Shown here piece by piece: positions 1 to 64,000 of a stretch of DNA of 64,000 bases (its first letter is position 1; every line of letters begins with the position of its first letter). The stretch spans positions 47,424,443 to 47,488,442 of the forward strand of contig CP136068.1 in the NCBI GenBank assembly GCA_032622095.1, in the 5' to 3' direction. The notes beneath the pieces are model-generated. The model had not been told where the DNA came from. It saw only the letters and a list, made by a program, of their open reading frames with translations, and made no database searches. The position numbers and the translations under genes are program-made. Origin of the DNA: Siphonodentalium dalli (Eukaryota; Mollusca; Scaphopoda; Gadilida; Siphonodentaliidae).

Positions 1-682
1 TTTTATTTTTTCAATGGTGTTTTTGCTTTTGCTCACTCAAATTTTCGAGAACATCCATTCACTAGTATAGTTCATGGACTCCCACGCTTCCAAAACAAAT
101 GCCGTTATATAGTTGAATATGTCAATGAATCATACGATTTGACAGAATTTAAAAAATCCGTGTCGTTCTCAATATCCGCGCGATATGAAGGGACCACTGT
201 CGGTCCAGAAAGATGCGAACGGCGCAGATGAAGATACGCCAAACGCCGAGTTTCTGTGAAGTAAATATGCGTATTACTTGAGGAGTTCTGATGAGTTTTC
301 GAGTTTTTTTATGTGTATCTGAATTCTGTCAAATCGTATTCTTCATTGACAGATTCAACTATATACCGGCATTTGTTTTGGAAGCGTGGGAGTCCAGGAA
401 CTATACTAGTGAATGGATGTTCTCGAAAATTTGAGTGAACAAAAGCAAAAACACCATTGAAAAAATTCACAAAAAAAATATTTATGGTCTGATCTGGGAA
501 AACTAAATGACAACTAGTGGATAAATACTCCTGCTTCGTGTGGACATACACATATGATGCTCGATGTCTATATTACGATGAGAAACAAACATATCTCCAT
601 ATCATATACGTGAAAATGAGTTTCCCATATTCTCGGTTTTGGCGATACCCTCGGTTTTGGCGATACCACGTTCACGGGGGTG
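1..682. mobile_element. Foldback (TIR-TIR) derivative of the long-TIR transposon
   Basis: Bases 1-320 match the outer part of the TIR of the 13853-21166 element in one orientation, and 321-682 match it in the opposite orientation. The two arms meet head to head with almost no spacer. The right end is CACGGGGGTG at 673-682, the same terminus as the full element. The left end lies outside the window. The spacerless structure suggests internal deletion or a foldback derivative. Confidence 0.8.
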
Positions 683-689
683 TTCATGG

Positions 690-1480
690 ACACAGGATTA
701 TTCCCATCGAAAAACGAATGGAAGAGACTGGTTCGCGAGACAGTCGAAACAAACTATTACTCTTCGTGGTATCGTTCGACTGCGCTCAATGCCGAGCTCT
801 CACTATTCATGCGCTGCCATTCCCATCCCAATCAAACATGGAACATTTGGAATCTGTGCAAATCCCACCGATGCGGGTGCTTGTGGAACAGGCAATTCAT
901 CATTGAGACCCAATAAAACCATGATGCAATATATATACTAAGGAAATGGCCACCTATAAGCCTTTGGCTTACTGCCAAATCCTTTTCTCTAATGTTAAAT
1001 TGTTATCGTCCTTATATTATGTATTATATGTGCTATTCTTGAGAATAAAATATTGTTTACACTAAATCCCACCGATCATTCTCGAAGCCACTGAGACACT
1101 TAGCAAAGCTGCTCAACAAATCAACTTACGAAAATAATCTGACGTGCAGTTTGTGCGTCACGGATTACAACCACGAGTTATACCATGTGTTTTGGTCTTG
1201 CAGGTCGCCACAGTGATACATTTAGTTGATCAGCACTGGGAAATGATACTAAATAAACACGGGATCGATGTGTATCTGTTCCTCGCATCACTCGCACCAA
1301 CATATCTTATGTCAGTTTTCCTCGGAGGTCACATGCCGTCGCTCTCCGAACATATCTACGATGTTTTAGACTTGGTGATCATAGACACAAGTGTATTATT
1401 GCTATATATATGTAATATGATCACAAACACCAATTCGGACCATGTTTTCCAGCGCTGTTCATAAATACACGAACATGTAC
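690..1480 (+). pseudogene. LINE ORF2 C-terminal remnant (zinc knuckle)
   Basis: A plus-strand frame encodes a Trp-rich segment (NEWKRLVRETVETNYYSSWY) and NQTWNIWNLCKSHRCG. After a break, TCSLCVTDYNHELYHVFWSC follows at about 1122-1190. The C-x2-C-x(n)-H-x4-C spacing matches the C-terminal knuckle of non-LTR retrotransposon ORF2 proteins. Another frame shift near 1210 leads into a hydrophobic tail to 1462. An AATAAA near 1620 could be its polyadenylation signal. The foldback element at 1-682 abuts its upstream side. No RT core is present. Confidence 0.5.
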
Positions 1481-1674
1481 TCTTGTGTGTGTCAGATTGC
1501 TATATAAATGGTTCTGATAATGCATGGACTATCACAGAAATCGTGTTACCAATCTGGTTAAACTGTATATTTATATATGTATTATAACTCATGTAAATAT
1601 CTACTCTCACACGAGGAGGCAATAAAGATATATATACCCCGGTAGAAAAATGAAGCCATGCTCAATTTATTAAA

Positions 1675-1860
1675 CAGTTCGGGTCCCACCGCACCTGACC
1701 GCACCGACCGCACCGTCCCGAGGGGTCCAATTAGACCCCGAAGCCGCCATCACACGCCGCCGCCGCCTGCCATATTGGCCACAAGCGCCGCCAGCCATAT
1801 TATCTCTGCGCCAGCCACATAAACAAATCTCCGCCGCCGGAATTATCAAATGGCTGAGCC
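1675..1860. other. Short GC-rich island
   Basis: This stretch is GC-rich in an otherwise AT-rich region, with repeated GCCGCC and several (G/A)CCATATT motifs resembling YY1-type sites. It lies about 2.4 kb upstream of the transporter start codon. It could be a distal promoter or CpG element, or an unrelated repeat. No transcription start is visible. The following 1860-3600 shows no gene that I can support. Confidence 0.3.
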
Positions 1861-3684
1861 GCAGGCATTGGCTTATATGTCAAGCACAACTTCACTGTGA
1901 ATCGCAAAGAACTAAACCACATTGCCCATATTGGTATATATATTCGCAAGGACTCGGCATGGTTGTTATATTATCCGAATACCCGCGGGCCTCTCAATGT
2001 GGAATAGACTATTCCAATGAATGCTTTCATATATAACTGAATGGGAGAATCCATTCATTATTGAAAGGATTAAAGTATAAATTGTTAATTTCGACACGAC
2101 TCGGTCTCAAACATACCTGGAATTTCTCAATATATGCACATAACCTGTAGAAGAGAATAGAAAATAGTTCGAAATATTATATTATTTGGGCCTATACTGT
2201 CGGATTCAACATTCGATGATGCGTGCATATATCGCCAGTGATGATATAGCAGTCTGAAGTGGACAAAACTTCCAATGTAACTAATACCGATTAGATGGGA
2301 AACTACATAGTACACCCATGCCAGTCCTTCGTGTATTTTTGCCATATTGGACAAGCCCAACACCAACAAGAGCACAATTGGTCTGTGATTCTACGGGTTC
2401 ACCATAAACGCTAAAACAAACGGGGTCTATAACCGGGGATTAGGAAAATTTAGTAAACGAAAATACGCCGATTGATAACGTCTCAGCCGGCTGAGCCGCC
2501 ATATTTCGTCAGCCACGAACGTTGTGACTGAGCCAGCTTAGCTAGCTAACCAGCCACGAAATTGGTTGAGCCAGCCTCGATACCGATTTGTCGTGGCTTC
2601 GGTGTCTAGGTCCGATCAAGATGGTTTGGCACCATCGTGCATAATAGACCAGTATGTACAAAAGGTCCAATCTCCAAAATCGATATATCAAGCGGAAACG
2701 GTGCGGTTAACCCATAACTTTCGGCCGATTCCGCCAGGTACGCAAAATAAAACAAATGGCACAGTCCGCACCTCTCCTAGTTGTCTGACCACGGAAGGGA
2801 CATCATATTATGGAGCGAATACCCCTCTGCATCCATGGCCGATCGGGAAAATTGCTAGCTATACCAGAAGTGAGTATATTAACCCATACGTTACATAATT
2901 TCGATGACTAAACTTTAGAAAAAGCAATGTGTCATGTTAATGTTCAACTAAGTTAACGCAATACATACTTTTGGGGGCCAATCGCGCATTATTTCGTTTG
3001 CTATTCGGGAATTTCAATGAATACAAATGGCGCATCAGTTGCTCGGGACCCGTACACCGTGACGAACTTGTATTTCTATGAATTCATTGCATCTTTCTGT
3101 GATATACAATGTTTGTAGAAATCTATTCCAGGTATTTTAACTACCTATTTCAATATCGGGAATAACTCAGAAAAGCGAATATTATTATACGCATTTTGGA
3201 ATGCAAGTCGCCATGTGGTTTTAACTTTCATTTGCCTGAACGCATAACTATTTTACGTGATAGTCTGGCGAAGCGATATCCTACACACATGTAACATACA
3301 TTAAGGTTTCCTGTAACGGGTACACGAAGAACAACTCGTTATAATTACTGCATTATGGGGAGTGGTACACGATCAATGTGACTATAAATAACATGGGAAC
3401 CATCAATGGGAATTAATGACAACTAAACTGTTTCCTATCCGGTATGTACTGTATCGCCGTCATCCTTGGTCTGTGCTGCAGAGTTACCAACAAGCTATAT
3501 CGCCGATGATAGAGAAGCGTGTGGGGTGAATTTGTTAGCCACCTTTGTGAACGTGGAATGATTTGTTGCCGTTAAACTGTCCTGCGCTGTGAACCTGAGT
3601 TCTCATTCATTGTGTCTTCCCTCCCAATCAAAGTGCGGTGCACACGGAATATAAGAGCAGGAATTAGTGGGGAACGTATTGTGG

Positions 3685-3900
3685 TATACAATTAATTCGA
3701 CCGGGCGACGTCTGTGTGCATAAGGAATATATGAACAATAATTAGCACAAAAATCTAGTTACATACAATTATTCGGTCGAGTGCCGATTCTGCATGTGCC
3801 AAAGAATTCTATGAAACAAATCAGTTGATAACAGATTAGTACAATAATTCGGTAGAGAACGGATAGTATAGTTCAATTATTCGGTCCGTTGCCGAATTTG
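3685..3900 (+). repeat. Degenerate ATTCGGT-type repeats upstream of the transporter
   Basis: Several variants of AATTATTCGGTCGAGTGCCG occur at about 3688, 3768, 3845 and 3873, spaced roughly 30-80 bases. Two of them carry a partial inverted mate (CGGT...GCCGAAT). They are the only repeated short motif I see just upstream of exon 1. A regulatory role is only a guess. Confidence 0.4.
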
Positions 3901-4064
3901 TACATACCACCTTGAAAAGATTTAAATTAATTTTGGCAAAGGCCTTGTGCTTATTCAAATGGTATTCATTGAAAATTATCCATTATTATAAGTATACGAC
4001 TACGAATGAAGGGTTCGTTGAAGGGTTCGTGTACGTAACGGTCTAATACTGTTATCTGGGAAGA

Positions 4065-4118
4065 CAAGTGCGCGGCTATAGTCAAGTGCGCGGTTATAGT
4101 CAAGTGCGCTGTTATAGT
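4065..4118 (+). repeat. Three tandem 18-bp units upstream of the start codon
   Basis: CAAGTGCGCGGTTATAGT occurs three times head to tail with one or two changes per copy. It ends 34 bases before the ATG at 4153, so it probably lies in the 5' leader of the transporter mRNA. Because 18 is a multiple of 3, copy-number change keeps frame. The transcription start is not visible. Confidence 0.85.
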
Positions 4119-4152
4119 GGCCTGTTCTGATAGAGCGTTGTATTCAGAACCA

Positions 4153-4423
4153 ATGGGTACCAAGCTGGAGACATGTAATTCTATAATGGACATGGAGTCG
4201 GAATCGGATAGAACTAGTGATGATTCAGCGGTGTCCGGTTCCTCCCCGGATGGAGGCTGGGGATGGTTCGTGTGTTTTGGTTCGTTTGCCATGATTTTTA
4301 TCCTGGATGGTACGATATGGTCGTGTGGTGTTTTACTGATCGAATTGCTGGACCATTTTGGAGAAACAAAAACGAAAACGTCAATGGTTGGTTCCTGCTA
4401 TGTCGGCATGAGCATGGTATTCG
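4153..4423 (+). CDS. Monocarboxylate transporter (SLC16 family), first coding exon
   Basis: This exon encodes the N-terminus of an SLC16-type, 12-helix plasma-membrane transporter of the major facilitator superfamily. The ATG at 4153 starts an acidic, Ser-rich cytosolic tail. The family signature DGGWGW follows at about residues 31-36, then TM1 (FVCFGSFAMIFILDGTIWSC) and the start of TM2. The ELLDHFGETKTKTS stretch between them matches orphan MCTs better than the MCT1-4 lactate carriers (family knowledge). The exon ends in ATGGTATTCG before a GTAGGT donor at 4424, in phase 1, and joins the 27276 exon to give VFG-PIV. In-frame ATGs at 4186 and 4192 are alternative starts, and 4186 has A at -3 and G at +4. 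The substrate cannot be assigned from this half of the protein. Confidence 0.9.
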
Positions 4424-5605
4424 GTAGGTTTGCATTCACCTAGACTTATTTTGTATTTGCTGTGGACTTATATGTATGGGTATGTAAAGGGGATGCACAG
4501 TGGAACTTAGTTAAACGACAACTCCATCATAGTCACTATCGTTCCATATATGGCAATTGAACTTGCCCCTTCTACAATTCTTTACAGTTATCTTACAAAC
4601 AGATTACTCAAATTAATTACGCGATTCCCACTTTGCGTCGAGACAATCCCTTCGAATATTGTTAATGGTCCATGTATGTCCTAAAATTGTCAGTTGGTGG
4701 GTCCAGAACAATAACTATAACATATCACACAAATATAAATAAAACAGGCCGGCATGTTGACGGAGGTAACATGCGGTTCGTGGCTTCACGCGACACAAAT
4801 ACGTCACAAATAGGTCACGTGGTGTCAGGTCAATAAGCCAAAGACTTGCTCGATTGGCTAATTCACGATTCACTTTAATTACGCGCGCCGCGTGTATACT
4901 AATATGGAGATTCCTGTTCCGCCTGGGCGCGGGGGGTTTTATTTATAGAAATTGGAATTTTTGGGACGGATTTAAAAGTCGAACTGCGACCATGAGGCCG
5001 AATCCGGTAAAAGGTGTAGTTTTGTTGGTGATTTTTGGGTTGTGACAAGCTACGTCAATTACAAATAATAGAAATGAAAAAGATAATTTGTATGTCTTAT
5101 ATTTCAACTTGTATAGGCATTTTTCGTTCTGCAGCCCACTGAGGGTTCGTTAATTAGGTGCTGCATGGTTGTTATTGTTATTTTAACGGAATTCTGAGTT
5201 GGTCATTCGCGAAACCAATATATTTTGTATTCTATAATTACAATCATGGGTATATACTATATGATCTTGAGCGCGTTACCATTTCTTACATTGGTTTTCT
5301 TGTATTGTGTTGTTGTTTGGTAATCGGGGCACACACTCACATACGACTCGTGTTAAATTTGGGTAATCCCCAGGTTATTCGGGTCTATAGCAAAGATTAA
5401 ACAAAAAATGCAAATTTTATGATACAAATTTAGTTTTTGTAGACATATTTTATTAAGTAGCTCTGTTCGCATACCGCGTTTGAAAATATAGTAAACGATA
5501 TAGGCACCATCTTATAGAACACAAACAATTCTGAAATATAATTATTACGCGTTCCAATACTTTCTTGATGTGCATAGGAAACCTTATACCATATGTAGTT
5601 TAGTT

Positions 5606-8600
5606 TAAACATATTTTATTGCCATATAATATATACATGTATATATACATACAACAATTGGGAGTGGGATACAAGTGCCGACACTTAGATTTGTCCCGTT
5701 CCCAGATAAACAAACAGGGGTTAGAGAGGCACCGACCGAATCGACAAGGCAAATATACATATATTGTTAATGTATTTATAATTTGTATACTATGTTAGAG
5801 CGGGTTGAACAACGACGGGGCGTTGTATGCAGGACAATAATCTGCAATGTCATATAGTATATCTTTGGTATATAAATTCAGTGAGATCTTGGTTACTGGT
5901 TACTGAGGGGCGGGCGTGATAAGTACTGGATTAATGGTCTGATGTGTGGTGGGAGTTGTGGCCAGGTCTGGCGGTGCCTCACTAAACAAAGTATAAAGCG
6001 GCCAACAAACAAAAATATATTTGTTTTCAGTTAGTGCAACAAAGAAAATGGTATATTGGGTAACTCCCATACATGTATGTAATTTTGTTTTGTATTATGT
6101 TTTATAATAAGTAAGAAGTTTTGTAGTAAGACTGATCCAAGTCCACTGGATAAGAACATTTCAGTATTATCGCGGTCACTAATTATGGGGTTTCCTATTA
6201 CTAGGTTTTCAAGGGTTATATTACCAAATTGTATCAAATTATCGAATAGTTCCTGTCTTATTTGTGTATAATGAACACATTCAAAGAAGTAGTGATAAGC
6301 ATCTTCGATTGGGCTATCACACGCACACGATGGAGATAAAGCTATATAGTTATTTAATTTGTCGAGATTAAGATCGCTACAGCAGCATCTTATTCTACAA
6401 TGAAGAATGTTCAGTGTACGTTTACCTGTATTATAGTACCTTGGCGGTCTTGGCATTTTCACCTCAATAGCATTTTTAAAAGGGTCAGTTTTTAAACACC
6501 TCTGCTCGGGTTTTAATTGATTCCACTCGTTAACACAGGACGGGAAAAATGTTGCGCGGAAACTGGGTGCCGCTCGAAAGGGAATAAAGTTGGTACCGTT
6601 CCTCAAGTTATAATCTGTTGAATCTTCTACTTTCTGTGGTAAGGCTTTTAGTAAATAATTTTGGGCGTTTCCGGTTGCGATTTTATGAAACAGTGTCATT
6701 TTTTTGACGTGTCGGCGTTCAGATAGTGTTTGCCAACCCACTTCTGAGAGTAGGCGAACGTTGGGTATGGACCTTGTACAACCAGAAACTATTCGTGCGG
6801 CATCACACTGTAAGTTTTCCAATTTTGTGAGGTGAATATCGGCGGCACACGCCCAGACGGGGCTTGCATATTCTAGGATCGGTCTAATAAACGAGAAGTA
6901 CATAATCTCTAGAGTGTGGCGATTTAATATTTTCTTTAATTTCCGTAACTGTGATAATCGGGATGATGCTTTCTTGTATATTGATAGTATGTGTATATCC
7001 CATTTGAAATTAACTTGTAATTCGACGCCTAAATGTTGGTGTGTTTGGCCAAAGCTCACCGGTGTCCCAGCAAAATCAAGGCAAGGGTGTTGATTGTTTG
7101 CTCGGCTGAATAGGAGGGCGTTTGTTTTATCCGGATTGAAATTCACTAGCCACCTAGCGGCCCAGTCATGAAGGGAGTTTAAATCACAATTGAGATTTGT
7201 TTCGATATCTTCAGTAATAAGTGCGGTTTGCATTATACACGTGTCATCGGCGAACAGGCGCGTGACCGAAGTAATGGTATCGGCTATGTCATTGATGTAT
7301 TTAAAAAAATAGAGTAGGGCCGATAACTGACCCTTGAGGGACACCGGCACCAATTGTTTTGTATGACGACAAGTCATTGTTAACCCTAACTATCTGCATA
7401 CGGATATGGAGATAACTACCGAACCACTTTAATAAGCTGCCAGAAATGCCATAGCGTTCAAGTTTCAGGAGTAGGCCGCGATGCCAAACTTTGTCAAACG
7501 CCTTTGAGACATCACAAAAAACGCCACAGGTTGTCAGACCATCATCCGCCGCTTGCGATAATTTGTGATATATTTCTAATAGCTGTAATTCGGTACTATG
7601 TCCAGGTAAGAAGCCAGATTGGTATTCATACAAGAGACTGTTGTCGTGCAAATGACTAAAGACCTTTTTAAATATGATTTTTTCGAAAACTTTGGCTATA
7701 CAACATAACAGGGAAATGGGTCTATAGTTATTTGCATATTTTTTGTAAATTGGAATAACATCGGCTTTTTTCCATTCAGACGGGAAGATAAACGAGTTAA
7801 GTGACTGGTTAAAAATTATCTTTAGTGGTTTACACACGGTAAATTTGGTTTCACGCAGCATCCGGTTACTTATTTCATCATGGCCAGTAGCTTTTCCAGA
7901 TGGCAAGGCTTTCAGTATGGTTTGGATTTCAGACTCACTGGTAGTTAATGAGCTCAGTGTTTTCTTAGTTCTGAATCCGAAAGTAGGCAATTCGCCTGGT
8001 AAATTCGATATAAGACTATTTTTCATGAATGTTTCGTTAATAAATTCTGCTTTCTTGAGGTCATCTTCGATGACATCCCCCGAGTCTAACAGGTCTGGTA
8101 TGCTGGTATCCGAGTTGAAATTGTTAAAAAATTGTTTGGTGATTTTCCAGAAATTTTTTGAGTTTTTTTCCAATGTCAGGGAACAGTCAATCTTTTCCAT
8201 GAACGTGGCCTTTGCAAATTTTTTCATATTATTTGCTTTATTTCGGGCGCGCTTATAAATGTCCCAATGGTGGGGTGTATTTTTGTTTATGGCAATTTTT
8301 CTTAGGCGATCACGCTTTCTTATCTGAGTTCGCAATTTGGAGTCAAACCATGGTTTGTCATCTGTCCCAATTGTCGCCATGTGATTAGGTATGCATGTTT
8401 TAGCTATGGAAAGGAAACTGTTAGTGAACTTCCCAACCATGTTGTTTACACAAGGTATGTCGTCGTCACCACGGAGGTGACTTGGCCAATCAGTGTTTCT
8501 GATAATATTATTCATTTTCACAAAGTTCGCTTTGTTATAATTCCAGACACATTTTTTTGGTAGGTTTATTCGACACACGTTGCGCGATGGTCTGACACAC

Positions 8601-9690
8601 CGGGCTCAAGTGTTGAGGGAATAAGCGCCGATACGGTATCAGAGATGATAATCGGATCAATCAGCGTGCGCGTTGTACCGTCTATGCGCGTCGGTCCGTC
8701 GATGACATTTTTTAGTGTTAGCTCGTCCATGATATCCTGCAGTGAACCGGTCGGTTTAAGGAGGTCACAATTCAAGTCACCGACTACGTCAATAGAGGGG
8801 TTTAGCGATAATGCTTGGTGTAGTGAAGACAACAGATATGCCCAGTAGTTAGCTAGGCATTCGCGGTCCGATCTATACGTTACACATAATAGGAATTTGT
8901 CTCGGGCATTTACTTCGAACCATAGCACATCATCATCAAAATGAAGCTCAGGAAGGGGCCGATAGGAAACCTTGTTTGAAAAATACACCGCGACACCACC
9001 CTTTTCTCTATTTTGTCGTGCCGGATGGGCAATGACAAGTTTGGAGGTGTGTCTCAGTGAAACATAATACATCATATTCTTCAATAATGTGCATGATACT
9101 TTCAAGCTTGTGTCGAATGCTCCGAATATTGTAGTGAAAAATAGATATTGTTTGTAAGTCTTTTGGTCATGGGTTTAAATGGACGTTGCCTGATATCAGT
9201 AGCAATAGAGATAACGTGAGGGCGGATACCATGACATGTCTCAAGTTATAGTGTGTTATCCTTAAGCCACATCGTGTACGACACACGTTTATTTTCGGTA
9301 ATCTATGGCGGCCGCTGTTCAAGCAATTGTAGAATTTGCCAACTGCCTCTCTATGCATTGTTATTTCAGCTACCATGGGCTATTACACTGATAAAACGTT
9401 TGTACTCTCTGGCAGTGGCTAGTATTTGGGTAATGTCAGTATTCTCATCAGTTAGACATGGATCAGTCGCAGATACATAGTGTAAGTTTGGTAAAGTATT
9501 CATAAGTGCACAAAACAAGCATACAAAATTCAATGGAATGATTTGGGATTCAGGCGAGGGCATATCTTCGTATATGGTACTTGGGATGGGTGGTTTTAAT
9601 TGAATGGGGGACCCGCTACTCTTGGGTGTGAATGGGGGGGGGTGATTGTTGTAGTTAAAATCATTCAGCCGATGACATTGGCAAGCCATG
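5606..9690 (-). mobile_element. Decayed non-LTR retrotransposon (LINE), minus strand
   Basis: The element carries an ORF2 with endonuclease, reverse transcriptase and C-terminal zinc knuckle. The 3' end is placed near 5606 because AAACATATTTTATT there also begins the 3' end of the related copy at 43940. The 5' limit is uncertain. A frame at 9689-9366 may be leader or ORF2 N-terminus. No clear target duplication was found. The interval 9690-10555 holds no recognisable domain. Confidence 0.7.
6031..9376 (-). pseudogene. LINE ORF2: endonuclease / reverse transcriptase, broken
   Basis: This is the ORF2 polyprotein of a CR1/L2/Jockey-like LINE, used for target-primed reverse transcription. From the N-terminus there is a hydrophobic run ending GNVHLNP (about 9190-9170), resembling a 2A-like or GDxxxNPGP leader, stopped by TGA. 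The APE endonuclease follows (HYNIRSIRHKLE, TETHL, then GGVAVYFSN, GDLNCDL, VSDHRAT to 8566). The RT comes next (NYRPISLLCCIAKVFEKI, DVSKAFDKVWHRG, GVPQGSVIGP at about 7330, FADD near 7240). A C-terminal knuckle follows (CACDSPIEDAYHYFFECVHY, about 6310-6260). Breaks are the stop at about 9167, shifts near 9020 and 8570, and one extra base in the 7-A run at 7303-7309. The RT catalytic FADD is intact. Confidence 0.88.
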
Positions 9691-11365
9691 CAGGCCTAGC
9701 TGTAGAATCTGAATCCAAACATACACAAACTTAGCAATGTCACAATCTGAATAATGTCACTAGTTAACCTCCTTAATTTTTGACCTACTGTTCGCGTCTA
9801 GAAACGGGTCGTGTATTGGTGGGACCTATTGCTTGTCGTGATGGGAGTCAGTATGCAGCGGTGATATTATTGCAGGAGCACTTAAGTATTCGCAAATGTT
9901 TCCTCGATGTTTATGGAAAATGGGTGTCAGTGGATGTTCAGGATTAACAGGAGGAATAATTTAATATTTAAGCAATCCCAGCCTTAGGGATGCACGGTAA
10001 GTGTGTATTCCGACTCGCCACACATGCTTCTGAGTTTTGGTAGTTGTTTTGGGACAGGGTCGTCATATGAAAGTATGTAGTGCTTACAGTTGCAATTTGG
10101 GTATACAATTTGGGGGGGGGGGTGGCACTTAGACTTATGTGGTCGGATGGGGATGAGCGTGGCTTGGTCTGTGGAAACAATGCAGTAGTGGATGTCGAGT
10201 GGGGTAAATGTCGAGTGGTGTGGGCTTCGTTGGGGCCTGGTAGTGCATGTAACTCAGGGTGACTCAGGGTGCCACTGGGAGGAAGCCAGAATTTAGGTAG
10301 TCAGGCAGAATTAAGGATCATGAGACCTCATTTGATATGTGATATATAGTGGCAGTTGTTTGTAAAGTTGTTCAATTTTTTATTGGATTTTCTTAACTTA
10401 TATAATGTGGGACATTTTCGAATTAGTTTCGAAAAGAAATGGATTATTACACAAAGTCGATAGTGTTAATTGTTTTGTGTTTTGTTTTTTAAATTAATTT
10501 ATTTGTTTATTCTTTCAAAATTTCTTTACAAATATTATATTACAGTGCACAATTAAATTTTTTTTTTTTAATTTATTGATACATGTGTAGTGTAGTTTCG
10601 AGTGGATCTCCTAAAGAATAAGATGGTATAAAAGGGAAGGGGATAAGGTCACGTGATCCTCAATTCGCAAGATTACGTAAACTTGGTTTAGAGGTGGGGG
10701 AGATACATTTATGCATTAGTTTGTGTCAATGTGCTTTTTGTGGGGTTTAGATTCCATCCCAATGGGTTGTGGTATAAAATGTGGTGAGCATACGTAATTG
10801 GGAAGTAGGAATAAATCAACATAGGAAAGATTATGATGGGTGGCAGGACAAGTCTGGCACAAACTACAGAGAATACAAATATTAACAACACTGTAGTCAA
10901 CAGTAAGAAGGCAACACATATTCATGCAATTAAAGTGATAGTCATGATTTCTGGTCAGCATTTACAACACAAAACTATTTGCGAATTTGATTTTGTGAGT
11001 CATATGTTTCTCAAGTAAGTGAATATTATGTTAAATAACCCAGCATGACTTGGGTTATGGTAAATGACAAATAGCCAGCTGATCTGGGGTGATGAAGATA
11101 AGTCACATGTTGACATGATGAAAATCATCATCTTAAAGGTAAAACTTAACCTTGGAATTAAAGTGATGATACATGTGATCTTAGATTCTGGCCACCATTT
11201 AAGACAGCCATTTTGCTGAGGGCTGGATAGTTACTTGGTACCGAGCATGACAATACCTGACCTGTGAGCCGTGTGACTCATACCGTGTACTTTCTGAATC
11301 ACACAGTCCACATACCAGCCACTATCATGCTAGGCACCACGCAACATTACTGTATATATATATAT

Positions 11366-12700
11366 TTTTTTTGTTTTTTTTTGTTGGAGTATTGGATACA
11401 TGAGTAGTACAAATGTAATAGATAAGACAGTATTCAATGCCAGCTCAGGCATACAATTTAATTCTCCATAGCTAGGAGGATAACTTTATATTCGCCAAAC
11501 CATAAATAATGAATTCAGCTTTAACTTGTTGATATAAGTGTAAGTGCCTAGTGTTCCCTTATGTGAAAGTTTATATTCCTATGGCATCTAATTGGCTAGC
11601 TATGTCATCGTGGACATTTAGTGACACCTTTTTCGAGAACTGAGAGTTCTTGATGAAAATTCGTCCATCTTGAGACCAGTATGAATGGAATGAATTTCCT
11701 CGTTTCCTGGAGGCAAGTTCTTTCATAATTTTTTGCCTTTCGCGTGTCATGTCTTCGACTATAATCACACTTGAGATTCCCTTCAGATTTTTTCGTTTGC
11801 TATATATCTCCTGTCTCATGTCATAAGTTGTGAAGTGAACAATAATATTGACAAACTTCCCTGTAGATGGAGAAGGTGCAGGGGGTCGTGAGGCAGCTGA
11901 ATCATTGGTATTGGCTACAGGTTGTTTTTGAAAGATGTCACCGAGAGGATGGCACCGGTAAATATCAGAAGGCTGCACATTGATTTTAAGTTTATTCTTG
12001 AAGAAATCCAGAATCAACTGTTTGGATTTTAGGGAGAACACATCAGTTACAACATCTTCCACTGGGAAATTTATCAGCCTAATACTCGAGAGCCTGCCAT
12101 GTTGCTCTAGATTCTCCACTTTCTTTGTGACTTCTTTCTCCAGGTATGAGATTCTTTCCATCAATTTATTGTTTAGGGCTTTGGAAAGGTCAAGCTGTTT
12201 TTTTTACCTCTGATATTTCTCCTAGGCTACGATTTGCTGCTTCTCTCATGATTTCCTTCGCCTTAGTTTCTATTGCCTGGGTTGAAATTGACTGCACAGC
12301 TTGTCTGACACCCTCCTTGACTGATTCTTGAATTTGAAGTGTTAAGTCATTTAAAATATCAGATTTCAACTTGGGTAGGAGGATATCAGTGCATCGTTCA
12401 CTGAAATCGTTGCTCTGAATGACTGTTTGCAGTAATTCCTGCATCGAGAATGTTTTCTTGGACTTTTGTTTGGGTTTAGGTTGTTGATTTTGTGATTGAC
12501 TTTGGCTTTCAGTGTCCAAGTCAAATAATTCCAAGTCAGATAAGGAATTTCTTCTTCGCATGGTTCTTCTTTCGGTTGGGGACGGGTCAAACCTTTCCTT
12601 TCGTTTTTCATTGCCTTTAGTGTCAGGCAAAGTGGTGTCCATGCTATCGGATTGGGGTATTGACATTTTGAAGGTCACACGAGAATAGGCGAGTTAGTTC
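11366..12700 (-). mobile_element. Poly(A)-tailed ORF1-only retroposon
   Basis: A minus-strand unit carries a LINE ORF1 and ends in an A-rich tail (T-rich on plus at 11366-11383) only about 190 bases after the ORF1 stop, with no ORF2 following. A second T-rich tract at about 10558-10572 is followed by similar sequence (ATTGATACATGTGTAG versus ATTGGATACATGAGTAG). This implies two related 3' ends. The 5' boundary near 12700 is approximate. Confidence 0.5.
11571..12678 (-). pseudogene. LINE ORF1-type nucleic-acid-binding protein, one frameshift
   Basis: About 360 codons in two overlapping frames. The N-terminal half (12678-12190) is basic and Ser/Gln-rich (KRKERFDPSPTERRTMRRRN), then helical and Lys/Glu-rich. 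The second half (12164-11571) starts with a coiled coil (MERISYLEKEVTKKVENLEQ). An RRM-like transposase_22-type core follows (INFPVED, DIYRCHPLG, FVNIIVHFTTYDMRQEIYSK, GISSVIIVEDMTRERQKIM). This order matches LINE ORF1 RNA chaperones. The frame change maps to an 8-T run at 12198-12205, where 7 would join the halves. It could be a sequencing error or decay. Confidence 0.75.
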
Positions 12701-13852
12701 GATAATGGTCAGCTAACATATATAATTCATACAATTGGCCACAATAGGTGTCGGGGTATCACAAATGGTTCTTTGGTTACATAAGTAGCGGGTCAGGTAC
12801 CATAAAACACTCAATATTCATCCCAGTCTTAGCGGTGAGAAAAATTAGACGTCCATCTTGGTTGCCTCGATTTGGAATATCCATACCATATGTAGGAGGT
12901 GGCAATACTACTAAGTGACACATTCTATACAACAATCAAGAGGTCTCACGTCATGTCCACAGTCTCAGAGGGATGCAGTAATAACGGTGAAACAAAATCA
13001 GTAAATCAGGTTCAAAGCGCCCAGGACAGGCACTCTCAGTGTGTAAATGTGCAAAAATAAAACATGATCAACTGTGTACTTATATCCGTTACTGGTATTT
13101 ATCCAATACCCAATAACGAAATTACGCATGTTGAAACCACTGTTATTTAAAAACAAATGGCACAGCGATTTGGGAACAAATATAGCTATAATCGTGTGGT
13201 AAGTTCGAATGTTTTAGTCTGAATATGATTTTTAGAATATCGTTCAATGCTTTGACCTGCTCCAGTGTTTACCGTAAAGTTTTGACTAAACTTTGGCATC
13301 CTATTGGACTAACTGGACATTGGTCGGTTTTGCCACTGTACCAGTAATGTGTACATGACAACAGTAGAGTCAATTTATTTGTCATGTCGTTATTGATGAC
13401 AGCTGCAGTTTTATAAACTTTTTTCATCAAGGAGTTAGATAAATTGGCTGCCAAATATACCAGATGTCGATTCATTTTAATGGAATCCATTATGTTGCTG
13501 TATAATATAGCTCTAGTAGATGTGGATTAATTTAAACTGTCGATATGCGATATCACACACATGCATGGTAACAAGATGACTGCTACACACATTAACTTGA
13601 TTTGTGCATGCTAAATTACCTCATGTATGAGTTTGCAATGACTCCCATAACGCAAATAAATTCGTAATTATTTGATATGTTGCTACCCTTGGTTGGAACA
13701 TTGAGGAGATGTATGTTTATTCGATGCTTCTCATCTGGAATCATAATAAGTTTCAAATACATTATATTATATAATGTGAAATTGAGGTACTTTTCATTTA
13801 TGTTTTGACAATTGTCAGTTTATTACTTTGAAACTATACTGCATGCGGTAAA

Positions 13853-15485
13853 CACCCCCGTGTACGTGGTACCGCCAAAACCGAGGGTATCGCCAAAACC
13901 GAGAATATGGGAAAGTCATTTTCACGTATATGATATGGGGATATGTTTGTTTCTCATCGTAATACAGACATCGAGCATCGTATGTGTATGTCCACACGAA
14001 GCAGGAGTATTTGTCCACTAGTTGTCATTTAGTTTTCCCAGATCAGACCATTAATTTTCTTTTGGCGAATTTTTTAAATGGTGTTTTTGCTTTTGGTAAC
14101 TCAAATTTTCGAGAACATTCATTCACTAGTATAGTTCCTGGACTCCCACGCTTCCATAACAAATGCCGGTATATAGTTGAATCTGTCAATGAAGCATACG
14201 ATTTGACAGAATTTAAAAAATCCCTGTCGTTCTCAATATCCGCGCGATATGAAGGGACCACTGTCGTCCAGAAAGATGCGAACGGCACAGATGAAGATGC
14301 GCCAAACGCCGAGTTTCTGTGCAGTTAATATGCGTATTACTTAAAGGGGTACTGTACGCTATTTTCATTAAATTTCCGGTGACAACAACGATCTAATATC
14401 GATAATATATAGAAACATAAGTAATTTGAGTCGAAGATGTATTCTGTAAACGCTCAGGTTAATAGGCTATCTTAAAATTTAATAATTTAAAAGTTAATAA
14501 TTTGATATAAATTGAATTTATGACTGGAGCCATAAAATGGCGTCAATTAAATTACGAATTACCGTAATCAAAAAGAGTAATTGAGGGTTACTGGATTGTT
14601 AAACCGATCGCACACACGATCGCTTAAAATATTATGATGATACGGGGAGAACACTCAAGCCACTCACTGACTAGCGACGATACAATAACTTAAATGATTA
14701 TATGGGACTAGTATGCATATAATATAACTTTTATTTGATTCATTTGATTGAAAACTTTACAAAAATTACTCGACAACGACAATTTGTATTTTTGCATTCC
14801 GGTAAATTTGTCATCCGTAACATGACTTCGTACTCAACAGACTTTCATATAATGGAAAAATTGTTACCTTATTCTCCGACTCGGAGACTATAGAAACCAA
14901 CAACACCATTTGGCGTACAGTACCCCTTTAAGGAGTTCTGATGAGTTTTCGAGTGTTTTTATGTGTATCTGAGACTGATAAATTGGACTGCGAATGTCAT
15001 CTGAAATATCAATCCATAACATATTCGAAATATTGTGTGCATATATATTATGAATGTGTTTCAATTGAAATTAATTGAACATTCATCTCAGCATTCAGAT
15101 TTGCGATCTCAAGAACGTGAATGAATGATAACGCGATACCTTGATCACACGCACGTGAATGCTGCCGTTTCGCATGCATGCAGCTAATCGGTTATTTGTT
15201 TAGTATTAACATGCTTGGAGTTTGTATATAGACCACACATGCCAGACGACACGCTACGGTGTATCAACGATTTGTCATAATCATGTTTATTTTAAAGACT
15301 TTAAATTATGACTCGTTCCCAATCGAGTAGAACGTTACGCGACAATGAAACCGAATCATCTTATTGAATATACATATATATATCGTATTGCTCCAAATTA
15401 TGCAATTCTGGCTTTTTTGAGAGTCATCAGATAAAACTGTAACGATTCTATGTTAACACACTAAACATTCGAACATATATGTACA
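13853..15485 (+). repeat. Left terminal inverted repeat (interrupted by a MITE)
   Basis: It pairs with 20141-21166. It is interrupted by the TTAA element at 14345-14927, which the right arm lacks. It contains a frame of about 110 codons (13984-14328), repeated in the right arm and at 1-551, that reads NGVFAF, SNFREH and FTSIVPGLPRF and then NKCRYIVES. The frame has no good ATG and differs between copies by small indels. Confidence 0.88.
14345..14927. mobile_element. TTAA-flanked MITE (583 bp)
   Basis: The termini are AGGGGTACTGTACGC and GCGTACAGTACCCCT, flanked by TTAA on both sides (14341-14344, 14928-14931). The empty site exists in the other TIR arm at 20665-20668, which proves the boundaries. 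TTAA duplication is the mark of piggyBac- or Kolobok-type mobilisation. It has no coding capacity. Confidence 0.95.
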
Positions 15486-16249
15486 CACACACAACAAAGT
15501 TACTGCTATTTATAATAAACACTTCACTTTGGAACATGTGTATACTGCCATGATTGTTATGTGCACATGTAAATTGCACTATAGTTTATAACTTTTCTAA
15601 TTTAGCCCTAGGACCACATATTTAGCGGGCATAATATTTACACAAGACTTCATTATGTTATCGTATAGGTTGCATATACTGTAATTGATATGTATGTTTA
15701 ACCGAAATGAATCTTATCTCCGTCCTGAGTTTGGTTTATGGTTCTAACCAAAATTGTTATGGATGTTCAGCGTCAAGTCGCATCTGACTTTCCCTAACGC
15801 TTCGTCTATGGGCACAATTTCTAATGGCGCATCTGATTCAGACATGGTATTTCATAATACTAAATTCGAGATGCCACAAAATATCCGCGCAACACACAAG
15901 GGACCGGACGAATTGACTGATTAAGGGATCAATTATAATTTTATTATGATTTTATGCGGACTGGCTGTTTTTGCTTTGTTCACAGACAGAGATAATTGTT
16001 GTGATTATAGCTCCACTCGTGCAAACTTTCACGAGGCCCGATGATGAGTATAACGTGTCATTCATCATAAATTTATTTGTCTTCGGGGAGAGTATTTGTT
16101 TTGTTGGGGCGGAGTCTTAACCTCTGTCAAACCATTCAACAGCAAAAAATGGACACCATAGCACATGGTGGCAGTCAGGCGAGCAATTTCCAATGATAAT
16201 TCTTATACAAAACATCACAGGAAAAAAAGATAAATATGTATACGTGCTC

Positions 16250-18550
16250 TATTAGTCCAGTGCATTTATGGTTTCACCTCAAAATAATTGCAACACAAAG
16301 TTTCTCAGTGGGAATAAGTACTTTAACCCATCACAAATAATATACTAAAAATCAACAAGAATCAAGAAATGCGAAATTGATGAATTTTGTGAAATAAATT
16401 TGTCAAAATTTTGTAAAATACTCATTTTATAGCTTTTTAAGGATGTTTATAAAAAACTTCCTTTCACATGTCCTTCCATTTATATATCCATTTTGTAGAG
16501 TGCACAACCCTGATTACAGAACAGAAAACCTTTCCTAGATACGTTCAGTATTTTTTCAGTTATGTGCCTCCAAAATTTGGAGTTTGTCTAATTTCGGAGG
16601 CTCAATTTCTCAAAATTAGTTAAAATCCATTTTTTATGGTCTTGTATTTAAAAAAATAAAGGGATTCCTTGTTGTTTTAGTCATTTCCTGTCTCGGTTGT
16701 GCACACAATATGATTTCTTTATGCATCTATGGTTGAGAGGACGAAAATATTCTTAAACAAAATGTGTGTTCCACCATTGTATGGACAGCCAAATTTGCCT
16801 GTGGTCCAGAACCGGCGTGATGAAATAGTATATTTGATGTCATACAAATCAATAATTATATATCCATATTCCCTGTCTTTCTCATAATCACTTAAGTATA
16901 CATCGTTAAACACATTGTATTAAAGGAATTTCCCAAATCATGGTGTAGAAAATCTAATTATGGCCCTATGAATCTTTAGAATTGACTCATCTAAAAATGC
17001 CATTTTGGGGCGTTTTTTGTTCATTTTTAAAGGTTTTTGTGTATAAATTGTAAAAACAATGTATGTTTAATTTGCAAAATCATTTGAACTTTCCTCCTGA
17101 AACACTTTAGTGTTGAAATAAATGCCTTATGTTGGATATGTCAATGAATGTCACTGAATTTCAAACAAAATTCTGGAAACTGATGCCAAATTTGAATATC
17201 TGAAAAAATATTGACAAAATCTAGAAAATATGGACCTTGATGCATAAAACTTTAACATCACCAGCTCCTACAAACCCTATTATTTCACACAGAGTAAACT
17301 GCTTCCTGTTTTGATGTTCATATTTAAAGCTACTATCCTTTTTGTTGTAACTCAATGGCGAAATGGCGAATCATTATTTCGGGCTGGTTCTATATAACAT
17401 GCTGATAAAGTTCTAAATAAACATCTAATACTTATTAAAGTACTAAACTGTTTACTATGCAATAATAATCTGCACAAACTGGAATAAAACAACCCTTTGT
17501 CTCCAATGACTAGAATATGGTGACAAGATCATAGCCATAGTGATTTCACCTACCCCATTATAAACATTCAAATTTGGAGTCAGTTTCTTGAAAAATATGT
17601 GAAATCCAGTGACTGTTGATTGGCATAACCAATGTAATCATATTTTTTCCAACAGTTAGTGTTTTAGGAGTAACGTTCAAATGATTTTACACATTAAACA
17701 CTAATTGTATTCAATGTTGTTTACTATTTGTGCACCAAAAAAATGGACAAAACAACCACAAAACAGTCCAAAATGGCATTTTTGGAAAAGAGTCAATACA
17801 AAGGATTCATAGGGCCATAAGTTGATTATGGCACATATATGTTTAGCAATTCCAGCACAGTGTATTTAACCTAGTATACTTAAGAGGTTATGAGAAATAC
17901 AGGGCATATGGATATCAATTTATTGAGTTGTGTGACCTCAAATATGTTATTTTATCACACCAGTTCTGTGTCACAAGGCAAATTTGGCTAAGTCCATACA
18001 ATGGAACACACATTTTGTTTAAGAATATTTTTGTCTTCTCGATCATAGATGCATAAAGAAATCATGTTTTGTGCACAATATAGTGAGGCAACTAATACAA
18101 CAGTGAGATATCCCTTCATTGTTTTCTAGTTTTTAAAATACTAGGCCCTAAAATATGGATTTTAGCTAATTCTTCATAAATTGAGGCTCCGAAATTAGAC
18201 AAACTCCCAATTTTGGAGGCACATAACTCGAAAAATTCTCAACGTATCTGGAAAATGTTTTCTGTTCTGTAATCAGGATTGTGTACTCAACTCAACAATG
18301 GATATATAAATGGAAGGACATGTGAAATGAAGTTTTTTATAAACATCCTTGAAAAGCTATAAAATGGGTATTTTACAAAATTTTACTAAATTTATTTCAC
18401 AAAATTTATCAATTTCACCTTTCTTGATCCTTTTTGATTTTTTGTATGTTGTTTATAATTGGTTAATAGTCTTATTCCTGCTAAGAAACATTGTCTTGCA
18501 ATTAGTTTGATGTTTGGCACTTTATTCCCATAGATGCACTGAACTAATAG
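16250..18550. repeat. Long inverted repeat (arms of about 0.8 kb)
   Basis: 16250-17040 pairs with 17735-18550, with a spacer of about 0.7 kb. Clear anchors are CTTCCATTTATATATCCATT versus AATGGATATATAAATGGAAG and GATTACAGAACAGAAAAC versus TTTTCTGTTCTGTAATC. Divergence is roughly 10-15% by eye. It could be a separate foldback insertion within the CXC element. Confidence 0.85.
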
Positions 18551-19844
18551 GCACAAACATCCTTATGAACATGGGAGCGAAAGATGTTATGAGGTATGTA
18601 TACAAGCGAACATCCCAAGCAATACTAATGAGTGCTCCGTCTCTCAAGATCGACAACGACGTTGTACATATCGACCCACAACTCTTGTTTCAGATGCTTA
18701 TCACTGTTGCCAAAGCGCCGACCAGAGGTGATGTAACCTGCTGTGTCAGACTTTTAGGTAGAAAAGGATTTCATTTACATACACTATCACCAGGTGCAGT
18801 GTTGGAAGGGGCTTAATTTGGAACCAACTGATTGGGGATGGCAGGTTAAGGATAGGCGGCTTAGTCCTATCAAATGTGAGGAACCACCGGCTCCAAAAGA
18901 ACTACTGAACATCATTCGTTGTAAATGTAAAACGGACTGCAAAAGCAATAGGTGCACATGCCGAAAACATGGAATTATGTGTTCTATGTCTTGTGGGGAA
19001 TGCCAAGGTGTTGACTGTTCGAACACACAGCCTTTCGACAGCAGTGAAATGGAGGCCTAGACTGAAAATCAGAACGATCTATCCAGACTTATTATTTTTT
19101 CAAAATTCTATATTTTTTTAATGAATTTCTAAAAAAATTCTCTTTTTTCACTATTTTGCCACAAGATATGGACAACTTAGTGTCATTGATACCACAACCT
19201 GGCCCAAAATTATTTGATGGAAAATCCCATATATAACTGACTGACAACAGTCCAAGTCCAACTATGGCAATTTCTAATGCATAAACATGTAATGTGAAAT
19301 TCCATTTTTCTCTGATTTCTTGTCATTTTTACCTCTTTTCACCCTAAAATATTTTGATTATTTGCTCGTAGTAACAACATGAAGAAAACCCACAATTGTG
19401 GATATAACTATATAACAATAGTTCCATGCCCAGTTATGACAATTTTACAACTGCATCAAGAGTTATTGCAGACTTCCAGTTTTCACTGAATTTTGGCAAA
19501 TGTTTCAACTTTTTGACCCAAATTTCGAAAATTTAATCAATATTTTTAGAATAAAATGATACAAAATCTTGGATACAACTGTACCACAGTTTATCCTTGT
19601 GAAAATATAACAATTGTATGTTTACATCAAGAGTTATTAACAACAAATTTTAACCTCCATTTTTCACCAATTTTTCATCATTTTCGCCACTTTTTGCCTC
19701 AAAAAGGCCATTTCGCATGTTCAGATTTTTGTTGATTTTTAGCTGAGTATACTCTATGATGCTCCCAACCAAAATAAAACAAAAACTTTTGTGTTGCAAT
19801 TATTTTGAGGTTCAGCCCTATTTTCTCATAAATGCACTGGACTA
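16253..19844. mobile_element. TIR element carrying a CXC-domain gene, nested in the long-TIR transposon
   Basis: The ends are TAGTCCAGTGCATTTATG at 16253 and its complement CATAAATGCACTGGACTA ending at 19844, with TAT on both flanks (16250-16252, 19845-19847). A TA duplication is also possible. Inside, the left arm (16250 to about 17040) recurs inverted at about 17735-18550, ending CACTGAACTAATA. The element therefore has three copies of its terminal sequence. The broken CXC gene lies between the second and third. Confidence 0.65.
18553..19060 (+). pseudogene. CXC (tesmin/TSO1-like) domain protein, frameshifted
   Basis: Two overlapping frames. The first (18553-18816) reads GTNILMNMGAKDVMRYVYKR and IDPQLLFQMLITVAK, with no recognised domain. 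The second (open to 19060) reads VQCWKGLNLEPTDWGWQVKD, PAPKELLNIIRCKC, and then a cysteine array C-x-C-x3-C-x4-C-x-C-x6-C-x3-C-x2-C-x4-C-x-N at about 18922-19020. This is a single CXC zinc-binding domain. The combination of a W-x-G / DWGW box, PAPxxLL and CXC occurs in multicopy uncharacterised proteins of marine invertebrates (recalled, not searched). The break near 18795 and the lack of a convincing ATG argue for a remnant or a last exon. A stop at 19058 ends it. Confidence 0.7.
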
Positions 19845-19962
19845 TATCCGCGAACATACTAGGCTACATCCGAAGACCACATGTTCTGTCTTTTAGTCGG
19901 CTAATTCATCCACTCGGTTATAGGGACGTGACAGTGGTGTGTTGGTGTAACATAACACTTCC

Positions 19963-19964
<2 letters not shown>

Positions 19965-20008
<44 letters not shown>
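19965..20008. repeat. (TA)n microsatellite
   Basis: Uninterrupted TA dinucleotides inside the long-TIR element. Similar TA tracts lie at about 29213-29260, 42296-42319, 55116-55167, 56341-56386 and 58525-58566. The last four border Helentron-like ends. Confidence 0.95.
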
Positions 20009-20010
<2 letters not shown>

Positions 20011-20140
20011 TCTGGTTTGAGTTTGTAAACATGGTGTTATAGGTTGGTAAGCTGACTACATGTGCTACATAGACACAATACAGAGGCCCATCGACATCCA
20101 GATAAGAAGGCACACACGTGTGACACACATTGTGATGATA

Positions 20141-21166
20141 CATGTACGAATGTTTAAGGTTAACATAGAATCGTTACAATATTATCTGATGACTCTTAAA
20201 AAGCCAGAATTGCATAATTTGGAGCAATACGATATATGCATATTCGATAAGATGATTCGGTGTCATTGTCGCGGAACGGTCTACTCGAGTGGGAACGAGT
20301 CATAAAGTCTGTAAAATAAACATGATTATAACAAATCGTTGATACGCCGTAGCGTGTCGTCCGGCATGTGTGGTCTATATACAAACTCCAAGCATGTTAA
20401 TACTAAACGAATATCCGATTAGATGCATGCATGCAAACGGCAGCATTCACGTGCGTGTGATCAAGGTATCGCGCTATCATTCATTCACGTTCTTGAGATC
20501 GCAAATCTGAATGCTGAGATGGATGTTCAATTAATTTCAATTGAAACAGATTCATAATATATATGCACACAATATTTCGAATATGTTATGGATTCATATT
20601 CAGATGACATTCGCAGTCCAATTGATCAGTCTCAGATACACATAAAAACACGCATCAGAACTCCTTAAGTAATACACATATTTACTGCCCAGAAACTCGG
20701 CGTTTGGTCGCATCTTCATCTGTGCCGTTCGCATCTTTCTGGACCGACAGTGATCCCTTCATATCGCGCGGATATTGATAACGACAAGGATTTTTTAAAT
20801 TCTGTCAAATCGTATGCTTCATTGACAGATTCAACTATATACCGGCATTTGTTTTGGAAGCGAGGGAGTCCAGGAACTATACTAGTGAATGGATGTTCTC
20901 GAAAATTTGAGTGAGCAAAAGCAAAAACACCATTGAAAAAATTCGCCAAAACAAAATTAATGGTCTGATCTGGGAAAACTATATGACAACTAGTGGATAA
21001 ATACTCCTGCTTCGTGTGGACATGTGGACATACACATACGATGCTCGATATCTGTATTACGAAGAGAAACAAACATATCCCCATATCATATACGTGAAAA
21101 TGACTTTCCCATATTCTCGGTTTTGGCGATACCCTCGGTTTTGGCGATACCACGTACACGGGGGTG
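20141..21166 (-). repeat. Right terminal inverted repeat
   Basis: This is the reverse complement of the left TIR. It has an uninterrupted TTAA at 20665-20668 where the left arm carries the nested MITE. The conserved open frame runs on the minus strand from about 21159 to 20716. Confidence 0.88.
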
Positions 21167-21346
21167 GTAAAGCGATGACTAATATCTCAATGGTTCTAAC
21201 ATAGAAATTCAAGAGTATAATATTATTTATATCTCTCCCACCCCTGCAAATGTTAACACAGGCAGCCCGTGTGATAGTTTTCTGTTTCATATCCAACGTA
21301 ACTGCTGCCTCACCCCACACACGAGCCTGATTTTCATACTAAAACA

Positions 21347-21622
21347 ATGACGACCAAATGTTATGTGTCACGATTCAAGTCAGTTAATACGGTCAAATTC
21401 GTGGACGCTAATGACAATGGTCATATATGCTTCCAACAGGTTAATCACGGGAGCAGCTTCAAAATTGTAAGTCCAGTTGCAAACTCAGAGTTGCATAAAA
21501 TGAACACATTCGATCGTTTGGAGGGTCAATTATCCAAAGCGAAACAGGCAGTAATTGCACATTTAGAAAACAAGAAGCATTACGAAATATTTCTCGACAA
21601 AATAACATTTTCTGTCATATAA
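21347..21622 (+). CDS. Small open reading frame, unrecognised
   Basis: A 91-codon ATG frame just outside the right end of the long-TIR element. The product is mixed, with a KxxxIxHLENKKHYEIFLDK-like charged end. It has no signal peptide, membrane segment or known motif. It may be chance. No supporting splice context was found. Confidence 0.15.
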   Translation: MTTKCYVSRFKSVNTVKFVDANDNGHICFQQVNHGSSFKIVSPVANSELHKMNTFDRLEGQLSKAKQAVIAHLENKKHYEIFLDKITFSVI

Positions 21623-22889
21623 ACAAAAACATGTTCACTTTTCCTTTGGTGCATGGGGACATTATCCATGACAAACACACATTGAGTCTAGTTATGAATC
21701 ACAAATACCGAATCAGATTTTGCCCCAGATGTACAGTTAAGAACCTACTGGCAGAACACGAGCATTTAGATGAGGTTCTTGGGTTGGGAGAAAATTATCC
21801 ATCATGACCTGGGATGTGGGTATGGACAAATCTCACCCTCGAGGACAAATATTTTTGTCCGGGCACTCGGCTGGCCTCATGTCTGGCACAAATATCTGGC
21901 TCCGATGGTGACATTGTTCCATCGCATATCCCACGTCATGATATATAATATTAATCTTATACAGGTTTGAATCGAGGTATATTAATTTTTTGCTATATCC
22001 CACAAGTTAAGTGCATTTCAAGAAACGGACTAAGCTCAGCATGACCGTTAATCTCGTGACATTGCTGTCTTAGCGACGTATTAACAAATCATGTTGGTCA
22101 TCTCAAAATTGAGTCATATTTCGGTTACCATTTTAGATTTTTCGAACGAATAAGTTTATGCATAAAAGTTAAATAAAACTGCAATATGTCTACACCGCAT
22201 CACATAATTTATGTTTAAAATGTCTGAGGCCGTTATTTGTTTTTCTTTCCGTTTAGACGGCTTTTATCGCAGAAAATGTACACTATACAATGTGTTCACG
22301 ATACAATGTGTTCACGATACCTTTCTTACATAATGTACTGCTATAAGTTTAATCTAGCGGATGCAGAACTATAACTAGGTTGAAAGTCTCTTTTGTTGTG
22401 TGAGAACATTGACATTAGATTGAGAAAATGCCATAGTTCTGATTGTTGCAAATGGGTGAATTTTAAATCAGGACCTATATTATGTTTATTGCTGACTAAT
22501 CGCCATTAATGTCCACAACCTCACCATATGGACTTTAACAAAGTCTTCGTGGTCATGTACGGCAGGAATTACTGCTCAAAAAGACGAACATCGTTGGTGT
22601 TTTTATTTAAAAACTAACATACATTTGGTCAAAAATATTAATGTGTGTAATCTCAACTCGTTAGATGTGTGATTTTTCGCTCGACACATCCTCGCGAAAA
22701 TGCATTCTTCTATATCGCTTAGATAACTACCAAATCAATACACACAGTGGCATTATCGCATATGGGTTATATGTCATATTCGCAAATTAGTATAGCGATA
22801 TAATTTATGTGTGATACATATACATGGCAAATTCATGGGCATATTTAAATTTGATGGCAACAGCTGACGCGATTTCTGAAATCAGTCTA

Positions 22890-22980
22890 GGTGCATATAT
22901 TTACAACACGTGTGGACACATATAACATTTACAACACGTGTGTACACGGATCAATTTACAACAGGTGTAGACACATAAAA
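22890..22980. repeat. Three short ACACGTGT-containing repeats
   Basis: ATTTACAACACGTGTGGACA recurs three times with small changes at a spacing of about 30 bases. The CACGTG palindrome is an E-box type sequence. It may be a micro-repeat only. Confidence 0.6.
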
Positions 22981-24116
22981 TCATGGATCGTATGATATAT
23001 CAGACCTGCTTAATTCCACTGCAATTTAGGTGATGTTGTCAAAATTATTGTCTGCAAAATACAATTGGGCTTAAGAAAATTGCGATCAATATGTGTATAT
23101 TCTAACACGCCAGTCTGATCCTCATAGATTACAGGTTGCGATTGGTATGTGAATATGCTAACACTTCAGTTTGATCCACATATAGCACAAGTTGTGTAGT
23201 TTTTAGCTTTACATATTGTGTGGTTTACATGTAAATATATTTATCTACACGAAGCTAAGCACTCAATATTATAGTTATAAATTGTACATGACATACACGT
23301 AGTTAGTTATCAAATTCCACTGGAACTTTTCGTGTTCAAGGCACACCAGTATATTCTTTTCGACAAACAACCACTTGAATTCGCAACAAATGTGATGCCA
23401 TTCCTTGATATATATGACATTCTGGTGTTTCTTCTAAACATCATTGACTCATGCTGAAAATTGTTACAGGGCAGACCCAGTTCTTTTTTTCTTCTTACAA
23501 TTCCACTCAGACCCCATCACTCCGTGGAACGTCTGGCATCTCTTGTCGTGGAGCAACCATAGCTGAAGAGAACTATGCCACCATGTGCTCCTCCTAAACA
23601 AAACCGCATTCGCAAATAAACTGTGCTGCAGTCGGTCTGGTTCGATACACACTAATGACTTTCTATATGTAACGTTCGAGTGCCATGCCCCAGTGTTGAT
23701 TCATATCCGCGATATACTCTGAAAAGAGTTAACTAATATTATACGGAATGGATGATATGAGTTTCTGGCTTGTCTTGCGGATGATTCTCTTTCTGCGCTC
23801 GCCATTAGAAACACTAACATGTTCGAACGAAAACACGCTTGTCTTAACGTTGGATACCGTATAATCAATGTTGTCATGTTGCTTACTGACGCTACTGGTC
23901 ATATTCCATAATGTTCGACTGTATCCGCGACACACTAGCCAGACCCATTGTCAAGGTGTGTTAAAGAGTGTATATTCTGCAATTGACTCATAATGTTTAA
24001 TTTTTTTCTGAAACTGTATGTTGTGTGACATATTGTCTGTATAATATCTACATAGAGGAGGCAATACATATATATCATCACAATCATCATCAGCTTTGTT
24101 CGTGTAATCGCTGTCG

Positions 24117-24945
24117 AAACCAACATCGCAGCCATCTGCATTGTCATCCACGCTGACGGAATCGATATCATCGTCGAAGCCATCTTCATCGCCATCCATA
24201 CTGCCGGAATCGATATCAACGTCGCAGCCATATTCATCGCCATTAACAATAACGGAATCGATACCAACATCGCAGCCATCTGCATCGCCATCCACGCTGA
24301 CGGAATCGATAACAACATCGCAGCCATCTGCATCGCCATCAACACTAACGGAATCGATATCAACGTCGCAGCCATCTGCATCGCCATCCACGCTGACGGA
24401 ATCGATAACAACATCGCAGCCATCTGCATCGCTATCAACACTAACGGAATCGATATCAACGTCGCAGCCATCTGCATCGCCATCCACGCTGACGGAATCG
24501 ATAACAACATCGCAGCCATCTGCATCGCCATCAACACTAACGGAATCGATACCAACATCGCAGCCATCTGCATCGTCATCCACGCTGACGGAATCGATAA
24601 TAACATCGCAGCCATCTGCATCGCCATCAACACTAACGGAGTCGATATCAACATCGCAGCCATCTGCATCGCCATCCACGCTGACGGAATCGATAACAAC
24701 AATGCAGCCATCTGCATCGCCATCAACACTAACGGAATTGATACAAACATCGCAGCCATCTGCATCGCCATTCACGTTGACGGAATCGATAACAACATCG
24801 CATCCATCTGCATCGCCATCAACACTAACGGAATCGATATCAACGTCGCAGCTATCTTCATCGCCATCCACTCTGACTGAATCGATACCATCATCGCCGC
24901 CATCTTTATCGCCATCTCCATGACCGGATCGATACCATCATCGCC
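24117..24945. repeat. 48-bp minisatellite, about 17 units, open in several frames
   Basis: The unit is of the type TCGCAGCCATCTGCATCGCC plus 28 more bases. Two unit types mostly alternate (CCACGCTGACGG...ATAACAACA and CAACACTAACGG...ATATCAACG), giving a 96-bp higher-order period. Because 48 is divisible by 3, frames stay open. A minus-strand frame (24871-23951) encodes a repeated 16-mer SVSVDGDADGCDVDID, another minus frame a Met/Ala/Ile-rich repeat, and a plus frame (24141-24923) a repeated Ser/Thr/Pro 16-mer. None has a clear ATG in context, splice partner or signal peptide. Confidence 0.9.
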
Positions 24946-25098
24946 GCCATCTCCACTTGTGCAATTGAATACCCAATGATGTTATGTCTTGTCAACGTAA
25001 ATATAGACATCACCTAGCATACACCGATGATACGCGTTTATTATCGCCAAATGTGATAATTCTGTTTCGCAAGTGTACTAACGATGCAGACATATTAA

Positions 25099-26271
25099 AG
25101 TGATATGAAACACTCAGATAGGGTGAACACATAGAAAAGGAGAATACTCTTGCTCAAAGTAGTTATTTTGACAAATTGAAAACAAACGCCGTTATTCTTA
25201 CATATTAATTGAATGCAGTGACTCTCGATGACGAAATCGGTTGCGTTAGTTTATCGCTGATATTTGCGTCCCGAATAGAGAAGTAAATATTTACAATTGA
25301 GAGTAGTTCAGACGATGGTTTCTATGGAGAGGTACGGTCGATTTTCTTAATATTTTCGGCGATGTTAGTAGAATGCTATATTCCTACAGTTGGCATGGTG
25401 CCTGAATACGAACTTGTCAGTTTCGCACACCCGACCAAGTACATAATATGTCTTTAACATCAAATTATCATATATAGCAAATCTAAATCATTATGTCGGC
25501 ATGATATATATCCCAAAGTGCATGCTTATTGTGTAATCATTCAAAACTTAATCCACATGGTAGCCCCGATACAACATGTTAATCAGAACATTACTTTTAT
25601 TGTTTTCAAGTTGTCAAATCCCTACTTATTCATGGATATATTTCTCTATTGCATTGTTTTCAAAAAAATTAGTTAAGTCCTTCCTTTACTAGATGGATTC
25701 CCCCAGTCAGTTACGAAAGAATAAATTGGAATGGTTTATCATTTATCTGGAGGGGTGTTCAGGAAAATAAGCAGACGACAACCAGACCAAACGATGATAC
25801 GAATGCTTAATATTATATTTAAATTAATTGGTGGGAAATGTTCAGGTAATTTGTTCAACACACAACCTATCTGATCGTTATGTTAAATTCTTGATCTTAA
25901 AGACATACTATGGACGTTTATGGGCGCATTCAACAAATAAATTAGTACTCAGGCGCTGTGCCAACTGGGGGATGTAAAATTATAATAACATCGCTGAAAA
26001 TCTCAACGAAATCGACCACACCACTCCATAGAAAACATCGCCTGAACAACGCGCAATTGTAAATATTTACATCTCGATTCGGAACGCAACAAACGGCGAT
26101 AAACGAACGCAAATGATTTCACCACCGAGAGTCATTGAATTTAATTAATATACAAGAATGACGGTGTGTGTTGTAAATTTGTATTTATATTCGTAAAAAT
26201 AACCTTGAGCAAGATTATTCTGCATTTCTAATATTCTATTTGATCACCCTACCGGAGTGTTTAACATCACT
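25099..26271. mobile_element. TTAA-flanked TIR element, 1.17 kb
   Basis: The ends are AGTGATATGAAACACTC and GAGTGTTTAACATCACT, with TTAA at 25095-25098 and 26272-26275. The arms extend inward for roughly 300 bases with divergence (TATTTACAATTG versus CAATTGTAAATATTTA; GGTACGGTCGATTTTC-like versus GAAATCGACCACACC). It has no ORF. A related, multiply interrupted copy begins at 45809, and an arm fragment lies at about 35190-35265. Confidence 0.85.
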
Positions 26272-27275
26272 TTAACAGTAGCTAAGGGAACTACTCGTAA
26301 GTGAGTGTTTCTTATTTTAAATGGGCTAAGGCCACCGTGTTACAATAGTGGATGTCAGGGATATTATGTATCAGTTTCTTTGAAAAGCCGACGAAAATCC
26401 TATATAGGATGTACGTCTCTAGAACTCTCTATTAAATTTAGGTTCTGTATTGAAGGGATTCCCTCCATTTCATTGGAGAGTGTCGCAGACTACGCGCGAT
26501 TTCATTGGTTTATGGCATAACACATCACTTCACAGATCTAAGGTCAATGACGCCGTTGAAAATTTTCCTACGCATTGTCAAACTAAACTATTGTTGGAAA
26601 ACTTAATACAGGCGATATATCCATAATTCATTTTACTCATCGCAATATACATGTAGGAGACATCATCTTCGAGTTTTATCAGTCAACGATATTCATGACT
26701 GATTATTCTTTCGCATCTTGTTGTATTTGTAGGTATTTCTAAATACTATACGATTCATACAAACAATTACTATGCCAGGATTGCACTTCATATTTGGAAA
26801 CGGTTTATTACGTCATATAATTGGGAATGCCGCGTCGTCGTAGAAATGAAATATAATGGACACTGCTAGAGACGTAAATCAGTTAGGATATTAGTCGGAT
26901 TTTCAAAGAGACTGATTATGTATGTGGTATATGATAGAAGATTGTAGTGATTGTGGTGCAATCGTGTATGAATGATCGAATGTGGTCTATGTCCTGGTCG
27001 AGTTAGTGAGTAAGGGTGTGTAGGTTGATAGATGGCATTTTAACTGCAATCCTGATATCAGACATATTATAACATATATTTTTGGTATATAACACACTGA
27101 AACGAATTACTGCATCTGCAATTGACATTTACATCAGGAATTAAATAAGTAAAATAAACGGATACCAAAATCAGAAATAAAGATAAATATAAATATCACT
27201 GACCATGAAATACACATTACATCATAAAATGGTAATCCATTCTCAATATTCATACTTCTCTCGTAAATATTCCAG

Positions 27276-27419
27276 GACCCATCGTGGGTCTCCTACTGGA
27301 GAGATACAGCTTCCGCCAGGTGGCCATCACTGGAGCGCTGCTCAACTCGGCATGCTTCATTGCTGCGATCTTCTCACCTAATATCGAGGTACTAATCATC
27401 ACGTATGGAGTTCTTGGTG
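27276..27419 (+). CDS. Monocarboxylate transporter, second coding exon
   Basis: This internal exon of 144 bp is in phase 1 at both ends. It is preceded by TTCCAG and followed by GTAAGT. It encodes PIVGLLLERYSFRQVAITGA and then a hydrophobic helix ending in ITYGVLGG. This is the rest of TM2, the cytosolic R-x3-R-type loop and TM3 of the MCT fold. The reading continues directly from the 4423 donor and into the 51452 acceptor (GG-IGCSMMF). Codon use is more GC-rich than the flanks, as expected for a constrained exon in AT-rich intron sequence. Confidence 0.9.
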
Positions 27420-27507
27420 GTAAGTGGTACCGACTTGAACTATTTATATCTGTGTATACTGATTATTCGTGTGTTCACCAGGGATAATACGAGTGTTTGT
27501 GTCCACC

Positions 27508-27628
27508 AAAGAACCATTTTTCAAAATTGACTAGGTTATAAAGTTCCTGAATTCACAAGGAATCGAGCACAGCCCCGGACATTAACACTGTCGCATATGG
27601 AGAATAATTGGTGTCCTGTAACCTATAT
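27508..27628 (+). repeat. Direct repeat, copy 1 (about 120 bp)
   Basis: CCATTTTTCAAAATTGACTA through GGTGTCCTGTAACCT matches 28822-28940 in the same orientation with few changes. The 1.2 kb between them has no recognisable coding sequence. Confidence 0.85.
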
Positions 27629-28821
27629 CAAGATATGGTCGTTTTTCAGATTTCTGCTCTGGAACACGGCCAGTGCTCATTATACTCTGAAAACAAATTG
27701 GGAGCTTGAAGCACGCGATACGACAGATTATTAAGGCACAGGAGCCGTCAAATAAAATTAAAAATTAACCCCTCCCATACCATTTCTGCATCTCGCTGTA
27801 AGCCGAAAACTGTCATTTTCGGCCTATTGCGGGCACATGAATGCCCCTTTAATGAATGTGATACCACCATTTGGGGCACCCGACACTCCAGATGAACGAA
27901 TAGGCGGATTTGTCCGGATTGAGCACGACATAGGCGTAAATCATTGTTTCATTATGGACCGCACTCTAACACATGATGCAAAATCGGTCCAGTATCTGGT
28001 CAAACAAAGTCGAATTGCCCCTTTAAGATGACTGTTTGACAAAAAAGGACAACCCCGGAAATTTGCAGAATTGGATTAACGATCTAACGCGCCCAAATTT
28101 CCGCCAATAAATGCATTCTTTTGACGGGTAAAATTGGGTTTTCTGACGATTTTATTCGAAAATTTGGTAGGTGCGCCCAAATTGAACACAAAGTGCGCCC
28201 AATTAACCTGGCGAATCGTATGATATATTTTCTGGAAGAGATATCTACAAGCTATCAGATCGACAACATGTATGTACGTCGTCATTGTGTACTATGCCAT
28301 AATGCAGCTTCAATGAAAACAAATCACATTCAAGTCAATATATATTTTTTAACATATTCAGATATGGGTGGTGGCAGAAGAGGGTTAATAAAGACATTTT
28401 TCGAATCAAAGTTAGTTATTTTGACGTCGGTATATAAATGGCCACAATTTAATATCGTTTGGAGGACTATATTATCTGCCCAATACTCACTATAGGTTAT
28501 AGTACACCAATTATAAAAAAAATTCTCCCTTGGTGTGCTGTCACCCTCAAGTCAGCATAAAATCACATCTGGTTGATTATGCTTGGGATAAAATTAATGC
28601 AAAAACAAGAAAAAATCAAAGCCACCATGGAAATATTATACCTAGATGAATATTGATCCAGAGTGGGTAAAATAATTAACCTGGGATTTAATGGGGGTAT
28701 GTTTGAAAATTTGATGATGATTTATTTTGAGCGGAATTAGGGTAGTATCAAAAGCGGTAAATTTAAAGATGGAAAACCCACACGGACCTATTAATTTGTT
28801 TGGGTCAAATTGGGTCCGAAG

Positions 28822-28940
28822 AGCCATTTTTCAAAATTGACTAGGTTAGGCAGTTCCTGAATTCACAAGGAATCGAGCATATCCCCGGACATTAACACTG
28901 TCGCCTATGGAGAGTAATTGGTGTCCTGTAACCTGTAGAG
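28822..28940 (+). repeat. Direct repeat, copy 2 (about 120 bp)
   Basis: Partner of 27508-27628. The shared core includes GAATTCACAAGGAATCGAGC and CCCCGGACATTAACACTGTC. The pair could be the terminal repeats of a small LTR-like (TRIM) element, but no target duplication was confirmed. Confidence 0.85.
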
Positions 28941-29143
28941 GCCGTGTTGAGATTAAAAAAAAAATTCCCGTCAATTATAATTACTGACTCTATTGTTCTA
29001 TATTAGATGCGTGTGGTCGTATTCTCTAGCGAGACCGCTATGTTATATTTCCAACTGAAGAAGGGTCGCGGTTTGGTAAGCTCCCAATGAGACAGTAAAT
29101 GTACCATATGTAGTCCATATTGATTTGGCACAATATACCCCAC

Positions 29144-29207
29144 CATCCCGAACACACACACGCACGCGCGCACGCGCGAAGCACGTACGCACGTACGCAC
29201 ACGCACG

Positions 29208-29244
<37 letters not shown>

Positions 29245-29260
29245 TATATATATATGACTT
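29144..29260. repeat. Compound (CA)/(CG)/(TA) microsatellite
   Basis: ACACACACGCACGCGCGCAC grades into TACGCACG repeats and then TATATA. It is low-complexity alternating purine-pyrimidine sequence with Z-DNA potential. Confidence 0.9.
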
Positions 29261-29469
29261 TGGGGTGGTGGAGTCTATTGTGCCAAATACGTGTGCGATG
29301 GTCCATATAACATGAGGTAAAAACTCGTGCGCCACAATACACACTCTGTGTTATGCGGACTTTGTTCACATATTATAGTTGCACTGCTATTGGACTCGAT
29401 CTCCAATTACGTCGTTTGTAATATTATAATGTTTCTGGCTGATGTTTTCAATATAACCCTCCCCACACT

Positions 29470-29665
29470 CTAAATCGCGTTGGGTAAAATATTACCCAAA
29501 TTGGGTAACAGTTTTACCCAACACAATGGTGCATATAGCACCAAGCGAACGTTTAGTAACTTTTTACTATTTGTGTTGAGTAAAACATGTTACCCAATTT
29601 GGGCCCATGTTACCCACTGTTGGGCAACGTTTTTACGCAACGCAGGGTAACACTTTACACGCTCT
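29470..29665. mobile_element. Foldback element with repeated TTGGGTAA motifs
   Basis: ATTACCCAAATTGGGTAACA and TTTACCCAACACAA pair with TTGTGTTGAGTAAAACATGTTACCCAATTT around a centre near 29545. Outer arms carry GCGTTGGGTAAAA and a degenerate TTTTTACGCAACGCAGGG. It has no coding sequence. Target duplication is not evident. Confidence 0.65.
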
Positions 29666-29689
29666 TCTATGCTAACATAAATAGATATC

Positions 29690-30250
29690 CCTCCTTTAAG
29701 TCATCTTAGGTCAAATGCAAATATCCAATTCATTTTCCCCACTCATGTGACTCATGTGTATAGATTTACCTACACATCGTATAAGCTGATAAATAACGCT
29801 CTTTATTGCTAATTATAATTATATAATATTTAAGTTCCCGGTTATAGTCAACATAACCTATCCAATGGTACTCCCCGGTCAGTTCACCATTGCATAGTTC
29901 ATACAAATTGCCAGCGACAGGGTCCGACCGTTTTGGGTGTATGACTAATTATTTTATTAAAATTGTGTATTCATGGCCCTTTAAGTAGTCTGATGTCAAC
30001 GGTACCTATCCCATGACACTCATCTGGTTAATTTACCCCTGTAAATCAATTTTCAACGACAAGATTCTAACCATTTTGGGTACTTAATTAATTATTTATT
30101 CAGTATTTAAATTAATGCCCTTTTAAGACATCTGACGTCATCTATCCCGTGACACTCCCCGTTTGGTCGCCCATAACCGGACAGACAGCGAACAAATAAA
30201 CACAATTGAGTTGTATTGGTATATATTATCCTGGTATACAAAAAGTACCA
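29690..30250 (+). repeat. Degenerate tandem array ending in CACAATTGAGTT
   Basis: Units of roughly 150-200 bases share 'CCTTTTAAGACATCTGACGTC...CCTATCCCATGACACTC...' motifs. The array ends GGTCGCCCATAACCGGACAG followed by CACAATTGAGTTGTATT. The same design recurs at 33835-34620. Confidence 0.65.
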
Positions 30251-30709
30251 AACCATTATTGGTACGAAACGTCTTACAGTTCAGCGTCCAACTGAATGAA
30301 ATGAGGGGTGGGGTGAAAAATTCCATCTCAGCAGCTGATCCGGAGACACAAAAACCTGTTAGTGATACAAATACTGTCAAAATATGGTTGTGTGACGAAT
30401 CTGTATACCTTCGGGTGACTACTTTAGTTTCATCAAGCCACATTCTGTCAACTTGCTGATAAACAAATTGTCAGCCATTTAACTTTGTTTTAACAACACG
30501 GCGTCGTCCGGTCGTGACGAATTATTGGTCCGAATGATATCACGTGATATTACTCTAAATGCAGTAAAATAGCACGCTAAGGGATTTTACGGCACATATC
30601 ATTTCAGATTAACACAATATATGGTGTATTATCACTCTACATTTTACTAAACTGCCCAATATCCGATTACTGGTGTTGGGCTATATAGACCTTTTCCCAG
30701 CGGAACTTA

Positions 30710-33195
30710 CACTGTTAGAACAAATACCGTCGCTTTAACGGTCTGTAACCGCGCAACGTCGCTGCCAACATTTGACCGTTAAACATACGGTCAGACTGTA
30801 GCATGTTCCTCTGTATAAAACTGTTTAAGTAACTGGCATACCGTAACCAGTAACTGTCAGACTGTTGTATTTTTTACGTTTCAGCACCGTTTAATTAATA
30901 TCAAGACCGTAACTAATAAAGGTCAGGCCAATGGTATAGTTCATGGGTCAACACCAATTTTTTCTCTTAATTTGCTAATTTACCATAGAATTAGCCAGGT
31001 TCTCATGGTGACAATCTGATTTTCCGATAGAAATTACGAATCATATGGTTTTGAATGGTCGAAACTAGTATTATTCGTAACTGAAATACATCTTAGTTCT
31101 TGTGTTACGATCATAGTTTTGATGAAATGTAAATCCTCAATGCATAGAGTGATAGACAACACTTATGAAACTTTGCAGTTTGCAGAGGATCAAGCTTGTT
31201 ATCTGCCTAGTAGAATTTAATCCGGAAAAGGCTGCGCACGCGTAATGTGTTCGCCTTTCACTAACTACTGTATAAATATGGCTGTAAATACAAAAACGAT
31301 ACTAGTAATAGCTGATAAGCCAACACATCACAATTCAGTTATGAGTAATACTAATTTCGACCATTCTAAAACATGAATCGGCATGCCCCTTTAAGCCATC
31401 AAAAGAACAACAAAGCTCCATGTTTCACTGTGAAAACTCAAATTTATGTACACGTAAAAGTAAAATATCTTAATGGCAACACTTTTTAGTAACATGTACG
31501 GCGTGAAATTGTCCAGTCACTTTTAAACACAGTTTTGTTTTAACAGGCGAATTCGTACATCATGACAAGACAGTACCAGTCAGAAGAAGTGGTATTTTTA
31601 GGCGCACCTTTATTGAGATACTGAGCGTGCTTAATTTAGAAAAAAGGCGTGATTATAGCACAATACCAAAAATACGTCGCGCTTATTATTGCAATATTGA
31701 ACGCAAAATATTGCGATACTAAGCGCGCTAAATGTCAAAACCTGATAGTGTTATATTTATATTAGATAAATACTGTGCATATAAGCGCAAAATATTGAGA
31801 TATTAAGCGCAAAATATTGCAATAATATCACAAGCGACATGCTTGTAAGCGTTTCCACTTGCAATATTATTGCGATATTGTGCGCGAAAATAACGCGCTT
31901 AATATACCACTTCTTTTGATCAATAACAGCTAGTTGGGATTGGAACCTTCGACAACAGCAGATCCCATAATAACTGTGCGCAATGACTTGGCGACAATGT
32001 TCTCCTGTAGTCGCACATTTTCCATGAAATTTTAAAGCATGATGCCCGATGATGCATAAAACTGTATACTGTCAGTGTTAGTGAGTCAGCCAAAGATAGT
32101 TTGATAAGAACATCCAACCAATAGTGTACTCCCGGTAAATTGTCGAAATAACTTGACGATAACATGGCGAATGATGACAATGTCTCATATCCACACATTT
32201 CAATGAAAATTTATGAACACGGGATAAATTGGTCCGTGTAATTGTAAAGTTGGAATTGTAGATATGTGATCATCCGTCACTGCGCGGCGTCAGTTCATTG
32301 TTTACGATGTTGCTGTTGACACCGAAGCTTTTGTGAATTACACTGGTGCGTACAGTACATGTATATCCTCTTTTGTAAATGTACATTCATGTGCTTTGAA
32401 ACAATCAGATTCAGAACACTGTCAACTGGATTGTCAACATTATAATAGTGATAGCTGCTCGTTGAGTCGCTGATGTTACTATTGTCACTATTGGTTGACA
32501 TCGAAGCTCGTGTTAATTGTACCTCTATCATCTTGTGTCAGTAAATGTGCCAGTGTTTTGATACTAAGTCACAACAATGTCAATTTCAACATCATCACTG
32601 AGTCGACTGAAGTCAGACCCCGGATCACGCCATGAATCGATTTGGCATTATTCTCTACTATCTAATTTAGTTGAAATTGTCAATGATTAAGCCGATTTTC
32701 GTAGAATTGAAACTTGTCTGGTTATCGAAGGAACCGAATTCAGACCGTCTTAACAACTGTCCACAATCGAACAGGTAACAGTTTTCCAAAAAAACAATAG
32801 TTTGGAGAAAATATGCAACGCCAAAGAAAAATTGCGAAAAATGATCTGAATGCTAAAACGCGAACTTAAACCCGGAATGAGAATAAGTTAACGTACTCAT
32901 CAATATACGTACCGACCGCATAACACAAACTGAATGCCGGAAATAATACATATTAAATATCAGCAGAGTAAGATTCAGTCATACTGTATGGAGTCATTGC
33001 CGTATATACTATGGTCGCCGATAAATATAGTATTGAATTTTGACGGCATGACTTTGAATCACGAAAATATTTAATTTAGACAATTTCCATGGGCACATAA
33101 CATAACGGTATGGGACCGTCAAACTGATGAAACGGTATGGGACCGGCGATTATGACGGCCTGAAACCGTCGAACCGACAGTAATTTCTAACAGTG
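30710..33195. mobile_element. TIR element with CACTGTTAGAA ends
   Basis: CACTGTTAGAA begins at 30710 and its complement TTCTAACAGTG ends at 33195. TA lies at both outer edges (30708-30709 and 33196-33197). Next to each end are repeated short ACGGTC/GACCGT motifs (30730-30925 and 33100-33175), which form subterminal repeats. It has no transposase-like frame. A smaller foldback element is nested at 31584. Confidence 0.6.
31584..31915. mobile_element. Small foldback MITE with GCGCAAAATATTG repeats
   Basis: The ends AAGAAGTGGTAT and ATACCACTTCTT are inverted. The interior contains many copies and inversions of GCGCAAAATATTGCAATA and AGCGCGCT, making a highly self-complementary sequence. Confidence 0.7.
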
Positions 33196-33834
33196 TAGAG
33201 CGCATTATACAAACTTGACATTGTGCTCAGACATAGTCAGAGAGCTGGAAGAAACAAACTATTATGTCACGCGGCATTGCATTTGTTAGCATAATACATC
33301 GATTACCAGTGTACTCCAGTCCACTCTTAGAACAAATTTGAAAACTGTTTTTTTTAAACTGCATCAAGCTTCAGGGCGATTATATAACAACAATTAACTG
33401 TGACTATGTTTAAATCATGACACTAGCGGGCGTATCAGTACCGTCTCACATATACAATGTAAAGATCAAGATCCCTATATCAGCTTCCAGCTTTTGAGTA
33501 ATGTTCGCAATTATCCAACCATAGTTTGCTTTAATTTGATTCGGAATCGATTTTTAATCTCAGTGCGACACCTAATTCGACTTTCTAATTATTTCATAAA
33601 AAGAATGTGGTGGTCGCGTGTTGTTCTGGGATACGGCGCTGTGGTCATTTTGGGTCATATTGTGTGAGTGTGCCCCCAACGATAACAGCGCCGTACCATT
33701 TCCCCAAACAACACACACACAAAATCAATTGCTTATATTCATGTAGCATTTTCATAATGTATTCCAATAAAAAGCTAAGTGTATACTTATTTATTTTCAC
33801 AAAATATTCCACGCAGCTCATTTAGTCAGCCCAA

Positions 33835-34625
33835 TGAAATATTTCCAAGCACTGAGGACTCTATTTATTGCTAATTATTAGTACATCTTTGAATCATTTG
33901 GGGTCAACAACACCTATCCTGTGACATTCCTCGATTCAGTTTACTTTTGTTCACCAATTTCCCCACTTATACTCTGGGCTGACAACAAACGCTCGTTGTT
34001 GATCACACAAGTTATTAATCCCCCTTTAATTCCTGTGCGGTAAAACAAATCATGACATTCCCCTGGTCAGGTGACCCATATTTACCAATTTTCCTACATA
34101 TCATCTAACCTGATACGGAACGCTTTTTATTGTTCATATTTGCCACCGTAGGTCATATGTGGTCAACACCATCTATCTCATGACACTCTGTGGGTCAATT
34201 TATCTCCGTGTTTCAATGTTCACCGCGACCAGATTGCATCCATTATTGGTTAATAATTAATTATATAGTTAAATTAATTATTAGTGCCCTTTTAAGATAT
34301 TTGAGGTCAACGGGGCCTATCTGGTAAGACTCCGCGAGTCAAATTACCCATATCCACAATAGTTCGGCTACGGTGGTCCAACCATTTGGTCGCCTCTGGC
34401 AAAAAAAAATAAAATATTTATATATATATAATAAGCATTAGTGCCCCTTTATGACATCTGGCGTGAGCGGGACCTATCTAATAAAGCTCCCAGGGTTAAA
34501 TTACTTCTACATACAAATGTTCAGCCATGTGGTCGCCTAGCAGCGGACGGACAAACAAACAAACAAACAAACAAACTCACAGCACAATTGAGTTATATTA
34601 GTACAGATAATCTACAGCCAAGGTA
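33835..34625 (+). repeat. Second copy of the degenerate array, with (ACAA)n tail
   Basis: It has at least four related units with GGTCAACGGGGCCTATCTGG-like cores. It closes with GGTCGCCTAGCAGCGGACGG, an (ACAA)n run at 34552-34575 and CACAATTGAGTTATATT. The ordered layout (tandem core, microsatellite, conserved terminus) points to a dispersed element rather than a local satellite. Confidence 0.65.
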
Positions 34626-35404
34626 ATCCATGCCTTTAAACTTCAACTTCTACCGAGTTTTCCCTTCTGCAACTACTCAGTTTGATACTGCCAAAGTATT
34701 GTTCGCAACCGATGAAACGAGAAGTTCCCTACCTGCACGTATGTGTTTGTGTTCGCTCGTCCATGTCCATCGTCGCCACGCTCTGCTGCAGCACAGCCAT
34801 CTACATTATAAGATACAAACCACACAACTACAAGCGGAACATCGCATATTATGTTGCACCCATTAACACAGTATCTCGACCCATTAAACTAACGTCACGC
34901 CCCACAAATATGTATGTCTAGGTTATATTCTCGCTACAGCTGTTCTAATCGATTGGAATTTCTCGGAGACTTCCGGTATGTGGACCAACTTTAAAGGTAG
35001 AGTTATTTCCCATTGTTACTATAACAGCCACCATTCCATGTATGTCAAGTGGTCCTGCTAGTGCGCAATGGTGTCGGTGGATCCTGCTGAATTGAATTAC
35101 TACCATGCGCGTAGGACAAACTGGTGCCGTTCGAAAAATACCGTAATGTGTTCTATAGTTGCACTAAGAATTCTGTTGAATTGGATAATATATTAGTAAA
35201 AATTACTACTTTGAACAAGAATATTCTCCATTTCTATTTTATCACCCTATCAATTTAAAACACTGTGTATCTGTCATGATAGTCATTTCGAGATGTTTAT
35301 TATACGTGTCAACATTATGTTTGGTTCTATAAATTCAACATTGAGGTGGGAGGAGATGGCCGATATAGGTATGTCATTACTTTTTAAGTCCATCACCCCA
35401 TTAA

Positions 35405-35796
35405 CCCTTTACCCAACAAACCGGCCAAAACCGGCCAAATAAAGCTTCAACAGCCTAAAATATCTTCGGTCTATCTCAATAGAACCATACACATATGGAT
35501 ATCATTGGAACCGGCTCCTTGACCACATTGTGACAGTTACAGTTATGCCCTGTGCCAATGCATTCTCTTATATATGCGAGTCGACCATAGGTCGCCTCGC
35601 ATATATAAGAGAATGCATTGGCCTAAACAAAATCTTTTTTTAACACTTTTTACCATTTTTTCTTACATTCTTTAACAATTTTATAATTTTTAATGTGTTA
35701 AGCCAATGCATTCTCTTATATATTCGAGGCGACCTATGGTCGACTCGCATATATAAGAGAATGCATTGGCACAGGGCCCTTCTGTTGGGTAAAGGG
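35405..35796. mobile_element. TTAA-flanked foldback MITE with two nested hairpins
   Basis: The ends CCCTTTACCCAACA and TGTTGGGTAAAGGG are flanked by TTAA (35401-35404, 35797-35800). Inside, GCCAATGCATTCTCTTATAT and its complement form one hairpin of about 65 bases at 35556-35621 and a second, mirrored one at 35702-35770. The whole element is also palindromic. Confidence 0.9.
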
Positions 35797-36605
35797 TTAA
35801 AGAGTAAACATTTTAGGCTAATATTCTAATTTCATGGACACCACAAACAATCCGGACATATGAATCAAATTGTATCACATAATAATATGATATCTTCCAT
35901 CAGACCACTATCGGATACTATATCGGGAATCATAAGAATTCGATTCATTCATATCACTGCTGTAAGGCCTCATGTCAGATGGACAGCACGTGTATTAGTA
36001 TTTCAAGTATACTGTGACCAATATTCATCTGCTGAAAATCGGATTAATATAGCAATACATGTACATATCTAGGCTTATCTTGATACTTTAAAACGACGTG
36101 CATGGTCCATCAAATGTATGCCGTAATTTGTTCATATGTCGAACAATCTACTGACAATGATATAATTGATGGGATTATCCATAACCTGTAGCGTGCATTA
36201 TGAACGTGTGACTTCAATCAATATAAGATAATCCCGCGCAGACATTCTCGCACCGCCTGCATGCCTGTTCGTTCATTCGGTTATCAGAATATTGGATTAT
36301 CCGTATTCTATGCACGGTGGGCACTTCTAAACGGTTTGACTGTGTACGTGATCAGGCTAAATGGTCAGGTGACTTCCGCTGGCGGCGGCAACATACGTTA
36401 CAAGTAACACATACGTGTGGCTAACTCTGGGCTGCGAACTAGAAGTTCCCGTTCACACGGCTAACGACATTAACGAGAAACACACATTCCACGCCATGTA
36501 TACATGTACGTTATGGTAGTTTGTTTGTTTTTGGTATAGACAGACGATTAATTTTTCCGTCGTGTTGACTTACCTGACGACGATTTTCAAACATATAACC
36601 GTGTA

Positions 36606-37333
36606 CAGTAATGCTCAAAGTAATTGACCACTTAACCAGGGGGGGGGGTGAAAAAATTTCTTCCGGCACGTATGCCGGGGTGGGTGGGTGGTCAAAGCCA
36701 CCAACAAGCAATTTTTTCCGCAACTAAAAAAAAAAATTCCTGCTTGTTTTTAGTGTTTTGGCAATGAGTTGGGCTTCAAAACCACTTTGAATCAGTTTGA
36801 ATGAGAGAAATAATGTAATTCTAACTGGTAAACTGACTGCAGGCAGTTATCGTGTTGTATTTTGTTGCAAATTTTGAAATCCAAGATGGCCGCTGGCAGC
36901 CATGTTTTTTGGGCCGAATGACCTCAAAATTACTCATTCCTATTTACATGTCCATGTTAACATCCATGATAAATAGTATGCACAGAAATTCATATACAGC
37001 TGTTTACAGTGAATTTCCCCCCGCAAATCTCTGTTTTAGTGTTAAAAGGGGGGGTGGGTGTCAAAAAATGGTCGGAAAAAACTGCCGAAAACGGAAAAAA
37101 ATTTGGCGGTGGGGGTGGGTGGGTACAAAAAATGATCGAAAGGGAAAAAATGCCATACGTGCCTGAAATTTTTTTCCGACCCCCCCCTGACTTAACCACT
37201 TGTTGCTACTCATCGGAAAGCTCTCGGTGAGAGCTTTCCGGTGAATGGCAACAAGCCATATTTCCGACAAAATCCTGAAAAAATACCCATAATTTTGCTG
37301 TGGTTAAGTGGTCAATTACTTTGGGCATTACTG
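36606..37333. mobile_element. Tc1-like MITE (TA duplication)
   Basis: CAGTAATGCTCAAAGTAATT at 36606 pairs with AATTACTTTGGGCATTACTG ending at 37333, and TA flanks both sides. The arms include GACCACTTAACC/GGTTAAGTGGTC. G-rich and C-rich tracts near both ends (36640-36675, 37045-37195) carry inverted segments. The CAGT start and TA target fit Tc1/mariner. Confidence 0.85.
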
Positions 37334-37394
37334 TATGCCCCAATTGCCACTTTATATACTAACTATGGTCAGATATATGGAGCTGGTAATGCCA

Positions 37395-37912
37395 AAACGT
37401 CGGTAATAACGATCTGATATCGATAATATATACATGCAGAACAATAAGTAATTTGAGTCGAAGGTGTATTTTGTAAACGATCAGGTTAACGGGTTATCTT
37501 AACATCAAATAATTTGATATAAGTTTAATTGATGGCTCGAGTCTTAATTCAGATTACGATTTTCCGTGTAAAAGACGTAATAAAACTAATTGACGGAAAG
37601 TGGATTGGGTAACGCGTGGCACACATGATCGTTTAACAATTGTTGATACGGGGCGTAAACTCAAAACATTCACTAACTAGTGATTATACGATAACTTAAA
37701 TGAGTATAGTGGACTAGTATGCATATACTATAACATGTATTTGATGAATTTGCTTGAAAACTGTACAACAATTAATCGACGACGATATATATAGTTCTAT
37801 TTTCGCATTCCGGCTAATCTGTCATCCGTAACATTATACTTCGTACTCAACAGACGTTCAAATAATGGTTACCTACGGATCAGAGACTATAGAAACCAAC
37901 AACAACATCCCT
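37395..37912. mobile_element. Degenerate copy of the TTAA MITE
   Basis: Internal sequence such as AACGATCTGATATCGATAAT and AAGTAATTTGAGTCGAAGG, and the ending TAGAAACCAACAACA, matches 14380-14905 with many substitutions. Both termini have drifted, so the exact ends are unclear. Confidence 0.75.
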
Positions 37913-37959
37913 TACACTATCACATTAAAGGTTGTAACAAGTTAACACCTAATGCGCAT

Positions 37960-38509
37960 AAGATTGTCCACTTATAAACGGACAATCCGTACCTAAAATG
38001 ATCGGTAATTAATGGACAATCCGACCACGAGTTGCACGCGATCTTGGGATTGTCCACTAAATCGCGACATATATAGATAATCCTGCATGTTAGCTTCATA
38101 TTAAATCTGAAGGGTAATAACTCTATAACGAATGGTACCTTTTCTAAATAACGGAGATTTGTATGAGAAATTTGCAACAGATCAACTCTTGTGAAATATA
38201 AGTCAAATTCTTCCCTTGGGTGGTGGGCTTGGGAGGTCTGGGGTACGCTCTTTAAAAACACTTCTTCGAATATTTCCGTTATTTCGTCAAAAACACTTCT
38301 TCTCATACAAATCGCCGTTATTTAATAAATTAACATTCTTTATAGAGTTATTGCCCTTCATATTAAATATGAAGCTAACATGCAGGATTAGCTATACATG
38401 TCGTAATTTAGTGGACAATCCCAAGCTCGCGTGCCACGCGTGGTCGGATTGTCCATTAATTAACGAACATTTTAGGTACGGATTGTCCGTTTATAAATGG
38501 CCAATCCTT
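37960..38509. mobile_element. Foldback TIR element with GGACAATCC motifs
   Basis: Arms of about 200 bases: ATTGTCCACTTATAAACGGA and CTGCATGTTAGCTTCATATT on the left, and AATATGAAGCTAACATGCAG and GTCCGTTTATAAATGGCCAA on the right. Repeated ATTGTCC/GGACAAT words occur within each arm. The target duplication is unclear. Confidence 0.75.
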
Positions 38510-39228
38510 GAAGAATTGCCTGCAATTTAACACACATAATTATAAGCTTTAGCACATAACGCGCCCTATTAATTTCACTGTGCACGATGTCTGGAGCGAG
38601 TCGATCGTTGTTTCATTGTTTCATGCATACCGAACATACAGAACAGGTTATGTACACCCGAAAGAAATAGCAGATTTGATTGATGCTGACTATGTGGACG
38701 TGTGTACCAAAATCGTACAACAGTAACGTAATAAGTAATTATAGTTATATATTAAGATCACAGCTTGCGGGAATTATGTATACGACCGTTTTATCTTATC
38801 TCTATCCCATACCGCAGCATTATTGTTTTGTCAGGAAAATGTTACAATACCTCTTTAATTGCCACATTCTAGGTCACACGTTAAAACGTGATATGAAAGA
38901 AAATATCCTACACACTTGATTAAATTATATGATTGTTAAATAGGATGTTTTGGTAAGAACAAACACCTGTTTACAGTCATTTATCATATTAAAGAGCAAT
39001 ACGCAGCACTATACTGTACGTTTAACTCCCAAAGCACAGGTGTGTGTCCATGCATTGTTGTCAGTGGCGTCAGTAGGGCGTATAGGGGGGGGGGTATACA
39101 CCGCGAGTGTGCTGAGCTATGTTATCTACGTTCCAGCACTGTGTACAATAAAACCATAGTCAGAAATGTTAACACCACCAAGATAATATTATTAGCCATA
39201 AATATAAATTATAATCTATATCTACGAA

Positions 39229-40980
39229 TGTCTGTCTGTCTGTCTGTATGTCTGTCTGTGTTCTATAGAAATTCACAGGGGACCATTTAGATGATACCAA
39301 AGGGGTCTACTAGGAGTAGCTTTTTATGAGAAAGATAATGGTCTGGGTTATAATTTTCTAAAGTGACGCCGTTGTTGTCAGGGACGGCAAAGGGGGAGGG
39401 TCAGAACAAATATTTGTCGCCGATTGCCACCAAACTTATATATAATCATCCCCATAATATGAGGAATCTAATGGCGTGGTTTAAATATGGCAAAAGTCGC
39501 GCCGTTCGCGTCAGGGGTGCCCGGAAGGGGGGAGATTTTTTTTCTGTCGCCGATTGCCACGAAACTTACATATAATCATCTCCATGATATATGAAGAATC
39601 CAACGGTGTGGTTTAAATATGTCAAAAGTGGCGTCGGTTGAGTCAGGGATGAACGGAAGGGGAGAGGGGCACCAAAATTGTTAAAACTAATTTTAGCGCC
39701 GATTTCCACCAAATTGATCTATATTCTTCTTCGTGATACAAGGAATCTAATTGTGCGATTTAACAACGCCAAAGTGTTGTTTTTGGATGAGAGATTGGGA
39801 GGGGGTGGGCACTAAATTTGATAATAAGTCGCCGATTGCCACCACACTTATACAAAATCATCCCCATGGTATGAGGAGTCTAATGGTGTGGCTTTTATCT
39901 GTCAAATGTGGCCTCATTCGAGTCAGGGTTGCATTGAAAGGGACAGGGGCACCAAAATTGATGCACAATTTTGTTAGCGCCAATTTCCACTAGATTGATA
40001 CACGTTCTTATCCATGATACGAGGAATCTAATCGTGATTTAAAGACGTCATAGTGGTGCTGTTTGGTGAGAGCTGGAGAGGGGAGGGATTGGCACCAAAT
40101 TTGATAAAAAAAATTGTTTATCACCAAACTTATAAACAATCATCTCCATGATATCAGGAGTGTAATCGTGTTGTTTAAGGATGTCACAAGTGGGGCCATT
40201 CGAGTCAGTGATGTATAGAGATGGGAGGGACACAAAAAATTATATCTATATGTTTAGTGCCGATTTCCACCAGATTAATACATATTCTTCTCCGTGACAC
40301 GGGGAATCTTATCGTGTGGTTTAGATACACCAAACTGGTGCCCTATGGGTGAGAGATATGGGGACATTAAATTTGATACGAATTTGTATACTCGCCAATT
40401 TTCACAAATTTCATATATATGCATCTCTAATCTCTAATGAGTCTTAGTGTGTGCTTGAGTCCGAAAACTGATACAACATATTTTTATTACAATCAAATTC
40501 AGACACGTTCTTCTCAAATGATACAAGAAATAAAATCGTGCTGTCTGTCTGTCTTTTTGTCTGTCTGTGTGCGTTCAATATATAACTTCACGCGGTACAA
40601 TCGAGATGGAACCAAGGCGTTCTAAGAGGGGTAACTTTTTACAAGGAAGATAATGGTGCGGGTTAAAATTTTCTAAAATGACGCTCTTGGTGGGAGGGGA
40701 AATTAATAAAATATGGTAAAATAGTTTTGTCGCTGATTTCCATCAAACGAATACATAATCACCTTCGCGATATGGCGTTGTTCGAGTCAGCGTTGAATCA
40801 ACAATTGATTTAATAAACCAAATTCCACCAAATTCGTACACGTTTTTCTCTAATGATATACCATGAATTAAATCACATTTGATGTCGTTTGCGTCACGGA
40901 TGGCGAGTGGATATGCACTATCATTGATAAGATTGCTATTCGCCGATATCCACATATAAGTTATATACACTCACCAGGTC
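39229..40980 (+). repeat. Helentron-like tandem array with (GTCT)n tracts
   Basis: GTCTGTCTGTCTGTATGTCT at 39232 precedes degenerate units of about 130-150 bases sharing GTCGCCGATTGCCACCAAAC and ATGAGGAATCTAATGG. A second (GTCT)n tract at about 40541 starts another, shorter run with the same leader (ATAATGGTGCGGGTTAAAAT versus ATAATGGTCTGGGTTATAAT). Units of the same family at 53405-53578 end in the stem-loop + CTAGT terminus, which ties this array to that family. Confidence 0.65.
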
Positions 40981-41243
40981 ATCTCCCTATCATTTTAAGT
41001 AGTTGGGCGTTCACATTTCACAATCCCGACATATGGTGACCCACATAAGTCATTTGAACAATTATATCTTCTTAACAGTCATATTTATATGGGAATGGCA
41101 ATCAAGGGATTCACACAATGAGCTAGCAAAAATAGATAACTAGAAGAAGCATTAAACGTATATTTATCATTCTATTGAAGAGATACATATATTCGTGCAA
41201 ACTGAGATACCTCGAACCGTCAGAGGATTGCATATATATAATA

Positions 41244-42300
41244 ACTAGCAGGTTAGCCAGCCACTGGCGTGCTTGATTTATGTTTTGTTTGTGTTTTTCA
41301 ATGAGTTAATATTGGGTTTTTCAATATTTTACCCGATTTGACCTTGAATTGATCATTTTCAAGGTCAAGGTCATGTCGGGGTCACAATATATAATTTGTG
41401 GGTACCCGTTTGAAGGTTAAGACTGACCCGATGAAAAATTCCCCCCGTTCCTAGGAACGACAGACATAAGAATGTTTCACACAATGCGACGTCGACGACC
41501 CCCGTGTGTTTTTATATACGAAGTTTGAGCTCACCTAGGGCGGAAAAACTTACCCGCTCCGCGTTCTTAGGAACACAACACGCTCATGTCTATACACGCC
41601 CAGACCCAGAAGAGGTATGATTTTTTTAACCTGCCATTGAGCAGCCCCTGACAGAGGTTGTCCACCCTTACGAGATGGTCAATAGTCCCCGAAAAGTTAA
41701 TCCCGTCGTGAACCCCATCCTCGCAAAGAGCGGACAGTCAATTAATCCCGTCGTGGACGCCATCACCAAGGCGACGTAATTTTGTTTGGTAGCATGTGTT
41801 GCGTTCTAAAAATAGGAAAGCACTTGTTCCCGTATATCTCTCTGCACGTTGCGTTTGCGTAAATACGAAATTGTGAGTGTTGGTTTGTAACCGGGATTTC
41901 TGAGAAGCATTATGCCTATATCCACACTAACTATCCCTCCTAAGCCCTGACCTAAGTGTCATACATACTATAACAATGATGTTGTAAGAGTACTATGGCA
42001 TCCAATAAATCTCCCCGCATAGGAAACCACTCAAAATTAGTGTTCCCGTATATCTCTCTGCAGATGCTAATAACGTTGAATGGTAAACAGACGCTCTTTA
42101 TAGCGATGCGTCAAAAACAAACGCTCATTAAATTATGACTTGATTAACCACCGCGGTGCCGATTGCGGTGATTGAGAAGGGAGAAACGGTGCTATGAGCT
42201 TCTCCAAAACGCGACAACTACGGTGTTCGTGGTTTTTTACCCTTAGGTGGGAAGTTTGAACTCAATCGAGCCAGCCGTTTTCGATTCTATAAAGTATATA
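41244..42300 (-). mobile_element. Helentron-like element, diverged copy
   Basis: It begins ACTAGCAGGTTAGCCAGCCA (complement of a CTAGT terminus) and ends near CCAGCCGTTTTCGATTCTAT before a TA tract. The interior contains TGACCTTGAATTGATC and TTCAAGGTCAAGGTCATG, shared with the 56389-58519 copies. It has no coding sequence. Confidence 0.5.
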
Positions 42301-42319
42301 TATATATATATATATATAT

Positions 42320-42560
42320 ACTAGCAGGGTTACCCGGCGTTGTCCAGGTTAATGTATGCTGTGGATATTTGTTGGGAATAGAGAATGATCTTGCTTAAAG
42401 TGTTATACATTTTCTCATAAATTGTATATTCAATTAGCATCACAAAACATGATTATTACAGTCATGGATTATAAGTAGTGGCTCACCTTGTCAATTGTCA
42501 TTCTGTTTATCGCGATTAATCCGTTCCACCAATAATGAAGTATTTATTTATTTACAACTG
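42320..42560 (-). mobile_element. Helentron-like terminus (ACTAGCAGGGTTACCCGG)
   Basis: It starts right after a TA tract. GTTACCCGGCGTTGTCCAGG is the stem-loop read in reverse. Downstream sequence to about 42560 is the inverted match of 53640-53917 (GTATTTATTTATTTACAACTG versus CAGTTGTAAATAAATAAATAC). Confidence 0.6.
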
Positions 42561-42754
42561 CGTATACATCAGACGTTATAATATGATACATGAACATCAT
42601 AAACACATTAGTTCGATAAAAGATGATAATTGGGTTTTACATATTGAGATGTATCAATCAATCTAGTGGGTTGGACTAAGATATCGAGGACACCTGGCTA
42701 TCATATCTCCATGAAGATACAGATGTTTCAAAGAAATTTCCAGGTGCTCCCCTG

Positions 42755-42904
42755 TTCATGGTGTTATATATTGGCTAAATATCCTTAGTTTAAACGAAAA
42801 CGCCAACTTCGCGCATGCGCAGACCAGATCTCGGAAACGGGTGGAGCTATCGACTTGAAATTTGGTTTTTGAATAGCCCGGACAACGTCGGGCTCATCGG
42901 CTAG
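42755..42904 (+). mobile_element. Helentron-like 3' end fragment
   Basis: It reads CGCATGCGCAGACCAGATCT, then CGACTTGAAATTTGG, and ends GCCCGGACAACGTCGGGCTC followed by ATCGGCTAG at 42904. It is the opposite-strand version of the 55168 copies. Confidence 0.7.
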
Positions 42905-43939
42905 TAAAATATATTTGGTTACATAAATGCACCACCTCAGAACTCCGTTAAAACAACTAATCCTTCAAATTATTACAAAAAACTACGGCTTATTACTGCA
43001 GGTTTGTCATTCACGGCACCAGAAAGCTTCTATATGCGGATCAAACATCGGAGGTATTGTGTTCCCGTCAAGAGTGCATGACCCAGCCACTGTTCATACA
43101 TAAAGCAATTAACGCGGTCATAATGGTTACATAATGCAACTTTAAGACATCCAGCGAATACACACCCCACGAAAACCCGAAATGTGTTGTCCTGCGAGAT
43201 ATCCCATCGCTATTGCTCAATTTGACACGGCCAGATTAGCCTTTCTACAATATCCTAAAACAATAAAGCTTCTCAAATCATCGACATAGTCAATAGAACT
43301 TTCACGAACTTGGACATTCCAACTACAGCTTTTACCGGACTCGAGGTCGCAGTACTACTTTAACGCGTCCCAAAATAACCGCATTCGGGGTAGCACTACA
43401 GCTTTTAAAGCTACCCAATCTATTTATAAAACCTACATATGACCACGGATTTCTATAATTTGGCCAATAGTATGCCCCGGTGGCGTTAATAAACAAAGCA
43501 ACTCAATTATAATCATTAATCAGCACGCTTCAAACTGATCTTACTAAATGCCTCACCCAAATGACTCAAAGTAGTTTCAAAACAATACAACCTATCCTAT
43601 TTTAATGCAGCATAATTATAACAACACAGGTAGTGTTGTCTGCCAATGTTTTGTGATCACCCATGATACATTTGTCCAGCTTATTTTCTACGATGTTTAT
43701 GGAGCAACCGGATACTGTTAATACAAAGTCCTAGCTGATCCTGGCCGTGTTTAGTCAATATTTCATAAACACCACAGGGGCGGTCCTTGTTGGTCCGGGT
43801 GGTGTTTATTCAATATTGCAATGTGTGTGTGTCTGCGACCACCGTCCGTGCGCGTGTGGGTTGTCATTACACACCGACATTGCTATGGTCACTAAAATCA
43901 CACATACATGTAGACACCACCTGGGCGGTCCGGGCTGGT

Positions 43940-45150
43940 TTTTTTTTTTTTTTTAAACATATTTTATTTGTAGTATAATACAAAATGGATTGGGGCACAA
44001 GTTACAAAACTTAATGAGCCCCTCTCCGGTATACATTGATACAAACAATTTGTTTAACAAAATGGCACAATAAGTAACTTATTTACAGCTGCACGTGGTG
44101 AATGAGAAAGGTGATGATGGCAGATTGTAACAAATCATTGAGGAAGGATGAGAGTGAGTCAGTGAGAGTGATTGGGGGGGGGGGGTGCCAACGCCGAGTT
44201 GCATTCTATGGTGAGGCGAAAGGAAAACATGTGATAATTGATAAACAAATTTCTTATCTTGAAATTTAACTAGAAACGTTTAGTCTCCGCGATAAAATGC
44301 TGGACTATTTTGAATAATTTCACATTTTGTTTGTTATGAGCATTCGGGAGGCCAGCAAGTAGATTGTTCATGTGCGTTAATTTAATTCCTTCTCTGTGTA
44401 GCATATGAAACATCTCAGTTCGTTCTGACTGGTAGTGGGGACACATAAAGAAGTAGTGATAGGCATCTTCACACTGGTTGCCGCACGTACAACGTGGGCT
44501 TCCTGCAATATAATTATGAAATTTGTCAGACTGAAGATCACTACAATAGTTATATTTCCTACGACCTGTATAGAAATATATTGGAGGTCTAGCGGTGGGA
44601 TCAATTATTCTAAGATAATCTTTAAAATCGAAAATCGTCGGAGCTTCTGTTATTGCGGAAGGCATGTCGTTCTACGCTTTTATTGTTGAGGGAAAAAATG
44701 ACTTTTTATAGTGCTCGGTATTGCTGAAGTATGTGTAAAAATTTTCGGGGTTTCTGAATTCATACTCGGATATATCGGCTATCCTGGGTGGTATTATTTT
44801 AGTGAGGTAAGTAGGGGCCCTCTGATTTACAATGTTATACATAGTTTGTAATTTATGAAGTTCGCGCCTTTTTCTTAGCGAGGGCCAGCCGACTTCTGTC
44901 ATAATGTCTGTATCTGATACTGAACGCGTGAGGCCGCTGACAATTCTGGCTGCATCAATGTGTAATCGGTCAAGTTTATCCAATTGATATTTTGGCGCGC
45001 ATGCCCAGACTACATCGAGTAATCATATAGAGGCAGTATATATGTTTTATATATATTTTCTAATGTCTTCCTGTCGAGTTGGAATTTAAATTTTCTAAGT
45101 TGTGATAAGCGGGATGCTACTCTCTTTATAGTTGCATTTATATGATTGTT
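43940..45150 (-). mobile_element. 5'-truncated LINE copy with 8-bp target duplication
   Basis: A minus-strand LINE 3' end. The tail is poly(T) on plus at 43939-43954. The flanks are GGGCTGGT at 43932-43939 and 45151-45158, a target-site duplication in which the last T merges with the tail. It is the same broad family as the 5606-9690 copy, sharing AAACATATTTTATT at the 3' end and knuckle-like C-terminal sequence. It is truncated in the RT thumb/C-terminal region. Confidence 0.88.
44270..44983 (-). pseudogene. LINE ORF2 C-terminal fragment
   Basis: Two frames together cover the post-RT region. 44983-44672 reads LDRLHIDAARIVSGLTRSVS and continues through EVGWPSLRKRRELHKLQTMY, matching DAARIVSGCTRSIPN in the older copy. 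44665-44270 reads PPIYFYTGRRKYNYCSDLQS and then the knuckle CTCGNQCEDAYHYFFMCPHY. The frame shift lies near 44670. It is clearly diverged from the 6031-9376 copy, so the two represent separate lineages or old copies. Confidence 0.85.
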
Positions 45151-45891
45151 GGGCTGGTCCGGGTGGTGTTTAGTCACACCTCAATAATACGATTAGCCTA
45201 CTTTTATAATGTACACATTTGGTGTAGAATTATATTAATTATGAGGCAAAAGAAAACAAAATAAGTCTACGCATACTAGTTCGTCATAATGTTTATACAT
45301 GTACATCAAATTATCCAGAGGATATCGCAATAATGTAAAATTTCAATATCATAGCCATGTATACTTACATCAGTGGCTTACACTACCTATATACGTGGGA
45401 CCTTAGTATATGTCATGATAACTGCTTGATACGACGTGCACTTTACCAAATTATATAGCGGCGGAAATGAGTGTACATACCAAATCGATTTGACTCGCTC
45501 ACATATGACCCATGCGAACCGACCGTTAGATTATGCTAAGATCATGGTTCATAGTCATTACACTAACTATAGGTCGAATTGAGTGACACAGCCATTACCA
45601 CGTCAGAGACTAGAATTATTGTCTTGACCAGAAGGCATGCACATTACAATACTCCCACTATATACATCACAGTATCATGAACCATGCGCGTGGTTACAGG
45701 AAACCAACGTTTATCATGTCATTGTACATGTGAATGCCACGTGGGAACGTTCTTTCCAGGGACATCGGAAGTTTTTGGCGAGGTCACACAAGCATTCTCG
45801 CTATTTAAAGTGATGTGAAACAATCCGGTATACATGTAGGATGATCAAATAATATTATTCTTCAAAGTAGTTATTGTTTAACCTCTTCGCT

Positions 45892-46209
45892 GCTATGACG
45901 TCCGTGACTATTACGGACGTAAAAGTGCACGCCGTGTGCTATATGGTCCGTAGGTACCACGGACCTACTTCAGCACACTAGAAGTAGGCCATTATACATA
46001 ACTGGAACTCAGAGATTAGTGCATCGGAATAACTGTATCTCTACGTTTCCAAAAGTGTATGATGTCCCACGATTGTGAACGATAATAGCTTTCAGCTGAG
46101 TCAGTTGTATGGTTCTTGTGACATTCCCGCTATATTTTCCCATTGGAAAATGCCAATAACGTCAACAGCCCAGCACACGACGTCATAACGTCATTTAGCA
46201 GCGAAGAGG
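45892..46209. mobile_element. TTAA-flanked foldback MITE (318 bp)
   Basis: CCTCTTCGCTGCTA and TAGCAGCGAAGAGG are the termini, with TTAA at 45888-45891 and 46210-46213. The interior has paired ATGACGTCCGTGACTATTAC and CGGACGTAAAAGTGCAC motifs. It is nested in the 45809 element. Confidence 0.92.
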
Positions 46210-46387
46210 TTAAACAAATATTATATCCAAATGGACAACACACGCACCGTCATTATCATACAAGAACTAAACTCAGTGAAGCTTGTTGGAGAAATCATTT
46301 TCGTTAGCTTATTGACGATTGTTGCGTCCAGAATCGAGATGTAAATATCTACAATTGCGTGTAGTTCAGACGATGTTCTCTCTGGAG

Positions 46388-47227
46388 CAGGGATGTGACT
46401 AGAGGGTGGGTGTGGGGGTATCTCACCTTTCAACAGTTCGAAATTTCATACCTGCCAAAACATTAGTTGGAATGGTCTTCAGTTGGAAATTTTCCAACCT
46501 TAGGGGGGTGACAGGTTGGAAATTTCCAACACTTGGAAAGCTTGTGTCCTGGTCCTCCCCCGTGGCTAGTCAAAACTGCTACTAAATTTAAGAAAACAAT
46601 ATTGTCATACATTTGGTCAACATTGTCATTGGAATTGTCATCATTTGGAAATTTTCCAACCTAAGTGGGGGGTGTCAGGTTTGAAATTTCCAACTCTAAG
46701 AAGACTTGAGGCTAGTCTAGATGCTAGGATTTTGCGATTTTCTTGTTCAGATTTCAAAATTTTCGAACACCGGGCCGAACCATGGTCGGCCCGGTGTGTC
46801 ACTGTCCCTCCCCATGACCAATACAAAACTGCTAATTAGTTTAACAAAACAATAGTTTAGTACATTCGGTCAAACTTGTGGACTGAAATGGTCATCAGTT
46901 GGAGAATTTCCAACCTAAGAGGGAGTATGAGATTTGAAATTTCCAACACTAGGGGAGCTCCAGTTGAGGCCAGTCTAGATGCTATGATTTCCGATTTTCT
47001 TGTATAGTTTTCCAAATTTTCTCACACCGGGCTGAACAAACATGGACGGACACAATGTCCTGGTATCTTACCCGTAGCCGTGTGCATTTGTCTGGAGTAG
47101 GCTACTAGATGTTATGATTTATGCAATTCTCAGGTTAAAGATAGTTTATGAATACATAGGATATTAGGCCTGAGGACTGATGTGCAAGGGTGACACCCCC
47201 AACGGAGAACCTCTAGCCACATCCCTG
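46388..47227. mobile_element. hAT-like MITE with 8-bp target duplication and internal tandem repeats
   Basis: CAGGGATGTGACTAGAGG and its inverse CCTCTAGCCACATCCCTG are the ends. The flanks CTCTGGAG (46380-46387) and CTATGGAG (47228-47235) differ by one base. The uninterrupted relative near 25320 reads TTCTATGGAG. The interior has about three degenerate units of 200-250 bases with GGTCATCAGTTGGAAATTTT and GGAAATTTCCAACACT. Confidence 0.88.
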
Positions 47228-48000
47228 CTATGGAGTGGTACGGTCGATTTCTTAAAGACTGTTCGGTGATTTTAGTAAAATGGCATAGCGCCTGAGTTCA
47301 AACTTATTAGTGACTTGCAGTAACAGACTCCATTTGGGAGCCTTTATTCTGCATCGCAGGGGCCTGCGGTCCCTGTTGCTATATATAGACAGATACAGTA
47401 AATAGATATATAGATGATATTATTATTCTTCAATATATATCCTCGTGCAAATAGGTTCATATTGGACCTATAAATATTGAAATTGGTTCATATTTGACTT
47501 ACTTGGTTCCGGAATAAGCCCATTGTGGACTTATACCAGTGATTCAGTTAGATGTTGCGGGCGACAATGAAAAGACATATATAAAGAGCGTACATTTGCT
47601 GCTGAAATGTGCCCATAGTGAACGTATTTGCTTCTTTTTTTATTTATTTAATTAAAGTTGTTTTAAATAAAAAAAATTGAAAACAAACGCCGTTATAACT
47701 TCTACGAAATTTGGATGAAAATTCCAGACGATCGTTGCCATACTATTAAGGTACCTGTATAAATGTACGTGGGTTCTGGTATAGATGGTGTCAGAACTTT
47801 AAAACGTTATAAATGAGGAAGGCAGTATAACGATGGGAAGTATGCGGTTTATTATTACTATCTTCTGTCTGATAATATTTTGAGACCTATGCACCATCGC
47901 CAAAATGCAAAAGAAATATGTTTTGCACGCAATATTTAAACACGCTTATTTCCCAAAAATATTATCATTGTTATCAATCAGTATACACGCCATCATAATA

Positions 48001-48231
48001 ATGATTCTCGCGTTTCCACACCAAGGTACAGTGATGCTCTAATTAATCGACTCCTCAAACACAGCATAATTATGGGTAACTTTTCAGGATTTAGTCGGAG
48101 AGCTTTCCGATGAATGGCAACAAGCCATATTTCCGACTAAATCCTGAAAAGTTACCCATAATTCTGCTGTGTTTAAGGAGTCGATTAATTAGAGCATTAC
48201 TGTACCTTGGGGTGGAAACGCGAGAATCATG
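48001..48231. mobile_element. Near-perfect 231-bp palindrome containing a Tc1-like MITE
   Basis: The inner part, 48029-48202 between TA dinucleotides, has the ends CAGTGATGCTCTAATTAATC and GATTAATTAGAGCATTACTG, related to the 36606 MITE. The symmetry continues outward through ATGATTCTCGCGTTTCCAC and its complement to 48001 and 48231. The centre shares TTTCCGATGAATGGCAACAA with 37225-37260. Confidence 0.88.
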
Positions 48232-48557
48232 GAACTCATACTAATTTTCCTCATTCATGAATGTCCTAGCTGAATTTTCAACTTAACCCCTTTCGAAGCA
48301 GACAGAAATGTCCAAGTCCGATAAATATCATTTGCACCCCTTAGGATTAGAATTTTCCATTCCAGTTGTTGGAAATGTCATCATACAACCCTAATAAACA
48401 GAGATAAAGTATATAGCTAGGTAATTGTTGGGTGCTAAAACGTGTTGGGCCCCATTGTTGGCTTCTACGGCGATACAATTAGATTCCGATCGTAACATGT
48501 TTGATTATGTAAATGTATTTATGTACCTCTCGAAAGATATTGGCGTTGGTTTTGTGA

Positions 48558-49345
48558 AAAGAGAAGTATATCAATTGTATCCCAAGCATGCTCTATAGGA
48601 GTGGGATCCGGTGATGCCGCTGGCCAGACCATCCGCTCGAATCCTTCCTCCTGAATGTATCGGTTTACAAGTATGGCACGGTTTGGTTGGCGTTGTCGTC
48701 CATCAGTACGAAATCTTCGACGACAGCACCCGCAAACTGCCGCACGATTGGGTTCAGAATGTCATCCCGGTAACGCTGTGCGTTTAGGGTGCCGTTCTGG
48801 ATGACGTCCGTATTCAACCCACCCCACACCATAACCGATCCGCCACCATAGCGGTCATGTTCCCTCGCTGTAGCATCCGTGAATCTCTCATTTCGCCTCC
48901 TCTAAACCAAAACACGTCTGTCGAGGAAATATAGACATAACCTAGACTCATCTGTGAACAGCATGGTCGACCACTGCTGTACTGTCCAGTTCACATGTTC
49001 TGTGCTCCACTGTACCATGTGTTGCCTGCGTCGTGGTCGCAAAATAACACGGACTGCGGCTCTCCTGGCACGTAACCCAGCAGCGTGAAGTCTATCGCGG
49101 ATGGTCTGCGTCGCAATTCTGACCTCAGCCGCATTTTTGAGGTTCCGTTGCAGGGATGTGGCATTCACGGTGCGGGTCCAAGTCGTTGTTATCCTCAGAT
49201 AACGGTCTTGGCGTCCAGTCGTGATCCGCTGACGACCCCCACCGTGTCTTCTGTTTGCACTACCATGTGTGTTGTAGCGAGACAACGCTCTGGCTGACAC
49301 CTAGGTCTGTAGCAAACCTGCATCTGTGATCTTCCAGATTGGAGC
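48558..49345 (-). pseudogene. Tc1-like transposase, broken
   Basis: This is a DDE transposase of the Tc1/mariner superfamily, which cuts and pastes DNA at TA sites. The minus-strand frame reads DLGVSQSVVS (helix-turn-helix start, about 49320), then RQRITTGRQDRYLRI and IRDRLHAAGLRARRAAVR. The first catalytic D lies in LFTDESR (about 48950). WGG follows at about 48815, then LMDDNA (second D, about 48690) and PDPTPIEHAWD (E, about 48595). The D-to-E spacing is about 34-35 residues. Breaks: a shift near 49300, an in-frame TAG near 48901 and a shift near 48670. The TIRs were not located. Confidence 0.85.
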
Positions 49346-50694
49346 ATCCCAACCCCTCTGGCCAATTATTGCGCGCTTAAATGACGCAGACGAACCATAG
49401 TAAACGTTGACGAACTCTTACAATCGATGTCCAAGTCGATTTGGCAATAGACATGCATGTAGAACACTGATTTGTACACGGACGGATTTTGAACCAAATC
49501 ACGAAAAACATGGTGACCCACTTCTTTGCTCAACAGATCTCACCACGGTCAATTAAACACCGTCGCTACAATAACACTGAACAATTGATCACCCGTCTCC
49601 ATCACAGTAAGATACGGAAGGTGGGAATTGCATATTAGTATAGAAATATGACCATTATATGGGTGATCCTTAGCAAAATGTGAGTAGTATATATAATACT
49701 AGCTGAAACAGACTCCCTTTAGGAGCTTTTATTTGGCATAGTAAGGGTACACGGCCCTTTCGTGCGCTTCACGCATAATTCGATCTTGGACACTGCAACC
49801 TGCCCTGTGTGCATTTGACTTAAAAACAAACTTTTAAATTAAACATTTTATTTTCAACAAATTTTGGAAGAAAAAAACGAACGCCGTTATAACATCCGCC
49901 GGGGTGCCACGAGACAAAAAACCAAATTTGGTTGAAATCGGTCCCGTGATCTGAGAGGAAAATCGTGAACAGACACAAGACAGACAGGTCCTGCTTCTTC
50001 ATTTTGTATTGATAAATAAATGGTTCGATGTGGAGTTGATGGGCGACACGTTTCTTTTAGTAAAACAGTACCTTCTGACCTTTGTTTTTTCTCGAATTGT
50101 GAGGCAATTAAAGTTTGTATAAGCATAAGCTACATGTATATATGATAATACATCAACGTATTTGATCTCTGGAACGTGACACATACTGACACATTATTAT
50201 ACTAAATTAAATTCGAAGCTTGAATAGTAACGATATGTATCGGGGAGCATGGTAACTTACATAATTTTATTTAACACAATCAAATCGAATGTGACGTATA
50301 CATACTATACACCTAGTATGTATACCAACTAATGTATTTGTTATTGTACAATGCGAAACAATGCGAAAGTAAGCATCAGTGTGGTCCCTCTGATAATATC
50401 AAATAAGAAACAAGCGATATAAATGTATGTCATGTGGCAGTTCTCGTTCGTAACGTGTTATATTAAACATTACTAGCCACGGTCCGGATTGACCCCAAAT
50501 TTGTCAAACTTTCTCAAGGCAAGTGTTATATTATCAGGCAAATAAAATACGATCAATACTTGCAATACCCATCCTTATTTATAAGTCAGAAGTTTCGCGA
50601 AAATACGACAAAAACATCTATCATCTGAAATGATCGTTGGAATTTTTGCTAGATTGAACAAAACAAATTTGTCTAAACTTCCACCTTTGAAAGT

Positions 50695-51050
50695 CGATAG
50701 CTTGCCACCAAAACCTCCTGTTATAATGGGCTCATGGGTCCAGACTAAACTTCATATTATAATGGCTCATGGGTCCAGTCTAAACCTCCTGCTACAATGG
50801 GCTCATGTGTCCAGACTGAACTTCATATTATAATGGGCTCATGTGTCCAGTCTAAACATCATACTATAATGGCTCATGGGTCCAGTCTAAACCTCATATT
50901 ATAATGGGCTCATGGCAGACTAAATTACAATCCAATCTGTCCAATCTAATTACACCTTATAGTATGATGGGCTGATGGGTCAAGTGTAATTAAACCTCAT
51001 ATTATAATGGACTGATTAGTCCAATCTAATTCTCATATTATAAGGGCTAA
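50695..51050 (+). repeat. 35-36-bp minisatellite
   Basis: About eight to nine units of the type ATTATAATGGGCTCATGGGT + CCAGTCTAAACCTCAT, decaying towards the right end. Confidence 0.9.
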
Positions 51051-51204
51051 TACATATTGTGATTTTGAGTTGTCAATTAGGAAATGGCACCTTAACCCTT
51101 CCATGAATGGATCTACCTGAAATTTTGCGAAAACTATGTGCCAATCCACACTCTTATACACGCGAGGTTCAATATAGGAGTACGAAATGGCCTAATAATA
51201 TTTA

Positions 51205-51292
51205 CCTTAACATTGTATGCCAGTGCATTCTCTTATAAATACGAGACTCAGATAGGGAGACTCGCATATATATAAGAGAATAAACTGGCCTG
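51205..51292. repeat. Isolated hairpin related to the 35405 element
   Basis: GCCAGTGCATTCTCTTATAA ... GACTCGCATATATATAAGAG matches the hairpin arms of the 35405 MITE. It is a degenerate relic or solo arm. Confidence 0.65.
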
Positions 51293-51451
51293 ACAATATT
51301 TACATTGACTTTGTAATCCTGTGCATTCTCCTAATTGAGCGTGCTCCCTACTTTGATAAGTAATACTATGCACTGACACGTGATCTTTAATGCTGCATAA
51401 GCGCAGCTTCCTTCACGGAAGGGTTAATCTATGTGTCTATTTTTTTTACAG

Positions 51452-52249
51452 GAATTGGTTGCAGTATGATGTTTGTCACGGCATGCGTTGTGGTTGGGAT
51501 GTATTTCAATAAAAAACGAGCTATTGCCACGGGAATAGCTATGAGCGGATCCGGGATAGGAATTTTCTTCTACTCATATTTCGTGGAGAAGCTGAGCGAG
51601 ATTTACGATTGGAGGGGGTGTATTCTGATTCTCTCGGCACTCATCGCCAACTGCATCGTGTTCGGCGCCATATTGCGCCCACTGAGGTCCCCGAAAACGC
51701 GGAAGCAGAAAGGGAACGAAAACACGTGCGCACATACACCCCTTCTCAAGCAGGCGATGATTGTTCAAGAAACTTCCTCTCTAGGTGGCGATTCTACGGA
51801 CATCACTGTGAACGGCATTAATTCCTCGGCGAAGAAACCTTTGATAAATTTTAAGGAACCTAACGGGGTTCATGATAATCATTTGAGTATGAGTCATGAC
51901 AACGTCAATCGACCAAGATTTCGGTTACCGGAAATTAGGATTTCACAGAGTCATACGGCTCTGCACGAAGAACAGACAGAAGGTCCCGTTGCTAGGCAAC
52001 GGAGCGGAACCAACCCTACATTCCTTAATCCGATCCTTCGAAAAGATGTGTTCTATAGTGGCAGCATTATGAATCTCCCTGAATTTCAGTCTTCTAGAAA
52101 TCTCGAAGAGTATGTGAAGGCGGTGACTACAAAGGAGACGGGACAGGAGAAACGGACGCTTTGTGCCGATCTCAAATTGGTGTTCGATTTCTCGCTGATG
52201 AGGAATCCTATCTTTCTCCTGCTCCTCGTGTCGTTCGTTCTCTGGACAG
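51452..52249 (+). CDS. Monocarboxylate transporter, third coding exon (TM4-TM7)
   Basis: This 798-bp exon is in phase 1 at both ends, with a pyrimidine-rich acceptor (TTTTTTTACAG) and a GTGAGT donor at 52250. It begins GIGCSMMFVTACVVVGMYFN (TM4). The second SLC16 signature follows as YFNKKRAIATGIAMSGSGIG (TM5 entry), then FFYSYFVEKLSEIYDWRGC and TM6 (ILILSALIANCIVFGAILRP). A hydrophilic cytosolic loop of roughly 160 residues, rich in Ser, Lys and Arg, comes next. The exon ends in TM7 after FDFSLMRNPIFLLLLVSFVL. The long TM6-TM7 loop is typical of the MCT family. The TM8 residues that define proton coupling in MCT1-4 lie past the window. Confidence 0.92.
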
Positions 52250-53404
52250 GTGAGTTATTTTAGTAACCGATTTAACAGTTCTGCCACGTCCAACATTAAC
52301 TTAACTACTATATATTTAACTAGTTACAGCCACATCCAAAGTTCCAGACTTCCAATTACAACAACTTCGTAACAATATAATACATGTGTGGGTGTAAATA
52401 TATAACAATATAAGTTGACATCATGTTCTGATTTGTTCTGTTGCAAGATGGTAAAAACTTAATATGACATATAAATTAGACATATGCAGTGTATATACAA
52501 TATCAGTGTTGTTATTGGAACAAGTAAAAATGTAACTTGTAGACTATGTCTATGATTATTTATTCATAACTCATTCATATAATATATACAATTATCTACA
52601 CAGTGTTGTATTATACTATCCAATAAGCTATCGGGGACAGCATAGCCGAGAGGGCTGTCTACCTTCCGTCCCCGTTGAACAGTAATATAACTATACATGT
52701 AATAATAATTTGATTTTATCTAGGGTTTGTCTTGTTAACTCTAAACATTGGTAAATAAACGTCTGTTTTTTTATAAATAATAGTAGAACTCATTGGTCGT
52801 TCACCGTTCATCGCCCAGTTTGTGATGTGATATATAAAGTAAAAACATGTGGAGTATGAATATGTGGATGAGGCCAGCGAAGAACCATGATAATTGTTTA
52901 TCCAATGGGTCGAATAAGGCAGTAAATAAGGCATTCGAATAAGGCATTCGAATAATACATTCTAGGGTTTCCTGCGATGGGGAGATGATGAGCATGTATT
53001 ATGTATCGTTCTCTCTTATTATACAATGTCAGTTATCGCTACACGAATACTATACTACTTATTACACATCGTTGCCATCAGGACAATGTTTGTAAAAGTC
53101 ATCACGTGATATACATGTAGATAATAAACCGTTCATAGGGAGTGACCTCATCAAATGCGTGGGTAGACCCCTCCATTACGGTACTGCATAACATCTAGGT
53201 CATGCACGTGACAACAGATTATGCTAATTAGACCGAAACTGGGGTACTGCGGTACAAATAGGTCATGCACGTGACATCAGATTATGTAAATTAGCCCCCA
53301 ACTGGGGTACTGCAGAGAAAGTAGGTCATGTACTTCCTTGACGTCACCATATGCAAATTAGCACCCCAAACGCGCGGGATATCATCACTTGTTGTCAGCA
53401 GAAG

Positions 53405-53578
53405 AAGGGGGGGGGGGGCAGCTAACAGTTTTGTCGCCGATTTCCACCAAACTTATACATAAACATCTCCATGACATGGGGAATCTAATGTGTGGGTTAA
53501 ATATGTTTAAAATGCCGCCGTTCCTATGTAGGGTTTCACATCAAATTAACCCGAGAAACTCCGGGTAACCCTGCTAGT
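53405..53578 (+). mobile_element. Helentron-like 3' end, plus orientation
   Basis: GTCGCCGATTTCCACCAAAC leads to CCGAGAAACTCCGGGTAACC and then CTGCTAGT. This is the stem-loop and CTAG|T end. A degenerate second end (GGGTAACCTTGTTAGT) lies at about 53902-53917, preceded by the inverted match to 42330-42560. Confidence 0.65.
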
Positions 53579-54124
53579 ATGAAATACAAAACCAAAACAT
53601 GTCAATTCCGGGCCAACCACGTGGACAGTACGGTTTAAAAACAATTATAGCCTCTGAATTACGGGCAGTTGTAAATAAATAAATACTTTCTTATTTGTGG
53701 GACGAATTAATCGCTGTAAACGAAATGACAATCACTCCGACAAGATGAGCCACTGCTGTTAATCCATGTATAAGAATGACGTTTTGTGATGCCAATTGGA
53801 TATACAATTTATGTAAATGAGCAATGGTATTCTCTATTCACATCACACGTCCACATCATGTAGGGTTTCACATTAACAAATTAACACGGGCAATTCTGGG
53901 TAACCTTGTTAGTATGTAATACGTTCACAGAAAATTCAACAGCAAACACTATCGAGTCTGTCCAGAACACTTTATATTCCAAACATGTTCATACACTAGA
54001 TTATTAATACAAAGTAAAACATATTTAATCACAAGTAGCCTGGCACCATGCATGCACCTTTAACTTTGGCAGTGTGAAAGTTCACTACAGGCCGGGCTAT
54101 GAGAACTATGAGATCGCGCCTCCT

Positions 54125-54575
54125 GGTTACACTGGTGTAAATGTTTTCCATAGGCCTCAGTGCTAACGTTTTAGCGTATACTGTTGGCAATATAAATGTT
54201 GGATCAAAATTTTCTTTAAATTTGAAAAATTGACATTTTGGGAAACTGTTTACACAAAAAAATCATGCCTGTCTAGCAGGGAATTCGCCTTTAAATATTG
54301 TGTTTTCGTAACTAGTGTCAGAACCGCATAACAAAATACTGTCATATTTTAGACCACACCAAAAAAATCAAACTTCATTACAAAGGGTTAATTCCTGTGC
54401 CAATGGCTATCTTACCTATGGGAAATCATAGAGAAGAGGTGTGATGATTTTTTTTATGCGAAAAGCACACAAGGCTATTGACCAATCAGGGCCCAGTGTC
54501 TATTTTATTGTCTCCTATATATTCCTCCCGCATCCGCTAGATGTCACTCCAAACCCTATTTAAACCAGTGTAACC
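54125..54575 (+). repeat. Left direct terminal repeat
   Basis: It matches 58915-59372 over its length, e.g. TTTTAGCGTATACTGTTGGC and TCTGTCTAGCAGGGAATTCG-type stretches, with scattered substitutions and small indels. It carries a CCAAT/TATA pair (54480-54530). Confidence 0.9.
54480..54535 (+). promoter_or_regulatory. CCAAT box and TATA box inside the terminal repeat
   Basis: GACCAATCAGG is followed about 40 bases later by CTCCTATATATTCC. The pair is conserved in the right repeat (about 59270-59322). The spacing is plausible for an RNA polymerase II promoter. A transcription start was not established. Confidence 0.45.
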
Positions 54576-54781
54576 TAAAGCGATAGCCCGATTTTTTATG
54601 GAATAGTTGTAACTTCCTACATTTCTTCAGAATTAGCCATCAATGAAAAACATGTGTTCAAAAACAATATCACTTCTGTGGTTCTTTATTTATCACACAC
54701 AATTTAACCCCACCCCTTTAACACATTATTCATCAGAAAAGCACAATTTTCCACCACCAGTCATGTTAAATTTTTACTCAG

Positions 54782-55006
54782 TTTCTGGGGTCTGGTGTTG
54801 CAAACTTGGATCAGCTATGGACGACTGTACAAGATTCTTTCTATGAGAGAACTTCTGGTGATGCGAGGTCATTGATGCCAGATCTGATCAGCTGGGCATC
54901 AAGCATGACTTTATCAGCGCATGGAAGACTAAAATATGACATGTTCAGGTCTGCAAGGATGATCAAAGATAACTGGATGTGGGTGTATATTGAATTAGTT
55001 GAATAA
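54782..55006 (+). CDS. Possible terminal exon of an unrecognised protein
   Basis: An acceptor-like TTTTTACTCAG precedes an open frame of 74 codons (FLGSGVANLDQLWTTVQDSF, then SWASSMTLSAHGRLKYDMFR and MWVYIELVE) ending in TAA at 55004. AATAAA overlaps the stop. It looks like the 3' exon of a longer protein, with amphipathic helices and conserved-looking aromatics, but I do not recognise the family. It lies just inside the left terminal repeat of the composite element. Confidence 0.35.
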   Translation, partial: FLGSGVANLDQLWTTVQDSFYERTSGDARSLMPDLISWASSMTLSAHGRLKYDMFRSARMIKDNWMWVYIELVE

Positions 55007-55113
55007 AGATATGCTCTCTTTGAATTGCTGAGGCATTTTCTTAAATGTGTCTAAGTTTTAGTGCTATTAACCTTCAAATGGCCATGCCCACCAGTGGAAA
55101 TGACACACTGTTA

Positions 55114-55115
<2 letters not shown>

Positions 55116-55167
<52 letters not shown>
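55116..55167. repeat. (TA)26 microsatellite
   Basis: A pure TA tract directly abutting the ACTAG end of a Helentron-like copy. Confidence 0.97.
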
Positions 55168-55169
<2 letters not shown>

Positions 55170-55800
55170 TAGCCGATGAGCCCGACGTTGTCCGGGCTAT
55201 TCAAAAACTAAATTTCAAGTCGATAGCTCCACCCGTTTCCGAGATCTGGTCTGCGCATGCGCGAAGCTGGCGTCGCACGGGCTCGGCGACCCGATAAAAT
55301 TCGTATCCGGGGCAAGATACACTCACATACCAAAATACCAAATTCAAGTCGATAGCTCCACCCGTTTCCGAGTTCTGGTCTGCGCATGCGCGAAGCTGGC
55401 TACCCACGGGCTCGGCGACCCGATAAAATTCGTATCCGGGGCAAGATACATTCACATTCCAAATTTCAAGTCGATTGCTCCACCCGTTTCAAATATCTTG
55501 TCTGTGCATGCCGCGAAGTTGGCGTCCCACGGGCTCGGCGACCCGATAAAATTCGTATTCGGGGCAAGATACATTCACATACCAAATTTCAAAGTCGATA
55601 GCTCCACCCGTTTCCGAGATCTCGTCTGCGCATGCGCTGCACGGGCGTCGCACGGGCTCGCCAATACGACAACGACCACCGCCTGGTCAAACTACACACA
55701 CGTACCATGTTTCGTCCAGATCGGTCGAGAATCGTAGATTTGTATTAATGACATACAGACAGACAAACAGACAGACAGACAGAGGTCTTCAAAATATATA
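55168..55800 (-). mobile_element. Helentron-like (HINE/DINE-1 style) element, copy A1
   Basis: Read on the minus strand, the order is: AAGACCTCTGTCTGTCTGTC (GTCT microsatellite), about four to five tandem units of about 122 bases (AATTTCAAGTCGATAGCTCC; GTCTGCGCATGCGCGAAGCT; ACCCGATAAAATTCGTATCC in plus sense), the stem-loop CCCGGACAACGTCGGG, and CTAG followed by T. A GC-rich hairpin a few bases before a CTAG|T end is the Helitron/Helentron 3' terminus. Tandem core plus (GTCY)n is the layout of HINE/DINE-1 elements. Confidence 0.65.
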
Positions 55801-55816
55801 TGAGATATATATATCT

Positions 55817-56337
55817 ACTAGCCGATGAGCCCGACGTTGTCCGGGCCACGTTGTCCGGGCTATTCAAAAACCAAATTTCAAGTCGATAACTCTACCCGTT
55901 TCCGAGATCTGGTCTGCGCATGCGCAAAGCTGGCGTCGCATGGGCTTGGCGACCCGATAAAATTCGTATCCGGGGCAAGATACATTCACATACTTAATTT
56001 CAAGTCGATAGCTCCACCCGTTTCAAAGATCTCGTCTACGCATGCGCGAAGCTGGCGTCGCACGGACTCGGCGACCCGATAAAATTCGTATCCGGGGCAA
56101 GATACATTCACATAGCAAATTTCAAGTCGATAGCTCTACCCGTTTCCGAGATCTCGTCTGCGCATGCGCGAAGCGGGCGCCGCACGGGCTCGCCAATACG
56201 ACAACGTCCACCGCCTGGTCAAACTACACACACGTACCAAGTTTCGTCCCAATCGGTCGAGAATCGTAGATTTGTATTAATGACAGACAGACAGACAAAC
56301 AAACAGACAGACAGACAGAGGTCTTCAAAATATATAT

Positions 56338-56340
<3 letters not shown>
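55817..56340 (-). mobile_element. Helentron-like element, copy A2
   Basis: Same structure as A1 and in tandem with it, 16 bases away. ACTAGCCGATGAGCCCGACG starts it, followed by a small duplication (ACGTTGTCCGGGC twice) and three to four 122-base units, then (ACAG)n and TCTTCAAAATATATATGAG. Confidence 0.65.
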
Positions 56341-56388
<48 letters not shown>

Positions 56389-57139
56389 ACTAGAAGGTGA
56401 CCCGACTTCGTCCGTGCTTTGACCTTGAATTGTCCATTTTGAAGGTCAAGGTCAAGTGGGGTGACGATTTGACCAGTCCAAAACACTGCCCGGAAAAAAG
56501 TACCCGACAAACGTGCCCGTCGAAATCCATCCGGTTTTACCCGATTTGACCTCGAATTGATCATTTTGAAGGTCAAGGTGAGGTCGGGGTCACGATATGA
56601 CCCGTCCAAAACACACAGTGGACAACAGTAACCTCGTGTATAAAATTTCTTCGAAATCCCATCAAAATTGGCGATTTGACCTTGAATTGACCCGATTTCA
56701 AGGTCAATGTCACGTCGCACGGGCAAATGAATATGCTTATGAGACTCCCCGTACGAATGTACCCCCACATACCAAGTTTCATCGAAATCCCGTGATATTC
56801 GGTCGTTTTACCTTGAAATGATCCGATTTCAATGTCAAGGTCACGTCGCACGGACAAATGAATATGCTTATGAGACTCCCCATACGAAGGTACCCCCACA
56901 TACCAAGTTTCATCGAAATCCCGTGATATTCGGGAGTTTGACCTTGAAATGACCCGATTTCAAGGTCAATGTGACGTCGCACGGACAAATTAATATGCCT
57001 ATGTTCGTCCCCGGCGGAAAATACCCCACATACCAAGTTTCATCGAAATCGGGTCGGCCGTTTTCGAGTTCATCGCGAACACACAGACAGACATACAGGC
57101 AGACAGACAGACACACAGATCTTCCAAAATATATAATAG
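56389..57139 (-). mobile_element. Helentron-like element, copy B (different core)
   Basis: ACTAGAAGGTGACCCGACTT begins it. The core repeats are about 130 bases with TGACCTTGAAATGACCCGAT, TTCAAGGTCAATGTCACGTC and ACATACCAAGTTTCATCGAA. It ends with (ACAG)n and AGATCTTCCAAAATATATAA. Confidence 0.65.
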
Positions 57140-57859
57140 ACTAGAAGGTGACCCGACTTCGTCCGGGCTATTCAAAAACGAAATTTCAAGTCGATTGCTC
57201 CACCCGTTTCCGATATCTGGTCTGCGCATGCGCGAAGCTGGTTTCGCACTGGCTCGGCGACCCGATAAAATTCGTATCCGGGGCAAGATGCATTCACATA
57301 CCAAATTTCAAGTCGATAGCTCCACCCGTTTCCGAGATATATAGCCCAATGTCATTTGCGGATACCTCGGCCGGTGATGAGTTAACGCGACATCGGCCGG
57401 TTAAGAGTTAACGCGATCACGTCACGATATGTTGATGGCGTAATATATTTACGCAATGATTTTCGATGAGCGAAGCATGGTCCTGCGTTCTTCCCGATAA
57501 TTAAGGTAGAAACTTTAAACGTACACAGGCGTGTGATGCATCATTGGAAAGATGAAGCGCCACAGATTCTAACCGTGCAAATTATATGACTGGCAATTTA
57601 TTATTCGCGCTATATCGAATCGATTTGTGAGCACCGAACTGAAATATATTAGCGCAAAACGGCGTAAAAACAGATTTGACCTCGGCACGTGAAAAGTTGA
57701 CCTCGGATCTGAAAACCAATAGGCCTATGTTACTCCTGACCCGAAAATACCCCCACATACCAAGTTTCATCGAAATCGGATGGGCCATTTTCGAGTCCAT
57801 CGATTACACACACACAGACAGATACACACACACACAGATCTTTCAAAAATATATAATAG
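57140..57859 (-). mobile_element. Helentron-like element, copy C (hybrid)
   Basis: It has the B-type terminus but begins with the A-type core (GAAATTTCAAGTCGATTGCT). About 350 bases of unrelated sequence follow (57345-57700), then B-type CCACATACCAAGTTTCATCG and a degenerate ACACACAGACAG tail. It suggests recombination or tail-swapping between subfamilies. Confidence 0.6.
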
Positions 57860-58519
57860 ACTAGAAGGTGACCCGACTTCGTCCGGGCTTTGACCTTGAA
57901 GTGTCTATTTTGAAGTGGGGTCACGATATATATTTTGGAAGATCTGTGTGTCTGTCTGTGTGTCTGTCTGTGTGTTCGCGATGAACTCAAAAACGACCCA
58001 CCCGATTTCGATGAAACTTGGTATGTGGGGGTATTTTCGGCGGCCGGGGACGAACATATGCATATTAATTTGTCCGTGCGACGTGACCTTGACATTGAAA
58101 TTGGGTCATTTCAAGGTCAAACCCCCCAATATCACGGGATTTCGATGAAACTTGGTATGTTGGGGTACTTTCTTATGGCGAGTCTCATAAGCATATTCAT
58201 TTGCCCGTGCGACGTGACATTGACCTTGAAATCGGGTAACTTCAAGGTCAAATCGCCAATTTTGATGGGATTTCGACGAAATTTGATACGTGGGGTTAGT
58301 TTTGTCCACTGATCGTGACCCCGACCAGACCTTAACCTTCAAAATGTTCAATTCAAGGTCAAATCGGGTAAAACCGGATGGATTTCGACGGGCACGTTTG
58401 TCGGGTACTTTTATCCGGGCAGTGTTTTTGGACTGGTCAAATCGTGACCCCACTTGACCTTGACCTTCAAAATGGACAATTCAAGGTCAAAGCCCGGACG
58501 AAGTCGGGTCACCTTCTAG
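57860..58519. mobile_element. Helentron-like copies D (fragment) and E (inverted)
   Basis: 57860-57927 is a short forward fragment ending in a deletion. From 57928 (TATTTTGGAAGATCTGTGTG, then GTCTGTCTGTG) the sequence runs in the opposite orientation to the end CGGGTCACCTTCTAGT at 58519. E carries the core TGACCTTGAAATCGGG-type repeats. B and E together form a large inverted pair. Confidence 0.65.
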
Positions 58520-58526
58520 TATATAG

Positions 58527-58572
<46 letters not shown>

Positions 58573-58914
58573 ATATCATTGGCTATAAAATCCAAAATAA
58601 TTGTTAGATTAGCTTCTTATAACAATTGATATGTGTGTCATTGACATGCTCATGTTATGTGTCATTTTCATTATCATGTGACTATTACCACCTTGAACAA
58701 TTTTGAAAATACCTTGAACAATTGTCATTTTTTATGAAAAATTATACTATTGTTTTGGCTGATGTTAGTGAAAGAAGACGCCAGCAGCAAGAATGGCCAC
58801 ACTATACATGAGATATTCATTGGACTGAAAGATCAGGCTCTGAAAAATGCATTAAAATGCTTTAAAGTGACTCCCAGGAATCAAAAATGCCAAAAAGCTA
58901 ATTTTCCCCCTTTA

Positions 58915-59372
58915 GGTTACACTGGTGTAAATGTTTTCCATAGACATCAGTGCTAACATTTTAGCGTATACTGTTGGCAATATAAATGTTGGATCCAACA
59001 TTTTCTTTAAATTTGAAAAATTTACATTTTGGGAAACTGTTTACACAAAAAAATCATGTCTGTCTAGCAGGGAATTCGCCTCTACATCTTGTGTTTTCGT
59101 AACTAGTGTCAGAGTCGCATAAAATATGCTGTCATATTTTAGACAACACCAACAAATTCAAAATTTACTACAAAGGGTTAATTCCTGTGCCAATGGTTAT
59201 TTTACCTATGGGAAATCATAGAGAAGAGGTGTGATGATTATTTTATGCGAAAAGCACACAAGGCTATTGACCAATCAGGACCCATGGGCCCAGTGTCTAT
59301 TTTATTCTCTCCTATATATTCCTCCCGCGTCCGCTATATGTCACTCCGAACCCTATTTACACCAGTGTAACC
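58915..59372 (+). repeat. Right direct terminal repeat
   Basis: Same orientation as the left copy. It differs by small indels, including an extra ACCCATGGG near 59281, and keeps the CCAAT and TATA motifs. Confidence 0.9.
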
Positions 59373-60016
59373 TCCTGTTTCACGCACACGTTGCTCTGTA
59401 TCTGTCGACAACTATTTGCTAACGATAGTACAGTTAATAATATGGTCTACTGCTATTCGGCTTGCAACATTTTGTGACAGGTAACCACATTTAAGTAAGT
59501 TATGTATTCGTGCAACTATAATTATTTGATTCAGGATGGACCAAACCTGTTACTCGTGGCGAACGGATCTTCTCATTCAATTCATAAATTATGCATTGGA
59601 GTGATATATAGCTACCTTTGTCTCGGGTGATTCAGGCCCAGTCTCTTCGAAAAGCGCACGATAATCTTATCTGATTATACGATTATCGTCGGCTATTCAA
59701 AGAGTCTGCTCGATGCCATGATATACACGCACGTATATTTCGCTGTGTTGGTGGTCACGCTGATTTAGATAAAATTTTGGTAAAAAAAAAAGCGATTTTA
59801 TATCGATAAATGACGCTAGTTGTTCACAAGTGTTGGTGACTGGTTGGCAATCCGAACATAGATTATTTGTGATCCATACAGAGGGAAGGTAACCTGAATG
59901 GTGTATATTGGCACGAGTGCCAGTTGTGTTCTGACCGGGACCGATGGCTTAAACGTGACGTTAATGATTTAACGGTGAAGTTCCATCATGTGGTATTTCT
60001 TCCTCCAGAAAAACTG

Positions 60017-62935
60017 ACAACGTCGTGATATCGGATAGCGGTTACTGATAACGTCACGGTATCGGATAGCGGTTACTGGTAATGGCATGATATCAGATAT
60101 GGGTTACTGGTAATGTCATGATATCGGATAGCGGTTACTGATAACGCCATGCTATCGGATAGCGGTTACTGGTAATGTCATGATATCGGATAGCGGTTAC
60201 TGGTAATGTCATTATATCAGATAGCGGTTACCGATAACGCCATGATATCAGATAGCGGTTACCGATAACGCCATGATATCGAATAGCGGTTACTGATAAT
60301 GTCATGATATCAGATAGCGGTTACTGATAACGCCATGATATCTGATGGCGGTTACTGGTAATGTCATGATATCGGATAGCGGTTACTGGTAACGCCATGA
60401 TATCGGATAGCGGTTACTGGTAATGTCATGATATCGGATAGCGGTTACTGATAACGCAATGATATCGGATAGCGGTTACTGGTAAAGCCATGATATCGGA
60501 TAGCGGCTGGTAACGTCATGATATCAGATAGCGGTTACTGATAATGTCATGATATCGGATAGCGGCTGGTAACGTCATGATATCAGATAGCGGTTACTGG
60601 TAATGTCATGATGTCAGATAGCGGTTACTGGTCACGTCATGATATCAGATAGCGGTTACTGGTAATGTCATGATATCAGATAGCGGTTACTGGTAATGTC
60701 ATGATATCGGATAGCGGTTACTGGTAATGCCATGATATCAGATAGCGGTTACTGGTAATGTCATGATATCAGATAGCGGTTACTGGTAATGTCATGATAT
60801 CGGATAGCGGTTACTGGTAATGCCATGATATCAGATAGCGGTTACTGGTAACGTCATGATATCAGATAGCGGTTACTGGTAATGTCATGATATCGGATAG
60901 CGGTTACTGGTAATGCCATGATATCATATAGCGGTTACTGGTGACGTCATGATATCAGACAGTGGTTACTGGTAACGCCATGATATCAGATAGCGGTTAC
61001 TGGTAACGTCATGATATCAGATATGGGTTACTGGTAACACCATGATATCGGATAGCGGTTACTGATAACGTCGTTATATCGGATAGCGGTTACTGGTAAC
61101 GTCATGATATCAGATAGCAGTTACTGATAACGTCAGTGTATCGGATAGTGGTTACTGATAATGTCATGATATCGTATAGCGGTTACCGATAACGTCATGC
61201 TATCAGATAGCGGTTACTGATAACGCCATGATATCGGATAGCGGTTACTGGTATATATAATGTCATGATATCAGATAGCGGTTACTGTTAACGTCATGAT
61301 ATCGGATAGCGGTTACTGGTTATGTCATGCTATCAGATAGCGGTTAATGGTAATATCATGATATCAGATAGCGGTTACTGGTAATGTCATGATATCAGAT
61401 AGCGGTTACTGGTAATGTCATGATATCAGATAGCGGTTACTGATAACGCCATTATATCGGATAGCGTTTACTGGGAATGTCATGATATCAGATAGCGGTT
61501 ACTGATAACGCCATGATATCGGATAGCGGTTACTGATAATGCCATGATATCAGATAGCGGTTACTGATAACGTCATGATATCGGATAGCGGTTACCGGTA
61601 ATGTCATGATATCAAATAGCGGTTACTGGTAATGTCATGATATCAGATGGCGGTTACTGGGAATGTCATGATATCAGATAGCGGTTACTGATAATGCCAT
61701 GATATCAGATAGCGGTTACTGATAACGCCATGATATCGGCTAGCGGTTACTGGTAATATCATGATACCAGATAGCGGTTACTGATAACGTCATGATATCG
61801 GATAGCGGTTACTGATATCGCCATGCTATCAGATAGCGGTTACTGATAATGCCATGATAGGAGTAGCGGTTACTGATAACGCCATGATATCGGATAATGG
61901 TTACTGGTAACGACATGATATCGGATAGCGGTTACTGATAACGCAATGATATCGGATAACGGTTACTGATAACGCCATGATATCGGATAGCGGTTACTGA
62001 TAACGCCATGATATCGGATAGTGGTTACTGGTGATGTCATGATATCAGCTAGCGGTTACTGATAATGTCATGATATCGGATAGCGGTTACTGGTAATTTC
62101 ATGATATCGGATAGCGGTTACTGATAACGTCGTGGTATCGGATAGCGGCTGGTAATGTCATGATATCAGATGGCGGCTGGTAATGTCATGATATCGGATA
62201 GCGGCTGGTAATGTCATGATATCAGATAGCGGTTACTGATGACGTCATGATATCAGATAGCGGTTACTGATGACGTCATGATATCGGAGAGCGGTTACTG
62301 GTAATGGCATGATATCAAATAGCGGTTACTGGTAATGTCATGATATCAGATAGCGGTTACTGGGAATGTCATGATACCAGATAGCGGTTACTGATAATGC
62401 CATGATATCAGATAGCATTTACTGATAACGCCATGATATCGGTTACTGGTAATGTCATGATAGCAGATAGCGGTTACTGATAACGTCGTGATATCGGATT
62501 GCGGTTACTGATAACGCCATGCTATCTGATAGCGGTTACTGATACTGTCATGATAGCATATAGCGGTTACTGATAACGCCTTGATATCGGATAATGGTTA
62601 CTGATAACGCCATGATATCGGATAGCGGTTACTGATAACGCAATTATATCGGATAGCGGTTACTGATAACGCCATGATATCGGATAGCGGTTACTGATAA
62701 CGCCATAATATCGGATAGCGGTCACTGGTGATGTCATGATATCAGATAGCGGTTACTGATAATGTCACGATATCAGATAGCGGCTGGTAATGTCATGATA
62801 TCGGATAGCGGCTGGTAATGTCATGATATCAGATAGCAGTTACTGATGACGTAATGATATCAGATAGCGGTTACTGATAATGTCATGATATCGGATAGCG
62901 GTTACTGATAACGTCATGATATCGGATAGCGATCT
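60017..62935 (+). repeat. 31-bp satellite array, about 94 units
   Basis: The unit is of the type ATGTCATGATATCGGATAGC + GGTTACTGGTA. Two correlated variants dominate: CTGGTAATGTC and CTGATAACGCC. A 28-bp form lacking TTA (AGCGGCTGGTAA) appears in clusters near 60490-60570 and 62140-62210, and at 62780-62815. The core carries the palindrome TGATATCA. No reading frame persists. Confidence 0.97.
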
Positions 62936-63192
62936 GAAGCAGCGAAATAGACCCCAAATAGACCCCAGTATAACAGTCCGCTTCACCAACATCGCAACAT
63001 TATACTAGGCATCCATGTTCGAAGACCACGGTAGGCCTACATCACAGTGGGTCACATCAGATGCAGTACTGTAACTAAGCATTTGAGTGCACGACTGTGC
63101 CCTCTGATATTAACCAGTTAATTCACACGATGCATGTTACATAATTACGAGTAATAAAATATTAACGACATGAACGCAGCATTTAAAATTAA

Positions 63193-63432
63193 ATGTTGGG
63201 TATTAAATTTGGAGAAATAGGATATATTGAGAGTTCTTTCGAGTATCCAACTACGAAATTAACATTTGAATTATTCGGGAAAACATGCCGTTGTTTTGCA
63301 CGCACCATGAAACACAATCCAGTTAGTATTCAAACGGCGATAATACAAGCATATCGATGCGCATCAGTGGGAAAGGTCTTGTGTGACAATTTTGCATTTA
63401 ATTTAAACGAAAGTGCAGAAGTAGAAAATTGA
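63193..63432 (+). CDS. Small open reading frame, unrecognised
   Basis: An ATG frame of 79 codons beginning MLGIKFGEIGYIESSF and containing two close cysteines in KTCRCFART. It has no domain, signal peptide or splice context that I recognise, and may be chance or part of an unknown exon. The rest of 63433-64000 shows nothing recognisable. Confidence 0.15.
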   Translation: MLGIKFGEIGYIESSFEYPTTKLTFELFGKTCRCFARTMKHNPVSIQTAIIQAYRCASVGKVLCDNFAFNLNESAEVEN

Positions 63433-64000
63433 AAACTCAAGCGTCATTATATTCCTGTATGCTCCAATTTATCCCGTTTCACCCCTGGTCAAGTGGTCCT
63501 GCTAATGTGCAATGATGCTGGTGGGTCATGTTGTAATTCCATTATGCTGGTAGGGCAAAAGCAGTGAAAAAGTTCCATTATTTCATAAAGTTGTAATTTC
63601 TGCACTGTTTGTCTGATATGTATGTACTATTTATACTGTGTGTAGAAAGCATTAAATGTATATTGCGAACTATCTTAATAATGGCTGTGTTCATTGCTGC
63701 AAACCGGCTATAATTGAGATGGCATCAGCGCCACCATTATTAAAATATTTAAAAATATGTATGTTATTGAACCTGAATATATCAAACAGACACTGCTTTC
63801 TCTCTAATCGCTCGGATTAAACAAACACCACAAAATTAATGATACTTATTCTCAACAGCATCACTTTGTCCAACAGCATCATATCAAAACAGCAGGATCA
63901 CTTAAGTAGGAGTGAGTTCTTGTTGCACATATACAACTCTCAATGCATTATAAAATACATTGTAATTAATTTAATGTCGCCTACAATCCGATTGACGGAA

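Follow-up and report, generated by a model that had tools for sequence, protein, structure and literature searches.

The locus

The region of interest in the window (the whole 64-kb stretch of DNA that was analysed) is bounded by inverted copies of an 18-bp sequence, TAGTCCAGTGCATTTATG. The two outer copies are exact, a third inside the region carries two mismatches, and the trinucleotide TAT stands directly outside each outer copy (Table 1). Three matches to the 18-bp end occur in the window against 0.10 expected, and none of 100 shuffles reached three or more. The sequence-only reading of this DNA had pointed to these inverted ends with their TAT flanks, and to a broken gene for a CXC protein between them; both observations hold. 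The CXC-bearing frame extends from 18758 to 19060 on the forward strand, and the open-frame listing places a DWGW box and a PAPKELL (PAPxxLL) box ahead of its cysteines. The break is evident from the abrupt start of this frame and from a homologous upstream part that is read in a different frame. Pfam TCR matches the frame at E=0.061 (14.1 bits, below the cut-off of 23.5), comparably to the unrelated DUF5983 (E=0.046, below cut-off as well).

The left part of the region is a foldback. Its two arms, at about 16244-17197 and 17566-18554, are about 950 bp each and 79% identical, with some 370 bp between them, and the longest stop-to-stop frame lying wholly inside 16253-18546 is 69 aa, so that it holds no gene of its own. 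Among the regions read elsewhere in the genome there are 15 stand-alone foldbacks of 2277-2306 bp, about 70% identical to this one and each flanked by a 3-bp duplication. Very long inverted arms, no gene and duplications around stand-alone relatives are thus all found for this segment, and the inverted internal arm noted earlier is its right-hand end. A related locus, L010, has an internally repetitive stretch (1300-4750) within its foldback copy.

The right part is what remains of a larger element, represented elsewhere in the genome by a parent-type copy (L051) and by a complete copy (L049) whose predicted protein is called P0001. From 18785 to 19844 the window is 92% identical to L051 6863-7913, as far as the right end of L051. 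Directly to the right of the foldback, 18547-18717 aligns to P0001 in another frame than the CXC piece does. Between the two parts about 1.04 kb of L051 (5819-6862), coding for a nuclease region, is absent from the window copy, and the first 5 kb or so of the element is missing too.

Table 1. Features of the three-ended unit, in window coordinates
Feature	Position	Strand	Remarks
Left target-site duplication, TAT	16250-16252		Identical to 19845-19847
Left terminal inverted repeat, also the outer end of the foldback	16253-16270	+	Like the ends of L049, L050 and L051
Foldback, non-autonomous relative, 2294 bp	16253-18546		15 stand-alone relatives with 3-bp duplications
Internal end (right end of the foldback)	18529-18546	-	2 mismatches in the window; exact in L026, L031 and L035
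Predicted transposase gene, fragment 1	18547-18718	+	L051 5647-5818 at 88%; P0001 residues 1028-1084
66 unmatched bases at the internal loss	18719-18784	+	Comparison with L051
Predicted transposase C-terminus	18785-19060	+	66% identical to P0001 residues 1442-1530
DWGW box	~18830-18841	+
PAPKELL box	~18887-18907	+
CXC cysteines	~18920-19018	+
Stop codon	19058-19060	+
3' non-coding stretch of the parent element, including its right end	19061-19844	+	L051 comparison
Right terminal inverted repeat	19827-19844	-	Exact TAGTCCAGTGCATTTATG match
Right target-site duplication, TAT	19845-19847		Identical to 16250-16252

Distribution of the ends in the genome

The genome searched comprises 2.23 Gb in 9 contigs and contains exact matches to TAGTCCAGTGCATTTATG at 955 sites on the forward and 959 on the reverse strand; a reversed-sequence control gave 0. 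Twenty plus 20 regions, all on contig C1, were picked from 100 of the 1914 end sites, two of these 40 being halves of one element, and further regions were added later. Pairs were scored with ends at up to 2 mismatches, and a duplication was counted when the 3 bp directly outside the ends were identical. By this measure 35 of 40 units are duplicated, made up of 5 of 7 chimeras (the window included) and 30 of 33 other pairs, where chance would match 3 bp in roughly 1 case in 64 at even base use and somewhat more often in A+T-rich DNA; five short-element pairs, at L022, L023 and L025, have common flanks and are hence non-independent. The units lacking a matching duplication are L013, L040, L051, L009 and L035. 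Loci with one end each (L042, L044, L045, L046 and L048) and L026, which is cut by the edge of its region, are not counted.

The short same-end elements at L022, L023 and L025 occupy an identical site in a repeated flanking unit, with TTT or AAA duplications in one orientation or the other, and may thus be carried along by a larger repeat. Most end copies among the regions read contain no gene.

Complete elements and their protein

The window's 100-aa CXC frame has at least 150 matches in the genome, 2703 first-look candidates having been found and 150 of them scored. One of these falls inside a 1532-aa open frame at locus L049, which proved to be a complete element of 7303 bp (594-7896 of its region) with the same kind of ends, one mismatch at the left and none at the right, and flanks GTA/GTA. 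The stop-to-stop frame (2348-6946) takes up 4.6 of the 7.3 kb, and its C-terminus is 66% identical to the window CXC frame over 90 residues. In order, P0001 comprises a conserved core, a FEN/XPG-like nuclease, a DWGW box, a PAPxxLL box and the CXC array. L050, a further copy with flanks AGT/AGT, is 94.5% identical to L049.

Searched against its own genome, P0001 gave at least 47 match rows (31 scored of 5764 candidates), and those beyond its near copies are 36-49% identical, in open frames mostly of 1043-1585 aa. The matches span the CXC array to residue 1523 or beyond in 24 of the 47 rows and end inside it or at its start in three more (residues 1513, 1495 and 1488); the others come from partial copies or represent the 5' portions of split ones. 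Judged from these alignments, the CXC piece in the window forms the C-terminal end of the transposase that the element itself is predicted to encode. Exact peptide patterns, which would detect close relatives only, confirmed no relatives in IMG/VR or GTDB contigs, and none were confirmed in phages.

Domains of the predicted transposase

Four full-length proteins (P0001, L052, L053 and L068) were compared, the last three from the further families described below. The core is conserved among them, with many invariant residues including TFDQPLW and DLxIEQVLMRSIKS, and is predicted to be a DDE transposase core. A core profile gave two weak, unrelated matches in PDB (E=0.51 and 9.3). No Pfam model scores above cut-off in any of the four, NCBIfam has no match to P0001, and the Pfam matches at E<=1 in the four proteins include neither a helicase nor TCR. 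DUF6589 is matched below cut-off in P0001 (15 bits against 27) and is absent from L052, L053 and L068; other sub-threshold matches are to DUF3545 (L052) and to LacAB_rpiB or Mog1 (L053 and L068). These are taken for chance, with DUF6589 perhaps an exception. A limited literature search on DUF6589 found nothing.

The case for the nuclease comes from a set of acidic residues and a profile comparison. D1146, D1185, D1256, D1258, D1280, D1282 and D1342 are invariant in five aligned sequences, and their order presumably corresponds to that of FEN-type 5' nucleases. Set against the aligned sequences of E. coli YgdG, PolA 1-323 and phage T5 D15, the nuclease profile gave an hhalign E of 5e-5 and a score of 43, with a moderate probability of 68%; the match covers 184 columns and keeps the motifs in register. 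As controls, seven unrelated single proteins scored no higher than 19.3, and 20 column-shuffled profiles no higher than 22. Against single FENs the region scored 28.0 with YgdG and 30.1 with PolA, the latter over just 23 columns, and T5 D15 alone scored 13.3, within the control range. Neither a sequence search of PDB with P0001 nor a profile search with the nuclease region returned a relative.

Origin of the three-ended unit

The foldback might be thought to have landed here with a target duplication of its own, an interpretation that was rejected: the TAT at 16250-16252 and the ATA at 18547-18549 are not a direct repeat. Because these flanks differ, the outer TAT/TAT pair marks the unit that moved to this site. 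The same ATA is found at the position of the foldback/CXC join in L051, and the ATA at 18547-18549 is likely to be the target duplication of the foldback. L051 itself (650-7913 of its region) has no matching duplication and a frame broken in several places, and it reads through the join, its coding sequence continuing upstream.

One and the same join is common to seven loci (the window, L009, L011, L012, L026, L031 and L035). Since L051 reads through the join and the seven loci keep it, a single insertion of a foldback into the transposase gene, followed by spread of the resulting unit, would account for them all. Both outer ends were read in six of these copies. Four of the six are flanked by duplications of their own (TAT in the window, and AAC, GCA and TAA), which L009 and L035 lack. 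A related chimera, L010 (CTA/CTA), no longer has the join. On the comparison of these copies, the three-ended form is best described as a nested insertion that was re-mobilised. The sequence-only reading had singled out three ends as unusual; three ends are indeed present, and a foldback relative lodged in the transposase gene would explain them.

The steps can be sketched as follows. A foldback mobilised by the same transposase would have inserted into the transposase gene, after which the enzyme may have paired the outer end of the foldback with the right end of the parent, or two left ends may have recombined; the three-ended unit so formed would then have spread. In such an enzyme the DDE core would cut and join the element ends, the FEN-like domain would trim flaps or hairpins, and DNA binding might be aided by the CXC array, perhaps at a common subterminal motif like ACCCGGAAAAAATTGCA. 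By eye, such a motif lies no more than about 50 bp from the tips in each of the four families read.

The recombination route, a homologous exchange between the left end of the parent and that of the foldback in place of transposition from an alternative end, is feasible in that the first 168 bp of the foldback are 80% identical to the left end of L051. The two routes leave sequences that look alike here, and we consider recombination possible, at somewhat below even odds. Whichever route founded the unit, the duplications around four of the six join copies indicate that it then moved as a whole. Taken together, the window unit is read, with a probability of roughly 80%, as a decayed copy, with an internal deletion, of a cut-and-paste DNA transposon functioning in the manner of AcademX.

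Related families and relation to known transposons

The same type of gene occurs in two further families with other ends. Family C (L052, L069 and the end stretches L054-L061) has ends beginning TAGTACA, and family D (L053, L068 and L062-L067) has ends beginning TAGTCTGG. All five copies of family C that were read at both ends have a 3-bp duplication (AAT, CAT, TAT, ACA and TAT), a sixth copy showing a single end; in family D two of three copies read at both ends do (TAG and TAG), L053 does not, and two more copies show a single end. Inner inverted repeats of 119 bp in family C and 100 bp in family D were considered as termini and rejected by copy comparison, the true ends lying farther out. 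In each of the four families read the ends have TAGT tips, and the domain layout of the L049 protein recurs in proteins just 35-45% identical to it.

AcademX is a lineage that Kojima reportedly placed, in 2020, within the Academ superfamily of DNA transposons. Its nuclease is of XPG type, as against the helicase of AcademH, and DUF6589 is linked to the Academ core domain. Target duplications are given as 3 or 4 bp for AcademX and 9 or 10 bp for AcademH, a difference seemingly tied to the nuclease and helicase that they encode (PMC10045372). Both AcademX features are present here: the 3-bp duplication in the window family (35/40) and in families C (5/5) and D (2/3), and a FEN/XPG-like region with no helicase in the four proteins scanned. 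As in AcademX as described there, the nuclease is encoded together with the transposase. Sizes are also similar, the elements here measuring 5.9-7.3 kb and the Academ elements reported as amplified in bivalves averaging 5565 bp (PMC10294476). Possible differences lie in the DWGW-PAPxxLL-CXC tail and the TAGT tips, Academ having been compared by its published description. The element very probably belongs to AcademX, with a core that may be homologous to that of Academ transposases, and the families most likely are new members of a known superfamily. The earlier suggestion of an undescribed transposon is therefore borne out as to the transposon and doubtful as to "undescribed", the nuclease and the 3-bp duplications fitting AcademX. 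A limited literature search on the XPG-type Academ nuclease found nothing.

A separate superfamily, resembling Academ by coincidence in its FEN-type nuclease and 3-bp duplications, would be in keeping with curated models that stay below cut-off throughout, DUF6589 included, which was matched in P0001 alone of the four proteins. It is nevertheless unlikely, since the nuclease and the duplications of 3-4 bp are the two features that mark AcademX (PMC10045372) and both are present.

We think it similarly improbable that the elements form a transposon group of their own, in which a DNA-joining core, a FEN-type flap nuclease and a CXC tail are joined in one protein and foldbacks dock onto coding copies to give spreading three-ended units whose internal end is still usable. 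The window unit itself has parallels. The foldback elements Tetris and Galileo are described as having very long, palindromic inverted arms, as does the 2.3-kb non-autonomous foldback here; unlike those elements as described, the present one has ends and 3-bp duplications belonging to a family of CXC-tailed transposons. In KolobokP an end-bearing element flanking another likewise makes a larger unit that moves whole, but there long terminal direct repeats stand at both termini, whereas here there is one foldback on one flank only (PMC9587614).

The CACTA/EnSpm (CMC) group was rejected as a relative. Its ends begin CACTA or CACTG, and those of the four families read start with TAGT.

The CXC tail

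Regulators of the LIN54/tesmin/TSO1 type have a CXC-type cysteine array in two copies. The array here is alike in type but single, it stands at the end of a predicted transposase, and its match to TCR is below cut-off. Identity with such a regulator was rejected on that score (14.1 bits against 23.5) and on the lack of any TCR match in the four full-length proteins. A limited search for literature joining CXC domain, transposon, tesmin and terminal inverted repeats found none, and we do not claim the CXC tail as unreported.

The sequence-only reading had offered the CXC gene as possible cargo of a mobile element, and had asked whether intact CXC genes are flanked repeatedly by this very end with a short duplication, and whether full copies hold a further transposase-like domain upstream. 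In L049 the gene does travel in an element with inverted ends and a short duplication, and a large conserved stretch does precede the CXC tail. Intact genes are repeatedly so flanked, but not always by this end: CXC genes lacking it exist, with the different TAGT-tipped ends of families C and D, and the end family, gene-less in most copies read, does carry the gene in L049. The other ends of families C and D, with the mostly gene-less copies, tie the gene to the transposon group and not to this particular end. Capture of a host CXC gene as cargo, with the transposase elsewhere, would suit the window taken alone, where a CXC frame stands without any transposase, and the many gene-less copies, but it is highly improbable and was rejected in the main on L049 and families C and D, the array lying in frame at the end of the single long frame of L049 and, with the same layout, in its distant relatives, and many genome matches to P0001 running through it.

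The array is instead best read as the C-terminal tail of the element's long protein. Multicopy CXC-bearing proteins, at least one group of them in an animal genome, would then be transposase tails in the families read, and it would be wrong to number them among host CXC regulators or to take them for expanded gene families. One open frame unites the CXC tail and a FEN-like nuclease with a transposon, in proteins that Pfam models leave below cut-off, and a foldback inside its own parent is seen, in the copies compared, to yield a three-ended unit.

Neighbouring sequences in the window

A second inverted repeat brackets the element, with 13853-14354 and 14928-15480 matching 20656-21166 and 20138-20668, respectively, at 91-94% identity. 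Similar short frames lie at 13963-14328 on the forward strand and 20716-21186 on the reverse strand.

An exon of an MFS transporter is found at 51391-52263 (Pfam MFS_1, E=4.3e-16), and an upstream frame, perhaps 4039-4443, contains a GGWGW-like stretch that has no Pfam match and that we take to resemble the first exon of a monocarboxylate transporter. With a transporter-like first exon upstream and the MFS exon downstream, the element may sit within a large transporter intron. Two other kinds of mobile DNA are present, both on the reverse strand: a LINE-like retrotransposon in three overlapping frames at 6031-9174 (RVT_1, E=2.6e-22, with an endonuclease-like match below cut-off) and a fragment of a Tc1/mariner-type transposase at 48902-49300 (HTH_Tnp_Tc3_2, E=2.5e-11).
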